Below, in pieces: positions 1-64,000 of a DNA stretch of 64,000 bases. The DNA is from an uncultured Kushneria sp. GTDB taxonomy: Bacteria; Pseudomonadota; Gammaproteobacteria; Pseudomonadales; Halomonadaceae. Below the pieces are notes generated by a model. That model did not search any database, was not told the origin of the DNA, and saw nothing but the letters and a program-made list of their open reading frames with translations. Within the stretch, counting starts at the first letter, position 1. The number at the start of each line of letters is the position of its first letter. The position numbers and the translations under genes were made by a program. The stretch lies in NCBI RefSeq assembly GCF_947497025.1, contig NZ_CANMFC010000003.1:248001-312000 (forward strand). The letters are read 5' to 3'.

Positions 1-1005
<1,005 letters not shown>

Positions 1006-1206
1006 GCCATTCTCCCCTAGTAATGGTTTATTACCCCCACGATGTTTCTCTGTACCATGAGCGGGTGACACATCTGGTGATATCAAGGATGTTTGGAGAT
1101 ATTTTCTTGTCCGGACCTTAAAAATTTAAGCGACAATTGCTGATTTTGCAGCCGTATTTTTATAAACGATGTTTACGTTGCCAGCATCTTTCTGGAGGGA
1201 AGTGTC

Positions 1207-1545
1207 ATGAAGGTTATGGTAGATCTATGTGTGGTGCCACTCGGGGTAGGTGTTTCGGTAGGGACTTACGTGTCGGCCTGCCAGGAGGTGATCGAGCAGG
1301 CGGGTCTTTCGCATCAGATGCATGCCTATGGCACCAACATCGAAGGGGAGTGGGAGGCTGTTTTCGAGGCGGTCAGGCGCTGTCACGAAGTCGTGCATGA
1401 CCTGGGGGCGCCCAGGATTACGACCTCCATGCGCATCGGCACTCGAACGGATCGTGAGCAGAGCATGTCCGACAAGATCGAAAGTGTGCAGGCGATTCGA
1501 CAACGCGGGAAAAGCGGGATCAGTGACAGCGCAGGGTCAGCGTAG
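1207..1545 (+). CDS. MTH1187/DUF77 family thiamine-binding protein
   Basis: MKVMVDLCVVPLGVGVSVGTYVSACQEVIEQAGLSHQMHAYGTNIEGEWEAVFEAVRRCHEVVHDLGAPRITTSMRIGTRTDR pattern; strong RBS ggaggga before ATG. Confidence 0.88.
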   Translation: MKVMVDLCVVPLGVGVSVGTYVSACQEVIEQAGLSHQMHAYGTNIEGEWEAVFEAVRRCHEVVHDLGAPRITTSMRIGTRTDREQSMSDKIESVQAIRQRGKSGISDSAGSA

Positions 1546-1876
1546 TGCGCCAGATGTCGCCTTCCAATGTGGCCGCTTCAAGGGCATCCGTGGTGGAGCG
1601 TGCAATCGGGGCGTCATCCAGGGTGGCCATGGCCGGTGGCGTGGTCTGCATGTCCACCATGCTGGCCTGTCGGCCGCCGCGTGACAGACACAAATGTTGC
1701 CCGGTCTCCATGGCATTGGCCCGAGCAGTGGGCTCATCCGTGGCGCCGGCGGTAACGACCAGCGTATCTTTTTCCTGACTGTCCTGCAAAACAGTGCCGC
1801 AGGCTGTCAGCAGGCCGGACAGTAGTAGCATACTGGCGCAGGTGCCTGCAGATTTCAGTACGGGAGAAAAACGCAT
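1520..1876 (-). CDS. Hypothetical lipoprotein
   Basis: N-terminal signal with lipobox-like LLTAC (MRFSPVLKSAGTCASMLLLSGLLTACG). Confidence 0.65.
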   Translation of the reverse strand: MRFSPVLKSAGTCASMLLLSGLLTACGTVLQDSQEKDTLVVTAGATDEPTARANAMETGQHLCLSRGGRQASMVDMQTTPPAMATLDDAPIARSTTDALEAATLEGDIWRTTLTLRCH

Positions 1877-1878
1877 GG

Positions 1879-2805
1879 TCAGAGCACTCCCGAGGGGTTT
1901 TCAAAACCCTCAAGGTCGGTTAGCCAGCGCTGCGAATGCTGGGTCAAATGCTGGGTCAACAATTCCAGAATATTCCCACCCTGGCGCCAGTAATGCCAGT
2001 AGAGCGGCACGATAACGTCAGAACTGGTTTCAAGATCGACCAGTTCGCCTCTCTCGATGGCGGTCTGTGCCTGAATTTCGGGCACTAGGCCATAGCCGAT
2101 GCCGGATCGAATCATCTGATAGAAACCTTCTGAAGAAGGGCACAGGTGATGCGGGAAAGGTACGGTCACGCCGTGGTTGGCAATGTAGCGTTGCTGTAGC
2201 CGATCGTCGGGGCCAAAGACCACGGCCGGTGCTTCTGCCAGCGCGATGCGATCCAGCCCGTTGGGGAAATAGCGTTTCATGAAATCAGGGGTAGCCAGTG
2301 GTCGGTAGCGCATGCCGCCCAGCGGACGCGCGCGGGCGCCCTGAATCGAGCGTGGCGTCATGCACAGGCAGGCAGCCACTTCACCGTCGCGCATGCGCTT
2401 GAGCGCTGTTTCCTGATCCTCGACAACCAGATCGAACATGACCCGGTGGTCACGAAAGAAATCTTCGACGGCTTCAGCCCACCAGGTGGCCAGACTATCC
2501 GCATTAAGGGCAATACGAAGCCGCTGTTCGCGATCACCCAGCGAAGGCACGTAATCGAGCAGATCATGCTCCAGCAGTCGAACCTGCTGAATATGATTAA
2601 GAAGCCGTTTCCCTAGACCGGTGGGGGCAATGCGGGGAGCGCGAATCAGGACCGGCTGACCCAGGCGAGCCTCCAACAGCTTGATTCTCTGCGATACGGC
2701 GGATTGGGTCAGGCCCAATACCTGTGCACCGCGTTCAAATCCAGCCTGGTCTACAACGGCGCCAAGCGCCTCAAGAAGTTTATAGTCGAGCATAACGCCT
2801 GCCAA
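1879..2805 (-). CDS. argP: LysR-family transcriptional regulator ArgP
   Basis: MLDYKLLEALGAVVDQAGFERGAQVLGLTQSAVSQRIKLLEARLGQPVLIR; ArgP/IciA-type HTH and full-length LTTR. Start may be the internal ATG (MLDYKLL). Confidence 0.88.
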   Translation of the reverse strand: MAGVMLDYKLLEALGAVVDQAGFERGAQVLGLTQSAVSQRIKLLEARLGQPVLIRAPRIAPTGLGKRLLNHIQQVRLLEHDLLDYVPSLGDREQRLRIALNADSLATWWAEAVEDFFRDHRVMFDLVVEDQETALKRMRDGEVAACLCMTPRSIQGARARPLGGMRYRPLATPDFMKRYFPNGLDRIALAEAPAVVFGPDDRLQQRYIANHGVTVPFPHHLCPSSEGFYQMIRSGIGYGLVPEIQAQTAIERGELVDLETSSDVIVPLYWHYWRQGGNILELLTQHLTQHSQRWLTDLEGFENPSGVL

Positions 2806-3041
2806 GCCGCTTTATATAGTGTTTTCATCCAACAGCTCTATAGAGTAGAGCATGCAATATGTAGCTGCTCATGAGCACAGCCCAAAAACGCTATCCCATA
2901 GCCTCCTCATGGAGAGCAACGCGGGAAGCGGCAGGGATGTGCGTGAGCACATGACATATTGCCATGGGCATGTCAGTCGACAGAGACAGGCCTTTGGTCC
3001 GAGCAGGTCGGGGGCATCTAGGGCAACAAGTGACCGAGGTA

Positions 3042-3809
3042 TCAGTTTGTTTTTGCCGATGACGCGTCAATCGACCAGTTGACCAGCACGCCGGCATCCA
3101 CGCTGATAGTGCCCGGCGTATAAGTGGCGCTGTCGGCTTGCTCACTGCGTGCCGTGGCCATCATCATCGGGCGAAACACTGGTGAGCGGGTTTCCTGGAT
3201 ACGCTCGACATCGCCCAGTGTCACGGACAGGGCTCCGGCCATCAGCTCTGCCTTCTGGTGAGCCCGTGCCAGCGCCTGTTTCAGCGCCTTGTCCTCAACG
3301 CCTTCCCGGTCGCTGACGTCGTAACGAATGCCTTCCAGGCGATCAATTCCGTTGGCAAACAGCGCATCAATGATCCCGGGCAGCGCTGTCAGGTCATTGA
3401 TGTCAATATCGAGATTGCGCTGGACAATCACCCGCTCACGCAAGGGGGCGGCCTGATCATCGCCCTGTAGCTGCTGTTCGTTGTATACGCTCAGGTTGCC
3501 GGCATGAAGATGGTCACTATCGATGCCCATCTTGCGAAGGGCATTGATGACCGCGGTGCTGCGTTTTTCCAGCTTCTCGCGCGCTTTGGCCGTATCATCA
3601 CCGTTGCGCTCGCTGCCCATCTCGACCAGAGGTGTTGCTTCAACCAGTACCGCATTGAGCGTGGCGCGATCAGGCAATACATCGATGCTGGCACTAGCCT
3701 GTACTTCAATCTGTCTGGAAGAGGGGGTCTCTGCCGCCGTGACCGGAAGCGCGGGAAGACTCAGGGCAAGCAGGGCCAGGAGCGTCGGGAGGCGCAGTGA
3801 AATAGACAT
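3042..3809 (-). CDS. SIMPL domain-containing (DUF541) periplasmic protein
   Basis: Signal peptide MSISLRLPTLLALLALSLPALPVTAAE followed by a DUF541-like IEVQASASIDVLPDRATLNAVL region. Confidence 0.8.
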   Translation of the reverse strand: MSISLRLPTLLALLALSLPALPVTAAETPSSRQIEVQASASIDVLPDRATLNAVLVEATPLVEMGSERNGDDTAKAREKLEKRSTAVINALRKMGIDSDHLHAGNLSVYNEQQLQGDDQAAPLRERVIVQRNLDIDINDLTALPGIIDALFANGIDRLEGIRYDVSDREGVEDKALKQALARAHQKAELMAGALSVTLGDVERIQETRSPVFRPMMMATARSEQADSATYTPGTISVDAGVLVNWSIDASSAKTN

Positions 3810-4093
3810 TGGGTTGAGACTCCATAAAAGGCGCCGTCATCGCGACTAAAGGGCGATGACGGTGTCAAAAGTGATCTGAAATGACCCTGGAGGACAATAC
3901 TGCGTGGGATAGTAAAGAGGCTGTAGCGTGAAGTACAACGCTCTTTATACAGCATGCCTTAATGTAACCAGAAAAAGGCCCTGTCGAGCCGGCGTAATAT
4001 TTGCCTCATCAAGGAAGCAGGATCATGATGAACACGGCGGACACCGCCCCATACCACGCTCCCTTTTTTGATCAGTCAGGACAAACCATCAGG

Positions 4094-5200
4094 ATGCATT
4101 TGAGTAAACAATGGCTTGCCGGCCTCGCACTGGGTGTCTTTTCACTGTCGGCGCAGGCGGACATTACGGTACATGATATCGAAGGCAGGGAGGTCACCCT
4201 TGAGAAGCCGGCGGAGAATATTGTGCTGGCCGAAGGGCGTCAGCTGATCGCATTGTCGCTATTGGACAAGGATCCAGTGCACTGGCTGCTGGGCTGGGGC
4301 AGTGATATGAAACGCTCCCCCGAACTCTATGAGATCTATCACCAGCGTGCACCGGAGCTTGATGATTTGCCCATTGTGGGAGACGGCCCCGGCCCGGGCA
4401 GCATCTCGGTAGAAAAGATCATCTCGATGAATCCTGACGCTGTTGTGCTGAGCCGCTCGCAAATCCCGGTCTCTCAGGGGCAGGAGCTCATGCATCAATT
4501 GGATGCGGCAGGTATTCCGGTCGTGTTTATCGATTTCGCAACCGATCCGCTGGATGACACCGTGCCCAGCCTGCGGGCGCTGGGGACGCTGCTTGGTCGC
4601 GAGGATCAGGCAGAGCGCTATATCAGCTTCTATGAGAAAAAGCGTCAGGCCGTACTGGATCGAGTAGGGAAGGTATCGGAAGCCGACAGGCCCACGGTCA
4701 TGATCGAAGCCCATGCCGGCATGAACGAGTGCTGTAACTCTCCCGGACAGGGCAGCTTTGATTATTTCGCCAAACGACTGAACGTGGACAATATTGGCGC
4801 TGACGTGCTCAAGGGCAAAAGCGGGCGGATCGACCCCGAATATGTCCTGACGCGTGACCCCGATGTCTATATTGCTACTGGGGGAGGCTATCTGCGCCGC
4901 GTCAACGGTCTGGTACTGGGGCCGGATGTGAGTGAAAGCGACGCCAGACAATCCCTGAAGCACATCCTTGAGCGCCCCCTGATCGGCCATTTAAGCGCTG
5001 TTGAAAACGGCCGGGTGCACGGTTTGTATCATCATCTCATCAACACGCCGCTCAATATTCTGGTGCTCGAAGAGATGGCCAAATGGAGCTATCCAGAGCG
5101 CTTTCAAAATATTGATGCCCATCAAACGCTTGAAGATATCAACGAGCATTACATCAGTGACCCGTTCACGGGCTTGCTCTGGGTTGATCTGAAAGGATAG
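4094..5200 (+). CDS. ABC transporter periplasmic substrate-binding protein (FecB/BtuF/TroA-like)
   Basis: Signal peptide MHLSKQWLAGLALGVFSLSAQA, then ITVHDIEGREVTLEKPAENIVLAEGRQLIALSLL, typical of metal-siderophore/B12-binding proteins; start moved from ORF-track 4001. Confidence 0.82.
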   Translation: MHLSKQWLAGLALGVFSLSAQADITVHDIEGREVTLEKPAENIVLAEGRQLIALSLLDKDPVHWLLGWGSDMKRSPELYEIYHQRAPELDDLPIVGDGPGPGSISVEKIISMNPDAVVLSRSQIPVSQGQELMHQLDAAGIPVVFIDFATDPLDDTVPSLRALGTLLGREDQAERYISFYEKKRQAVLDRVGKVSEADRPTVMIEAHAGMNECCNSPGQGSFDYFAKRLNVDNIGADVLKGKSGRIDPEYVLTRDPDVYIATGGGYLRRVNGLVLGPDVSESDARQSLKHILERPLIGHLSAVENGRVHGLYHHLINTPLNILVLEEMAKWSYPERFQNIDAHQTLEDINEHYISDPFTGLLWVDLKG

Positions 5201-5227
5201 AGCGGCCCGCTGCATGGGGGCATGGTG

Positions 5228-5836
5228 TTAGTAATCGAGGCCGCGTCGTGCCTTCAGCCCGTTGTTGAAGGCATGGCGGGTCTCCTGCATTTCGGTGATG
5301 GTGTCGGCCATGGCCATCAGCCCGCGATGGGCATTGCGACCGGTAATGATGACACTCTGCTCGGTCGGGCGGTCATGCAGGGCAGTCTTCACCGACTCGA
5401 TATCGAGATAGCCGAATTTCAGCATATAGGTGATCTCGTCGAGCACGACCAGATAGATCGTCGGGTCGTTCAGCATTTGACAGGCGTGCTGCCAGACTGC
5501 TTCACAGGCCTGGCGATCGGTCTCGCGGTTTTGGGTCTCCCACGTGAAACCGGTGCCCATGGTGGCGACCTGCAGGTTCGGATCTTCCTGCAGGCGTTCA
5601 CGCTCGCCGCACTCCCATTCACCCTTGATAAACTGAATGACTCCCACGCCATAGCCATAGCCCAGTGCCCGGGTCACCGTGCCCCAGGCCGCGGTGGTCT
5701 TGCCCTTGCCGTTACCGGTGAAGATCAGCAGCTGCCCGCGTTCCTCGCTGGCACTGGCGACCCGCTCATCCACGTGGTTTTTCAGTTTTTCCATGGCGCG
5801 CTGATGGCGCGCCTGGCGTTGGTCGTCGTTGCTCAT
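5228..5836 (-). CDS. cobO: Cob(I)yrinic acid a,c-diamide adenosyltransferase
   Basis: GQLLIFTGNGKGKTTAAWGTVTRALGYGYGVGVIQFIKGEW, CobO/BtuR P-loop family. Confidence 0.93.
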   Translation of the reverse strand: MSNDDQRQARHQRAMEKLKNHVDERVASASEERGQLLIFTGNGKGKTTAAWGTVTRALGYGYGVGVIQFIKGEWECGERERLQEDPNLQVATMGTGFTWETQNRETDRQACEAVWQHACQMLNDPTIYLVVLDEITYMLKFGYLDIESVKTALHDRPTEQSVIITGRNAHRGLMAMADTITEMQETRHAFNNGLKARRGLDY

Positions 5837-5878
5837 GTCATAGCGTCCTGTCGTGAAAACGTGTTGGCGGTCATGTTC

Positions 5879-7099
5879 CTACAGTGACAGAAACAGGCCC
5901 GCAAGCGAGGCGCTCATCAGATTGGAAAGCGTGCCGGCCAGAATCGCTTTTGGGCCGAGCCGGGCTACATCACCACGACGGGAGGGCGCCATGACGGCCA
6001 GTCCGCCCATCAAAATGGCGATCGAGGAGATGTTGGCAAAGCCGCACAGCGCAAAGGTGATAATGGCCTGCGTATGCTCGCTGAGGGTGCCTTCAAAGCC
6101 TGTAAATGAGGCAAAGGCGACAAATTCATTGAGAATCGTTTTCTGACCAATGAAATTGCCGGCCGCCACGGCCTCCGACCACGGCACGCCGATCAGCCAG
6201 GCCACGGGGGAGAAGATATAGCCCAGAATCAGCTGAAGGGTAAGATCTTCAAAACCGAACAGGCCGCCAATGCCGGTCAAAATGGCATTGGCCAGCGCAA
6301 TCAGGCTGACAAAGGCCAGCAGCATGCCGCCCACATTGAGGGCCAGCTGTACCCCGGTGCTGGCACCGGTCGCCGCGGCATCAATCACGTTGGCCAGCTT
6401 TTCATCGTTTTCAGCGGTGGAAACGTTGGTGTCATGCTGTGGCGTGTCGGTTTCCGGCAGCATCATCTTGGCCATCAAAAGCCCGCCGGGCGCCGACATG
6501 AAAGAGGCGGCAATCAGATATTGAAGGTTGACCCCCATGGCGGCATAACCGGCCAGCACGCCCCCGGCCACACTGGCAAGGCCGCCGACCATGACGGCGA
6601 AAAGCTCCGAACGGGTCATGTTGGCGATGAAGGGCCGAATCACCAGCGGTGCCTCTGTCTGACCGACAAAGATGTTGGCCGCCGCGGACAGGGATTCCGG
6701 TCGGCTGGTACCCATCAGCTTTTGGATGCCGCCGCCGAGTATGTTGACCACCCAGCGCATGATGCCCACGTAATAAAGCACGGAGACCAGCGAGGAGAAA
6801 AAGACAATGACCGAAAGCACCTGTATGGCAAAGATAAAGCCATTGTTGCCACCGGCCAGCGAGCCGAACAGAAACTCGATGCCATCGCCGGCGCTGTCAA
6901 TGACCGCCTGAACGCCGCCCGACATGCCCAGTAGAATGCTCTGGCCTACCGGAACATAAAGAACAAACAGGGCAAAGCCCGCCTGCAGGACAAAGGCCCA
7001 GAAAACGGTGCGAAAACGAATGGCGCGGCGATTTTCGGAAAAGATAAAGGCGACGGTCAGCACGAACACGATGCCGATCAGTCCCATCAGAATTTGCAT
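5879..7099 (-). CDS. nupC: NupC/NupG family nucleoside CNT transporter
   Basis: MQILMGLIGIVFVLTVAFIFSENRRAIRFRTVFWAFVLQAGFALFVLYVPVGQSIL, concentrative nucleoside transporter; start moved to internal ATG. Confidence 0.88.
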   Translation of the reverse strand: MQILMGLIGIVFVLTVAFIFSENRRAIRFRTVFWAFVLQAGFALFVLYVPVGQSILLGMSGGVQAVIDSAGDGIEFLFGSLAGGNNGFIFAIQVLSVIVFFSSLVSVLYYVGIMRWVVNILGGGIQKLMGTSRPESLSAAANIFVGQTEAPLVIRPFIANMTRSELFAVMVGGLASVAGGVLAGYAAMGVNLQYLIAASFMSAPGGLLMAKMMLPETDTPQHDTNVSTAENDEKLANVIDAAATGASTGVQLALNVGGMLLAFVSLIALANAILTGIGGLFGFEDLTLQLILGYIFSPVAWLIGVPWSEAVAAGNFIGQKTILNEFVAFASFTGFEGTLSEHTQAIITFALCGFANISSIAILMGGLAVMAPSRRGDVARLGPKAILAGTLSNLMSASLAGLFLSL

Positions 7100-7356
7100 G
7101 TTCAGCAACTCCCGGTATGTATTGTTGATTGTTCCAGGAAACAACGCGCTCCCGTGTCGCCCGGGCGCTTGCGTATTGTCCGGACGCTTTGGCGCACACC
7201 TTACCAGATTGAAGCCCGAGCGCACGGGCCGTCATCGCCAGGAAAAGCAGAGCCGCATAACGGCATGGAATTATGGCCGGATTTAAAATTTGAATATACC
7301 TGAAGATCACGGATTGGTAGGGTGAGCACCTTTGATTCCAATGGTGACCCTCCTTC

Positions 7357-8916
7357 ATGTCCTCCTCCGACTCCGCTCGAGTGCGCGGTCAACGTATCGT
7401 ATTTGCACTTAGTGGCGGCCTGCTTGTGCTGTTTGTGGTCGCAGCACTCATTGATATCGATAAGGTCAGTAGTTTGATTGATACCGCCTTTGGCTGGTCA
7501 ACCTACTGGTTTGGTGCCTACTGGCAGCTGTGGATGCTGCTCAATCTGGTGATCGCTCTGGCACTGGCGCTGACACGCTATGGCGATGTGCGTTTGGGTG
7601 GCAACGACAGCGAAGTCACCATGTCGACCTTTAACTGGCATGCGGTCATTCTTTGCGCTCTATTGGGTGGTGGCGGCGTGTTCTGGTCGACGGCCGAACC
7701 CATCTATCACTTCATGTCCACGCCGCCGGCCTTTGACGGTGTCGAAAGCACCACACCGTCGGCAATCGGCCCGGCGCTGGCGCAGGGCTTTTTCCACTGG
7801 GGCTTCAGCGCCTGGGCCTGTCTGGGCACGCTGTCAGCGCTGGTCATGATCCATGCCCACTATCACGGCGGTATTCGATTGCGCCCGCGTGCGCTTTTGT
7901 ACCCCTTTCTGGGGCAGAAGGTGGAAACGCACTGGCTGGGGATCGTGGCCGATGTGATCTGCATTCTCGGGGTCGCCGCCGGCACCATCGGTCCCATCGG
8001 GTTTCTGGCCACCCAGCTGGCCTATTCCTTCAATACGCTGTTTGGCTGGGCCGATAGCTACGTCCTGCAGCTGGCCATTCTGGGCGGGCTGGTCGTGATC
8101 TATACGCTGTCGGCCGCCACTGGACTTTCCCGCGGCATCCAGTGGCTTTCCAACTGCAACGTCTGGATCGTGCTGGCGCTGTTTATGCTGATCATGGTGG
8201 CAGGCCCGGGTACCTTCATCGTTCACTCCATGATGGAGGGCTTTGCCAGCTATCTGGATCATTTCATCGACATGTCATTACTGCGGGGCAGTGAAAACGA
8301 GGCCTGGCTGGGCCAGTGGACGCTCTTTTTCTGGGGCTGGTTTATCAGTTTCGTACCTTCCATGGCGATGTTTGTGGCACGTATTTCGAAGGGCAGGACG
8401 CTGCGGGAACTGGTGATTGCGCTGGCCATTACCGCACCGATTGCGACCAATATCTGGTTTGCAACGCTGGGCGGTTCGGGCATTTTCTATGAGCTGCAAA
8501 ACCCGGGCAGCGTATCGGACTCCCTGACGGCCGGCGGTCTGCCTGCCGCGCTGCTGGCGGTGACCAGCCAGCTGCCGCTGGCGTTCATTATCGTTCCGGC
8601 GTTTCTGGTGCTGACGACAATCTTTGTGGCCACGACCGGTGACTCGATGGCCTATGCCATTGCCATGTCGGTCACCGGTGATGCCAGACCCTCGGCATTT
8701 GTGCGCATTTTCTGGGCCATTTCCTTTGGCGTTGTGGCAGCGCTGCTGCTGATGATGGGACAGGGCGGCATCGATGCGTTGCAGTCCGTGATCGTGATTG
8801 CGGCCGTGCCGGTATCGCTGCTGCTGCTGCCCCTGCTGTGGACCGGGCCGAGAGCGGCCTATGCCATGGCACGTGAGCAGGGCATAGCCACCGAGAAACG
8901 TCCCGAGAGCGCATGA
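7357..8916 (+). CDS. BCCT family (betaine/carnitine/choline-type) transporter
   Basis: 12-TM-like protein with GGGGVFWSTAEPIYHFMSTPP and GFFHWGFSAWACLG motifs of BCCT carriers. Confidence 0.9.
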   Translation: MSSSDSARVRGQRIVFALSGGLLVLFVVAALIDIDKVSSLIDTAFGWSTYWFGAYWQLWMLLNLVIALALALTRYGDVRLGGNDSEVTMSTFNWHAVILCALLGGGGVFWSTAEPIYHFMSTPPAFDGVESTTPSAIGPALAQGFFHWGFSAWACLGTLSALVMIHAHYHGGIRLRPRALLYPFLGQKVETHWLGIVADVICILGVAAGTIGPIGFLATQLAYSFNTLFGWADSYVLQLAILGGLVVIYTLSAATGLSRGIQWLSNCNVWIVLALFMLIMVAGPGTFIVHSMMEGFASYLDHFIDMSLLRGSENEAWLGQWTLFFWGWFISFVPSMAMFVARISKGRTLRELVIALAITAPIATNIWFATLGGSGIFYELQNPGSVSDSLTAGGLPAALLAVTSQLPLAFIIVPAFLVLTTIFVATTGDSMAYAIAMSVTGDARPSAFVRIFWAISFGVVAALLLMMGQGGIDALQSVIVIAAVPVSLLLLPLLWTGPRAAYAMAREQGIATEKRPESA

Positions 8917-8952
8917 TCGAATACACGGCAATGTTGTGTTGTCGTCATGAAC

Positions 8953-8981
8953 AAAGCCCCGCAAATTGCGGGGCTTTTTTT
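8953..8981 (+). terminator. Rho-independent terminator after BCCT gene
   Basis: AAAGCCCCGC-aaatt-GCGGGGCTTTTTTT stem with T-run. Confidence 0.9.
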
Positions 8982-9046
8982 GTGTCACAGAGCTTGATGG
9001 ACGGGGATGTTGAACCATGTGCGCGGGTGTCTGCCGCCGCGCTGGA

Positions 9047-10936
9047 TCAAGAGGGCAGGCGGCCCGGATTGCCGCTGTCATTGCGTGTGGGCGTCACGCG
9101 CTGTTCCTCGCGGGCTCGCTCTTCGCGCTCGTTCGGCTGCATTTCCGGGGAGTCCGGATAGATCAGGCTGATCACGCGCTCGCCCGATTTGGGCGCCAGG
9201 GGCGAATCGGTATGCGCCACGCGCAGGCGGCCGTTGGCGCCAATGCAAAACAGCGGCATCAGCCGGGCGTCATGAATGCGGCGATACTCTTCAAGCCCGA
9301 AGTTCTCGGTCATTTTTGCCACTCGAAGTTCGGCGCCGTTGGCCACAAGACTGGCCAGCTTGGCAAAGGTGGCATCATCGCTGAAAAGACGCGGCAGGTG
9401 GCCCAGAGCACGGTCCTGCTGGCGCTTGGCGTGCTTGCTCGACTCCTCGGCGAGTCGAAAGACATTGCCGTGACCGAGCATGTGTTCAAAGTGCAGGGCG
9501 GCCAGATTGTTGAGCTCGCGATAGGGCGATAGCGGCAGCAGGCGGCCGATGCCGGTCAGCTCCAGGTGCTGGGTGGCGTGCTCTGACAGCGGATTGCCAT
9601 AATAGACCGGCAGGCCGGCCATGCGGGCTTCCTGCACGGCGTCCCAGCTGGTATCGGTCAGCCGAACGGTCCATCCCATCGTCATCAGTTCGCTGGCAAT
9701 GGCGCGAGCGACCGGATTGGCGCCAATGATGAGAAAGCCGGTCGGTTCTGGCTCATTGACCTTCAATGCCCTGACGATGGGCTTTGAAAAGAGGCTCTGG
9801 ATCACCACGGTGCCGATAATGACCAGGAAGGTGATGGGGACCAGCATCTCGGCCCCTTCAACGCCTGCCTTTTCGAGCTTGATCGCAAACAGCGAGGCCA
9901 CGGCGGCGGCCACAATGCCGCGGGGTGACAGCCAGGCCAGCAGCGCCTTTTCTCGCCAGTGGAGTTCAGTGCCAATGGTACAGATCCAGACGGTAATCGG
10001 GCGGGCCACAAACATGAGCACGCCCAGAAATACCCAGGCCGGCCAGTTCAGCGTCATCAACTGTTCGGTCGAAATGCGCGCCGCCAGCAGGATAAAAAGC
10101 CCGGAGACCAGCAAAACGGTCAGCGTTTCCTTGAACTCGATGATCGGGCGCACCGGAATGCCGCGCATGTTGGCCAGCCAGATCCCCATGACGGTGACGG
10201 TCAAAAGCCCCGACTCCTCAAACAATGCGTTGGAGCCGGCAAACAGCGTCAGCATGATCATCAGGGTGCCGAAGTTATGCAGCCGCTGCGGCAGCCAGTG
10301 ATGACGCAGAATAAGCCCCCAGAGCCAGCCGCCCAGCGCGCCGAGACCGAAGCCAAGGCCGACGGTCTGGCCAAACAGCACTATGGTGTGTGATGCCGCG
10401 CCATTTTCCTGGCCCAGTGCCACGAATTCGTAGATCAAAACGGCCAGCAGTGCGCCGACCGGGTCCACCAGAATGCCTTCCCAGCGCAGGATCTGGGAAA
10501 GATTGGCCCTGGCGCGCAGCGTCTGCAACAGCGGAATCACGACCGTCGGTCCGGTCACGACCAGAAGTCCCCCCAGCACGGCGGCAATCTCGAGCGGCAT
10601 GTTCAAAAGCCACCAGGCCGCCACCGTGCCGATGACACCTGTAATGATGACCCCCCAGGTAATCAGGCGAATCACGGTACGGCCATGACCGCGCAGGTCT
10701 TCGTAATTGAGGGTGAGGCTGCCTTCAAAGAGGATCACTGCCACGGACAGCGAGACCAGCGGGAAAAGCAGCTCTCCCAGAATGGCATCAGGATCCAGCC
10801 AGCCGGTCACGGGCCCGGCAATCAGGCCGACAATCAAAAGAGGCAGGATGGCAGGCAAATGAACCCGCCACGCCGCCCATTGACACATCAGGGACAGCAG
10901 GCCGATCAGGGCCAGATAAAGCGCAGCGTTTTCCAT
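9047..10936 (-). CDS. Cation:proton antiporter (CPA1/NhaP-like) with C-terminal TrkA-N-like domain
   Basis: MENAALYLALIGLLSLMCQWAAWRVHLPAILPLLIVGLIAGPVTGWL... plus GFLIIGANPVARAIASELMTMGWTVRLTD nucleotide-binding domain; start moved to internal ATG. Confidence 0.88.
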   Translation of the reverse strand: MENAALYLALIGLLSLMCQWAAWRVHLPAILPLLIVGLIAGPVTGWLDPDAILGELLFPLVSLSVAVILFEGSLTLNYEDLRGHGRTVIRLITWGVIITGVIGTVAAWWLLNMPLEIAAVLGGLLVVTGPTVVIPLLQTLRARANLSQILRWEGILVDPVGALLAVLIYEFVALGQENGAASHTIVLFGQTVGLGFGLGALGGWLWGLILRHHWLPQRLHNFGTLMIMLTLFAGSNALFEESGLLTVTVMGIWLANMRGIPVRPIIEFKETLTVLLVSGLFILLAARISTEQLMTLNWPAWVFLGVLMFVARPITVWICTIGTELHWREKALLAWLSPRGIVAAAVASLFAIKLEKAGVEGAEMLVPITFLVIIGTVVIQSLFSKPIVRALKVNEPEPTGFLIIGANPVARAIASELMTMGWTVRLTDTSWDAVQEARMAGLPVYYGNPLSEHATQHLELTGIGRLLPLSPYRELNNLAALHFEHMLGHGNVFRLAEESSKHAKRQQDRALGHLPRLFSDDATFAKLASLVANGAELRVAKMTENFGLEEYRRIHDARLMPLFCIGANGRLRVAHTDSPLAPKSGERVISLIYPDSPEMQPNEREERAREEQRVTPTRNDSGNPGRLPS

Positions 10937-11016
10937 GCAGGAAGATTCCGATAGGGGTCGACAATGAGCGCGCAGCCTAGACGCAGGCGATAGCCGTTGC
11001 AACGGGCAGCGAAAGC

Positions 11017-11037
11017 GGCCGCCTTAAGATGGCGGCC
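11017..11037 (-). terminator. Possible terminator/hairpin after the ydiJ-like gene
   Basis: GGCCGCC-ttaagat-GGCGGCC stem just after the stop; weak T-tract on the minus strand. Confidence 0.35.
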
Positions 11038-11045
11038 ATTGATTC

Positions 11046-14000
11046 TTAATGTGACGCCTGATGATGGCGAAGGTGGGCCAGCAGGGCCTGAAGTGGATGC
11101 TCGAGCGTGACGCTGGAAAAGCGTTTGACCTGGCTTCGACACGAGTAGCCGGTGGCCAGCCATCGAGTGTTGGGCTGATCGGCCTCTACCAGCGGCTGCC
11201 AGGACTGGCGATAAATGGTGCGGGAAGTCTCGAGGTGACGCGCCTCATGCCCATAGGTGCCGGACATGCCGCAGCAGCCCGTGGGTACCAGCTCAAGCTC
11301 TAGGCCAAAGGCTTGAAACACCTGCTGCCATGCTTTTGCGCTGCCGGGGGCGTTGGTTTTCTCGGTACAGTGGCTCAGGAGCCGATAGCGAATATTCAGA
11401 CCGGCCCAAGCGCTGACCGACGAGGGGGCCAGTGAACCTGTCATGGACAACAGCCACTCCTGAGGCAGCATCACCTCGGGTACGTTTTCCTTTCCCAGCG
11501 CGTCGATATACTCCTGACGGTAGGTCAGGGTCATGGCCGGGTCGAGCCCGACGAGCGGAACCTCAAAACGTGCCAGCGCTCGAAGCTGCTCGGCCTGACG
11601 TCTGGCCGCCCGGGTAAACGCGCCCATGAAGCCCTGTACGTGCATGGGTTTGCCGTTGGGCAGGTAAGGTGCGACGAACACACGAATCCCCAGAAGGCTC
11701 AGGCACTCGACAACTTCGCGCGCAACGTCTGCATCAAACCAGGAGGTAAAGGCATCCTGTACCAGCACCACGCTGCGCGCCTTTTGCTGCTCGCTTAAAA
11801 GCCCTAGCGCCACCGGCGTTGCCTCGCTGATCCCCCAGGCATTGAGCTGCTTGTGAAAGTCGCTGTGTGAAAAGCTCGGGGCGTCCACCATGCCGATCCA
11901 GCGCGCCATGACATGCTGTACCGGCTTCTGGCGCAGCAGAGCGTTGTACAGCGGCGCGACAGGTTTGAGCCGGGGCATCAGGGTTTCCATGCGGGCGATC
12001 AAATGATCGCGCAGGGGCCTGATGCGTCGGCCGTGGTAGAGCTCCAGAAAACGGCTGCGAAAATCCGGCACATTGACCCGTACCGGACACTGCCCGGCGC
12101 AGGACTTGCAGGCCAGACAGCCGGCCATGGCTTCGTGAACCTCATCGGAGAAGCGATCATCGCCCCTGAAGGTGCGCCTTATTCGGGTCGGCAGCGTTGT
12201 CAGTCGCTGAAACATTCCGGCCTGGCGCAGTTCATGGGCTTCGGCCAGCACGTCGCTGCCGGCCTCCTGCTCGCGGCGCAGCCACTCCCGCATCAGGCTG
12301 GCACGCCCCTTGGGCGAATGAATGCGCTCGCGGGTGGCCTTCCATGAGGGGCACATGGCGTCATTGGGGTCGTAGTTGTAGCAGGCGCCGTTGCCGTTGC
12401 AGTAGACCGCGCTGTGATAGCTCTGCCACACGCGTTCATCGATGGTGCGATCCAGTTCACCCCGCGTCGTGACGCCATCCACGCTCAGCAGCGTGGCATT
12501 CGTGTGTGGCGGGGTGGCAATCTTGCCGGGGTTAAGCTGATTGCGCGGATCAAAGGCGCCCTTGAGCTGCTGCAGCGCCGGATAAAGATCACCAAAAAAG
12601 GCCGGGGTGTATTCCGAACGGATCCCTTTGCCATGCTCTCCCCATAACAGCCCGCCGTAGCGCTGGGTGAGGGCGACCACCTCATCGGACAGCGGACGAA
12701 TCAGGGCGGCCTGCTCGGGGTCCTTCATGTCGATGGCCGGCCGAACGTGCAAAACGCCGGCGTCCACATGGCCGAACATGCCGTATTCGAGCCCGTGGCC
12801 ATCGAGCAGGGCGCGGAACTCGCCAATGTAGTCGGCAAGCTGCTCGGGCGGCACGGCCGTATCCTCGATAAAGGGGATGGGACGCTTCTCGCCACGCACA
12901 TTGCCCAAAAGCCCGACGGCACGCTTTCGCATACCGTAGACCGTGGTAATGCGCTCGCGACCCCAGGCAATCGTATGGCCCAGTCGCCTGACATTCCGGT
13001 CCTGTTCCAGCGCGTTGGTAAACCGCTCGACACGATGCTTGAGAGACGCCTCGTCGTTGTCGTTGAACTCCACCAGATTGATACCCCTGACCGGCGCGCT
13101 GCCTTCCTCACCGGCAGGGAAATATTCGGCCACGCCATCCCATATGATGTCTTCCATGGCGAGCATCAACACGCGGTCGTCGATGGTTTCAATCGATGTA
13201 GGGGCATCAATGCTGTCATCACTGCCCATCAGGGCGCGGGCGTCGCGCAGAGCGTCCATGAAGCCCGGGTAGCGTACGTTGATCAGGGCCGAATGTTTCG
13301 GCAGCGGCAGCACATTGAGCGTGGCTTCGATCAGAAAGCCCAGGGAGCCTTCGCTGCCACACAGCACGCTGTTGAGATCGAAAAGACCGTCTTCGGTGCG
13401 CAGATGTGCCAGATCATAACCGGTCAGGCTGCGGTTGAGCGGCGGGAAAACGCGCTTGATCTGTTCCTGACGGGTATCGATGATCTCGCGCGCGCAGCGG
13501 TATACCTCGCCGACCCGGTCGGTACGGGCGCACTGCGCGTCAAGCGTGGCGCCATCAATCGGGCGGCTGACAAAACGCTCGCCGCCTATAAGGGCGACAT
13601 CCAGTTCGAGCACGTGGTGACGTGTCTTGCCATAGGCCCGCGAGCCCTGGCCGCAGGCGTCGGTGCTGATCATGCCGCCAATGGTAGCGCGGTTGGAAGT
13701 CGACAGCTCGGGGGCGAAGAAAAGACCAAAGGGTTTCAGGGCGGCATTGAGCTGATCCTTGACCACGCCAGCCTGAACGCGCACTCGACGGTTGTCCACG
13801 TCGATATCGATGATGTGATGCATGTAGCGGGTGACATCCACCATTAGACCGTCGGTCAGTGACTGACCATTGGTCCCTGTGCCGCCGCCGCGCGGGGCCA
13901 GTGCCACCTCGGCGAAGGCTGACTCGCCGGCAATAGCGGCCAAAAGAGTCATGTCATCGCCGTCACGTGGATAGATAACGGCCCGGGGCAGGCGCTGATA

Positions 14001-14144
14001 GATCGAGTTGTCGGTGGCCAGTACAACGCGGTTGGCATCATCTGCCGCGATATCGCCCTTGAATCCGCGGGCATCAAGGGTATCAAGAAACTGCTGATAG
14101 CACTGCTCGAGCGCTGGGGTCTTAAGCTGTTCGGTCATGATCAC
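11046..14144 (-). CDS. ydiJ: FAD-binding and (4Fe-4S)-binding oxidoreductase, YdiJ family (D-2-hydroxyacid dehydrogenase type)
   Basis: 1032 aa; RGGGTGTNGQSLTDGLMVDVTRYMHHIIDID FAD-binding motif; CLACKSCAGQCPVRVNVPDFRSRFLELYH Fe-S motif; C-terminal CCG-type GCCGMSGTYGHE. Confidence 0.92.
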   Translation of the reverse strand: MIMTEQLKTPALEQCYQQFLDTLDARGFKGDIAADDANRVVLATDNSIYQRLPRAVIYPRDGDDMTLLAAIAGESAFAEVALAPRGGGTGTNGQSLTDGLMVDVTRYMHHIIDIDVDNRRVRVQAGVVKDQLNAALKPFGLFFAPELSTSNRATIGGMISTDACGQGSRAYGKTRHHVLELDVALIGGERFVSRPIDGATLDAQCARTDRVGEVYRCAREIIDTRQEQIKRVFPPLNRSLTGYDLAHLRTEDGLFDLNSVLCGSEGSLGFLIEATLNVLPLPKHSALINVRYPGFMDALRDARALMGSDDSIDAPTSIETIDDRVLMLAMEDIIWDGVAEYFPAGEEGSAPVRGINLVEFNDNDEASLKHRVERFTNALEQDRNVRRLGHTIAWGRERITTVYGMRKRAVGLLGNVRGEKRPIPFIEDTAVPPEQLADYIGEFRALLDGHGLEYGMFGHVDAGVLHVRPAIDMKDPEQAALIRPLSDEVVALTQRYGGLLWGEHGKGIRSEYTPAFFGDLYPALQQLKGAFDPRNQLNPGKIATPPHTNATLLSVDGVTTRGELDRTIDERVWQSYHSAVYCNGNGACYNYDPNDAMCPSWKATRERIHSPKGRASLMREWLRREQEAGSDVLAEAHELRQAGMFQRLTTLPTRIRRTFRGDDRFSDEVHEAMAGCLACKSCAGQCPVRVNVPDFRSRFLELYHGRRIRPLRDHLIARMETLMPRLKPVAPLYNALLRQKPVQHVMARWIGMVDAPSFSHSDFHKQLNAWGISEATPVALGLLSEQQKARSVVLVQDAFTSWFDADVAREVVECLSLLGIRVFVAPYLPNGKPMHVQGFMGAFTRAARRQAEQLRALARFEVPLVGLDPAMTLTYRQEYIDALGKENVPEVMLPQEWLLSMTGSLAPSSVSAWAGLNIRYRLLSHCTEKTNAPGSAKAWQQVFQAFGLELELVPTGCCGMSGTYGHEARHLETSRTIYRQSWQPLVEADQPNTRWLATGYSCRSQVKRFSSVTLEHPLQALLAHLRHHQASH

Positions 14145-14296
14145 GTCTTGCGGCTATGGTCTGTCAGAAGCATGCGGGCTGGACTGCGCTATCGGATCGA
14201 TCAACAGGCAGTGTACATGGACTGTCGAGTGATCGCGGGCAGGCATCGGTCGCCATTGTGGTTCGGTATGCGCATAATGCACTGGCAGTCATGTAG

Positions 14297-15718
<1,422 letters not shown>

Positions 15719-15796
15719 TGGTGCGTGCGTCGGTAGTCGGAGGTGGATCCCGGCGCACGTCATCGTGACGCGATAACGACAACTCTCAGAGCGCTT

Positions 15797-16972
15797 ATGG
15801 AACTGCTTTCTCTTCAGTTTGATCCTCGCCATCTGGATGCGCATTTGATCGGTGCCGGTCAGACCGCCCTTATGATGGCCCGCCAGTTCCAGGGGCTTGA
15901 CCTGGCCCTGACCCTGCACGGTGAAATGATGCCGGCGCTGGCGACGCTTGCGCGTGAAGAGGGCTGGCGCTGTGTTGATGACATGCCACAGACCGGTCAG
16001 CTCTGGGTTGTGGCGACCGGCAGTGCCACCGAGGATGCGCGCTGGGCAAAAACGGCACACCAGCGCCACATTGGCGTTTATGTGCCTGCCTGCCCTGAAT
16101 TGTCTACCGTGCGCCTGCCCGTTCGAACCCGGGTGCTGACGCCCGAGACGCCCAATGCCCTGCGGCGTGGTCATGTCTCTCTGGTCGGTGCCGGGCCTGG
16201 AGACCCCGGGCTTTTGACCCTGCGGGCACTGGAGCGGCTACGGGAGGCAGACGTTGTCATTCATGATCGGCTGGTCAGCCCGGAAATTCTGGCCCTTGCC
16301 AACCCGCAGGCGCGCCGTCTTTACGTTGGCAAGGCGCGCTCGGCGCACAGCGTGCCCCAGGAAGGCATCAACCAGTCGCTGGTGGATTGGGCGCGCGGTG
16401 GGTATCAGGTCGTTCGACTGAAAGGAGGCGACCCTTTCATCTTTGGTCGGGGCGGAGAGGAACTGCAGGCGCTGGCCGCCGCAAAGCTTTCCTTTGAGGT
16501 CGTGCCGGGTATTACGGCGGCCACGGGCATTTCGGCTTATACCGGTATTCCATTGACGCATCGAGATCATGCCCAGTCGGTAAGGTTCGTGACCGGTCAT
16601 CTTCGCAATGGTACCTGCGATCTTGACTGGCAGACACTGGCGGCGCCCGGTCAGACGCTGGTGTTCTACATGGGGCTGGGGACGCTGGGCACCCTGTGCG
16701 AACAGCTGATTCAGCATGGTCTGTCTGGCTCAACGCCCATCGCGCTGATAGAGCAGGGCACAACCGCTCGACAACGCCTGCATACCGGCACACTCGAGAA
16801 TCTGCCGGGCCGGCTGGCGGATCTAAAGGCTGCACCGCCCACCCTGATCATTGTTGGTGAGGTCGTAAACCTGCATGAAACGCTGGGCTGGTTCGCCACG
16901 CAAACGGCCAGGAGTCTGGGATGGGAAACCGGCAAGCATCCTTCGCCGCTCCCTCTGGCCGATAGTCGCTGA
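15797..16972 (+). CDS. cysG: CysG-like uroporphyrinogen-III C-methyltransferase with shortened N-terminal Rossmann region
   Basis: C-terminal [36 protein letters not shown]...[17 protein letters not shown]...[10 protein letters not shown]...[10 protein letters not shown] (SUMT). N-terminus [16 protein letters not shown] resembles the CysG NAD-binding domain but is only about 115 aa. Confidence 0.9.
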
Positions 16973-17009
16973 TCAGTGACCGAACGTCTGCAATGCTTTG
17001 AAAAAGTTC

Positions 17010-17261
17010 TCAGTGCAGGAAGGGAAGGCCAGCATTGGAAAAGGGCATGGGGATGTTTTGCACGTGGCCAATCACCAGGGCCAGTATGATCGGACTGAAC
17101 AGGGCAAACAGAGTCAGCATCAGCCAGTTAAGCCGTTCATACCAGAGCACGTTGCGATAACGCCGATTGGAGGGCAATGGATTACGCAGGGAGCGATACC
17201 CCATTGGCATCTTTTCTTCTGCTTTCTCTTCCGTCATCACATCCTTGTTCTGCTGAGACAT
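17010..17261 (-). CDS. Small hypothetical membrane protein
   Basis: One clear hydrophobic segment (LNWLMLTLFALFSPIILALVIGHV); start overlaps the stop of the upstream ORF (TAATG), suggesting translational coupling. Confidence 0.6.
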   Translation of the reverse strand: MSQQNKDVMTEEKAEEKMPMGYRSLRNPLPSNRRYRNVLWYERLNWLMLTLFALFSPIILALVIGHVQNIPMPFSNAGLPFLH

Positions 17262-17485
17262 TACGAGACCATCTGCGCCTGAATCAGTGAGTCGATCAAT
17301 ATGTCTGCGCCCATTTCCGGGCGGGTGACTCGTAAAATGATAAAGGCAGTCCGATGTGCAGACTCAAACGTGTTCCACGCTTCGTCAGGACACTCCAGAA
17401 AGGATTCCACCCAGCGTGATGCCCATGCCTGACAGGGCGTGTGGTGTTCCGGATAGCAGGGACGGGTCATCGTGGGCAACTCCAT
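17261..17485 (-). CDS. Hypothetical protein
   Basis: 74 aa ORF coupled by TAATG overlap to the small membrane-protein ORF. Confidence 0.5.
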   Translation of the reverse strand: MELPTMTRPCYPEHHTPCQAWASRWVESFLECPDEAWNTFESAHRTAFIILRVTRPEMGADILIDSLIQAQMVS

Positions 17486-17513
17486 CGAGAACAGATTGGT
17501 TCATGATAGTGTA

Positions 17514-17876
17514 TCAGCGAACGCCGCTATCACGATCATTGTCTGTTGTGCCGGAAGCGCGAGGCGCGGAAGAAGTCGTGCTGCGTTGCTGATAACGACG
17601 TTTTTCTGCCTGAAGATCACGCTGTGATTGCCGCAGTTGCTGCTGTTGCAGGGGACGCTCATTACCAGACGTGGTCTGCTGGTTGCGCAGACTGGATTTT
17701 TGACGATTAACGCGAGCTTCGCCGGACTGAATGCGGGAATGCTGCTGAGCGCGCTCAAAGCGTTGCTGCGCCTCGCTTCCGGCGCGCTCCTGTGAAGCTG
17801 CCATGCCCTGTGTCGTGACCATGGCCAGTACCAGGCCGGCAGACAGTGAAAGAAGACCAACGCGATGATGACGCAT
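17514..17876 (-). CDS. Hypothetical secreted Gln/Arg/Ser-rich protein
   Basis: Signal peptide MRHHRVGLLSLSAGLVLAMVTTQGMAA, then low-complexity Q/R/S-rich, predicted disordered sequence. Confidence 0.65.
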   Translation of the reverse strand: MRHHRVGLLSLSAGLVLAMVTTQGMAASQERAGSEAQQRFERAQQHSRIQSGEARVNRQKSSLRNQQTTSGNERPLQQQQLRQSQRDLQAEKRRYQQRSTTSSAPRASGTTDNDRDSGVR

Positions 17877-17917
17877 GGTGAGGCTCCTGTTGTCGGACGC
17901 GATCCTGGCCGATGACG

Positions 17918-18130
17918 CTAACCTGCCTTGCGCGTCATGCCGGCACGATGAAGCTGAAATTCCTCGGCCATGGCAAGATCAAAGGCGGCCTGACGAAATT
18001 CCTGCATGGTGCAGATATAGTGCCCGTTGGAGCATCGTAGCTCATGATGGTCCGGAGTGCGCCCGGGCCAGGAAAGCGTGATATTGCATTCGGGGCAATG
18101 CGGGTCACTACGGGAACCGGTTGGGTTCAT
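17918..18130 (-). CDS. Hypothetical small protein with zinc-ribbon-like cysteines
   Basis: HCPEC...RCSNGHYIC arrangement; 70 aa. Confidence 0.55.
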   Translation of the reverse strand: MNPTGSRSDPHCPECNITLSWPGRTPDHHELRCSNGHYICTMQEFRQAAFDLAMAEEFQLHRAGMTRKAG

Positions 18131-18248
18131 GACATTTCCCTTGTCGGTATGGATGGTAATACATGATGTCTGTTCACGAGGGCATTCCTTGCCCTCGATG
18201 CGGCGCAGACTCTAGCACAATGTAGTGACCTGTACAGGCCTGCCTGTA

Positions 18249-18277
18249 TTGGCAAATAGGCTAGTGGTGTTTAAATT
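18249..18277 (+). promoter_or_regulatory. Candidate sigma70-like promoter for the downstream structured RNA
   Basis: TTGGCA - 17 nt - TAAATT; moderate match only. Confidence 0.3.
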
Positions 18278-18339
18278 TAAGATTGATCTAATATTTTGCG
18301 AATTCTGGGTGAGTAGGCTTTTGCGGGCGGGGTCGTGGT

Positions 18340-18463
18340 ATGTCTTGCATGATTTCAGAGATTAATTCAGAAAGCATGGAACCAATCCCGACCATCGTAG
18401 TCAGAGATAGTGCAAGACATCCTTCTGGGTTTCTTTGCCCCTCCTTACTAGAGGGGCTTTTCT
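18340..18463 (+). ncRNA. Candidate structured small RNA ending in an intrinsic terminator
   Basis: Perfect 10-bp closing arms ATGTCTTGCA (18340-18349) / TGCAAGACAT (18411-18420), followed 16 nt later by a strong terminator; no plausible ORF explains it. Confidence 0.5.
18437..18463 (+). terminator. Rho-independent terminator of candidate sRNA
   Basis: GCCCCTC-cttacta-GAGGGGC followed by TTTTC. Confidence 0.88.
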
Positions 18464-18545
18464 TTGTTTACAATTCACGAAACGGCCATACGTTTACTTC
18501 TGCTGATTGACTGCCACGACGCAATGCGTACAATACGCCGCACTC

Positions 18546-18630
18546 GCGGGAGTGGTGGAATTGGTAGACACGCTGGATTTAGGTTCCAGTGCCGCAAGGC
18601 GTGAGAGTTCGAGTCTCTCCTTCCGCACCA
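18546..18630 (+). tRNA. tRNA-Leu (anticodon UAG)
   Basis: GCGGGAGTGGTGGAATTGGTAGACACGCTGGATTTAGGTTCCAGTGCCGCAAGGCGTGAGAGTTCGAGTCTCTCCTTCCGCACCA: acceptor, D, anticodon (CTGGA-TTTAGGT-TCCAG), variable and T arms with encoded CCA. Confidence 0.97.
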
Positions 18631-18639
18631 TTGATAATC

Positions 18640-19060
18640 AGTGATTTACAGCTATTCCTGCCTCGCTCAATGCGGCGTCAGATACACATACCGCTCGGTG
18701 ATTGATGAGCGCCTCTGTAATTGCTCTATGACCTCCAGATACGACCCCTTCGCTTGTCATCCTTGATACCGGCATATATTCGTGATCGTAAATGCGAGCT
18801 TTCACTCTTCCTGAGCGCGTGATACACGATAACGAGCTCTGCTTTGATCCCTGTTGCTTAATGCATGGCACTGTCGCCAGGATCCAAGGGGAAATGGAGT
18901 AGTGATGAGCAAAGAGACGTTCGTCGCCAGGTGCTGCGCGCTTCGTCAATCAGGTAACGCCCCCGACCTTCGTTTTCCTTTATCATCCTGTCCTTGACCG
19001 GATTTGGTAGAGCCCATTCATGCTCTCGGCTATTGTGCATACAAAAGCTCCCCAATTACC
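18640..19060 (-). pseudogene. Probable degraded tyrosine recombinase (phage/island integrase) remnant
   Basis: Reverse-strand fragments in different frames: HEWALPNPVKDRMIKENEGRGRYLIDEA, DERLFAHHYSISPWIL, ATGIKAEL and ITERYVYLTPH resemble the ordered integrase segments 'NPV...KENEGRvRYL', 'DER', 'aTGmRxgEl', 'RYaHLsP'; frameshifts and stops break the frame. Confidence 0.45.
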
Positions 19061-19426
19061 CGACAGATCGAATCTAAACCAGAAACGTCTGGTCACCGAC
19101 AAGTCGCACGACGTCAGCTTTGATGGATCGGCCGCCAGGCACGCCATTAAGATTTGACTCGTCAAAATTCGTTGGCGTCGCTCAGTTGCATCCGAGCATA
19201 TTGTTGGGCGATGAAGCGGCACAGTCGGTGGAGGAGTTATTTCAAGCAGATACTGCAATGTGATTGGTGCATATTCAACAACAAGCTTGTGGCAGTGCGT
19301 GCATTCATGGATTTCGACCTAAGTCGCATAATGCTTCCCACACAGAGAGAAAGACGAAATGTCCCGCTGTAGAAACAGCGAGAAGCTCCGTTTTTCTTTC
19401 ATCGGGAAGATATAAAGGAGTTTATT

Positions 19427-19861
19427 ATGCGTACTTCACTGGTTTCCATCGTTTCAGCTTTAGTGATTGCCACTACGACCGGCACGGCTATGGCTTCCTC
19501 TCAGGTTACACCCATGACGAACGGTCAGAGTACCGCCATGGCGCAAACCGATGCCAATGTCAGTCAGTCTCTCGATACTTCTGTTATGCCGCATCACACA
19601 GAGTTGAAAGGTCTTCCTTCTGCATCCAATGGTCATAGTACGGCCATGGCTGAGACATACGAGAGCATGCATCAGCCGCTGAATCGTCATGCTCATTCAA
19701 GCGTTGCCAGGGCTGACGGCAATCATGCATCACCCTTTGGCTACCATGGCCATAGCCCAGCCATGACAGACGCTCTTGCCAGCACTTCTCAGTCGATGAA
19801 CGCTGCATCAGCCATTCAGGTTGAGTTCGAGCAGGGTAGCGACCAGATGGTTATGAACTAA
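19427..19861 (+). CDS. Hypothetical secreted protein with three imperfect N/HGxSxAM repeats
   Basis: RBS aaggag; signal peptide MRTSLVSIVSALVIATTTGTAMA; repeated NGQSTAMA / NGHSTAMA / HGHSPAMT blocks; followed by a terminator. Confidence 0.7.
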   Translation: MRTSLVSIVSALVIATTTGTAMASSQVTPMTNGQSTAMAQTDANVSQSLDTSVMPHHTELKGLPSASNGHSTAMAETYESMHQPLNRHAHSSVARADGNHASPFGYHGHSPAMTDALASTSQSMNAASAIQVEFEQGSDQMVMN

Positions 19862-19903
19862 GCGCTATTGGCGTAATTCTGATGACTATTGATGATTTCC
19901 TTG

Positions 19904-19927
19904 CCCGGCCATGGCGCCGGGTTTTTT
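19904..19927 (+). terminator. Rho-independent terminator
   Basis: CCCGGC-catggc-GCCGGG followed by TTTTTTA. Confidence 0.85.
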
Positions 19928-20044
19928 ATTGCTCAAAGCTTTAATGACGCTGGAAATTTGTTGGAGATGTGATCGATCAATGTATTCAGAGCTATCCCTG
20001 TTTGCCGATAGCCTCCTGATACGATCAAAAGGCATGGCATCAAG

Positions 20045-20797
20045 ATGAGGGCAGTCAATTCATTACCGGTAAAGGGGCGGCGGCTGATTGAGTGGCTGGA
20101 TCGCACTCTGGCCTGGGCAATGCCCGGCTACTGCTGTTTCTGCCTGGCCGGTACGTTGGGTGATCAACCCTGGTGTGAGCGTTGCTTTACCGAATTACCA
20201 TGGCATACCAGCGCCTGTCCTCTGTGCAGCGAGCCACGGCCGTCGTCGGTGCCTGCCGACATGCCATGCGGTCATTGTCTGAAACAGCGGCCTGATTTTG
20301 ACCAGAGCTGGGTGCCTTTTCTTTATGAAGACGACATCGCAGGTCTGATCCAGCGCTTCAAGTTCAATGCCGACCGGCGGGCCGGTCAGATTCTTTTGCA
20401 GCTCATGGTGCAGGCCTTCAGGGCGCGTCATGGCCCTGGCCATGTGCAGGCCATCGTAACAGCGGATCTCCACCCCGGGCGTGCACGCGAGCGAGGGTTT
20501 GATCAAACCCTGTGGCTGGGCAGACGAATGGCCCGCGAACTTGACCTGTCCCTTTATCAGGCAACACGACGTCGCCTGACGCCAACACAGAGGGGACTAT
20601 CGCGCCCGGCTCGCAAACGTAACGTTCACCACGTTTATCAGGTGACGTCACCACTGCCGGCACATGTTTTGCTGCTTGATGACGTCATGACCACAGGCGC
20701 CACACTCGAGGCGCTCTCCAGTGCCTGTCGAAAACAGGGAGCCGCCCATGTCACCGCCGGCGCGGTTGCCCGTACCCCGGCGGGTCGCGCAATCTGA
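20045..20797 (+). CDS. comF: ComF family phosphoribosyltransferase-like protein
   Basis: CxxC-type N-terminus (CCFC...CPLC) and PRPP motif VLLLDDVMTTGATLEALS. Confidence 0.92.
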   Translation: MRAVNSLPVKGRRLIEWLDRTLAWAMPGYCCFCLAGTLGDQPWCERCFTELPWHTSACPLCSEPRPSSVPADMPCGHCLKQRPDFDQSWVPFLYEDDIAGLIQRFKFNADRRAGQILLQLMVQAFRARHGPGHVQAIVTADLHPGRARERGFDQTLWLGRRMARELDLSLYQATRRRLTPTQRGLSRPARKRNVHHVYQVTSPLPAHVLLLDDVMTTGATLEALSSACRKQGAAHVTAGAVARTPAGRAI

Positions 20798-20830
20798 TAG
20801 CATGGCGCCTTCTGTATGTGGAGGTGGTTA

Positions 20831-21808
20831 ATGGTGGCTCATCCCTTTGAACAGCTCGACCCGGCGCGCATTGTGGCCGCCATAGAGGCGCAGGGCTTTT
20901 GTACCGAAGGCGAGCCCTTTGCCCTCAACAGCTACGAGAACCGGGTCTTTTTATGGCGTGATGATCAAAATCAGCGCTTTATCGTCAAGTTTTACCGGCC
21001 CGATCGTTTCGGGGATGCCGCCATTCTGGAAGAGCATGCCTTTGTCGATGAGCTCCATGCCGCCGGGTGTCCGGTCAATCGACTCTGGCATAACGATCTG
21101 GGTGATACGCTGCATCACCATGACGGCTTTCGGCTTGCCATCTTTTATTTCGTGCCGGGGCAGGCGCCGGAGCTGGATAATCCCGAACATCTTTTTGCCC
21201 TGGGCGGCATGATCGGGCAAATGCATGCCATTGCCCGGCGCAAACCCTTTGTGCATCGATCCATCCTGCGGCCACACGCCATTGCACAAGAAAGCCTTGA
21301 AAGCATTCGCGCCAGTCAATGGCTCACTGCGCGTCAGCGTCGTGCCCATGAGCGAATCAGTCAGGCGTTGCTGGATATGTTGCCTGAAAAGGCCTGGCCG
21401 GATGATGCCTTTCAGCGCGTTCATGGCGACTGTCATCTAGGCAATATGCTGGGGCGGGCAAGCCATTTCACGCTGGTGGACTTTGACGACTGTGTCATGG
21501 CCCCGGCGGTTCAGGATCTCTGGATGCTGTTGACCGGAGAGGATGCGCCTTCCTGGCAGGCGCAGCTGGCAGAATTGATCGAAGGGTATGAAGAGCACTG
21601 CACGCTGGACAGGCGCCAGCTTGAGTGGATTGAACAGCTACGAACGCTTCGTCTGGTGCGCTATAGTGCCTGGCTGGTGGAGCGCTGGAGCGACCCGGCC
21701 TTCCCCCGGGCCTTTCCCTGGCTTGCCAGTGAGCACTACTGGGATCAGCATATCAGGACCCTCGAACAGCAGCGTGTTGCTCTGTCATCACCTCGCTGGC
21801 TGGCGTGA
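20831..21808 (+). CDS. srkA: Stress response serine/threonine protein kinase (YihE/RdoA/SrkA)
   Basis: NSYENRVFLWRDDQNQRFIVKFYRPDRF ... VHGDCHLGNMLGR...LVDFDDCVMAPAVQDLWMLL; RBS ggaggtgg before ATG 20831. Confidence 0.9.
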   Translation: MVAHPFEQLDPARIVAAIEAQGFCTEGEPFALNSYENRVFLWRDDQNQRFIVKFYRPDRFGDAAILEEHAFVDELHAAGCPVNRLWHNDLGDTLHHHDGFRLAIFYFVPGQAPELDNPEHLFALGGMIGQMHAIARRKPFVHRSILRPHAIAQESLESIRASQWLTARQRRAHERISQALLDMLPEKAWPDDAFQRVHGDCHLGNMLGRASHFTLVDFDDCVMAPAVQDLWMLLTGEDAPSWQAQLAELIEGYEEHCTLDRRQLEWIEQLRTLRLVRYSAWLVERWSDPAFPRAFPWLASEHYWDQHIRTLEQQRVALSSPRWLA

Positions 21809-21902
21809 TGTAGTGCCAATACGGCTTCCGGCCTGACCGGAATTGAAACATGCCACGGTGTCCTTGCGGGCGCTGGATATACCCGAAACGCAGGAAAGAA
21901 AC

Positions 21903-22457
21903 ATGAGTCAGGAGATGGAAAACCACTATCGTGAGATCCTTTCGGCGCTGGGTGAAGATCCCGAGCGTGAAGGACTTCAGGACACGCCGGCACGTGCTGC
22001 CAAGGCGATGCAGTACCTGACGCACGGCTATCAGCAAAGCCTTGGCGATATCGTCAACGACGCCGTGTTTTCATCGGATACCGATGAGATGGTGATCGTG
22101 AAGGACATCGAGCTCTATTCGATGTGCGAACATCATATGCTGCCCTTTATCGGCAAGTGCCATATTGGCTATCTCCCGCGCGGCAAGGTGCTGGGGCTTT
22201 CCAAGTTTGCCCGAATCGTGGACATGTATGCCCGCCGTTTGCAGATCCAGGAAGAGCTGACGCGTCAGATTGCCAATGCCGTACTGGATGCCACCGATGC
22301 CCGCGGTGTTGGGGTCATCGTTGAAGCGCGTCACATGTGCATGATGATGCGCGGTGTCCAGAAGCAGAACTCCAGCATGAAGACCTCGGTCATGCTGGGA
22401 GACTTTCGTGACAACCTGTCGACACGTCAGGAGTTTTTGACGCTCGTCCATAACTGA
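21903..22457 (+). CDS. folE: GTP cyclohydrolase I
   Basis: [25 protein letters not shown]...[38 protein letters not shown]. Confidence 0.97.
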
Positions 22458-22501
22458 TATCCATTGCGTGACCCCCGGTCAGGTGACTCATGGAGGTAAC
22501 G

Positions 22502-22577
22502 GTTCTCCTGTTCAGTGGCATGTCCTATGCTTGGGCCTATCCCGCGTGCTTCAGGGACTTCAAGCTGACAGGAGAAC
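22502..22577 (+). promoter_or_regulatory. Inverted repeat whose right arm contains the gabD Shine-Dalgarno
   Basis: GTTCTCCTGT (22502-22511) / ACAGGAGAAC (22568-22577), 10 bp perfect; an additional CAG/CTG pair forms across a one-nt bulge; gabD ATG at 22581. Confidence 0.5.
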
Positions 22578-22580
22578 GAC

Positions 22581-24038
22581 ATGGATACGTTAAACGATAA
22601 AAGCCTTTTCAGGCCCTTTGCCTACATCGACGGTAACTGGGTCGCGGCCGATAGCGGCGAGCAGATCGAGGTCGATAACCCTGCCACGGGTGAGATCATC
22701 GCCCGAGTACCCCGCTTGGGTGCCGTCGAGGCACGACGCGCCATTGAGGCGGCACATGCTGCTTTCCCGGACTGGCGCGGCCGCACTGCCATTGAACGGG
22801 CTGATATCCTTTATCGCTGGTATGAGTTGATGATCGAGCACAAGCGCGATCTCGGCCGCATCATGACGCTTGAACAGGGCAAGCCCGTGGCAGAAGCCGA
22901 GGGCGAAATTGTCTATGCCGCCAGTTTCATGCGCTGGTTTGCCGAAGAGGCGCGACGTGTCTATGGCGATACCATTCCCGGGACGAAAGCCAATCAGCGC
23001 ATCATGGTGCTCAAACAGCCGGTGGGCGTGGTAGGGGCCATTACACCCTGGAACTTTCCTTCTTCCATGATTACCCGCAAGGCGGCGGCCGCGCTGGCCG
23101 CAGGCTGCCCGATCGTGATCAAGCCGGCCGGACAAACGCCGCTGTCGGCGACTGCGCTGGCGGTGCTGGCCGAGCGCGCGGGTGTGCCGCGCGGGGTATT
23201 CAACGTCCTGCCGGGCAGCGCCAGCGATATTGGCAAGGCCATGACCGAATCAACACTGGTACGCAAGATCACCTTTACCGGCTCCACGGAGGTCGGTCGA
23301 AAGCTGATGTCTCAGGCCTCGACCCACATTCAGAAGGTGTCGCTGGAGCTGGGCGGTAACGCACCCTTTATCGTGTTTGATGACGCTGATCTGGATGCGG
23401 CGGTGGCCGGCGCCATGGCGTCCAAGTTTCGTAATGCGGGGCAGACCTGCATCTGTACCAATCGCTTTCTGGTGCAGTCGGGGGTCATCAATGCCTTTTG
23501 CGAAAAGCTGGCGGCGGCGATGAACGGCGAGCTGGTCGTGGGTAACGGGATGGACGATGGCGTCAACATCGGCCCCATGATCGACGACAGCGCGGTTAAC
23601 AAGGTGCATGAGCATGTTCAGGACGCTATCGACAAGGGCGGTGAGCTCATGATCGGCGGCCATCAGCACACGCTGGGCGGTCGCTTCTATCAACCCACCC
23701 TCATCAACGGCGCTGATGCGTCGATGAAGGTAGCCTCTGAAGAAACCTTCGGGCCATTGGCAGCCGTTTTTCCCTTTGACGATGAGGCGCAGGCGATCAG
23801 CATGGCCAACGATACCGAGTTTGGTCTGGCGGCCTATTTCTATACGCGTGATGCCGGACGCATCTGGCGTGTAGGTGAAGCGCTTGAATATGGCATCGTG
23901 GGGGTCAATGAAGGGCTTGTTTCCAACGCTGCGGCACCGTTTGGCGGCATGAAGGAGTCTGGACTGGGTCGTGAAGGCTCACATTATGGTCTGGAGGAGT
24001 ATATGGAAACAAAGTATCTGTGCATGACGATCGATTGA
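22581..24038 (+). CDS. gabD: NAD(P)-dependent succinate-semialdehyde dehydrogenase
   Basis: ALDH family with GVVGAITPWNFPSSMITRKAAAALAAGC, VSLELGGNAPFIVFDDAD, GQTCICTNRF. Confidence 0.92.
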   Translation: MDTLNDKSLFRPFAYIDGNWVAADSGEQIEVDNPATGEIIARVPRLGAVEARRAIEAAHAAFPDWRGRTAIERADILYRWYELMIEHKRDLGRIMTLEQGKPVAEAEGEIVYAASFMRWFAEEARRVYGDTIPGTKANQRIMVLKQPVGVVGAITPWNFPSSMITRKAAAALAAGCPIVIKPAGQTPLSATALAVLAERAGVPRGVFNVLPGSASDIGKAMTESTLVRKITFTGSTEVGRKLMSQASTHIQKVSLELGGNAPFIVFDDADLDAAVAGAMASKFRNAGQTCICTNRFLVQSGVINAFCEKLAAAMNGELVVGNGMDDGVNIGPMIDDSAVNKVHEHVQDAIDKGGELMIGGHQHTLGGRFYQPTLINGADASMKVASEETFGPLAAVFPFDDEAQAISMANDTEFGLAAYFYTRDAGRIWRVGEALEYGIVGVNEGLVSNAAAPFGGMKESGLGREGSHYGLEEYMETKYLCMTID

Positions 24039-24070
24039 TTGCGGTCATATCAAAGGTCATGCTCATTATC

Positions 24071-24097
24071 AAAAACCCCGCTGCGGCGGGGTTTTTG
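24071..24097 (+). terminator. Rho-independent terminator after gabD
   Basis: AAAAACCCCGCTGCGGCGGGGTTTTTG. Confidence 0.9.
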
Positions 24098-24143
24098 ACG
24101 ATTTAACGACTCATCACCCTTTAACGCTGCAGGGATTCGAGGC

Positions 24144-24293
24144 TCAGGAACACATGCTGCCCTGTGCCGGGGTGAACCACCAGCTATGTTCGCTGGCATA
24201 AGCGTAGGTGCCGGCTGTCGTCACGATCGTGATCGCCACGGCAAAGGTGATTTTCTTGATGGTCAAACCCTTGAGAGACAGTGCCTTCCACAT
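24144..24293 (-). CDS. Small 49-aa secreted or membrane protein, absent from the ORF track
   Basis: ATG at 24293, stop at 24144: MWKALSLKGLTIKKITFAVAITIVTTAGTYAYASEHSWWFTPAQGSMCS; basic start plus hydrophobic segment ending in AYA; upstream GGAG. Confidence 0.5.
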   Translation of the reverse strand: MWKALSLKGLTIKKITFAVAITIVTTAGTYAYASEHSWWFTPAQGSMCS

Positions 24294-24479
24294 GCGAGTT
24301 TACTCCGGACAATTTTTTTAGTTTTTTTGCCATCGCAGGTCATTGCTGCCGACACTGCCCGGGCCATGCATTATTGCCCGGGAAAATATGATGGCACTGT
24401 GCCGTTTGGGTTGAGTTCGATTTCAGCAGGGAATTTTTTCTCAAATGAGTGCCACGCACGGGCCACGCGGATGGGGCAT

Positions 24480-24511
24480 AAAAAAGGGCCGCCATCACAG
24501 GAGGGCGGCCC
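24480..24511 (-). terminator. Rho-independent terminator after purH
   Basis: Minus strand GGGCCGCC-ctcctgtgat-GGCGGCCC followed by TTTTTT. Confidence 0.9.
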
Positions 24512-24535
24512 TCTCGTCAAGCAGGTGAAACGAGG

Positions 24536-26149
24536 TTAATGCCGGAAATGACGCATGCCGGTAAAGACCATGGCCATGCCGGCCTCATCGGCGGCCTTGA
24601 TGACTTCTTCATCGCGCATGGAGCCGCCTGGCTGAATCACTGCCGTGATGCCGGCCGCAGCAGCATTATCGATGCCGTCACGAAACGGAAAGAAGGCATC
24701 CGATGCCATAACGCTGCCCTTGACCTCAAGGCCGGCGTGCTCTGCCTTGATGCCTGCAATGCGTGCAGAGTTGACCCGGCTCATCTGGCCGGCGCCCACG
24801 CCCACGGTCTGACCGTTGCGGGCATAGACAATAGCGTTGGATTTCACAAACTTGGCCACCTTCCAGGCAAACAGCAGATCGTCAAGTTCGTCGGCTGAGG
24901 GACTGCGCTGAGTGACGGTGCGAAGGTCATCGGCAGTGACCATGCCATCATCGCGTGATTGCACCAGCAGGCCGCCGGTCACTCGCTTGTAGTCAAAGCT
25001 CTCAACGGCGCCTTCAGGCCATGCGCCGCATTCCAGCAGACGCACGTTTTTCTTGTCGGCCACGGCCTGACGGGCCGCATCGCTGACAGTCGGGGCAATA
25101 ATGACTTCGACAAACTGGCGCTCGACGATGGCAGCAGCCGTCTCGCCGTCGAGTTCGCGGTTAAAGGCAATGATGCCGCCAAAAGCCGATTCGCTGTCGG
25201 TGGCAAAGGCGAGCTCATAGGCGCTTTTAAGCTGACCATCACGGCTGATGCCCACACCGCAGGGATTGGCATGCTTGACGATGACACAGGCGGGCGCGTC
25301 AAAACCCTTGACGCATTCCAGTGCGGCGTCGGTGTCCGCCACATTGTTATAGGACAACGCCTTGCCCTGTAGCTGAACGGCGCTGGCGATGCTGCCCGGC
25401 GCCGGTTCGCGCTCGGTATAAAAGGCCGCCTGCTGATGCGGGTTCTCGCCGTAGCGCATCTGCTGGCGCTTGTGGAACTGTGTCGACCAGGTGCGGGGCA
25501 GGGCAGATGTCTCGCTGTCACCGGCTTCGACGATGCCACCCAGATAGCTGGCAATGGCGGCGTCGTAGCCTGCCGTATGCTCAAAGGCCTTGACTGCCAG
25601 ATCAAAGCGCAGGGCGTGATCGGTGCCCTGGTCTGCGCCTTCCAGCGACTCAAGCACGCGCGTGTAATCGACCGGGTCTACCACGATGGTGGTGTGGGCA
25701 TGATTCTTGGCGCAGGCACGCACCATGGTAGGTCCGCCGATATCGATGTTTTCGATGGCGCGTGCCAGCGTGCAGGTCGGATCCGCCACGGTCTCCTCAA
25801 AGGGGTAGAGATTAACCACCACCATGTCGATCGGGGCAATATCATGCTCTGCCATGATCGCATCATCCTGGCCGCGACGGCCCAGAATGCCGCCGTGAAT
25901 GCGCGGATGCAGGGTCTTGACCCGGCCGTCCATGATTTCGGGAAATCCCGTGTGTTCGGATACCTCGGTAACGGCAATACCCTGTTCATTAAGAAGGCGC
26001 CAGGTGCCGCCGGTAGACAGGATCTCGACGCCAAGGGCTGCAAGGCGGCGGGCGAAGTCCACAATGCCTTCCTTGTTGGAGACACTGATCAGGGCACGGC
26101 GAATCGGCAGGCAGGCGTTGGATATTGCAGTCTCGTCTTGATGAGTCAT
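24536..26149 (-). CDS. purH: Bifunctional AICAR formyltransferase/IMP cyclohydrolase
   Basis: [33 protein letters not shown]...; C-terminal AICAR Tfase motifs; start moved to MTHQDETA. Confidence 0.97.
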
Positions 26150-26201
26150 GAGGTTTCCGTGGCAGGCAGTAAGCGTGTCGTGCACAAGCAGCACATCGGG
26201 C

Positions 26202-26498
26202 TCAGATCAGATCGTACTGCTTGAGCTTCTTGCGCAGTGTTCCGCGGTTAAGGCCCAGCATCTGTGAGGCCAGGGTCTGGTTACCGCGGGTATGGTCCAT
26301 CACCGAGCGCAAAAGCGGGGCTTCTACCTCGGCCATGACCATGTTGTAAAGGTCGGTTACGTTTTCGCCATCAAGATGGGAAAAATAAAGCGACATGGCC
26401 TGATCAACCGCCTCGCGCAGCGTACGTGACTGCGACGGATGCTGGTGAAGCTGGATGGGGGATTCACCCGGGTGATCAGACAATGGATGACTACTCAT
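26202..26498 (-). CDS. fis: DNA-binding protein Fis
   Basis: [40 protein letters not shown]-terminal HTH. Confidence 0.96.
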
Positions 26499-27508
26499 GC
26501 GGCACGCGTTCCATCTATATGGGCGAACGGAGAATTTTCGGCAAAAAGCTCTTTCAGGTAGCGCTGCTGCTCATCGCAATGTTCAAGGGTGTTGAATTCA
26601 CGACGCCAGTGTTCGCCATGTTCTGCGCAGGCGAGATACCACCCAATATGCTTGCGCGCGATACGCACACCCATGTACTCGCCGTACAGCGCATAAAGGG
26701 CTTCCAGATGGTCGGTCATGACATCGGCGCGCTCAACGGCGGTTGGTGGTGGCAGGAAGTTGCCACTTTCAAGATAGTGCTCGATCTCGCGAAAGATCCA
26801 GGGGTTGCCCTGTGCTGCGCGTCCGACCATCACCGCATCGGCACCGGTATAGGCCAGCACCTGATGTGCCTTTTCCGGGCCATCAATATCGCCATTGGCA
26901 AACACCGGTATGGAGAGCTCGGATTTGATCCGGGCGATGGTGTCGTACTCGGCCTGTCCCTGGTAGCGCTGCTCGCGGGTACGGCCATGAACGCTCAGCG
27001 CCGCAATACCGGCGGATTCTGCCATACGAGCGATGGTGAGCGCGTTGCGGGTCTGATCACACCAGCCGGTACGAATCTTGAGCGTCACGGGAATCTCCAC
27101 GGCGCTGACCACGCGCTCAAGGATATCGGCCACCAGGGCTTCATCGCGCATCAGGGCCGAGCCTGCCGCCTTGTTGCAGACCTTCTTGGCCGGGCAGCCC
27201 ATATTGATGTCGATGATTTCAGCACCGTTATCGGCATTGACGCGGGCGGCGTCTGCCAGCATGGCGGCATCGCCGCCGGCAATCTGGACCGAACGGGGGC
27301 CGGGCTCGCCACTATGGTCAAGGCGCAGGCGTGACTTGGGCGTGTGCCACAGTCGCTTGTCGGCCGTCACCATTTCAGACACCACCAGGCCTGCGCCCAG
27401 CTTTCTACAAAGCTGGCGAAAGAGGCGATCGGTGATTCCCGCCATGGGCGCAAGAATAACGCGCCCGGCCAGCCGGTGAGGGCCGATACAGGGCAGTCCG
27501 CTAACCAT
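26495..27508 (-). CDS. dusB: tRNA-dihydrouridine synthase B
   Basis: RVILAPMAGITDRLFRQLCRKLGAGLVVSEMV...DINMGCPAKKVC; stop overlaps the fis start (ATGA). Confidence 0.95.
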   Translation of the reverse strand: MVSGLPCIGPHRLAGRVILAPMAGITDRLFRQLCRKLGAGLVVSEMVTADKRLWHTPKSRLRLDHSGEPGPRSVQIAGGDAAMLADAARVNADNGAEIIDINMGCPAKKVCNKAAGSALMRDEALVADILERVVSAVEIPVTLKIRTGWCDQTRNALTIARMAESAGIAALSVHGRTREQRYQGQAEYDTIARIKSELSIPVFANGDIDGPEKAHQVLAYTGADAVMVGRAAQGNPWIFREIEHYLESGNFLPPPTAVERADVMTDHLEALYALYGEYMGVRIARKHIGWYLACAEHGEHWRREFNTLEHCDEQQRYLKELFAENSPFAHIDGTRAA

Positions 27509-27602
27509 TGAAAGCTTTATCCGAAAAAGGGAGAGACATGATAGCGACCTGAGCGCCGATCTTGAAGGGCCAGGTCGCGTTGCTTCGCCGAAAGAACGGG
27601 CT

Positions 27603-28523
27603 TTAGCCGGCCTCACGTGGGCGATAGCCTTCCACACAAACCCAGCCTTCGCGCTCGCGCGGCTCGTTCATGTGGAGCCCCTGGTCACGATAGGCCTCAA
27701 CAATATCGTTGGCCTGGTGCGACAGAATGCCCGAGAGCGCTAGGCGTCCGCCTGCCACGACATATCCGGCAATCATGGGGGCAAGTTCCATCAGCGGCCC
27801 GGCCAGAATGTTGGCGACCACCACTTCAAAGCGATCGTCCGGGGCCTGTTCGGACAGATAGAGATCGAAATCCTGTTCGGCGATCTCGTTGCGCCCGGCA
27901 TTGTCCCGGCTGGCCAGCAGAGCCTGCGGATCAATGTCGGTACCTACGGCGTGGGCCGCGCCGAGCTTAAGCGCTGCGATAGCCAGAATGCCTGAGCCGC
28001 AGCCGATGTCGATCAGGCGTTTCTGATCAAGTTCACCGGCCACGGCCAGCTCATCAAGCCATTGCAGGCACAGCGCGGTGGTTGGGTGAGTTCCGGTGCC
28101 AAAGGCAAGCCCCGGGTCGAGCATCAGATTGACCGCGTCGCTCTCCGGCGGATCGAACCAGCTGGGCACGATCCACAGACGCTGCCCCATTTTCATGGGT
28201 TCAAAGCCGTCCATCCATTCGCGACTCCAGTCACGGTCTTCCAGCACTTCGTATTCGATCTCGGGGCAGGGCTCGTCAACGGCAACGCTTGCCCAGTGCT
28301 CGCGCACCCGTGCGATCATGTCGCTGACGCCTTCAAGATCGTCATAAAGCCCGGTCAGAACGGTCTGATTCCACAGCGGTGTGGTGCCGCGTTCGGGCTC
28401 GAATACCGGGTCGTCGACGGCGTCTTCAAGCGTAATGGCCTGAGCACCCTCATCGGTTAGAAGCTCTTCGAGCAGTTCGGCGTGTTCCGGCGCGATACGC
28501 GCCTTGAGTTGAAGCCAGGCCAT
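27603..28523 (-). CDS. prmA: Ribosomal protein L11 methyltransferase
   Basis: MAWLQLKARIAPEHAELLEELLTDEGAQAITLEDA...LMLDPGLAFGTGTHPTTALCLQWLD...DIGCGSGILAIAALKLGA. Confidence 0.96.
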   Translation of the reverse strand: MAWLQLKARIAPEHAELLEELLTDEGAQAITLEDAVDDPVFEPERGTTPLWNQTVLTGLYDDLEGVSDMIARVREHWASVAVDEPCPEIEYEVLEDRDWSREWMDGFEPMKMGQRLWIVPSWFDPPESDAVNLMLDPGLAFGTGTHPTTALCLQWLDELAVAGELDQKRLIDIGCGSGILAIAALKLGAAHAVGTDIDPQALLASRDNAGRNEIAEQDFDLYLSEQAPDDRFEVVVANILAGPLMELAPMIAGYVVAGGRLALSGILSHQANDIVEAYRDQGLHMNEPREREGWVCVEGYRPREAG

Positions 28524-28563
28524 GAAGCCTCCTGCAAGCCGGGTGAGAGACAGTCATGACTGC

Positions 28564-28600
28564 CAAAAGCATCAGGGGGCGATGCAATCGCCCCCTGATG
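28564..28600 (-). terminator. Strong hairpin terminator between accC and prmA
   Basis: 14-bp perfect stem CATCAGGGGGCGAT-gca-ATCGCCCCCTGATG; minus strand continues C-TTTTG. Confidence 0.75.
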
Positions 28601-28633
28601 GGTCCTGAAGGGTATCGTCGCTATCCGTGGGCG

Positions 28634-29977
28634 TTAGTGCAGGCCCAGTTTCTTTTCCAGATAGTGAATATTGACCCCGCCGCGCTGGAACTCGCTATCG
28701 CGGACCAGATCCTTTTGTAGATCGGTATTGGTCTTGATGCCTTCTACCAGCAGCTCGTCCAGCGCATTTTGCATGCGTGTCAGTGCGCTTTCACGGTTTT
28801 CACCCCAGGTGATCAGCTTGCCAATCAGGGAGTCGTAATTGGGAGGAACCGTATAGCCGGTATAAAGGTGCGAATCCATGCGCACACCCAGGCCGCCCGG
28901 GGCATGATAGAACGTGATCTTGCCGGGCGAGGGCATGAAGGTGCGCGAATCCTCGGCATTGATGCGACACTCAAAGGCGTGCCCGTTGATGACCACATCT
29001 TCCTGTCGAATCGATAGGGGAATGCCGGAGGCGATCTTGAGCTGTTCCTTGACGATGTCGACGCCCGTGACCATCTCGGTGACCGGGTGCTCCACCTGAA
29101 CACGAGTGTTCATCTCGATGAAGAAAAACTCGCCGTTTTCATACAGGAACTCGAAAGTGCCCGCACCGCGATAGCCGATCTCGATACATGCATCGACACA
29201 GGCCTTGAGCACGTTGGCACGCGCCGTTTCATCGATATGCGGTGCAGGGGCTTCCTCCAGCACCTTCTGATGGCGACGCTGCAGTGAGCAGTCGCGGTCA
29301 TAAAGGTGAATGGCATTGCCCTGACCATCGGCGAGTACCTGTACCTCAACGTGTCGAGGACGCTCCAGATACTTCTCCATATAGACGACATCGCTGCCGA
29401 AGGCGGCATTGGCCTCCGATTTCGTCACCGCCACGGCCGAGACCAGCTGGGACTCTTCACGAACCACGCGCATGCCGCGACCACCGCCACCGGCTGCGGC
29501 CTTGATCATGATCGGGAAGCCGATGCGTCGTCCGATTTCAAGGATTTCGGCATCGTTATCGGGCAGCGGCCCATCGGAACCCGGAACCGTGGGCACGCCA
29601 GCCTTTTTCATGGACTCGATGGCCGAAACCTTGTCTCCCATCAGGCGAATGACATCCGCCGTAGGCCCGACAAAGACAAAACCCGAGCGTTCGACCTGTT
29701 CGGCAAAATTGGCGTTCTCGGACAAAAAGCCATAACCCGGATGGATAGCCGTCGCATCTGTCACCTCGGCGGCTGAAATCAGTGCCGGGATGTTGAGATA
29801 GGACGCCGGGGAGGGAGCCGGGCCAATGCACACGGCTTCATCGGCAAGGCGCACATGGATCAGATCACGGTCAGCCTTGGAATGAACCGCCACCGTCTTG
29901 ATACCGAGTTCCTTGCAGGCGCGCAGTATACGTAGTGCGATTTCGCCGCGATTGGCGATCAGTACCTTTTCCAGCAT
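28634..29977 (-). CDS. accC: Acetyl-CoA carboxylase, biotin carboxylase subunit
   Basis: [53 protein letters not shown]. Confidence 0.97.
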
Positions 29978-29990
29978 GCTGAAAATCCTG

Positions 29991-30464
29991 TCAGGCAATG
30001 ATGATCATGGGCTGGTCAAATTCGACCGGCTCACCATCTTCAACAAGAACGGCATCGATCACACCATCCTTGTCCGCTTCGATCTGGTTCATCATCTTCA
30101 TGGCTTCAACGATGCAGATGGTGTCACCCTTTTTGACGCTCTGGCCGATCTCGACGAACGACTTGGCACCGGGTGCCGGGGCGCGATAGAAAGTGCCCAC
30201 CATGGGCGAGAGCACCTGATGACCGCTGGGTGCGGCAGGGGCGGCTTCTTCGGTGGCGGCCGGAGCGCTGCCGGGAGCGGCCTGCTGCGGCTGTGGCTGC
30301 TGAGGGTAATAGCCCATCGGTGCCTGAGGCATCATGACCTGGCCCTGCTGGCCGGGCAGATTGCGACTGATGCGGACGGACTCCTCGCCTTCCTGAATCT
30401 CGATTTCGCTGATGTTGGATTCTTCCAGCAGCTCGATGAGCTTCTTGACCTTGCGAATGTCCAT
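29991..30464 (-). CDS. accB: Acetyl-CoA carboxylase biotin carboxyl carrier protein
   Basis: Biotinylation motif [13 protein letters not shown]; Pro/Ala-rich linker. Confidence 0.97.
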
Positions 30465-30693
30465 GGCAATACCTGTTGATCGATCGGATCTCGTCTGGCA
30501 CGGGACCCGGGAAGTAAACTCTGTTGTCAGGCAGCGAATGTGCCTTCAAACACCTCATGGTTAACCTGAAGGCCAACCGGCAAGATAGCGACATGATCTC
30601 AGACGATCACGTCGCTGCAAATGTGTTGGAGGAGTTTGCCGAAAAAAGCGAACGGTGTCCAGAAAGTCACCCGATGATCCGGGCGAAATTCGG

Positions 30694-32607
30694 TCAGCTG
30701 TTTTTTGCCACCTGCTTGAGCAAATCGCGCATTTGCTGGCGTCCAATTTCTCCCTGAGTGCGCTGCGCGCGCATTTCCTGTCCCTTGCTGAAAAATAGCA
30801 GCGCCGGAGGACCGAAAAGGTGATAGCGCTTGAGCAGCGCGCGTACTTCCGAGCCGTTATCCGTAACATCAAGACGAACCAGGGCAAATTCCTGTAGCTG
30901 TTGGCGTATATCGGGATCCCCCAGAACATCACGTTCAAAGCGACGACAGCTGATACACCAGTCAGCATAGACATCAACCATGATCGGTCTATCGGCATTG
31001 CTGATGACACGGTCGAACGCCTGGCGGGTCGTCACGGTGGTCATGTCAGGTGAGGCTGTATCACCGCTGCCTGACACAACACGCTTACCTGCCAGCGGCA
31101 TCCACGGATCATCATGACCCATGGCGGCCCCGATCAGACATAGCCCGCCCCAGAGCAGAACCATCAGGGCCAGCGCCTGGCGAAGACGCGGCCAGAGCGT
31201 CGGTTCAGTGCGTGACAGCCCCCCCATTCCTGCCCCGGTCAGTACTGCCAGGCTGCCCCACAGCGCGAGCGACAGCGTGGGAGGTACCAGGCGGTCAAGC
31301 AGCCACAGGGCAACGCCTGCCAGCGCCACGGCAAACAGCCGTCGAATGCTCTCCATCCAGGGGCCACTGCGCGGCAGCCATCCGGCGCCGAGCGTGGCGA
31401 CCAGCATCAGGGGGATCCCCATGCCAATGCCCAGAGCCAGCAATGCCAGCATGCCGGCCAGAGGGTCTGCTCCGGCCGAGAGATAGACCAGAACGCCGGC
31501 CAGTGGCGCAGAAATACAGGGAGAGACAATCAGGGTCGAGAGCGCGCCTGCCAGTGCAGCTCCCGGCAGGCCGGCCCGGCGCAGCCGATCCTGCCAGGCG
31601 CTGATACGCTGTTGAAGACGCCCACCGGAGGGAAGTTGCCAGACATCCAGCAGCCACAGGGCAAACATGATGAACAGACCGGCAAAGGGGATCAGCACCC
31701 AGGGTGACTGCAGCCGCGCCTGCAGGTTGAGGCTGGCGCCGAAAAGGCCCATCAGCGTGCCCAGCGCGGCATAGGTCAGCGACATGCCGGCCACGTAGTT
31801 CGCTGACAGCATCAGGGCGCGGCGTTTATTGGTGTTTTGTCCTACCACCAGGGTGGTCACGATGGGCAGCATGGGAAGCACGCAGGGCGTAAAGGCAAGC
31901 CCCAGTCCTGCGAGCAGGAAAATGCCCATCATGATCACGGGGCTGGACTGACCGGGCAGTATCGAAACCTCTGCATCGGGCTGTTGATCAGTGGACGTTG
32001 TGGCATTGACGGGGGGCGGATCGTTCGGCATTTGAGCGCCGATAAAACGTTCAGGCGCATTGCCGGGGGCCGCCTGAAGATGGCGTGTTTCGGGCGAATA
32101 ACAAAGGCCTGCCTCGGCGCAGCCCTGAAAACTGATGCGAATCGGCACCGACTCATTGTCAGGTAGGGGATCTTTCAGCGTCGCCGTGATAATCAACGGG
32201 TGATGAAAGACCTCAACATCTCCCAGAAACTCATCATGAATGGCCTCGCCGTGTGGAACGTCGGGCGAGCTCAGCGCAATGTCCGCACGCTCACTCTGGA
32301 GATCAAGGCGGTGGCGATAGAGATAGTAGGTTTCGGCACTATCAAATCCCACCTTGATCGTATTGCCTTCACGCCATGCTTTGTAGGTAAATGCCTGATC
32401 GACCGGCAGGAAGTCGCCGTTGCTGGAAGCGTCATCGGACGATGTCTGCCAGGGCGGCGCAGCTGTGGTGGGGCTGTCTACACGACTGGCGCCTTCGACA
32501 GAAACATCATCATTGGACGTGGAAAAGACATTACTGGCCGGCGCTGTGCCTGACAGTGCGACGCTCAGTAGAGTGACAATTAAAAAAAACAGGGCGCGCG
32601 ACATCAT
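30694..32607 (-). CDS. dsbD: Protein-disulfide reductase DsbD
   Basis: Periplasmic N-terminal domain, TM core (GLGLAFTPCVLPMLPIVTTLVVG) and C-terminal thioredoxin-like VDVYADWCISCRRFERDV. Confidence 0.95.
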   Translation of the reverse strand: MMSRALFFLIVTLLSVALSGTAPASNVFSTSNDDVSVEGASRVDSPTTAAPPWQTSSDDASSNGDFLPVDQAFTYKAWREGNTIKVGFDSAETYYLYRHRLDLQSERADIALSSPDVPHGEAIHDEFLGDVEVFHHPLIITATLKDPLPDNESVPIRISFQGCAEAGLCYSPETRHLQAAPGNAPERFIGAQMPNDPPPVNATTSTDQQPDAEVSILPGQSSPVIMMGIFLLAGLGLAFTPCVLPMLPIVTTLVVGQNTNKRRALMLSANYVAGMSLTYAALGTLMGLFGASLNLQARLQSPWVLIPFAGLFIMFALWLLDVWQLPSGGRLQQRISAWQDRLRRAGLPGAALAGALSTLIVSPCISAPLAGVLVYLSAGADPLAGMLALLALGIGMGIPLMLVATLGAGWLPRSGPWMESIRRLFAVALAGVALWLLDRLVPPTLSLALWGSLAVLTGAGMGGLSRTEPTLWPRLRQALALMVLLWGGLCLIGAAMGHDDPWMPLAGKRVVSGSGDTASPDMTTVTTRQAFDRVISNADRPIMVDVYADWCISCRRFERDVLGDPDIRQQLQEFALVRLDVTDNGSEVRALLKRYHLFGPPALLFFSKGQEMRAQRTQGEIGRQQMRDLLKQVAKNS

Positions 32608-32662
32608 GAACTCCGCAGCGCTGGCATATCAAAATGCCGAGAGTGAAAGAAAACAGTGCCTG

Positions 32663-32699
32663 AATAAAACATGTCGCGGCGCAACGGCGCCGCGACATG
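32663..32699 (-). terminator. Strong terminator after ppa
   Basis: 13-bp perfect stem CATGTCGCGGCGC-aacg-GCGCCGCGACATG; minus strand continues TTTTATTC. Confidence 0.88.
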
Positions 32700-32773
32700 C
32701 AGGTATGAAGACATTTTTTCAGCGAAGGGGTTCGCCGATCAGTCTTTCAGAGGCCACGCGATCGTGTGGGTAA

Positions 32774-33310
32774 TCAGTGGCTATCCTTCTGATAGGCATC
32801 GATGGATTTTTCAATGGCCTTGATGGCAGCTGCCTTGTCGCCCCAGGTGTCGATCTTGACCCACTTGCCCTTTTCGAGATCCTTGTAGTTCTCGAAGAAG
32901 TGCGCAATCTGCTGGCGCAGCAGCTCGGGCAGGTCGGTGACTTCCTCGACATCGTCGTAGGCGGCAGAAAGCTTCTGGTGCGGTACGCAGATGAGCTTGG
33001 CATCTTCGCCGGCTTCATCGGTCATGTGCAGGATGCCCACCGGGCGTGCACGAATGACACAGCCAGGCTGTACCGGGTAGGGCGTGACCACCAGGGCGTC
33101 CAGCGGATCCCCGTCCTCGGCCAGCGTGTTGGGGATGAAGCCGTAGTTGGCCGGGTAGAACATCGGGGTCGGCATGAAGCGATCGACCAGCAGCGCGTCG
33201 AGATCCTTGTCGATTTCATACTTGATCGGCGTATGGTTGGCAGGAATTTCAATCGCCACGAACAGATCGTGGGGAACATCCTTGCCGGCGGGGATCTTGT
33301 CGAAACTCAT
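32774..33310 (-). CDS. ppa: Inorganic pyrophosphatase
   Basis: [71 protein letters not shown]. Confidence 0.97.
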
Positions 33311-33538
33311 CGATCGAGTCCTTGCGTTTGCGGGTTGAAAATTCGAGAGTGAAAATCGTGGAAAATTATACGAACCAGGCAGGACGATTACCAATCCGGT
33401 CGATCGGCAGCTCCCGATCCGCACAATACGACAAATCCGTTGTCTCGTAAAAAGGATGCCAGTGACGTGCAAAATGGCCTGTCTTTAAGTTTCGGACATG
33501 CGTTCGTGGCGCCCGATCAACGTCGTCATCGTTCATCG

Positions 33539-35236
33539 ATGTCGGTTCAGATCCCTGATAACCCCCGTCAACTCGAGATCAAGGGGGCCTGTGCGATCAT
33601 CGCGGATTCTACCTGGCGTAACGCCATCGCCCGTCAGGCCGGCGATATTTCGGTACGTGGCTTTCTGGCAGATTACTATTCCACCCCTGATCACTGGGAC
33701 GTCAAGACCTCGGCAACACGAGTGCTGCGGGCACTCAATGGCTGGTGTTACAGCCAGAGCCGCTACGTTCAGGGCGGTAGTTATATCAGTTCACTGTCCG
33801 CTATTGTCTTTCGTGGCCGGGAAAGTTTTCTGTTTCATATGGGGGACACCCTGGTTTTTCGCCTGCGTGGTGCCGAGTTCGAACAGATTTCGCGTGATCA
33901 TGTCACGGATCTGGGCGGGTATCGCTATCCTTCCCGGGCGCTGGGCATGGACAATAACATCGATATCGATCACATGAGCCTGCCGCTCAAGACCGGGGAT
34001 GTGTTTCTTTTTACCTCTCAGGCCGTGCGCGGGACGCTCACGCCCACGGACTATGTGCACGCCATCCGCCAGCAGGATAACGATCTTGATGCGGCCTGCG
34101 AGCGTCTGGCCGGCATGGCGCGTGAGCGTGCAGGCGCTCGCGGCTATGGTGCCGATGCTTTCTGCTTTCAGCTGGTGCGGGTGGAAGGGCTGCCCAGTGA
34201 AGATGCAGGCCTGCCCGAGCAGCTTCCCGGACAGCTGCCGATTCCGGCCGAGCTTGAGGCGGGGGATCGCATCGACGGATTTCTGATCGAATCGATTATC
34301 TCGAAAACGTCGCGAGCACACGTATACGGCGTCAGGGATGAGACTTCACTGCGACGGATGGTGATGAAGGTCCCCAGCCCCGAAATGTCATCGAGAAATC
34401 CATATCTGGAGCACTTTCTGCTCCAGCAGTGGATTGGCGAGCGGGTGCGCTCGCCTTTTGTGGTGCGCATCGTGACGCCCCCGCGCCCCAGGCGTCATCT
34501 CTACTATCTGATGCGTCCCGTCGAAGGCCAGCCGCTGGATCACTGGCTGGAACAGCATCCCGAGGCCGGCATCGAACAGCGCCTTGATATTGCGCGTCAG
34601 CTTGCCCGAGCCGTGCATGCCCTGCATCGGCGTGACATTCTTCATCAGGCCATTCGGCCTGAAAACATCATGATCGATGAGCATGACCAGGTCGTGCTGA
34701 TTGATTTCGGTGCCTGTGCGCGCCGCCTCGATGACGACAACGACGCCGCGCTGGCACTGGCGCGTGATGGCAGGCTTGGCATGCACAGTGCACCGGAATA
34801 CGCCCTGGGGCTGGGGGTCAGTCGGCGCAGCGATCAGTATTCGCTGGCGTCTACCATCTACTGGTTGCTGACCGGCACCATGCCCTATGCCATTGCACCC
34901 AATACACTGAAAAGCGAACAGGCACTGTCGACGCTGACCTATCGGCGCGCCCGCGATATCAATCCGCAGGTGCCGACGACGCTGGACAACGCGCTGCAGC
35001 GCGCGCTGTCACCGCGTCGAGCGCGGCGCTTTCGGCGTCTGTCCGAGCTGATTCAGGCGCTGCGCCATGCCACCACCTTTGTTGAGGACGACGATGCCGA
35101 CGATGCCGACGATGCGTCCTCGCCACTGCCCGACAGGGCGTCGGATATGCCGTCCCGGCAGACATCGCTGCGTCTATGGCAGGGGATTGCAGCAGCACTG
35201 ATGCTGCTTCTGGTCGTTGTCATGCTGATCAAATAG
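33539..35236 (+). CDS. Bifunctional PP2C-type phosphatase / Ser-Thr protein kinase with C-terminal TM helix
   Basis: PP2C-like N-terminus (HMGDTLVFRLRGAEFEQISRDH), kinase motifs (DILHQAIRPENIMIDEHDQVVLIDFGACAR), C-terminal LWQGIAAALMLLLVVVMLIK. Confidence 0.88.
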   Translation: MSVQIPDNPRQLEIKGACAIIADSTWRNAIARQAGDISVRGFLADYYSTPDHWDVKTSATRVLRALNGWCYSQSRYVQGGSYISSLSAIVFRGRESFLFHMGDTLVFRLRGAEFEQISRDHVTDLGGYRYPSRALGMDNNIDIDHMSLPLKTGDVFLFTSQAVRGTLTPTDYVHAIRQQDNDLDAACERLAGMARERAGARGYGADAFCFQLVRVEGLPSEDAGLPEQLPGQLPIPAELEAGDRIDGFLIESIISKTSRAHVYGVRDETSLRRMVMKVPSPEMSSRNPYLEHFLLQQWIGERVRSPFVVRIVTPPRPRRHLYYLMRPVEGQPLDHWLEQHPEAGIEQRLDIARQLARAVHALHRRDILHQAIRPENIMIDEHDQVVLIDFGACARRLDDDNDAALALARDGRLGMHSAPEYALGLGVSRRSDQYSLASTIYWLLTGTMPYAIAPNTLKSEQALSTLTYRRARDINPQVPTTLDNALQRALSPRRARRFRRLSELIQALRHATTFVEDDDADDADDASSPLPDRASDMPSRQTSLRLWQGIAAALMLLLVVVMLIK

Positions 35237-35260
35237 GGCGCGCTCTTGCCAGCGTGCATT

Positions 35261-35297
35261 AAAAACCCCCGGCCACATCAAGTGACCGGGGGTTTTT
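35261..35297. terminator. Bidirectional-looking terminator between kinase and pfp (convergent)
   Basis: AAAAACCCCCGGCCACatcaaGTGACCGGGGGTTTTTG. Confidence 0.88.
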
Positions 35298-35355
35298 GCT
35301 GGCGGCGCTTTTAAAACCGAAACTGCTGCGTCAAACGCTGGCCCTGGAAATGTTG

Positions 35356-36615
35356 CTACAGATGGTATTCAGGCAGCTTTTTGGCGATACGCTCCAGACG
35401 CAGATTGGCCACCATGGGAAGACCATTTTCGAAGGGAGGATAGTCTTCTCCCTGGATCAGCGGGCGCAGATAGCGGCGGCCGGCATCGTTGATGCCAAAG
35501 CCATCCTCGCGGATGTATTCCGCCGGCATGAACTTTTCCTGGTTGGCGACCTGCTCAAGCGGCGCATCAATGATCGACCAGCTGTAAGGATCTTCGCTGT
35601 CACGATGAATAGCGGGCATGACGGCATTCTTGCCTTCAAGGGCGCATTCAACGGCGCGCTGGCCCACGGCGTAGGCCTGCTCGACATCGACGGCGGAGGC
35701 CAGATGACGTGCTGCGCGCTGCAGGTAATCGGCCACGGCCCAGTGATACTTGTAGCCCAGGTCCTGCTTGACCATGCCGGCCAGCGTCGGTGCGACACCG
35801 CCGAGCTGGCGGTGGCCAAAGGCGTCGGTGTTGCCGGCATCGGCCAGGAAGGTGCCGTCTTCATAGCGGGCGCCTTCGGAGACCACGACCACGCAGTAGC
35901 CGTGCTTTTTGACTGTCGCGTCGATATGGTTCATGACGCGCTGGCGGTCAAAGGGCACTTCCGGCAGCAGGATCATGTGCGGCGGGCCATCGTTGGTTTC
36001 ACTGGCCAGTGCGCCAGCGGCGGCGATCCAGCCGGCATGACGTCCCATGGATTCAAGAATGAACACCTTGGTAGACGTTGAGCACATCGAGGCAATGTCC
36101 AGTGCCGCTTCACGCGTCGAGGTGGCGATATACTTGGCGACCGAGCCAAAGCCGGGTGAGTTGTCGGTAATCGGCAGGTCGTTATCAACGGTCTTGGCCA
36201 CATGGATGGCCTGCAGGGGATACCCCATCTGCTCGGAAAGACGAGAGATCTTCAGGCAGGTATCGGCACTGTCACCGCCACCGTTGTAGAAGAAATAACG
36301 AATGTCGTGTGCCTTGAAAACTTCAATGAGACGCTCGTACTGACTTCGGTGGGTCTCGATATCCTTGAGCTTGTAACGACAGGAGCCGAAGGCGCCGCCC
36401 GGGGTATGTCTCAGTGCTGCGATGGCCTCGTCACTTTCCAGGCTGGTATCAATCAGATCCTCGGTCAATGCGCCGATGATGCCATTGTGTCCGGCATAGA
36501 GGGTGCCAATGCGATCGCTGTACTTGCGGCATGTCTGGATGACACCACAGGCACTGGCATTGATCACGGCCGTCACACCACCTGATTGTGCGTAAAAGGC
36601 GTTACTGGAGGTCAT
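35356..36615 (-). CDS. Pyrophosphate--fructose-6-phosphate 1-phosphotransferase type 6-phosphofructokinase
   Basis: MTSSNAFYAQSGGVTAVINASACGVIQTCRKYSDRIGTLYAGHNGIIGAL...FYNGGGDSADTCLKIS...VAKTVDNDLPITDNSPGFGSVAKY, PPi-dependent PFK group. Confidence 0.88.
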   Translation of the reverse strand: MTSSNAFYAQSGGVTAVINASACGVIQTCRKYSDRIGTLYAGHNGIIGALTEDLIDTSLESDEAIAALRHTPGGAFGSCRYKLKDIETHRSQYERLIEVFKAHDIRYFFYNGGGDSADTCLKISRLSEQMGYPLQAIHVAKTVDNDLPITDNSPGFGSVAKYIATSTREAALDIASMCSTSTKVFILESMGRHAGWIAAAGALASETNDGPPHMILLPEVPFDRQRVMNHIDATVKKHGYCVVVVSEGARYEDGTFLADAGNTDAFGHRQLGGVAPTLAGMVKQDLGYKYHWAVADYLQRAARHLASAVDVEQAYAVGQRAVECALEGKNAVMPAIHRDSEDPYSWSIIDAPLEQVANQEKFMPAEYIREDGFGINDAGRRYLRPLIQGEDYPPFENGLPMVANLRLERIAKKLPEYHL

Positions 36616-36891
36616 GAGCTTCCTGCTTCTTATGAATGAAGGTCGGCCAACGCCGTGAGAGCTGACCGAGCTGTCTCTCGGCAACGTGGCGCGCCTCTTG
36701 TGGGCAGCGCTGCTGTTGGTCGGTCAGCGGATCGATGGCCGGCATCGGGCATCGCCCGTGGGGCGATCATATCCATTACCTGCAGGCCTGATCCAGTCAG
36801 GGATGCATCAATTGCAGGTGAACCGGAGCCTGACGTCGATTCGCGGGCCATGCTAGGCTGATCCGGCTTTTGACGGAGAGCCCTATTTTTC

Positions 36892-38277
36892 ATGCATATT
36901 CATATTCTCGGCATCTGTGGCACTTTCATGGGCAGCCTGGCGCTGCTGGCACGCGAACTCGGGCATCGGGTTACCGGGTCGGACAAGGGGGTCTACCCCC
37001 CGATGAGCACACAGCTTGCCGCGCACGGTATCGATGCCGGGCACGGTTTTGATGCGGCCAATCTTGATCCTCGCCCCGACCTGGTGATCATCGGCAACGC
37101 GCTATCCCGGGGCAATGTTGAGATCGAAGCCGTTCTCAATCAGCGCATCCCCTACACCTCAGGGCCTCAGTGGCTGGCCGATAACGTGCTGCGCGAGCGC
37201 CGCGTACTGGCGGTGGCCGGGACTCACGGCAAGACCACCACGGCCAGCATGCTGGTGTGGATCCTTGAGCAGGCCGGGCTGGCACCGGGTTTTCTGATCG
37301 GCGGTATTCCGCGCAATCTGGGCGTTTCGGCGCGTGCCGGGTCGCCCGGTGATGTCTTTGTGATCGAGGCCGACGAGTACGATACGGCCTTTTTCGATAA
37401 GCGCTCCAAGTTTGTTCACTACCTGCCGGAAGTGGCCGTGCTCAATAATCTGGAGTTCGACCACGCCGATATCTTCAGTGATCTGGCGGCCATTGAGCGA
37501 CAGTTTCATCATCTGGTGCGCCTCGTGCCGGGCAATGGACAGCTGGTGGTGGCGGATGGTGAACCTGCGCTGTCACGGGTGCTCGAGATGGGGGCCTGGT
37601 CACCGGTTGCCCGGTTTGGGCGCACGGATCAGGCGCAGTGGCAGATTGGCGATGGTGTTGATGATCAACAGTTTGTCGTCAGGGCGCCCGAGGGGGAAGT
37701 AGTGGTGCGCTGGGCAATGAGCGGCGAACACAATCGGCGCAATGCGCTGGCGGCGATGGCCGCAGCCAGTGCCGTTGGTGTCACGCTTGAACAGTCCGCT
37801 GCGGCACTGGCCACGTTTGCCTCACCGCGGCGCCGACAGGAGCTGCGTGGCAGCGTCAACGACATCCAGGTCATCGACGATTTCGCCCATCATCCGACCG
37901 CCATTGCCATGACCCTTGAAGGGCTCCGGTCGGTACCCTCTCGCGGGCGACTGATTGCCGTGATTGAGCCGCGCTCCAATACCATGAAGCTTGGCACCAT
38001 GAAGGCCCGTCTACCCGGCAGCGTTGCCAGCGCCGATGAGGTCTACTGGTATCAACCGGCAACGCTGGGATGGTCAGTGGAAGAGGTTGCAAGGGCCTGT
38101 CCGGTGCCGGCTCATGCCATGACGACCACCGAGGCGCTGATCGATACGCTGGTGGAAAATGCGCGTCCGGGAGACCGGATTGTCATCATGAGCAACGGTG
38201 GCTTTGATAATGTGCATGAGCGTTTGTTGAATGCCCTTGAGCAGCGCCATGGTCAGCCAGTCGAAACCGAAGCCTGA
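36892..38277 (+). CDS. mpl: UDP-N-acetylmuramate:L-alanyl-gamma-D-glutamyl-meso-diaminopimelate ligase
   Basis: MHIHILGICGTFMGSLALLARELGHRVTGSDKGVYPPMSTQL...VAGTHGKTTTASMLVWILEQAG. Confidence 0.95.
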   Translation: MHIHILGICGTFMGSLALLARELGHRVTGSDKGVYPPMSTQLAAHGIDAGHGFDAANLDPRPDLVIIGNALSRGNVEIEAVLNQRIPYTSGPQWLADNVLRERRVLAVAGTHGKTTTASMLVWILEQAGLAPGFLIGGIPRNLGVSARAGSPGDVFVIEADEYDTAFFDKRSKFVHYLPEVAVLNNLEFDHADIFSDLAAIERQFHHLVRLVPGNGQLVVADGEPALSRVLEMGAWSPVARFGRTDQAQWQIGDGVDDQQFVVRAPEGEVVVRWAMSGEHNRRNALAAMAAASAVGVTLEQSAAALATFASPRRRQELRGSVNDIQVIDDFAHHPTAIAMTLEGLRSVPSRGRLIAVIEPRSNTMKLGTMKARLPGSVASADEVYWYQPATLGWSVEEVARACPVPAHAMTTTEALIDTLVENARPGDRIVIMSNGGFDNVHERLLNALEQRHGQPVETEA

Positions 38278-38349
38278 CAGGTTATCCGGGCCCGTCAGCA
38301 TGATGTGACGGCCCCGGCACTGTTGTCTCTGACAGCGATGTCAGACTGT

Positions 38350-39768
38350 TTAGAAGGCGGGCAGCCACACGACGCGCATGATCACCAGCACGATGGAGGC
38401 CAGCGTCAGCAGGATGAGCTGGCGGCGATCAACGGTCCCGGCCAGATAGCGATGGGCAAAAAAGTGATAGCTGATGCGGGTGACGGCGCAGATGATCAGG
38501 CCCAATAGCGCGCCGCCAATCAGATCGCTGAGCCAGTGCACGCCAAAGGTCAGTCGTGACAGGGCCACCATGCTGGCGGCCACGATGGCCACCCAGTACG
38601 GCCATCGTCTGGCTCGACTCGATAGCCCCTCGGCAATAAACGCTGCACTCAGCCCCCAGAACACGACGGCGGTCGACGCGTGGGCACTCGGATAGGAAAA
38701 CGATCCGATCAGATGCTCCGGCGTATCGGGCCGGACACGGCCAACCCACTGCTTGAGTGTCGTATTGCTGAAGGCCAGCAGGGCCAGGGCACCGCCCCAG
38801 TGAATCAGGGCGGCCAGACGTTTTCGCCACAGGAGCCAGACAAGCCATGGCAGCAGCATGGCGATAATGCCGATGGCGTCGCCGACGCGGTCCAGAATCA
38901 TCGAGGCCCATGTCAAAACCCGGTTGTCAGGACGTGAAAAAAAGCCTTGAGCAGCAACATCCAGCGAAAGCGGCTGTTGAAGGCCGGCCACCAGCCATGT
39001 CCAGCCAATAAAGGCCAGGGCCGCTGCCAGCAGCAGTATCACGGAGGCCAGCGGGATTTCGCCGCCGGCTCGGTGCTGACGAAAACCCAGCCATAGCCGT
39101 CGCGTGACACTGTGATGTCGAGCCCTGATCAGAAGGCCGTGATAGAGCCGACTGTCGCGATCCAGCCGGCGGCGCAGCCACGATAGCGCAAACCCGAGCA
39201 CGATGAGCATGAGCATCAGTACCGAAAGCCACTGTTCGGTACCGGGCGGCAGATGTATTAACCGCTGCCAGCTGCGCCCCAGATAGTAGCCGGGCAGAAG
39301 ATACGCGGGTGCCCAGAGCAGCGCCGAGATGACGTTGACCACCACAAAGCGGGCCGGCGGCATGTGCATCATGCCGGCCACCATGGGAATAATGGGGCGC
39401 ACCGGCCCAACAAAGCGTCCAAAGGCGACCGAAAGAGCGCCGTGGCGAGTGAAAAAGCGCTCGCCCCTGTCAACCCACTGAGGGTAGCGGTTGAACGGCC
39501 ACCATTGGCGTATGCGATCGCGCTGGGTGCGACCGAGCCAGTAGCTGGCGCCATCACCCAGCACGGCACCAATGAAGGCACTCAACATGAGAACAATAAT
39601 GGAGACCTGGTCGTGGCCCGCCAGTGAGGCGGCGGCCGTCAGCATGACAATCCCCGGGACGACCAGGCCTACCAGTGCCAGGGACTCAAGCAGGGCAACA
39701 ATACCCACGATCAGAACCAGAACCGTCGGGTTATGTGCCCACTGATCAATCAGGGCAACAGGGTGCAT
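38350..39768 (-). CDS. Fusion protein: DedA-family membrane domain plus PAP2-family phosphatase
   Basis: N-terminal DedA (GDGASYWLGRTQRDRIRQWW...FARFVGPVRPIIPMVAG-like); C-terminal PAP2 motifs (KQWVGRVRPD...SYPSAHASTAVVFWG...RLTFGVHWLSDLIGGALLG). Confidence 0.9.
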   Translation of the reverse strand: MHPVALIDQWAHNPTVLVLIVGIVALLESLALVGLVVPGIVMLTAAASLAGHDQVSIIVLMLSAFIGAVLGDGASYWLGRTQRDRIRQWWPFNRYPQWVDRGERFFTRHGALSVAFGRFVGPVRPIIPMVAGMMHMPPARFVVVNVISALLWAPAYLLPGYYLGRSWQRLIHLPPGTEQWLSVLMLMLIVLGFALSWLRRRLDRDSRLYHGLLIRARHHSVTRRLWLGFRQHRAGGEIPLASVILLLAAALAFIGWTWLVAGLQQPLSLDVAAQGFFSRPDNRVLTWASMILDRVGDAIGIIAMLLPWLVWLLWRKRLAALIHWGGALALLAFSNTTLKQWVGRVRPDTPEHLIGSFSYPSAHASTAVVFWGLSAAFIAEGLSSRARRWPYWVAIVAASMVALSRLTFGVHWLSDLIGGALLGLIICAVTRISYHFFAHRYLAGTVDRRQLILLTLASIVLVIMRVVWLPAF

Positions 39769-39975
39769 CAAACAGGGCTCCACGCAATGATTTGCCGCGT
39801 CCGGCGCGGTTTTTACTGCTGCCGGCAACTGGCTTATAGTAGCGATTCATGAGTATTGGATGGGCAAACGTAAAATCGTCGGCCAGTATAGTCAGCCGCT
39901 GTGCACTCCGATAGCGTCAGAGCAGGACGATGGACAAGCGTGGCCGCGCATTTTGGATACAGGAGAGCAGCGCAG

Positions 39976-41253
39976 ATGACGTCTGAGGGGCACAGGGATA
40001 TGGAGATCGCCACGCATGTGGCACTGCTGGGACAGCAGGCGCGCAAGGCGTCCCGCCTGCTTCGCAGTAGCACTACCGGGCAGCGAAACGCCGCGCTCAT
40101 GGCAATGGCCGCCGAGCTTTCGCATCAGCGCAATGCGCTGCTGGCAGCCAACGAACGCGATGTGGCACGTGGCAGCGCGGAAGGGCTGTCCGAGGCGCTC
40201 ATGGATCGCCTGCTTTTAACCCCTGCGCGCATTGATGCCATGATCTCGGGGCTTGAAACCGTTGCCGCACTGCCTGACCCGGTGGGGGGTATCGATGATC
40301 TGCGCACCCAGGACAATGGGCTGCGCATCGGCCGCATGCGCACGCCTCTGGGTGTTATCGGGATCATCTACGAGTCCCGCCCCAACGTGACGGTGGACGC
40401 TGCTGCGCTGTGTCTTAAGTCCGGTAACGCTGTCATTTTACGCGGTGGCTCGGAAGCCTTTGAATCCAACTGTGCCATTGCCCGCTTTATCGCCTCGGGA
40501 CTTGAAAAGGCCGGGTTGTCAGGCCACGCCGTGCAGCTGATCGAAACCACGGATCGAAACGCCGTGGGCGCGCTGATCACGGCACGCGACCATGTGGACG
40601 TGATCATTCCGCGAGGCGGAAAGTCGCTGATCAAGCGTATCTCGGAGGATGCGAGCATTCCGGTCATCAAGCATCTGGAAGGGCTTTGCCATGTCTTTGT
40701 GGACCGTCATGCCTCGCTCGATATGGCCTTTGACATCGCCTTCAATGCCAAGTGCTTTCGCTATGGCATCTGCGGTGCCATGGAGACGCTGCTGGTGGAT
40801 CAAGACATTGCCCATGCTTTCCTGCCGGCCATGATCGCGAAGTTTCAGGACGCCGGTGTCACGGTACGTGGCTGCGACAGGGTGCAGGTGCTGGCCGATG
40901 TCGAGCCTGCCACCGAAGAGGACTGGTGGACCGAATATCTGGGGCCGGTGTTGTCCATTCGGATCGTGGACGACATGGACGCTGCCATCGAGCACATCAA
41001 CCACTACGGCTCCCATCACACCGATGCCATCGTCAGTGACCACTTTGGGCATACTCAGCTTTTCATGCTGGAAGTGGACTCAAGCTCTGTCATGGTCAAT
41101 GCCCCGACCTGCTTTGCCGATGGCGCGCAGTATGGCCTGGGGGCCGAAATCGGTATTTCTACCGACAAGCTGCACGTCAGAGGCCCGGTAGGGCTCGAGG
41201 GACTGACCACGCGTAAATATATCGTGCTGGGCGATGGTCATGTCAGAACATAA
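39976..41253 (+). CDS. proA: Gamma-glutamyl phosphate reductase
   Basis: [37 protein letters not shown]; start at MTSEGHRDM. Confidence 0.97.
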
Positions 41254-41902
41254 TGCCCGTGTCGCCATGTTTGGCGGCACCTTTAATCCTGTTCATATTG
41301 CCCATCTGCGCGCGGCCGTTGAGCTTCGGGAAGCACTGTCGCTGGATGTCGTCCATATGGTGCCGGCGCATCTGCCGCCGCATCGCAGTGCGCCGGGGGT
41401 CAGCTCCGAGGATCGCCTGAGCATGCTGAAGCTGGCGCTGGCGGATACCCCGGGGCTGATGGCTGATGATCGTGAGATTCACCGTGATGGGCCGTCCTGG
41501 TCGCTGGATACGCTCGCCTCCTTGCGTGAGCAGTACGGTGATCAGGCGCGCCTTCTCATGGTGCTGGGGCGTGATGCCTTTTTGAAACTTCATGAATGGC
41601 ACAAGCCCGAAGCGCTTTTTGACCATGCCCACATTCTGGTCATCGGACGCCCCGAGAGTGATGAAGTGCAGTGCCCGGCGCTCGAGGCGCTGGTCGAAGC
41701 GCGCCGCGTCGACAGTATCGATGCCCTCATGGCTGAACCCTGTGGCCGGGTACTTGATTACAATCAGACGACAGCAATGGCCATTTCCGCGACAGCCATT
41801 CGACAAGCACTGGCTGCAGGGCGCAGCGTGCGATATCTGATGCCACCGGCCGTTGAGGCCTTTATCGCTCGTCACGAGCTTTATCTCGAAACGTCAGAGT
41901 GA
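41240..41902 (+). CDS. nadD: Nicotinate-nucleotide adenylyltransferase
   Basis: [26 protein letters not shown]; short overlap with proA. Confidence 0.96.
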
Positions 41903-41992
41903 GGCCGGTGCAGGCCAAAAGCGTCAAATGTCTATGGTGCCTGCGCCTGACAGCGGTACAATGCGCGCTGAACCATTTATCTCCGAGGAGCT

Positions 41993-42358
41993 ATGCAGAC
42001 AGTACTTTCATCTCTGGTGGTTGACGCCCTGGAAGAGCTCAAGGGGCGTGATATCGCCGAGCTCGATGTTTCCAGACTGACCAGCGTGACCGATGTCATG
42101 GTGGTAGCCAGCGGTACTTCCAGCCGACACGTCAAGGCACTGGCCGACAATGTGGTAGAGCGCGCCAAAAATGAAGGCGTTCGCCCGCTGGGCATCGAAG
42201 GTGAGGCCGGCAGCGACTGGGTGCTGGTAGACCTGGGCGATGTGGTGGTCCACGTCATGATGCCGGACGCCCGCAGACTCTACGATCTGGAAAGGCTCTG
42301 GAGCGAGTTGCCCAATGATCTGGGGCGCCATGAAGCGGTCGGTGAGCACCACTCTTGA
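41993..42358 (+). CDS. rsfS: Ribosome silencing factor RsfS
   Basis: [44 protein letters not shown]. Confidence 0.96.
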
Positions 42359-42822
42359 AATTGAGAATGCTTGCTGTCGGCACGCGAATGCCGGGCTGGG
42401 TCACGCAGGGCGTTGAGGAGTACCGCAAGCGCCTGCCGCGGGAGATGTCGCTTGAAATTGTTGAGCTGTCCCCCGGCCCACGTCAGAAAAGCGCTGATCC
42501 CGCGAAGGCGATACGCGTTGAAGGGGATCGCCTGCTGTCAAAAGTCAGGGGCAGTGAACTCGTCGTGGCGCTCGATGTCGAAGGCAAGCCATGGTCGACG
42601 CCGACGCTTGCCGAGCGAATGAGCGAGTGGCAAATGTCCGGCAGCGATGTGTCACTGCTGATCGGCGGCCCGGACGGCCTTGATCAACGCTGCCTGGTAC
42701 GGGCCGACCTTCGCTGGTCCCTGTCACCTCTGACGCTTCCTCATCCGCTGGTGCGGGTATTGCTGGCCGAGCAGCTCTACCGGGGCTGGACGCTCATGAC
42801 CGGGCATCCCTACCATCGCTAG
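42355..42822 (+). CDS. rlmH: 23S rRNA (pseudouridine1915-N3)-methyltransferase RlmH (TTG start)
   Basis: (M)[27 protein letters not shown]...[11 protein letters not shown]...[33 protein letters not shown] start overlaps rsfS stop. Confidence 0.96.
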
Positions 42823-42895
42823 CGGGGTCTGAGCGTGCATCGTCCTGCGCCCTTCGGGCGACCTATCCGTTCATCGTTTTTGGGCAATCTTCTCC

Positions 42896-44812
42896 ATGCG
42901 CCCACGTCGCGCCACGCTTAAGGATTCCGAACAGCAGGCCCGCATCTTTCGACGCCGCAGCGTTCTGGCGGCGTTGCTTGTGCTTATCATGTTTTCCGGC
43001 CTGATTGGCCGCATGGTATGGCTGCAGGTTGTTCAACACGACATTTTCATCACACGCTCGGATAAAAACCGCATGCGTGTTGAGCCGCTGCCCCCCAATC
43101 GCGGTCTGATCTTTGACCGCAACCACAAGGTACTGGCCGAAAACAGGCCGACTTATAACCTCACGCTGGTGCGCGAGCAGGCCGGCGATGTCGGTCAGAC
43201 CCTCCAGCGCCTGATCGATATTCTGGGTCTCCCCGAGGATCAGCGCGAGGTGCTGGCGCAGCGCTCGCGTGAGCGACTTCGCTCCTACGAGCCGGCGCTG
43301 CTGCTTAGTGATCTCAATGAAGATCAAATTGCCAAAATCGCGGTCAATCGGTATCGGCTTCCCGGTGTAGAGGTTGAGGCTCAGCTCATCCGTTACTACC
43401 CGGACGGTGAATGGATGTCGCATGTGCTTGGCTATGTCGGGCGCATCAGTCAGGAAGATCAGCAGCGCATTGATACCAGCAATTACGCCGGAACACATTT
43501 TATTGGCAAGACCGGCATCGAACGGTTTTATGAAGACGAGCTCCATGGTCATGCCGGGGTGAAGCGGGTCGAAACCAATGCCCGTGGACGTGCGCTGCGC
43601 GAGATCGACCGAACGCCCCCGCAGCCGGGCAAGAATCTGACACTGACGCTGGATTCCAGGCTGCAAAAGCTGGGGCATGATCTATTGAAAGGCAAGCGCG
43701 GCGCCATTGTCGCCATTGAGCCTGCCACCGGCGCGATACTTGCCATGGTGTCAGAGCCCGGGTTTGACAATAACAAGTTCGTGACCGGCATCGATACGAA
43801 GTCCTACGCCGCCCTTCGTGATGATATAGATATGCCGCTGTATAATCGGGCCTCGCGTGGGCAGTATCCGCCGGCCTCGACGGTCAAGCCCTATATGGCA
43901 TCAGCGGGTCTGGAATATGGCCTGATTCAGCCTTCCGATACGGTTTATGATCCGGGCTACTACCAGTTGCCCAACGACTCCAGACGCTATCGCAACTGGT
44001 TGCGCTGGGGGCATGGCCGGGTCGACATGAAACGCGCCATTACGGTGTCCAATGATACCTACTTCTTTACGCTCGCCCATCGCATGGGCATTGATCGACT
44101 CTCCAGCTTTATGCACAAGTATGGATTCGGGGAGGATCACAGCCTGGATGTCTGGGGCGCCGGCAGTGGCCTGATGCCCAGTCGTGACTGGAAGCGTGGC
44201 CGCTACAATCAGGCCTGGTATCCGGGGGAAACCCTGTCGGTGGGTATCGGGCAGGGCTACTGGCTGGCGACGCCCCTGCAGATGGCCACTGCAGTGGCCG
44301 TGATGGCCAACAATGGCAAATGGGTGCGTCCTCATCTGGCGATGCAGGTAGGCGACCAGGAGATTGCACCGCCTTTCAAGAATACCCCTGATGACATCAA
44401 GCTGGATAACCCGCACTGGTGGGATCTGATCCATGACGCCATGGAAAATGTCATGAGTGGCAGTGAAGGCTCGGGGCGCGCATCAGGGCGTAATCTTCAA
44501 TATCGCATGGCCGGCAAGTCAGGTACGGCGCAGGTCTTCACGCTGGGTCAAAAGGAAAAGTACAACGCCTCCGAACTTGAAGAGCGTTTGCATGACCATG
44601 CCCTGTTTACGGCGTTTGCGCCGGTGGATGATCCCAAAATCGCGGTGGCCGTCATCATCGAAAACGGTGGCGGTGGCAGCAGGGTGGCCGCCCCCATTGC
44701 GCGCGAAATGCTCGATGCCTGGATACTGCCGGACATGAAATCCAGCGAGGAAGCGCAACGTCATGCCCGGAAAAATGAAAGTACCGCTCAGCAGATCGCG
44801 ACGGGAGACTGA
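42896..44812 (+). CDS. mrdA: Penicillin-binding protein 2
   Basis: PBP2 transpeptidase: ASTVKPYMASAGLEYG, KSGTAQVF; N-terminal TM. Confidence 0.97.
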   Translation: MRPRRATLKDSEQQARIFRRRSVLAALLVLIMFSGLIGRMVWLQVVQHDIFITRSDKNRMRVEPLPPNRGLIFDRNHKVLAENRPTYNLTLVREQAGDVGQTLQRLIDILGLPEDQREVLAQRSRERLRSYEPALLLSDLNEDQIAKIAVNRYRLPGVEVEAQLIRYYPDGEWMSHVLGYVGRISQEDQQRIDTSNYAGTHFIGKTGIERFYEDELHGHAGVKRVETNARGRALREIDRTPPQPGKNLTLTLDSRLQKLGHDLLKGKRGAIVAIEPATGAILAMVSEPGFDNNKFVTGIDTKSYAALRDDIDMPLYNRASRGQYPPASTVKPYMASAGLEYGLIQPSDTVYDPGYYQLPNDSRRYRNWLRWGHGRVDMKRAITVSNDTYFFTLAHRMGIDRLSSFMHKYGFGEDHSLDVWGAGSGLMPSRDWKRGRYNQAWYPGETLSVGIGQGYWLATPLQMATAVAVMANNGKWVRPHLAMQVGDQEIAPPFKNTPDDIKLDNPHWWDLIHDAMENVMSGSEGSGRASGRNLQYRMAGKSGTAQVFTLGQKEKYNASELEERLHDHALFTAFAPVDDPKIAVAVIIENGGGGSRVAAPIAREMLDAWILPDMKSSEEAQRHARKNESTAQQIATGD

Positions 44813-44814
44813 CG

Positions 44815-45954
44815 ATGATGATGGACTACTGGCAGCGGGTGTATCGCCGCAGCCGTCGGCAGTACCAGCGCCTGAACTGGCGTACCCTCCACCTTGACCC
44901 CTGGCTTTTGCTGGCGCTGCTCACCATCGTTACCGGCGGTTTGATCGTGCTCTACAGCGCTGGCGGGGAATCCACCTATCTGGTGGAAGCCCAGGCACTG
45001 CGATTCGGCGCCGCCTTTTTGATCATGCTGCTGATCGCGCAGTTCTCACCGCGCACCATGCAGCGCTTTGCCTGGTTTTTCTACGTCATGGTCACCCTGA
45101 TGCTGGTGGCCGTGGATGTGATCGGCACTCATGCCATGGGGGCTCAACGCTGGCTGACCATTCCCGGTGTGATCCGGTTTCAGCCTTCCGAGCTCATGAA
45201 ACTTGCCATGCCGATGACCATTGCTGCCTATCTGTCGCGGCGAGTGTTGCCGCCCGGATGGCTGGATCTGCTGGTCTGTTTGTTATTGATGGGCGTCCCG
45301 GTGGCGTTGATTGCCAATCAGCCCGATCTGGGCACTTCCATGCTGGTGACGGCCTCTGCCGTTTTCGTGATTCTGCTGGCGGGGCTTTCCTGGCGCTTTA
45401 TTGCGGTGTGTGGTGGGCTGGGCATCGCTGCCATGCCGCTTTTGTGGTTCAACATGCATCAATACCAGCGACAGCGGGTACTGACCTTTTTGAACCCGGA
45501 AAGCGATCCGCTGGGCGCCGGCTGGAACATTATTCAGTCCAAGACGGCCATCGGCTCGGGGGGCATTCATGGCAAGGGCTGGATGCAGGGCACGCAGTCG
45601 CAACTCGAATTTCTGCCCGAGCGCCATACCGATTTTATCGTGGCGGTGCTGGGTGAAGAGTTCGGGCTGATTGGTATGGCCGTATTGATGAGCTGCTATC
45701 TGCTGTTGATATGGCGAGGCCTTTACATGGCCAACCAGGCACACGATACCTTTGGTCGATTGCTGGGCGGCAGTCTGATTCTGACCTTTTTTGTCTATGT
45801 GTTTGTCAATGTCGGCATGGTCAGCGGTGTGCTGCCGGTCGTTGGTGTGCCCTTGCCGCTGATCAGTTATGGCGGTACGGCCAGCGTGACCCTGATGGCC
45901 GGCTTCGGTATGCTGATGGCCGTTTTTACCCATCACAAGACCACGCCACGCTAG
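44815..45954 (+). CDS. rodA: Rod shape-determining protein RodA
   Basis: SEDS family: QPSELMKLAMPMTIAAYLSRR, FLPERHTDFIVAVLGEEFGLIG, PLPLISYGGTASVTLM. Confidence 0.97.
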   Translation: MMMDYWQRVYRRSRRQYQRLNWRTLHLDPWLLLALLTIVTGGLIVLYSAGGESTYLVEAQALRFGAAFLIMLLIAQFSPRTMQRFAWFFYVMVTLMLVAVDVIGTHAMGAQRWLTIPGVIRFQPSELMKLAMPMTIAAYLSRRVLPPGWLDLLVCLLLMGVPVALIANQPDLGTSMLVTASAVFVILLAGLSWRFIAVCGGLGIAAMPLLWFNMHQYQRQRVLTFLNPESDPLGAGWNIIQSKTAIGSGGIHGKGWMQGTQSQLEFLPERHTDFIVAVLGEEFGLIGMAVLMSCYLLLIWRGLYMANQAHDTFGRLLGGSLILTFFVYVFVNVGMVSGVLPVVGVPLPLISYGGTASVTLMAGFGMLMAVFTHHKTTPR

Positions 45955-45965
45955 AGAGAGACGGG

Positions 45966-46991
45966 ATGAAGTCGGATCGATGTCATTCAGGCAGGAGATG
46001 GCGCTGGGCCATGGCCATGTTGCTGGCGGTTTCGCCGCTGGTCAATGCAGCCGGTGAGTATGACCCGAGTACCAATGACCAGGCGCGTGCCATGGTCGAC
46101 AGGCTGGCACAATCAGGGCTTGATCGACGAGAACTGACCACAACGCTTGCAAGGGCCAGTCGCCAGCAAAAGATCATCGATGCGATTTCAAAACCCGCCG
46201 AGCACCGTCTGCGCTGGGACCAGTATCGCAATATCTTCATCAAGCCCGAACGCGTGGCCGGCGGGGTCGATTTCATCCGTGCCCATCGTGACGCCATGGC
46301 CCGCGCCGAGCAGGAATATGGCGTGCCGCGCGAAATCATCGCCGCCATCATCGGCGTGGAGACCTGGTACGGGCGCCATACCGGTAGCTATCGCGTGATC
46401 GATGCTCTGACCACGCTGGCCTTTGACTACCCCCCGCGCAGTGATTTCTTCGGTCGTGAGCTTGAAGCCTTTTTGACCCTGACCGGTGAGCAGGGGCTCG
46501 ACCCGATGGAGCTCAAGGGTTCCTATGCCGGGGCCATGGGGCTGCCACAGTTCATGCCCAGCAGCTACCAGGCCTATGCGGTCGATTTCGACAATGATGG
46601 CATCAAGGACCTTTGGAAGGAGCCGGTTGATGCCATTGGCAGCGTGGCCAATTATTTCGCCGAGCATGGCTGGCGCTCAGGGCAGCCGCTGACGGTGGCA
46701 GCACATCTGGAGGGGGCGGAAAAACCTGCAGACGTCGACTTCAATCAGGCAAAGCCGCCCTATATGCGCGTGGCCGATCTCGAGTCACGGGGTATTACGC
46801 CAGACATTGCCATTTCCGGTGACGAGGAAGTGATTCCGCTGATGCTTGATTATGCCGATGGCCACAACGACTACCTGTTGGGGCTGCATAATTTCTACGT
46901 CATCACGCGTTACAATCATAGCCATCTTTATGCCATGGCCGTCACGACACTGGCCGAGCAGATTCAGGCCGCGCTTCAGCGGGAGAGTTAG
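45966..46991 (+). CDS. mltB: Membrane-bound lytic murein transglycosylase B
   Basis: VPREIIAAIIGVETWYGRHTGSYRVIDALTTLAFDYPPRSDFF...GAMGLPQFMPSSYQAYAVDFDNDG; start moved to 45966. Confidence 0.95.
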   Translation: MKSDRCHSGRRWRWAMAMLLAVSPLVNAAGEYDPSTNDQARAMVDRLAQSGLDRRELTTTLARASRQQKIIDAISKPAEHRLRWDQYRNIFIKPERVAGGVDFIRAHRDAMARAEQEYGVPREIIAAIIGVETWYGRHTGSYRVIDALTTLAFDYPPRSDFFGRELEAFLTLTGEQGLDPMELKGSYAGAMGLPQFMPSSYQAYAVDFDNDGIKDLWKEPVDAIGSVANYFAEHGWRSGQPLTVAAHLEGAEKPADVDFNQAKPPYMRVADLESRGITPDIAISGDEEVIPLMLDYADGHNDYLLGLHNFYVITRYNHSHLYAMAVTTLAEQIQAALQRES

Positions 46992-46992
46992 C

Positions 46993-47922
46993 GTGTCGTC
47001 CTTGAAAGACTTGTTGCCCGAAAATGCCGGACGTCTGATAGTGCTGATCGTCATGGTCACGCTTGTGGGAGGCTGTGCCAGCGGCAGTGGTGGATCAGGC
47101 GGGCGATACGCCATGTCCAGTGACGCCTATCCTGACCGTCACACCGATGTCTCTAAAGTGCCTGATGCCGTGCCGCAGGTAGAGCCGCTTTCCCGTAGCG
47201 GCAATCAGTCCACCTATCAGGTGCTGGGCAAGCGCTACCACGTGCTCTCTTCGAGCAAGGGCTATAGTCAGACGGGGCGCGCTTCCTTCTACGGCCAGAA
47301 ATTTCAGGGCTACGATACAGCCAATGGTGAGCAGTATGATATGTACACCATGTCGGCGGCACACCGCACGCTGCCGCTTCCCACCTTCGTGCGTGTGACC
47401 AATCTGGCCAACGACCGCTCTGTCATCGTTCGGGTCAATGATCGTGGGCCGTTTCATGACGACCGTTTAATTGATCTCTCCTATGCAGCAGCGTCTCGAC
47501 TGGATATGCTCGGCGCTGGCACTGCTCGGGTACGGGTGACCGCTATCGACCCGCGCCAATGGCAGGCTCGACACAACAATAATCAGCAGGTTGCGGCGCG
47601 CACTGAAAACTCCCCGGGAGCGTCAAGGGCGCAGGGAATCGATGCCTTTTCAGGACAGAAATCCGCGCCTGTCACCAGCAGCAACGACCCGAATAGCGCC
47701 GTCTATCTGCAGGTCGCTGCACTGGGATCGGATGAGCACGCTCAGGCGCTCAGGGACAAGCTCGAAGCGCGTCTTTCAAGGCCGGTTCGGGTAACACGAC
47801 ATGCCGCCATGCATCGGGTACAGGTGGGCCCGCTCGATGATCCGATCATGGTGGAATCAGTCAGGTCCGAACTGCATGAAGCAGGCTATGACCAGCTACA
47901 TCGGGTAACTGGCTCGGACTGA
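46993..47922 (+). CDS. rlpA: Septal ring lytic transglycosylase RlpA family protein (GTG start)
   Basis: Lipobox VGGCASG; GRASFYGQKFQGYDTANGEQYDMYTMSAAHRTLPLPTFVRVTNLAN; C-terminal SPOR-like VYLQVAALGSDEHAQALRDKLEARL. Confidence 0.93.
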   Translation: MSSLKDLLPENAGRLIVLIVMVTLVGGCASGSGGSGGRYAMSSDAYPDRHTDVSKVPDAVPQVEPLSRSGNQSTYQVLGKRYHVLSSSKGYSQTGRASFYGQKFQGYDTANGEQYDMYTMSAAHRTLPLPTFVRVTNLANDRSVIVRVNDRGPFHDDRLIDLSYAAASRLDMLGAGTARVRVTAIDPRQWQARHNNNQQVAARTENSPGASRAQGIDAFSGQKSAPVTSSNDPNSAVYLQVAALGSDEHAQALRDKLEARLSRPVRVTRHAAMHRVQVGPLDDPIMVESVRSELHEAGYDQLHRVTGSD

Positions 47923-47947
47923 ATACAAGCAAACAGAGAAAGGCAAT

Positions 47948-49141
47948 ATGACCCTTTTTGCAGTAAACGTATGCCGCTGGCGCCACCTTGTCGCGTTTTC
48001 CTCACTGGCGCTGACACTGACGGCAGCGCCCGCGATGGCATCCGATGGTCCGTCACCCTCCAGCTTTATTCCTTCGCCGCCCGGTCTTGCCGCAACATCA
48101 TGGGTATTGATGGACGCCAAATCCGGTCGTGTACTGGTCGAGCATGATGCCGACAAACGCGTGCCGCCGGCCAGTCTGACCAAGATGATGACGGCCTACA
48201 TTGCCGAAAACGAAATCGAAAGCGGCAACATGTCGCCGACCGATGAAGTTCGTATTAGCAAGGAGGCCTGGCAGACCGGCGGTTCACGCATGTTCGTCAA
48301 GGTGAACAGCAATGTGCCGGTCAAGGATCTGATGCAGGGCATTGTGGTGCAGTCAGGCAATGATGCCACGGTGGCCATGGCAGAGCATATCGCCGGGAGT
48401 CAGTCCTCATTTGCCGATCTCATGAACGAGCATGCCCGGCAAATGGGTCTGCAAAACACGCACTTCATGAACCCGACCGGCCTGCCGGATCCCGAGCACT
48501 ACTCGTCAGCGCATGACATGGCCATCATTGCGCGTCATATCATCAATGATTTCCCCGATCACTATTCGCTTTATGCCGAGAAATATTTCACCTGGAACGG
48601 CATCAAGCAGCCCAACCGCAACCTTCTGCTGTGGCGTGACAAATCGGTCGATGGTCTGAAAACCGGCCATACCGAAGAAGCCGGCTACTGCCTGGTAGCC
48701 TCGGCGCAGCAAAGCGATACCCGTCTGATCGCGGCGGTCATGGGTACCAATTCGGAAGAAGCCCGTTCGCAGGAAACCCAGAAGCTTTTGAGCTATGGCT
48801 TTCGATACTTTCAGACCCAGAAAGTCTACGATGCCGGGCAGGAGCTCAGGCGTGCGCGCGTCTGGGGTGGCACGCAGGATGAGGGCGCCTTTGGTGTGGC
48901 CAACGATGTCTATCTGACGGCTTCCAAGCAGGATGAAGGCGGACTGTCCAATCGCATCAATATCAACGGTGATCTGCAGGCCCCCATTGAAGCCGGTCAG
49001 CAGTACGGCACTGTTCAGATCGTGCAAAATGACGAAGTCATCGACGAGCAGCCGCTGGTCGCGCTTGAAAGCATCGAGCAGGGCGGTCTGTTCAAGCGTC
49101 TCTGGGACGGTCTTTTGAAGTTTGTTCAGGGTCTGTTCTAA
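47948..49141 (+). CDS. dacA: D-alanyl-D-alanine carboxypeptidase (PBP5/6 type)
   Basis: SWVLMDAKSGRVLVEHDADKRVPPASLTKMMTAYIA; SGN and KTGHTEEAGYCLVAS motifs. Confidence 0.95.
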   Translation: MTLFAVNVCRWRHLVAFSSLALTLTAAPAMASDGPSPSSFIPSPPGLAATSWVLMDAKSGRVLVEHDADKRVPPASLTKMMTAYIAENEIESGNMSPTDEVRISKEAWQTGGSRMFVKVNSNVPVKDLMQGIVVQSGNDATVAMAEHIAGSQSSFADLMNEHARQMGLQNTHFMNPTGLPDPEHYSSAHDMAIIARHIINDFPDHYSLYAEKYFTWNGIKQPNRNLLLWRDKSVDGLKTGHTEEAGYCLVASAQQSDTRLIAAVMGTNSEEARSQETQKLLSYGFRYFQTQKVYDAGQELRRARVWGGTQDEGAFGVANDVYLTASKQDEGGLSNRININGDLQAPIEAGQQYGTVQIVQNDEVIDEQPLVALESIEQGGLFKRLWDGLLKFVQGLF

Positions 49142-49173
49142 AGGCTGAAAATTGCACTGAGTCATGACCATGA

Positions 49174-49205
49174 GGGGGGATTCGGCTGACGAATCCCCCC
49201 TTTTT
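49174..49205 (+). terminator. Rho-independent terminator after dacA
   Basis: GGGGGGATTC-ggctgac-GAATCCCCCC followed by TTTTT. Confidence 0.9.
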
Positions 49206-49263
49206 AAGTAAAATGTCAGGCAATCGGGCGAACGTTCAGCCTGCAATGATCAAGAGGTTTCTC

Positions 49264-49590
49264 ATGTCCAGGCCTTCATCTCAAAAGCCTGCCGCTATCC
49301 TGTCGTCCCCCGGCGATGGCAACAAAACACAGGAGGCGCCTAAAATCGAGTTTCCCTGTGATTATGCCATCAAGATTGTGGGGAATAATGACGTGGAATT
49401 CGATCGCGACATGCTCGATATCGTGGAGCGCTTTTCTCCGGAGTTTGATCGTTCGAAAGTAACACATCGCGATAGTCGTAACGGCAAGTATCGTTCACTG
49501 CATGTCACTATCTACGCGACCGGAGAAGAGCAACTCAACGATCTGTTCGTTGCGCTCAAGGCGACCGGCCGTGTTCAGATGGTGCTTTGA
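49264..49590 (+). CDS. ybeD: DUF493 (YbeD-like) family protein
   Basis: IEFPCDYAIKIVGNNDVEFDRDMLDIVERF...YRSLHVTIYATGEEQLNDLFVALKATGRVQMVL; position between dacA and lipB. Confidence 0.92.
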   Translation: MSRPSSQKPAAILSSPGDGNKTQEAPKIEFPCDYAIKIVGNNDVEFDRDMLDIVERFSPEFDRSKVTHRDSRNGKYRSLHVTIYATGEEQLNDLFVALKATGRVQMVL

Positions 49591-49640
49591 TCGCCAGCGA
49601 CTGACAGGCGTTGTTGCCGGCGCTCCCAGAGGTAGGATTA

Positions 49641-50345
49641 ATGAGTGATACAAGCCTGGATGATCAGCCCATTGGCGTATATTGTCTGGGAGTATGTGAG
49701 TACACCACCATCTGGGAGGCGATGCGTCGCTTTACCGATGAGCGGGATGCCACAACCCAGGATCAGATCTGGCTGGTGGAGCATTTTCCCGTTTTTACTC
49801 AGGGGCGTGCCGGCAAGCCTGAACATCTGCTGAGTTCCAGCCATATTCCGCTGGTACAAAGTGACCGCGGTGGACAGGTCACCTATCATGGGCCCGGTCA
49901 GCTGATCATGTACCCGCTGATCGATGTCAAAAGGCGACGCATCGGGGTGCGTGCCATGGTCAATGCCCTCGAAAATGCCGTCATTCGTGTGCTTGGCGAA
50001 CACGGTATCCACGCCGGTTCGAAACCGGATGCGCCGGGTGTCTATGTCGACGGGGCCAAGATTGCCTCACTCGGGCTGCGTATTCGGCGAGGCAGCAGCT
50101 TTCACGGTATCGCCTTTAATATCGATATGGACCTTTCCCCCTTTGACCATATCAATCCCTGCGGCTATGCAGGGCTGAGAATGACACAGCTTCGCGATCT
50201 TTTGTCGCAACCACCGGACATGGCGCGTGAAGCACAAGGATTGCTCGGAGCCTTTGCCGCTGAACTCGGCAACCCCGAGCTTCAGGAGATGGTGAGCGCA
50301 CCCGGGGTGCTGACCCACATTTCTCGAGTAACAGGATCAAACTGA
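49641..50345 (+). CDS. lipB: Octanoyltransferase LipB
   Basis: [18 protein letters not shown]...[24 protein letters not shown]. Confidence 0.97.
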
Positions 50346-51319
50346 TGACCGAGACGACTGCTACCACCCCCAAACAACGGGCCGAAAAAGGCGTCAAGCT
50401 GCGTGGCGCCGACAAGGTTTCCCGTATTCCGGTCAAGGTCATTCCGACCGAGACCCTGCCGACCAAGCCGAGCTGGCTCAAGGTACGCATGCCCATCTCG
50501 AAAGAGGTGACCCGCATCAAGGAAACCCTGCGCCGCCACAAGCTGGTAACGGTCTGCGAAGAGGCGTCCTGTCCCAATCTTGGTGAGTGCTTCAATGGCG
50601 GCACGGCCACGTTCATGATCATGGGCGATATCTGCACGCGCCGCTGTCCGTTCTGTGACGTGGCGCACGGCCGCCCCAACGCGCTCAATGAAGACGAGCC
50701 GCGGGAACTGGCAGAAGCCATTGCAGAGATGCGTCTGAAGTATGTCGTGATTACTTCCGTGGATCGCGATGATCTGCGCGATGGTGGCGCGCAGCACTTC
50801 AACAACTGTATTGAAGAGATCAGAAAGCGCAGCCCCGATCTGGAAGTCGAGGTGCTTGTGCCTGATTTCCGTGGTCGCATGGACAAGGCGATTGACATCA
50901 TGCGCCAGGAGCCGCCGGATGTGTTTAACCACAACCTCGAAACGGTGCCGTCGATGTATCGTCGCGTCCGCCCGGGTGCCGACTATCAGTGGTCGCTGGA
51001 TCTTCTCAAGCGCTACAAGGAAGTCCGTCCGGAAGTGATGACCAAGTCAGGTCTGATGCTGGGTGTCGGTGAAACCGACGAAGAAGTGGTCGAGGTCATG
51101 CGTGATCTTCGCGCCCATAATGTCGACATGCTGACCCTGGGTCAGTACATGCAGCCGTCGCGAAACCACCTGCCGGTGGATCGCTGGGTCCATCCCGACA
51201 CCTTTGCTTGGTTTGCCGAAAAGGGTCGCGAACTGGGCTTCAAGCATGTCGCGTCAGGTCCTCTGGTCCGTTCAAGCTACCATGCCGACAAGCAGGCACA
51301 TGGTGAAAGGGTGTCCTGA
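50345..51319 (+). CDS. lipA: Lipoyl synthase
   Basis: Radical SAM motif [15 protein letters not shown] and auxiliary [17 protein letters not shown] overlap with lipB. Confidence 0.98.
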
Positions 51320-51474
51320 GCCTCGAAGAGTCAAACACTGGTCATGGATCATTTGTCACGCCCGGTACTGCCGGGCGTTGTCGTCTCCAGTAGTGGCGTA
51401 TCCTGCCTGGATGTTTGAAACTATCCCCTGATGTAACGGTCAGTAACCATAACGATCGTCAAGTAGAGGGTGTC

Positions 51475-52485
51475 ATGCTGATCAAGACACGAAAGCCTCA
51501 CCACATCGGTGAAAACGAGGTCACATCAGAATCGGTCTATCATGCGCGCCGCCATTTCATGGCCGGCGTGGCAGGCCTTGGCATGGCGGCGGCACTACCG
51601 CGCGGTGCCTGGGCAGCCTCTCAATATGACGATGTCGAGCAGGGCAGTCGTCCCGAATGGTTTGCCTCGCGTATCGAAAATACGAAATGGAAGGCGGTAA
51701 CGGCAGGGGAAGACGACAAGCTCACACCGTTTAATGACGCCACGCACTATAACAATTTCTTCGAATTTGGCACCGGCAAGGATGACCCCTACAAGCACGC
51801 AGGTGGCATGACCACCGAACCCTGGACCATCGAGATTGACGGCGAGGTGGCCAGACCCGGTACGCTGGATGTGAATCAGCTGCTGGGCGAACAGCAGCTT
51901 GAAGAGCGTATCTATCGGCTGCGCTGTGTCGAGGCCTGGTCGATGGTTATCCCCTGGATGGGCGTGCCGCTGTCTGCCCTTCTCAAGCGTGTCGAGCCGA
52001 CCAGCGATGCGAAATTTGTGCGCTTTCAGACCCTGATGCGACCCGAAGAGATGCCCGGGCAACGATCACGCTTCGGGCTCATCGACTGGCCCTATCAGGA
52101 AGGGCTGCGCATGGATGAGGCCATGCACCCGCTGACCCTTCTGAGCGTGGGCATGTATGGGCGTGTGCTGCCCAATCAGAACGGTGCACCCGTGCGCCTG
52201 GTGGTGCCGTGGAAATATGGTTTCAAGAGCATCAAGTCGATCGTACGTATTTCGCTGGTCAGGGAGCAGCCCCCCACGGCCTGGCCGACCATCAATGCCA
52301 ACGAATACGGCTTTTACTCCAACGTAAACCCGGACGTGGATCACCCGCGCTGGAGCCAGGCACGAGAGCGTCGTCTGCCCAATAGTCTGTTCAGTACCAA
52401 CATGATCGATACGCAGATGTTCAATGGGTATGGAGACGAGGTTGCGTCTCTCTACAAGGGCATGGACCTGCGGAAGTATTTTTGA
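51475..52485 (+). CDS. msrP: Protein-methionine-sulfoxide reductase catalytic subunit MsrP (YedY)
   Basis: Tat-like YHARRHFMAGVAGLGMAAALPRGAWA; molybdopterin domain YRLRCVEAWSMVIPWMGVPLSALL. Confidence 0.95.
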   Translation: MLIKTRKPHHIGENEVTSESVYHARRHFMAGVAGLGMAAALPRGAWAASQYDDVEQGSRPEWFASRIENTKWKAVTAGEDDKLTPFNDATHYNNFFEFGTGKDDPYKHAGGMTTEPWTIEIDGEVARPGTLDVNQLLGEQQLEERIYRLRCVEAWSMVIPWMGVPLSALLKRVEPTSDAKFVRFQTLMRPEEMPGQRSRFGLIDWPYQEGLRMDEAMHPLTLLSVGMYGRVLPNQNGAPVRLVVPWKYGFKSIKSIVRISLVREQPPTAWPTINANEYGFYSNVNPDVDHPRWSQARERRLPNSLFSTNMIDTQMFNGYGDEVASLYKGMDLRKYF

Positions 52486-53096
52486 TGCGACTCTGGCGAT
52501 GTGCGGTATTTGTGGCAGCGCTGCTGCCTTTTCTCTGGTGGGCCGGGCAAGTGGCGATGGGGCAGGCAGGCCCTGAACCCGGTCAATACCTGCTGCTCAA
52601 TTTCGGTCAGTGCGCGCTGATTCTGCTGCTGTTGACGCTGAGTCTGACGCCGCTGATGAAACTGACCCGCTGGAAAGGGTTTGCGCTCATTCGCCGGCAG
52701 CTGGGGCTATGGACCTTCAGCTACGGCGTTCTGCACCTGACCAGCTATCTGCTGTTCATTCTCGGCCTTGAATTTTCGGCACTGGGAGAGGATCTACAGC
52801 GTCGGCCCTATATCATTGTCGGATTTGCCGCGCTTTTAATGCTGCTGGCGCTGGCGGTGACCTCCAACCGGTATTCGATGAAACGCCTCGGCAAACGCTG
52901 GAAGTTTTTGCATCGGCTGGTCTATATCGCCCTGGCGCTGGTGCTTCTGCACTTTTTCTGGGTGGTGCGTGCCGATATGACCCAGTGGAGTGGCTATGCG
53001 CTGGCCGGTGTTATTTTGATGCTATTGCGCATTCCCGTGATCTCGCGTGCGCTTGGCAGGGTGCGACCCCGCAAGGGTAGTTCGTCCAGAGTGTGA
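52482..53096 (+). CDS. msrQ: Heme-binding membrane subunit MsrQ (YedZ)
   Basis: Ferric-reductase-like TM protein overlapping the msrP stop; GLWTFSYGVLHLTSYLLF, KFLHRLVYIALALVLLHFFW. Confidence 0.94.
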   Translation: MMRLWRCAVFVAALLPFLWWAGQVAMGQAGPEPGQYLLLNFGQCALILLLLTLSLTPLMKLTRWKGFALIRRQLGLWTFSYGVLHLTSYLLFILGLEFSALGEDLQRRPYIIVGFAALLMLLALAVTSNRYSMKRLGKRWKFLHRLVYIALALVLLHFFWVVRADMTQWSGYALAGVILMLLRIPVISRALGRVRPRKGSSSRV

Positions 53097-53110
53097 TACG
53101 CCTCACGAAA

Positions 53111-53136
53111 ACGCCGGCCCGGGGCCGGCGTTTTTA
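53111..53136. terminator. Terminator between msrQ and the oxidoreductase (convergent)
   Basis: ACGCCGGCCCGGGGCCGGCGTTTTTAA. Confidence 0.88.
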
Positions 53137-53152
53137 ATCCATGGTGGTGGCG

Positions 53153-54169
53153 TTAGTTCATGGCAGTCAGGACCAGCTTGCCGATGGTGTGACCCTCTTC
53201 CAGCATCTGATGGGCGCGGGTCAGGTTCTCGACATTAAGCGGCCCAACGATTTCTCCCAGCGTGCTGCGCAGCCTGCCTTCATCGAGCAGGCGCGCCATA
53301 GTGGCCAGTGCGGCACCCTGTTGTTCTCGCTGCACATCATGCAGGGGGCGGGTAAACATGAACTCCCAGTGGAAGCTGGCCGCCTTGCCCTGCAGGGCAC
53401 TGAGATCCACGTGCTGTTTCGTCTCGGCAATGGCCACGATCTCACCCAGCGGTTTGATCAGGGAGACCATATTGTCCCAGTGCACGCCAATGTCGTGGCA
53501 GTTGAAGATGTAGTCGACCTCTTCCAGATCAAGTCGTTTGAGCTCGTTGATCAGGTCGTGATGATCGATCACGTCATGCGCGCCCATTTCGCGGCACCAC
53601 TGGACCGACTGTTCGCGCGAGGCGGTAGCAATCACGCGGATGCCGGTGAGCTGGCGGGCCAGCTGAATGGCGATCGAACCCACGCCCCCGGCGCCATTAA
53701 TGATCAAAAGCGTCTGGTCGCCATGATCACCGCTATCCTGCGCCAGGCGCAGCTTGTCAAAAAGCGCCTCCCAGGCCGTGAGCGCCGTCAGCGGCATGGC
53801 AGCAATTTCCTCGATATCCAGCGTTTGAGGGGCGCGGGCCACCAGACGAGAATCAATCAATTGGTACTGGGCGTTGCAGCCGGGTCGATTAACCTCGCCC
53901 GAGTAATAGATACGCTCGCCGACAGACAGTTCGCTGACGCGTTCGCCGACCGCTTCCACAATACCGGTGGCATCCCAGCCCAGGATGGTCGGCTCACCGA
54001 ACTCGCCCAGTGCTCCGGCACGCACCTTGGTATCCACCGGATTGACCGAAATGGCCTCGATACGAACCAGAACGTCCTCACCTTCAGGCGCGGGGCGCTC
54101 GATCTCGATCTTTTCGAAGGCACCGGGTGCGTTGATGTCGCTGGCACCGCGTGTGGCAATGGCTTTCAT
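53153..54169 (-). CDS. Zinc-binding alcohol dehydrogenase family protein / quinone oxidoreductase
   Basis: MDR family: MKAIATRGASDINAPGAFEKIEIERPAPEGEDVLVRIEAISVNPVDTKVRAGAL...INGAGGVGSIAIQLARQL. Confidence 0.9.
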   Translation of the reverse strand: MKAIATRGASDINAPGAFEKIEIERPAPEGEDVLVRIEAISVNPVDTKVRAGALGEFGEPTILGWDATGIVEAVGERVSELSVGERIYYSGEVNRPGCNAQYQLIDSRLVARAPQTLDIEEIAAMPLTALTAWEALFDKLRLAQDSGDHGDQTLLIINGAGGVGSIAIQLARQLTGIRVIATASREQSVQWCREMGAHDVIDHHDLINELKRLDLEEVDYIFNCHDIGVHWDNMVSLIKPLGEIVAIAETKQHVDLSALQGKAASFHWEFMFTRPLHDVQREQQGAALATMARLLDEGRLRSTLGEIVGPLNVENLTRAHQMLEEGHTIGKLVLTAMN

Positions 54170-54311
54170 GGTTTCTCCCTTGATTAACGAACGCACGGTG
54201 ATGCGTCATCCACTAGACTGTCAGCCACCAATCATGGACCATGATGGCAGCGGATGCCAGTCGCTGGGCTCATGGTCGTACAGGCATGATGGAGAGCAAG
54301 AGAGATATCGC

Positions 54312-54935
54312 ATGACACATGACTGGTTAGCCTTTGCAAAATCGCTTAGATCCATTGCCCAGACCGGGCAGACCTATACTGACAGCAAGTATGAGCTGGA
54401 GCGCTATCATCAGCTGGAGGCGTTGACCAACCAGATGTTTGCTGTGCTCGGCGATGTGCCCATCGAAAAAATCGAAAACCTGATCATTCCTGATCAAGGG
54501 TATGCCACGCCCAAGGTCGATGTGCGCGGTGCGGTCTTTGACGACAGCGGCCGCGTGCTGCTGGTGCGTGAAATCAAGGACGGACTCTGGACGCTGCCCG
54601 GTGGCTGGGCCGATGTCAACGAAGGTCCCAGTGCCAACGTGTTAAAGGAGATTGTCGAGGAGTCCGGGCACCGGGCAAGTCAGCCGCGTCTGGCCATGCT
54701 CAAGGATCGCAGCCTGCATCCTTATGCGCACTATTCACCGGATCATATCTACAAGCTCTTTTATGTCTGTACCCATGAGGGCGGTGAGTTCGTGCCCAAT
54801 AATGAGACAGATGCCGCGGCCTTTTTTGACCTCGACGATCTGCCGCCGCTGTCCGAGGGGCGTACGCTGCCCGTAGACATCCACGAGTGCTGGGCCTTTG
54901 CGTCGTCCGGAGCCGCAGGCATCTACAGCGACTGA
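54312..54935 (+). CDS. NUDIX hydrolase with N-terminal extension
   Basis: Nudix box region GGWADVNEGPSANVLKEIVEESGH; N-terminal NUDIX_N-2-like MTHDWLAFAKSLRSIAQTGQTYTDSKYELERYHQL. Confidence 0.92.
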   Translation: MTHDWLAFAKSLRSIAQTGQTYTDSKYELERYHQLEALTNQMFAVLGDVPIEKIENLIIPDQGYATPKVDVRGAVFDDSGRVLLVREIKDGLWTLPGGWADVNEGPSANVLKEIVEESGHRASQPRLAMLKDRSLHPYAHYSPDHIYKLFYVCTHEGGEFVPNNETDAAAFFDLDDLPPLSEGRTLPVDIHECWAFASSGAAGIYSD

Positions 54936-55861
54936 TGGCCATTGCGGGGATTGACCGACTGCTGCATGCCGACTGGAGCCTGTCGCCTTCAAAGCGTTGG
55001 TACGCCGAGGCATGGCGCATGAATGGTCTGTGGCAGATCCGTGATCCGGTGCGCATCGACAATCTTCAGGTCTGGCGCGACAAGGTCCTGCTGTCGCCTT
55101 CACAGGGAACAACGCTTGCCGGATTTGATTTTCCCATTGGGATACCAGGTCAGTGGGCCAAACAGGTTGATGTGACCGATTTCAGATTATGGCTGGACAT
55201 GCTTGAGGCGGCACGATGGCGGGATTTTTTTGATACGGCAGGCGCAGTGGAAGAGATCTCGCTGACACGACCCTTTTATCCCCGTCATGCCCGAAAGGGG
55301 GTGAAACAGTCGGATCTGACGCAGGCGCTCAATGTGGAGAGTTTCGACGCACTGCGTCGAGCGTGTGAGCGGGCCATGCCCGGGCGCAAGCCCTGTCCTC
55401 TGTTCTGGACGCTGGGGGCCAATCAGGTCGGCAAGGCTGCTCAGACCGGCTGGCAGGACGTGATCAGACCGGCCGTGGCGCAGGGGGCTGCGCTCTGGCC
55501 CTTTGATGGTGAGCTGACAACGCTGGCGCAGACGCGTCACTGCATTGTGTGTGAAACCTGGCCCACGCTGGCTGCCCGCCGGGTGGGCGCCGAGTTGTCA
55601 GCGCGCCAGAGCAAACGGCGGCAAACCGATCGTCTCGATGCCTGTCAACGACTCCTGAATAGCCAACTGCCAATCGAATGGCAGACGCAGGCGAAAGCAT
55701 CGCTGCTGTCAGGGTTTGGCGAGCGGGCTGATGGTGAGGATGCCTTTGATGCCATGCTGGGGCTTTTGATGATGGTGGCCGTGGTAGAGGGGCAGTTGCC
55801 GGTGTCATCGAGCCTGTCGAGCGTGGCGCGTCGTATCGAAGGGTGGATACTGGGCCTTTAG
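54935..55861 (+). CDS. DUF429 domain-containing protein (predicted RNase H-fold nuclease)
   Basis: AGFDFPIGIPGQWA and DAFDAMLGLLMMVAV motifs; TGATG overlap with the NUDIX gene. Confidence 0.75.
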   Translation: MAIAGIDRLLHADWSLSPSKRWYAEAWRMNGLWQIRDPVRIDNLQVWRDKVLLSPSQGTTLAGFDFPIGIPGQWAKQVDVTDFRLWLDMLEAARWRDFFDTAGAVEEISLTRPFYPRHARKGVKQSDLTQALNVESFDALRRACERAMPGRKPCPLFWTLGANQVGKAAQTGWQDVIRPAVAQGAALWPFDGELTTLAQTRHCIVCETWPTLAARRVGAELSARQSKRRQTDRLDACQRLLNSQLPIEWQTQAKASLLSGFGERADGEDAFDAMLGLLMMVAVVEGQLPVSSSLSSVARRIEGWILGL

Positions 55862-55912
55862 CATAACAGGTTGTGCAGGTTCGTCATGCGCAGTGCAGGT
55901 GCCAGAAAGCAC

Positions 55913-55939
55913 AAAAGGCCTCCAGATGAAGGCCTTTTT
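55913..55939. terminator. Bidirectional terminator between the DUF429 gene and pyk
   Basis: AAAAGGCCT-ccagatga-AGGCCTTTTT. Confidence 0.85.
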
Positions 55940-55970
55940 CAATGTTGTGAAGCAATCCTGCAAAAGCCGA

Positions 55971-57440
55971 TCAGCCGATATGTTCGCCGACCTGAACAAT
56001 CTTCATGGCGTTGGTGCCGCCCTGGGCGCTGACGTGGTCGCCGCGGGTCAGGATGACATAGTCGCCCGGGTTGGCCAGGGCGCGCTTTTCAAGTTCGGAG
56101 ACGGCGCGCTGGTTGACCTCGGCATTGGGCATGTCATCGGTATTGAACTCAATGGCAAAGACACCGCGATAAAGCGCCATGCGACGCAGCGTACGCGGAT
56201 GCGACGACAGGGCAACGATGGGCAGACCGGAGCGAATACGCGAGGCGATCAGTGGGGTGTAGCCGGTCTCGGTGAGACAGGCGATGGCTGCCACGCCCTC
56301 GAGATGGTTGGCCGCGTACATGGCCGACAGGGCCACGGTTTCATCAATGCGATGAAACTCATCGGCCATGCGGTGCTTGGATTCCTGAGCGGCACGTTCG
56401 CGCTCGGCACCCATGCAGCAGCGGTTCATTGCTTCAATGGTTTCGACCGGGAAGCTGCCGGCGGCCGTTTCGGCAGACAACATGACGGCATCGGTGCCAT
56501 CAAGGACCGCGTTGGCGACGTCAAAGACCTCAGCACGCGTCGGCAGCGGCGACTCAATCATCGATTCCATCATCTGCGTGGCCGTGATGACCGCGCGATT
56601 GAGCGTACGAGCACGGGCAATCATGCGTTTCTGGACGCCGATCAGCTGCGCATCGCCGATTTCTACGCCCAGATCGCCACGGGCCACCATGACGGCATCG
56701 GAGGCAATAATGATCTCATCAAGCGTGGTTTCGTTGGCCACGGCTTCAGCGCGTTCGACCTTGGCGACCAGCGCAATATTCTTGCCGGCCTCGCCGAGCA
56801 GATCGCGAGCCAGCTGCATGTCGGCGCCGGAGCGGGGGAAGGAAACCGCCAGAAAATCGACTTCCAGATCGATCGCGGTTTTCATGTCCTCGCGATCCTT
56901 GTCGGTCAATGCCGCTGCCGACAGGCCGCCACCCTGCTTGTTGATGCCCTTGTTATTGGAGAGCTTGCCCCCCACCTTGACCGTGCATTCAATGCGTCCG
57001 CCATCGACGTGCTGGACTTCAAGCACCACGCGGCCGTCGTCGAGCAGCAGCACATCGCCGCTTTTGACGTCGTCGGCGAGTTCCCTGTAGTCACAGCCGA
57101 CCTGGTGTTCGTTGCCATCATCGCGGCCCAGATTGATATCGAGGGCAAAATTCTGGCCGTTTTCAAGCTCGACCGAGCCGTTGACGAAACGCGCGATACG
57201 AATCTTGGGGCCCTGCAGGTCGCCCAAAATAGCGACGTTGCGTTGCTGGTTTTTGGCCGCTTCACGCACGGCCATCACGCGGCGACGATGGTCTTCGGCG
57301 CTGCCATGGGAGAAGTTGATTCGAACAACATCAACGCCTGCGTGCACCATGGCATCGAGGACGCCTTCCTTGTCACTGGCGGGGCCAAGGGTGGCGACAA
57401 TCTTGGTGCGGCGAATCGGACCGGCAGTCGCTTTTGTCAT
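55971..57440 (-). CDS. pyk: Pyruvate kinase
   Basis: RRTKIVATLGPASDKEGVLDAMVHAGVDVVRINFSHGSAEDH...ARGDLGVEI. Confidence 0.97.
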   Translation of the reverse strand: MTKATAGPIRRTKIVATLGPASDKEGVLDAMVHAGVDVVRINFSHGSAEDHRRRVMAVREAAKNQQRNVAILGDLQGPKIRIARFVNGSVELENGQNFALDINLGRDDGNEHQVGCDYRELADDVKSGDVLLLDDGRVVLEVQHVDGGRIECTVKVGGKLSNNKGINKQGGGLSAAALTDKDREDMKTAIDLEVDFLAVSFPRSGADMQLARDLLGEAGKNIALVAKVERAEAVANETTLDEIIIASDAVMVARGDLGVEIGDAQLIGVQKRMIARARTLNRAVITATQMMESMIESPLPTRAEVFDVANAVLDGTDAVMLSAETAAGSFPVETIEAMNRCCMGAERERAAQESKHRMADEFHRIDETVALSAMYAANHLEGVAAIACLTETGYTPLIASRIRSGLPIVALSSHPRTLRRMALYRGVFAIEFNTDDMPNAEVNQRAVSELEKRALANPGDYVILTRGDHVSAQGGTNAMKIVQVGEHIG

Positions 57441-57759
57441 GAAGCATTCTCCTGATGCGGTGGCTGAATGTATTCACTATACCTTCTTCACCCCTTCGGG
57501 TGCGACGGCTACTCGCCAAAGTCTTGATGAGACTCCGGAGAATGTCGAAGCATTCGATGCGTCATGAAAAGCCCGGGCGGTGTCAGTGATAAAGAGTCGT
57601 TGTCATGCACCGTTTTTAACCGGTGGCGCCGTGGATAAGGCCAGGGTAGGGTAGTCGCATTTTCAGGGTGTCTGAACCAGTCCGGATCAACGGACGCTCA
57701 CACACGCTGCTTTTCTGACATGACAGTGTCGGCAGGGCCGGCAAAAGAGACGGAGATCT

Positions 57760-60429
57760 ATGGGCAAGTCACTGGTGATCGTCGAGTCGCCGGCCAAGGC
57801 CAAGACCATCAACAAGTACCTCGGCAACGATTTCATCGTGAAATCGAGTGTGGGTCATATTCGCGATCTGCCGACCAGTGGTAGTGGCAAAAACGCCACT
57901 GACCCTTCCGAGCGTGCGCGACAGGCGGCTGCCACGCGCAAGATGTCTGCCGAAGAGAAGGCGGTCTATAAAAAGCGCAAGAGTCATGATCAACTGATTC
58001 GCCGCATGGGCGTTGACCCTGAAAATGACTGGCAGGCGAACTACGAAATCCTGCCAGGCAAGGAAAAGGTCGTTGATGAGCTCAAAAAGCTCGCCGAGAA
58101 GGCCGATGCCGTCTATCTCGCGACCGACCTTGACCGCGAAGGGGAAGCGATCGCCTGGCATTTGCGGGAAACCATCGGCGGCGATGAGTCACGCTATCGG
58201 CGTGTGGTGTTTAACGAAATCACCAAAAATGCCATCGCTCAGGCGTTCGAAACGCCCGGTGAGCTCAAGCTTGATCGTGTGCATGCCCAGCAGGCTCGAC
58301 GTTTTCTGGACCGGGTCGTGGGGTTCATGGTCTCGCCACTTCTGTGGAACAAGGTTGCCCGGGGTCTTTCCGCCGGCCGCGTTCAGTCCGTGGCAGTACG
58401 TCTGATCGTTGAGCGAGAGCGCGAAATTCGCGCCTTTACGCCCGAAGAGTTCTGGGACGTGCATGCCGATCTTGAAGCCGCCAGCGGCGATACCGTGCGT
58501 TTTGAAGTGGCACGCCATGAGGGTCAGACGTTCCGACCCGTTAGCGAGGCGCAAACCACCTCACTGATCGCACCGCTCAAAAAGGCCGATTATGTCATTA
58601 CCGGCCGGGAGGATCGCCCGACTTCCAGCAAGCCCGGTGCACCCTTTATAACGTCTACTTTGCAGCAGGCTGCCAGCGGCCGCCTCGGGTTTTCGGTCAA
58701 AAAGACCATGACTCTGGCGCAGCGCCTGTATGAAGCAGGCTTCATTACCTACATGCGTACCGATTCGACCAACCTGTCGGCCGATGCCATTACCATGGCG
58801 CGTGACTACGTCGAAGCGGAGATGGGGAGCAACTATCTCCCCGAATCGCCCAACATCTATTCCAGCAAGGCCGGCGCCCAGGAAGCCCACGAGGCAATCA
58901 GGCCGACCGACGTTCGCCGCCGGGCCGACGACCTTGGCAGCATGGAGCGTGATGCCGAGCGTCTCTACGAGCTGATCTGGCGTCAGTTTCTGGCCTGCCA
59001 GATGGTGCCGGCCCAGTATCTGTCGACCACGCTGACCATCGAAGTCGAGAATTTCGAGCTGCGTGCCAAGGGGCGTGTGCTGCGCTTTGATGGCTACACC
59101 CGGGTGCTCAAGCCCTCGTCCAGAAAGGAAGAGGATCAGCAGCTGCCGGATCTGGGCAAGGGAGAGCGTCTTGAGCTCAAAACGCTCGAACCGAAGCAGC
59201 ATTTCACCAAGCCGACTGCACGCTACACCGAAGCCAGCCTCGTCAAGGAGCTGGAAAAGCGTGGCATCGGTCGACCCTCGACCTATGCGGCGATCATCTC
59301 CACGATCCAGGAGCGTGGCTACGTCAAGCTGGACAGCCGTCGCTTCTATGCCGAGAAACTGGGTGAAATCGTCACCGACCGACTGACGGAGTCCTTCCAG
59401 GATCTGCTGGATTACGGCTTCACGGCACGGATGGAAGATGAGCTTGACCATGTCGCGGATGGCGAGCGCGACTGGCGTGAGCTGCTGGACAGCTTTTACG
59501 GTGATTTTCGTGCGCGCCTTGAGCATGCCGAGGGCGAAGAGGGCATGCGCCCCAACCAGCCGGTCGAAACCGATATCCAGTGTCCGACCTGTGGGCGACC
59601 AATGCAGATTCGTATTGCCTCGACCGGGGTCTTTCTGGGCTGCTCAGGTTATAACCTGCCGCCCAAGGAGCGCTGCAAGACCACCATCGACCTGCTGCCG
59701 GGCGATGAGGCAGTGCCGGCAGACGCCGATGAAAACGCCGAGACCGATGCCCTGCGTGCCAAGCGCCGTAACCCGAACACGGGCACGGCCATGGACAGCT
59801 ACCTCATCGATGAGACGCGCAAGATCCACATCAGTAACGATGATGATGGCTACTACGAAATCGAAGAGGGTCACTTTCGCATCAAGGGTTATGAAGGCCC
59901 GACCATCGAGTGCGACAAGTGCGGCTCGGAAATGCAGCTGCGTACGGGGCGCTTTGGTAAATACTTCGCCTGCACCAATGACGAGTGCAAGAATACCCGC
60001 AAGCTTTTGAAAAGTGGCGAACCGGCCCCGCCGAAGATGGATCCGATTCCGATGCCGGAATTGGCTTGCCAGAAGGTGGATGACCATTACGTGCTGCGTG
60101 ATGGTGCCAGTGGTCTTTTCCTGGCGGCCAGCCAGTTCCCGAAAAATCGTGAGACGCGACCGCCGCTGGTCAGCGAAATCAAACCGCATGCCGAGGCACT
60201 GCCTGAGAAGTACCACTTTCTTTTGCAGGCACCGGACCATGATCCGGACGGTCATCCGGCTCAGATTCGGTTCTCCCGCAAGACCAAAAGTCAGTACGTG
60301 TTGACTGAAGAGGATGGCAAGGCGACTGGCTGGAAGGCACTGTGGGATGGTGATCGCTGGCAGGTCGAAGACAACCGAAAGAGCCCGGGTGCCAAAAAGG
60401 GCAGCAAGGGTGGGAAGCAGGTCTCATGA
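57760..60429 (+). CDS. topA: DNA topoisomerase I
   Basis: [38 protein letters not shown]...[14 protein letters not shown]-terminal Cys-rich zinc ribbons. Confidence 0.98.
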
Positions 60430-60884
60430 GCCATCAGGGGCGTACCAATCAGCTGCTGTATCAGGCCATGCTGTTACTGGAGCAGCCGGCAGGCAATGAT
60501 GAGCATGCCGATGCCAGACGTCGGGCCCTCGAAGAGGGGGCGCTTTCAATGATTGAAATGGCGCTTGAAAGCGCGATCAAGGAGATCGCCCATACCTGTC
60601 GCTGGCCCTTGATGCACTGGCGTACGGTGCTGGATCAGCCACCGGCACCGGTCGCCGAAATCGAGTTGTTGCGAGCACTTGTGGCGCAGCCCGACAGCTG
60701 GCTGGCCCGTCTGCTGCAGCTGCTGGATCGTCTCCATGATGAAGGCGGCGCCGCACAGCTTCGCCGCCATGACAACATGATTGCCTCCAGCCAGAATGAG
60801 CCCCTTCATCGGGAGCTGGAAAAGTGTCTTGACGATTTTCGGGCACTACTCCCAAGACTTCGTGAAACCAGTTATGAATGGTAA
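60426..60884 (+). CDS. DUF6586 family protein
   Basis: Conserved hypothetical immediately after topA with ATGA overlap; order matches pseudomonad topA loci. Confidence 0.75.
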
Positions 60885-60973
60885 TTCCTTGTATTTGATA
60901 AACGTGACATTGTCGTCAGGTGCCCTTAACATTGCGTTAATGTTGTTCGCTGATCGGATCAGTGGGGTGGCAC

Positions 60974-61219
60974 ATGACTGAAGCGGCCGTATTTGAAATT
61001 GTTGAGCTTGAAGACGGGCAGTTTGTGCTCCGAGCCGCCGACACCGATGAGAAGATCGAGCCTCTGGCCAGCATTCGCTTTTCATCCCAGACGCTGGAAC
61101 TACTGCGCCATCATCGATTTGATGTTGCCCGTGAGATGCTGGATCACCTGATTTCCCGCTCTGTACTGGCCGATGAAGATGACGCTATTGATGCGCCCGA
61201 GCCTGCTGCCATTCACTGA
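60974..61219 (+). CDS. Conserved hypothetical protein
   Basis: 80 aa acidic ORF MTEAAVFEIVELEDGQFVLRAADTDEKIEPLASIRFSSQTLELLRHHRFDVAREML, between the topA and lexA clusters. Confidence 0.7.
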   Translation: MTEAAVFEIVELEDGQFVLRAADTDEKIEPLASIRFSSQTLELLRHHRFDVAREMLDHLISRSVLADEDDAIDAPEPAAIH

Positions 61220-61313
61220 TCCGGTATCATTATATTGATCTGCTCGATACCCGTTTATGCGCGGGTATCGGCGTTTCAGGTCCTTGTACCTGAAAAACCG
61301 GAATGAATGCGTT

Positions 61314-62015
61314 GTGTCACAGAGCCTGCAGGGCGATTTTGACTTCTGGTGGCAGGCACCAGGAGAATGGGTAGAGCCTCCCAATCAGCGAAAGGGCGGC
61401 CTCAGCGGCGTCCGGTTTGTAAGCCCCGACCCGCAGGGGCCTTCGTTTTACGTCAAGATTCAGCACGGTCATCTTTTTAATAGCCTGCGCTATCCGCTGG
61501 GCCGGCCCACGACAGTGCGTGAATGGCAGGGGCTTAAGCGGTGTCAGAAACTTGGCGTGAACGCGCCGGCTCCTGTCTTTTTCAAGGCCCGGAAAGACAG
61601 GCAGGGCTGGCAGGCCGTGATGGTGACCGAAGCGCTACTCGGTTATGAGAGTCTGCAGGCCATGCTGTTGGCCAACCGCGACGCACTGGAACAGCGCGCT
61701 GCCATCTTTCAGGCGCTGGCGGAAAATTTGATCAGGCTGCATCAAAGTGGCTACAAGCATGGGCACCTCTATCCCAAGGAAGTGCTGGTGAGTCTTGATG
61801 ATGATGGCAGGGCACACACGGCCCTTGTGGATCTGGAGAAATGCCAGCGTCGGCCATCAAGTCGTCTGGCAGCCATGCGTGACCTGACACGTCTTTTTGG
61901 AGACGCTCGTCCGATGGGGATGCGCGATGATGAGTGCCATCTGATGATGGATATCTATCAGCGTACCGGAATGGCGCTGGACAGGGCCCGGCTCATGTTG
62001 CCGCGCGTGCGGTGA
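61314..62015 (+). CDS. InaA/Kdo-kinase (lipopolysaccharide kinase) family protein
   Basis: DFDFWWQAPGEWVEPPNQRKGGLSGVRF...YVKIQHGHLFNSLRYPLGRPTTVREWQGLKRCQKLGVNAP...LIRLHQSGYKHGHLYPKEVLV...LVDLEKCQRR; proposed GTG start 61314 because the ORF-track start (61257) lies inside a hairpin. Confidence 0.88.
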   Translation: MSQSLQGDFDFWWQAPGEWVEPPNQRKGGLSGVRFVSPDPQGPSFYVKIQHGHLFNSLRYPLGRPTTVREWQGLKRCQKLGVNAPAPVFFKARKDRQGWQAVMVTEALLGYESLQAMLLANRDALEQRAAIFQALAENLIRLHQSGYKHGHLYPKEVLVSLDDDGRAHTALVDLEKCQRRPSSRLAAMRDLTRLFGDARPMGMRDDECHLMMDIYQRTGMALDRARLMLPRVR

Positions 62016-62054
62016 CGCCCCCTGGCGCATCACCACACGGGACAAAAGGAAGGT

Positions 62055-62699
62055 TTAAAGGCTGTTACCGTCACCACCCCGGATGACACCGACGCCAACG
62101 CCTTCGATGTCCAGACTCTGGCGCGTTAGATCAATTGTAATGGGTTCGAAATCGGGGTTTTCAGCAATCAGGCTAACGATGCTGCCCTGGCGCTTGAAGC
62201 GCTTGACCGTCACATCGTCTCCCAGTCGTGCCACCACAACCTGCCCGTCACGGGCATCATGTGTGCGATGGACGGCCAGAAGATCGCCATCAAGAATACC
62301 GGCATCACGCATGGAAAGACCGCGAACTCGAAGCAGATAATCGGCGCCCGGATTGAAAAAATCGGCCGGCATCGGGCAATAGCGTGAGATGTGTTCGGCG
62401 GCAAGGATCGGACTGCCGGCCGCCACTTCCCCAATGACGGGCAGACCTGTGATGACGTTTTCCTGTTCCTGAGCGACCTGCACCTGAGCAGAAAGACGAA
62501 TGCCGCGTGATGTTCCAGGGATCATCTCGATGACACCCTTTTTGCGCAGGGCGCGCAGATGCTCTTCAGCGGCGTTGGGTGAGCGAAACCCCAGGGCGCC
62601 GGCAATTTCGGCACGCGTGGGCGGGTAGCCGAGTTCACTGATGGTCCTGGCAATGAAATCGAATACGGCCTGTTGGCGTGCGGTCAACGGTCGTGTCAT
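62055..62699 (-). CDS. lexA: LexA repressor
   Basis: [70 protein letters not shown]24 peptidase C-terminal domain. Confidence 0.98.
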
Positions 62700-62711
62700 G
62701 TGCAGTGGCCA

Positions 62712-62744
62712 TTGTTGATGTATACAGTATGTGATTGTATCCAG
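62712..62744 (-). promoter_or_regulatory. Two adjacent candidate LexA (SOS) boxes upstream of lexA
   Basis: Minus-strand CTGTATACATCAACAA (62727-62712; 12/16 to CTGTATATATATACAG) and CTGGATACAATCACAT (62744-62729; 10/16). Confidence 0.55.
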
Positions 62745-62864
62745 TCATCAGGTCAATGCAAGCGCTTCGATACTGTCTCCGGTGCAGGTGGCGGCGACCA
62801 ATGGTGATACCATCGCTGTCTGATCTGCACGTTTTATTTTCATGACAGAGAACTGATATTTTCC

Positions 62865-63575
62865 ATGGTGCCATCCGATACCGTGACCCGAATCCTTGAT
62901 GCGGCTGAAGTACTGTTTGCAGAATATGGCTTTTCCGAAACTTCGCTGCGGCGAATCACCGGTCGCGCCGAAGTCAATCTGGCCGCTGTCAACTATCATT
63001 TTGGCTCCAAGCAGGCCCTGATACAGGCGGTGTTTTTCCGATATCTGGACCCTTTCAGTGCGGATCTCCATCAACGACTGGATGTGCTCGAGACAGACGA
63101 GGCGAAAGCATCAGACCTTGATGGGCTGCTCGATACGCTTTTTGGCAGCGTTCTGGAAATGCCCTCCGAAAGTCATGACCTCAGAACCTTCATGAAGCTT
63201 CTGGGGCTTGCCTATTCGCAGGCCCAGCGCCATCTTCGCGATGAGCTTCGCAGCCGTTATGGCGATATCTTTTCGCGCTTTTTGAAGCTTCTCAGGCAGG
63301 CGACCCCGGAACTGGCCAACGATGAACGCTTCTGGCGGCTGCATTTCATGCTGGGGTCGGTCATCTTTACGCTATCCGGTCTCAACACGCTGCGCGATAT
63401 CGCAGAGCATGACTATCATCAGCGCGTCACGATTCGAGAGCTGGCTCAACGATTGAAGCCGGTCGCGCTGCATGCCCTGCGTGCTCCGGTTAGTGATGTC
63501 GACTCTAGTACCATGCTGGATTCTCATCCGAGCAGCCATGTGATTTCCCATCCCAGAACAGGAACGCACTCATGA
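62865..63575 (+). CDS. psrA: TetR-family transcriptional regulator, PsrA-like
   Basis: VTRILDAAEVLFAEYGFSETSLRRITGRAEVNLAAVNYHFGSKQALIQAVFFRYLDPF; lexA-psrA-nagZ order as in Pseudomonas. Confidence 0.85.
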   Translation: MVPSDTVTRILDAAEVLFAEYGFSETSLRRITGRAEVNLAAVNYHFGSKQALIQAVFFRYLDPFSADLHQRLDVLETDEAKASDLDGLLDTLFGSVLEMPSESHDLRTFMKLLGLAYSQAQRHLRDELRSRYGDIFSRFLKLLRQATPELANDERFWRLHFMLGSVIFTLSGLNTLRDIAEHDYHQRVTIRELAQRLKPVALHALRAPVSDVDSSTMLDSHPSSHVISHPRTGTHS

Positions 63576-64000
63576 TCGACTCCCGGGCTGAAATCTTTGG
63601 TGGGCCTCTCATGTGTGACATTGAGGGCACGCATCTGAATGAAGAGGAGCGTGGCTGGCTGTCCGACCCCTGCGTGGGGGGTATCATCCTCTTTGCGCGT
63701 AATGTTGAGTCCCCCGAGCAGATGCGTCAGCTGTGTGATGACATTCGTCGATGTCGTTCGAACATCGTGATCGGCATTGACCAGGAAGGAGGGCGTGTTC
63801 AGCGTCTTCGCAATGGCGTTACCACTCTGCCGCCCATGGCGCGGCTGGGTCAGTACTATCGCCGGATGCCCGATGAAGCACTGGTGCTTGCCCGGGATAC
63901 CGGCTGGCTGCTGGCCATGGAAATGGCGGCCTGTGGTGCGGACTTTTCCTTTGCACCGGTGCTGGATCTAGACGATGCGCGCTGCCCGGCCATCGGCAAC
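63572..64000 (+). CDS. nagZ: Beta-N-acetylhexosaminidase NagZ (3' end cut by window)
   Basis: GGPLMCDIEGTHLNEEERGWLSDPCVGGIILFARNVESPEQMRQLCDDIR...IGIDQEGGRVQRL; ATGA overlap with psrA. Confidence 0.95.
   Translation, partial: MIDSRAEIFGGPLMCDIEGTHLNEEERGWLSDPCVGGIILFARNVESPEQMRQLCDDIRRCRSNIVIGIDQEGGRVQRLRNGVTTLPPMARLGQYYRRMPDEALVLARDTGWLLAMEMAACGADFSFAPVLDLDDARCPAIGN

Follow-up and report, generated by a model that had tools for sequence, protein, structure and literature searches.

A predicted 55-nt small RNA with a sigma-E-type promoter in Kushneria and its putative target, the mRNA of an OmpA-domain lipoprotein

Small RNAs (sRNAs) that depend on sigma-E typically silence the mRNAs of outer-membrane proteins and lipoproteins (PMC6737893). 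The enterobacterial sRNAs MicA and RybB (PMC1804206, PMC6737893) are short intergenic transcripts of about 70-80 nt, encoded at the luxS-gshA or ybjK-ybjL locus; they have a sigma-E promoter and a Rho-independent terminator and target outer-membrane protein mRNAs by pairing at the start or close to it. MicL (SlrA), a sigma-E sRNA that represses the mRNA of the peptidoglycan-linked outer-membrane lipoprotein Lpp, is cut from a 308-nt transcript inside cutC (PMC6737893). In Pseudomonas aeruginosa, the AlgU/sigma-22-dependent sRNA ErsA acts post-transcriptionally on algC, amrZ and oprD, the last of which encodes an outer-membrane protein (PMC5819304). Among sRNAs of Kushneria or Halomonadaceae, no sigma-E case was described in the open-licence literature searched.

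The sRNA gene considered here lies in a 64-kb stretch of Kushneria DNA (the window). The segment 18412-18466 of the plus strand probably encodes an antisense sRNA, about 55 nt long and acting in trans, that is induced by sigma-E and silences the mRNA of a lipoprotein with an OmpA domain. Its predicted organization and mode of pairing resemble those of MicA and RybB; in contrast to them, it is found at serS-cysG, is shorter, has another predicted target and shows no sequence or Rfam match to either. A peptidoglycan-linked lipoprotein as the predicted target likens it to MicL, whereas the Kushneria sRNA is predicted to be a primary intergenic transcript, and the two sequences are unrelated by Rfam. 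ErsA is comparable by description, since it is driven by AlgU, the sigma type predicted here, but its known targets differ from the lipoprotein predicted here. The sRNA is best read as a new, uncatalogued family within a known kind, the sigma-E-dependent envelope sRNAs. The features of the locus are as follows.

18378-18383, plus strand: -35 element GGAACC of the predicted sigma-E/AlgU promoter (AAC invariant in 14 of 14 homologues, GGAAC in 10 of 14)
18401-18405, plus strand: -10 element TCAGA of the same predicted promoter, preceded by a variable 17-nt spacer (leading TC in 100% of the 14 homologues)
18412-18429, plus strand: predicted +1 and 5' seed GCAAGACATCCTTCTGGG (identity 0.96 versus 0.43-0.60 upstream)
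18412-18466, plus strand: mature sRNA of about 55 nt, predicted from promoter geometry and terminator
18437-18457, plus strand: intrinsic terminator stem-loop GCCCCTC/GAGGGGC (all 13 homologues keep the stem pairs)
18458-18466, plus strand: T-rich terminator tail TTTTCTTTG directly after the stem, predicted 3' end
18507-18534, plus strand: conserved sigma-70 promoter of tRNA-Leu, TTGACT-N16-TACAAT, outside the sRNA gene
18546-18630: tRNA-Leu gene, adjoining the sRNA gene downstream

The tRNA was the sole Rfam match in the window, and its separate conserved sigma-70 promoter indicates that it forms its own transcription unit. In all homologues, serS-cysG is located upstream of the sRNA gene, and most of them adjoin the same small minus-strand gene as that at 17918-18130 of the window. 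The tRNA-Leu neighbour is optional, being absent from beside the sRNA homologue in the Halotalea genus and in K. sinocarnis. The minus-strand genes 17918-18130 and 17261-17485 encode small conserved proteins of 70 and 74 aa, respectively, which gave no Pfam or NCBIfam match and stay near serS-cysG in several Halomonadaceae genera. Between gene 17918-18130 and the sRNA gene, a palindrome TACAGGCCTGCCTGTA (18233-18248) adjoins the conserved minus-strand sequence TGTGCTAGAGT, which is similar to an extended -10 element; together they are probably the operator and promoter of gene 17918-18130.

Homologues of the sRNA gene were found by DNA search of the genus and family in 10 of 10 sampled Kushneria genomes, including that of the window, and in two genera besides Kushneria. 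A search with an RNA model of 13 sequences recovered the same set (E from 4e-24 to 5.5e-16) and added one further genus, represented by genome G038 (2.7 Mb; E 1.6e-8). The comparison set thus consisted of 13 homologues, from the other sampled Kushneria, two Halotalea-genus genomes, Phytohalomonas and G038, or 14 carriers with the window. A scan of named genomes gave matches in Kushneria aurantia, indalinina, avicenniae, pakistanensis, phyllosphaerae and sinocarnis, as well as in Halotalea alkalilenta and Phytohalomonas tamaricis. Model searches that included other families of the order detected no convincing homologue beyond Halomonadaceae. The weak matches in those families were mostly bare terminators, and one of them, L087 (ACATCCTACTGGGT), is suggestive only and sits at another locus. 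Exact-pattern matches in Lachnospiraceae, Bacillota, Claveliimonas, a cyanobacterium and Colwellia were judged to be due to chance, since they were isolated and had neither promoter nor terminator.

The 14 homologues were aligned on the GCAAGAC motif, and the mean column identity was computed for each segment. It was 0.43 at positions -120 to -76 and 0.53 at -75 to -41; within the promoter, the values were 0.88 and 0.77 for the -35 and -10 boxes and 0.60 and 0.56 for the spacer and discriminator. Positions +1 to +18 were nearly invariant (0.96), and the fully invariant upstream columns were AAC (-32 to -30) and TC (-11 and -10). By comparison, the conserved parts show an sRNA gene in three parts, namely, a sigma-E/AlgU-type promoter, the 5' end and an intrinsic terminator.

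The predicted promoter reads GGAACC-N17-TCAGA (18378-18405). The published AlgU consensus is GAACTT-N16/17-TCtgA (PMC10651043), and the Salmonella sigma-E promoter has GGAACTTTT as the -35 and GTCAAA as the -10 element (PMC1804206); the invariant AAC and TC fit both and are the signature of a promoter for an extracytoplasmic sigma factor. The algU gene was identified in 10 of 10 Kushneria genomes (NCBIfam TIGR02939, above the cut-off), and upstream of it, again in all 10, GGAACC or GGAACT is followed after 17 nt by TCTCA, TCACA or TCAAA. The sRNA gene promoter (GGAACC/T, 17 nt, TC) has the -35 element and spacing of algU's own promoter. In the Kushneria genomes G002 and G008, the algU promoters read GGAACTTTG, and the sRNA promoter likewise has GGAACT. 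In 12 homologues, GCAAGAC is 28 nt away from the end of the -35 box, and in the other two the distance is 29 nt; because of this constancy, together with the terminator, the RNA is predicted to span 18412-18466, with its +1 at 18412. A promoter of sigma-E type is thus present at the right distance from the predicted +1, and the gene would be transcribed under sigma-E control in vivo.

According to the cmscan analysis (Infernal, Rfam 15), no Rfam family came near its gathering score in the 415-nt intergenic stretch, and the covariance models of MicA, RybB and MicL gave no match. The top full-length match was RprA (RF00034), whose 21 bits (E = 6.6) fall far short of the gathering score of 70 and come chiefly from a similar CUUUGCCC...GGGCUUUU terminator; the 5' half of RprA falls here on upstream DNA and not on the RNA. 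The leads to RprA, mmgR/suhB, anti-hemB and VqmR were all far under their gathering scores, and the terminator accounted for the matches. The lack of a strong Rfam match and the conservation of the gene in close relatives support the preliminary description insofar as it proposed that an undescribed sRNA gene ending in an intrinsic terminator precedes tRNA-Leu.

The terminator was correctly placed there at 18437-18463, with the stem at 18437-18457 followed by the T-rich tail; it is the best of five terminator-like sites, where 1.4 were expected, and one pair of its stem shows a two-sided change among the homologues. Folded alone, 18412-18466 forms, besides the terminator, a weak AUCC-UUCU-GGGU hairpin, whose bases hardly vary across homologues and so leave covariation no power. 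The RNA is predicted to consist of a short unstructured seed and a terminator, with a promoter of sigma-E type.

The preliminary description had envisaged a longer, structured sRNA of 120-180 nt starting near 18283, which now seems very improbable. The elements that it quoted do exist (ATGTCTTGCA at 18340-18349, TGCAAGACAT at 18411-18420, and TCAGAGAT at 18355 and 18401), as does the sigma-70-like site TTGGCA-N17-TAAATT (18249-18277), which speaks for such a transcript along with GATTAATTC (18360-18368), partly conserved within part of Kushneria. As a sigma-70 promoter, the site failed, matching at 9 of 12 positions where shuffled sequences give 1.3 such sites, and it is not conserved. Neither did the proposed 10-bp long-range helix withstand comparison. 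Its 3' arm is nearly invariant and holds the predicted +1, but the best upstream match to the 5' arm in the other 13 homologues is only 6-8 of 10, so that the long-range pairing is not conserved; the arm itself occurs only in the species of the window and lies upstream of the sigma-E-type promoter. The direct repeat was likewise reinterpreted: its first copy is not conserved, and its second corresponds to the -10 box plus discriminator in the conserved promoter. Folding of the supposed 183-nt RNA is matched by shuffled sequences (z = -0.03), identity is just 0.43-0.53 from -120 to -41, and the invariant -35/-10 pair would sit unexplained inside such an RNA. Even less probable is that no functional RNA is made and the element is merely a conserved terminator or insulator that separates tRNA-Leu from the small divergent gene on the minus strand (17918-18130). 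The strong conservation of the stem would suit this, but there is no upstream sense gene to terminate, the 18 nt before the stem and the two promoter boxes are also conserved, and the element is kept in the Halotalea genus and K. sinocarnis, where no tRNA adjoins it.

Since sigma-E sRNAs typically silence mRNAs of outer-membrane proteins and lipoproteins (PMC6737893), targets of the short sRNA were sought in a small set of outer-membrane genes selected on this hypothesis, the start regions of Porin_4 and OmpA-domain genes. The standout gene encodes a lipoprotein of 311 aa that contains thrombospondin type 3 repeats and a C-terminal OmpA domain. The nearest family is PA1041, whose members are peptidoglycan-binding anchor lipoproteins; the match has 229 bits, under the curated cut-off of 250. 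The gene start reads AGAAGGAGTCTTGC directly before ATG in 10 of 10 Kushneria. The sRNA 5' end is complementary over 14 bp, with one bulge, to the ribosome-binding site AGAAGGAGUCUUGC preceding AUG; the duplex consists of GCAAGAC:GUCUUGC, a bulged A and UCCUUCU:AGAAGGA, and spans the region from the Shine-Dalgarno sequence to AUG. The pairing site (AAGAAGGAGTCTTGC before ATG) is present in all 10 Kushneria, both Halotalea-genus genomes, Phytohalomonas and G038, so that pairing at the translation start of a lipoprotein mRNA is predicted in 14 of 14 carriers. Porin_4 porins were rejected as targets, having no strong conserved pairing. An ungapped search with CCAGAAGGATGTCTTGC, allowing up to three mismatches, gave more matches than the reversed control, none of them at convincing start codons, and ungapped complements longer than 14 of 17 yielded no start-site targets; this search missed the lipoprotein because of the one-base bulge.

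The duplex energy is -25.8 kcal/mol in the species of the window and -24 to -29 kcal/mol in 13 of 14 carriers. The value of -25.8 was reached by 7 of 5000 dinucleotide shuffles of the sRNA and 0 of 5000 of the target, and 1 of 195 other gene starts, each allowed its best alternative start, fell below -25 kcal/mol. In K. aurantia, the sRNA has UACC instead of UUCU, and part of the pairing is lost (-18.8 kcal/mol). The most diverged sRNA, that of G038, begins with GCAAGAUUCCUUCU, in which C7 is replaced by U and the bulged A is lost; it still forms 14 bp with the unchanged target, bulge-free and with one G-U pair (-28.8 kcal/mol).

It is unlikely, though less so than the two alternatives above, that the lipoprotein match is incidental and that this sigma-E-dependent sRNA acts mainly on other mRNAs. 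The seed contains CAUCCUUCU, the complement of AGAAGGAUG, and weak matches to many ribosome-binding sites are thus expected; the match here, however, runs past the Shine-Dalgarno sequence through GUCUUGC to AUG. All 18 seed nucleotides are conserved even though GGG is unpaired with this target, and the lipoprotein leader is also kept in genera where the sRNA was not detected. Against this, the match is kept in the 14 carriers, through the sequence change in G038, and the target class suits sigma-E sRNAs. The leader, AAGAAGGAGTCTT followed by A or G and then C (L289-L301 and others), is conserved across most Halomonadaceae, including genera in which no sRNA was detected, which may reflect either another constraint or role of the leader or another or diverged sRNA that the model missed. 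It ends in GTCTTGC in carriers and often in GTCTTAC in non-carriers; this trend is not taken as proof, because the ending GC is shared by at least three genera of non-carriers. A diverged partner RNA for the GTCTTAC leader, a possible site, would begin with GUAAGAC, the exact partner being GUAAGACUCCUUCU.

Other sRNA-like elements were observed in relatives. A second sRNA candidate, absent from the window, is located 100-200 nt past the first sRNA in L096, L097, L098, L099 and L102, and in the same intergenic region without the first sRNA in L125-L127. It consists of a GCTGCC..GGCAGC hairpin, a linker ATTCCCTGCGTACTT and a strong terminator, and its best Rfam match was SorY (29 bits, gathering score 111, E 4e-4). 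Another conserved element, in which TCATGGTTTCTCCCTCTCATTGCTAGTCACGG or TGGTGATCTCTCTCATCAAGCTAATCACGG precedes a GCC-rich terminator, was noted in L068, L079 and L082 (genus g11) and in L083 and L090 (other families of the order); in L068, L079 and L083, it gave no Rfam match at the gathering score.

In the proposed mechanism of lipoprotein silencing, misfolded envelope protein or envelope stress would free sigma-E (AlgU), which would transcribe the sRNA gene from GGAACC-N17-TCAGA. The RNA would present an exposed 5' seed GCAAGACAUCCUUCUGGG followed at once by the Rho-independent terminator, presumably its Hfq-binding end, the U-rich tail being compatible with Hfq dependence. The seed would nucleate at GUCUUGC and zipper through the Shine-Dalgarno sequence, pairing with AGAAGGA-GUCUUGC just 5' of AUG. 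This would mask the Shine-Dalgarno sequence of the mRNA of the peptidoglycan-binding outer-membrane lipoprotein and block the ribosome, so that less lipoprotein would be made and the envelope protein load lowered under stress; further targets may be repressed as well.

The chances appear about even that this is a Halomonadaceae-specific sRNA of about 55 nt, comprising a seed, a terminator and almost nothing else, which evolved independently towards a circuit like MicL-Lpp or MicA-OmpA and silences a peptidoglycan-anchoring lipoprotein. If so, few primary bacterial sRNAs would be shorter, and co-evolution of the sRNA and its target would have replaced the bulge by a G-U pair in one lineage. With the whole regulator in about 55 nt, promoter, seed and terminator would each be open to point mutation. 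Kushneria and its Halomonas relatives are salt-tolerant, and control of the envelope is central to such a life. The finding, if true, would extend the sigma-E envelope-stress sRNA strategy to Halomonadaceae, and a target that is a peptidoglycan-anchoring lipoprotein and not a porin, as with MicL and Lpp, would point to repeated evolution of this regulation by unrelated RNAs.
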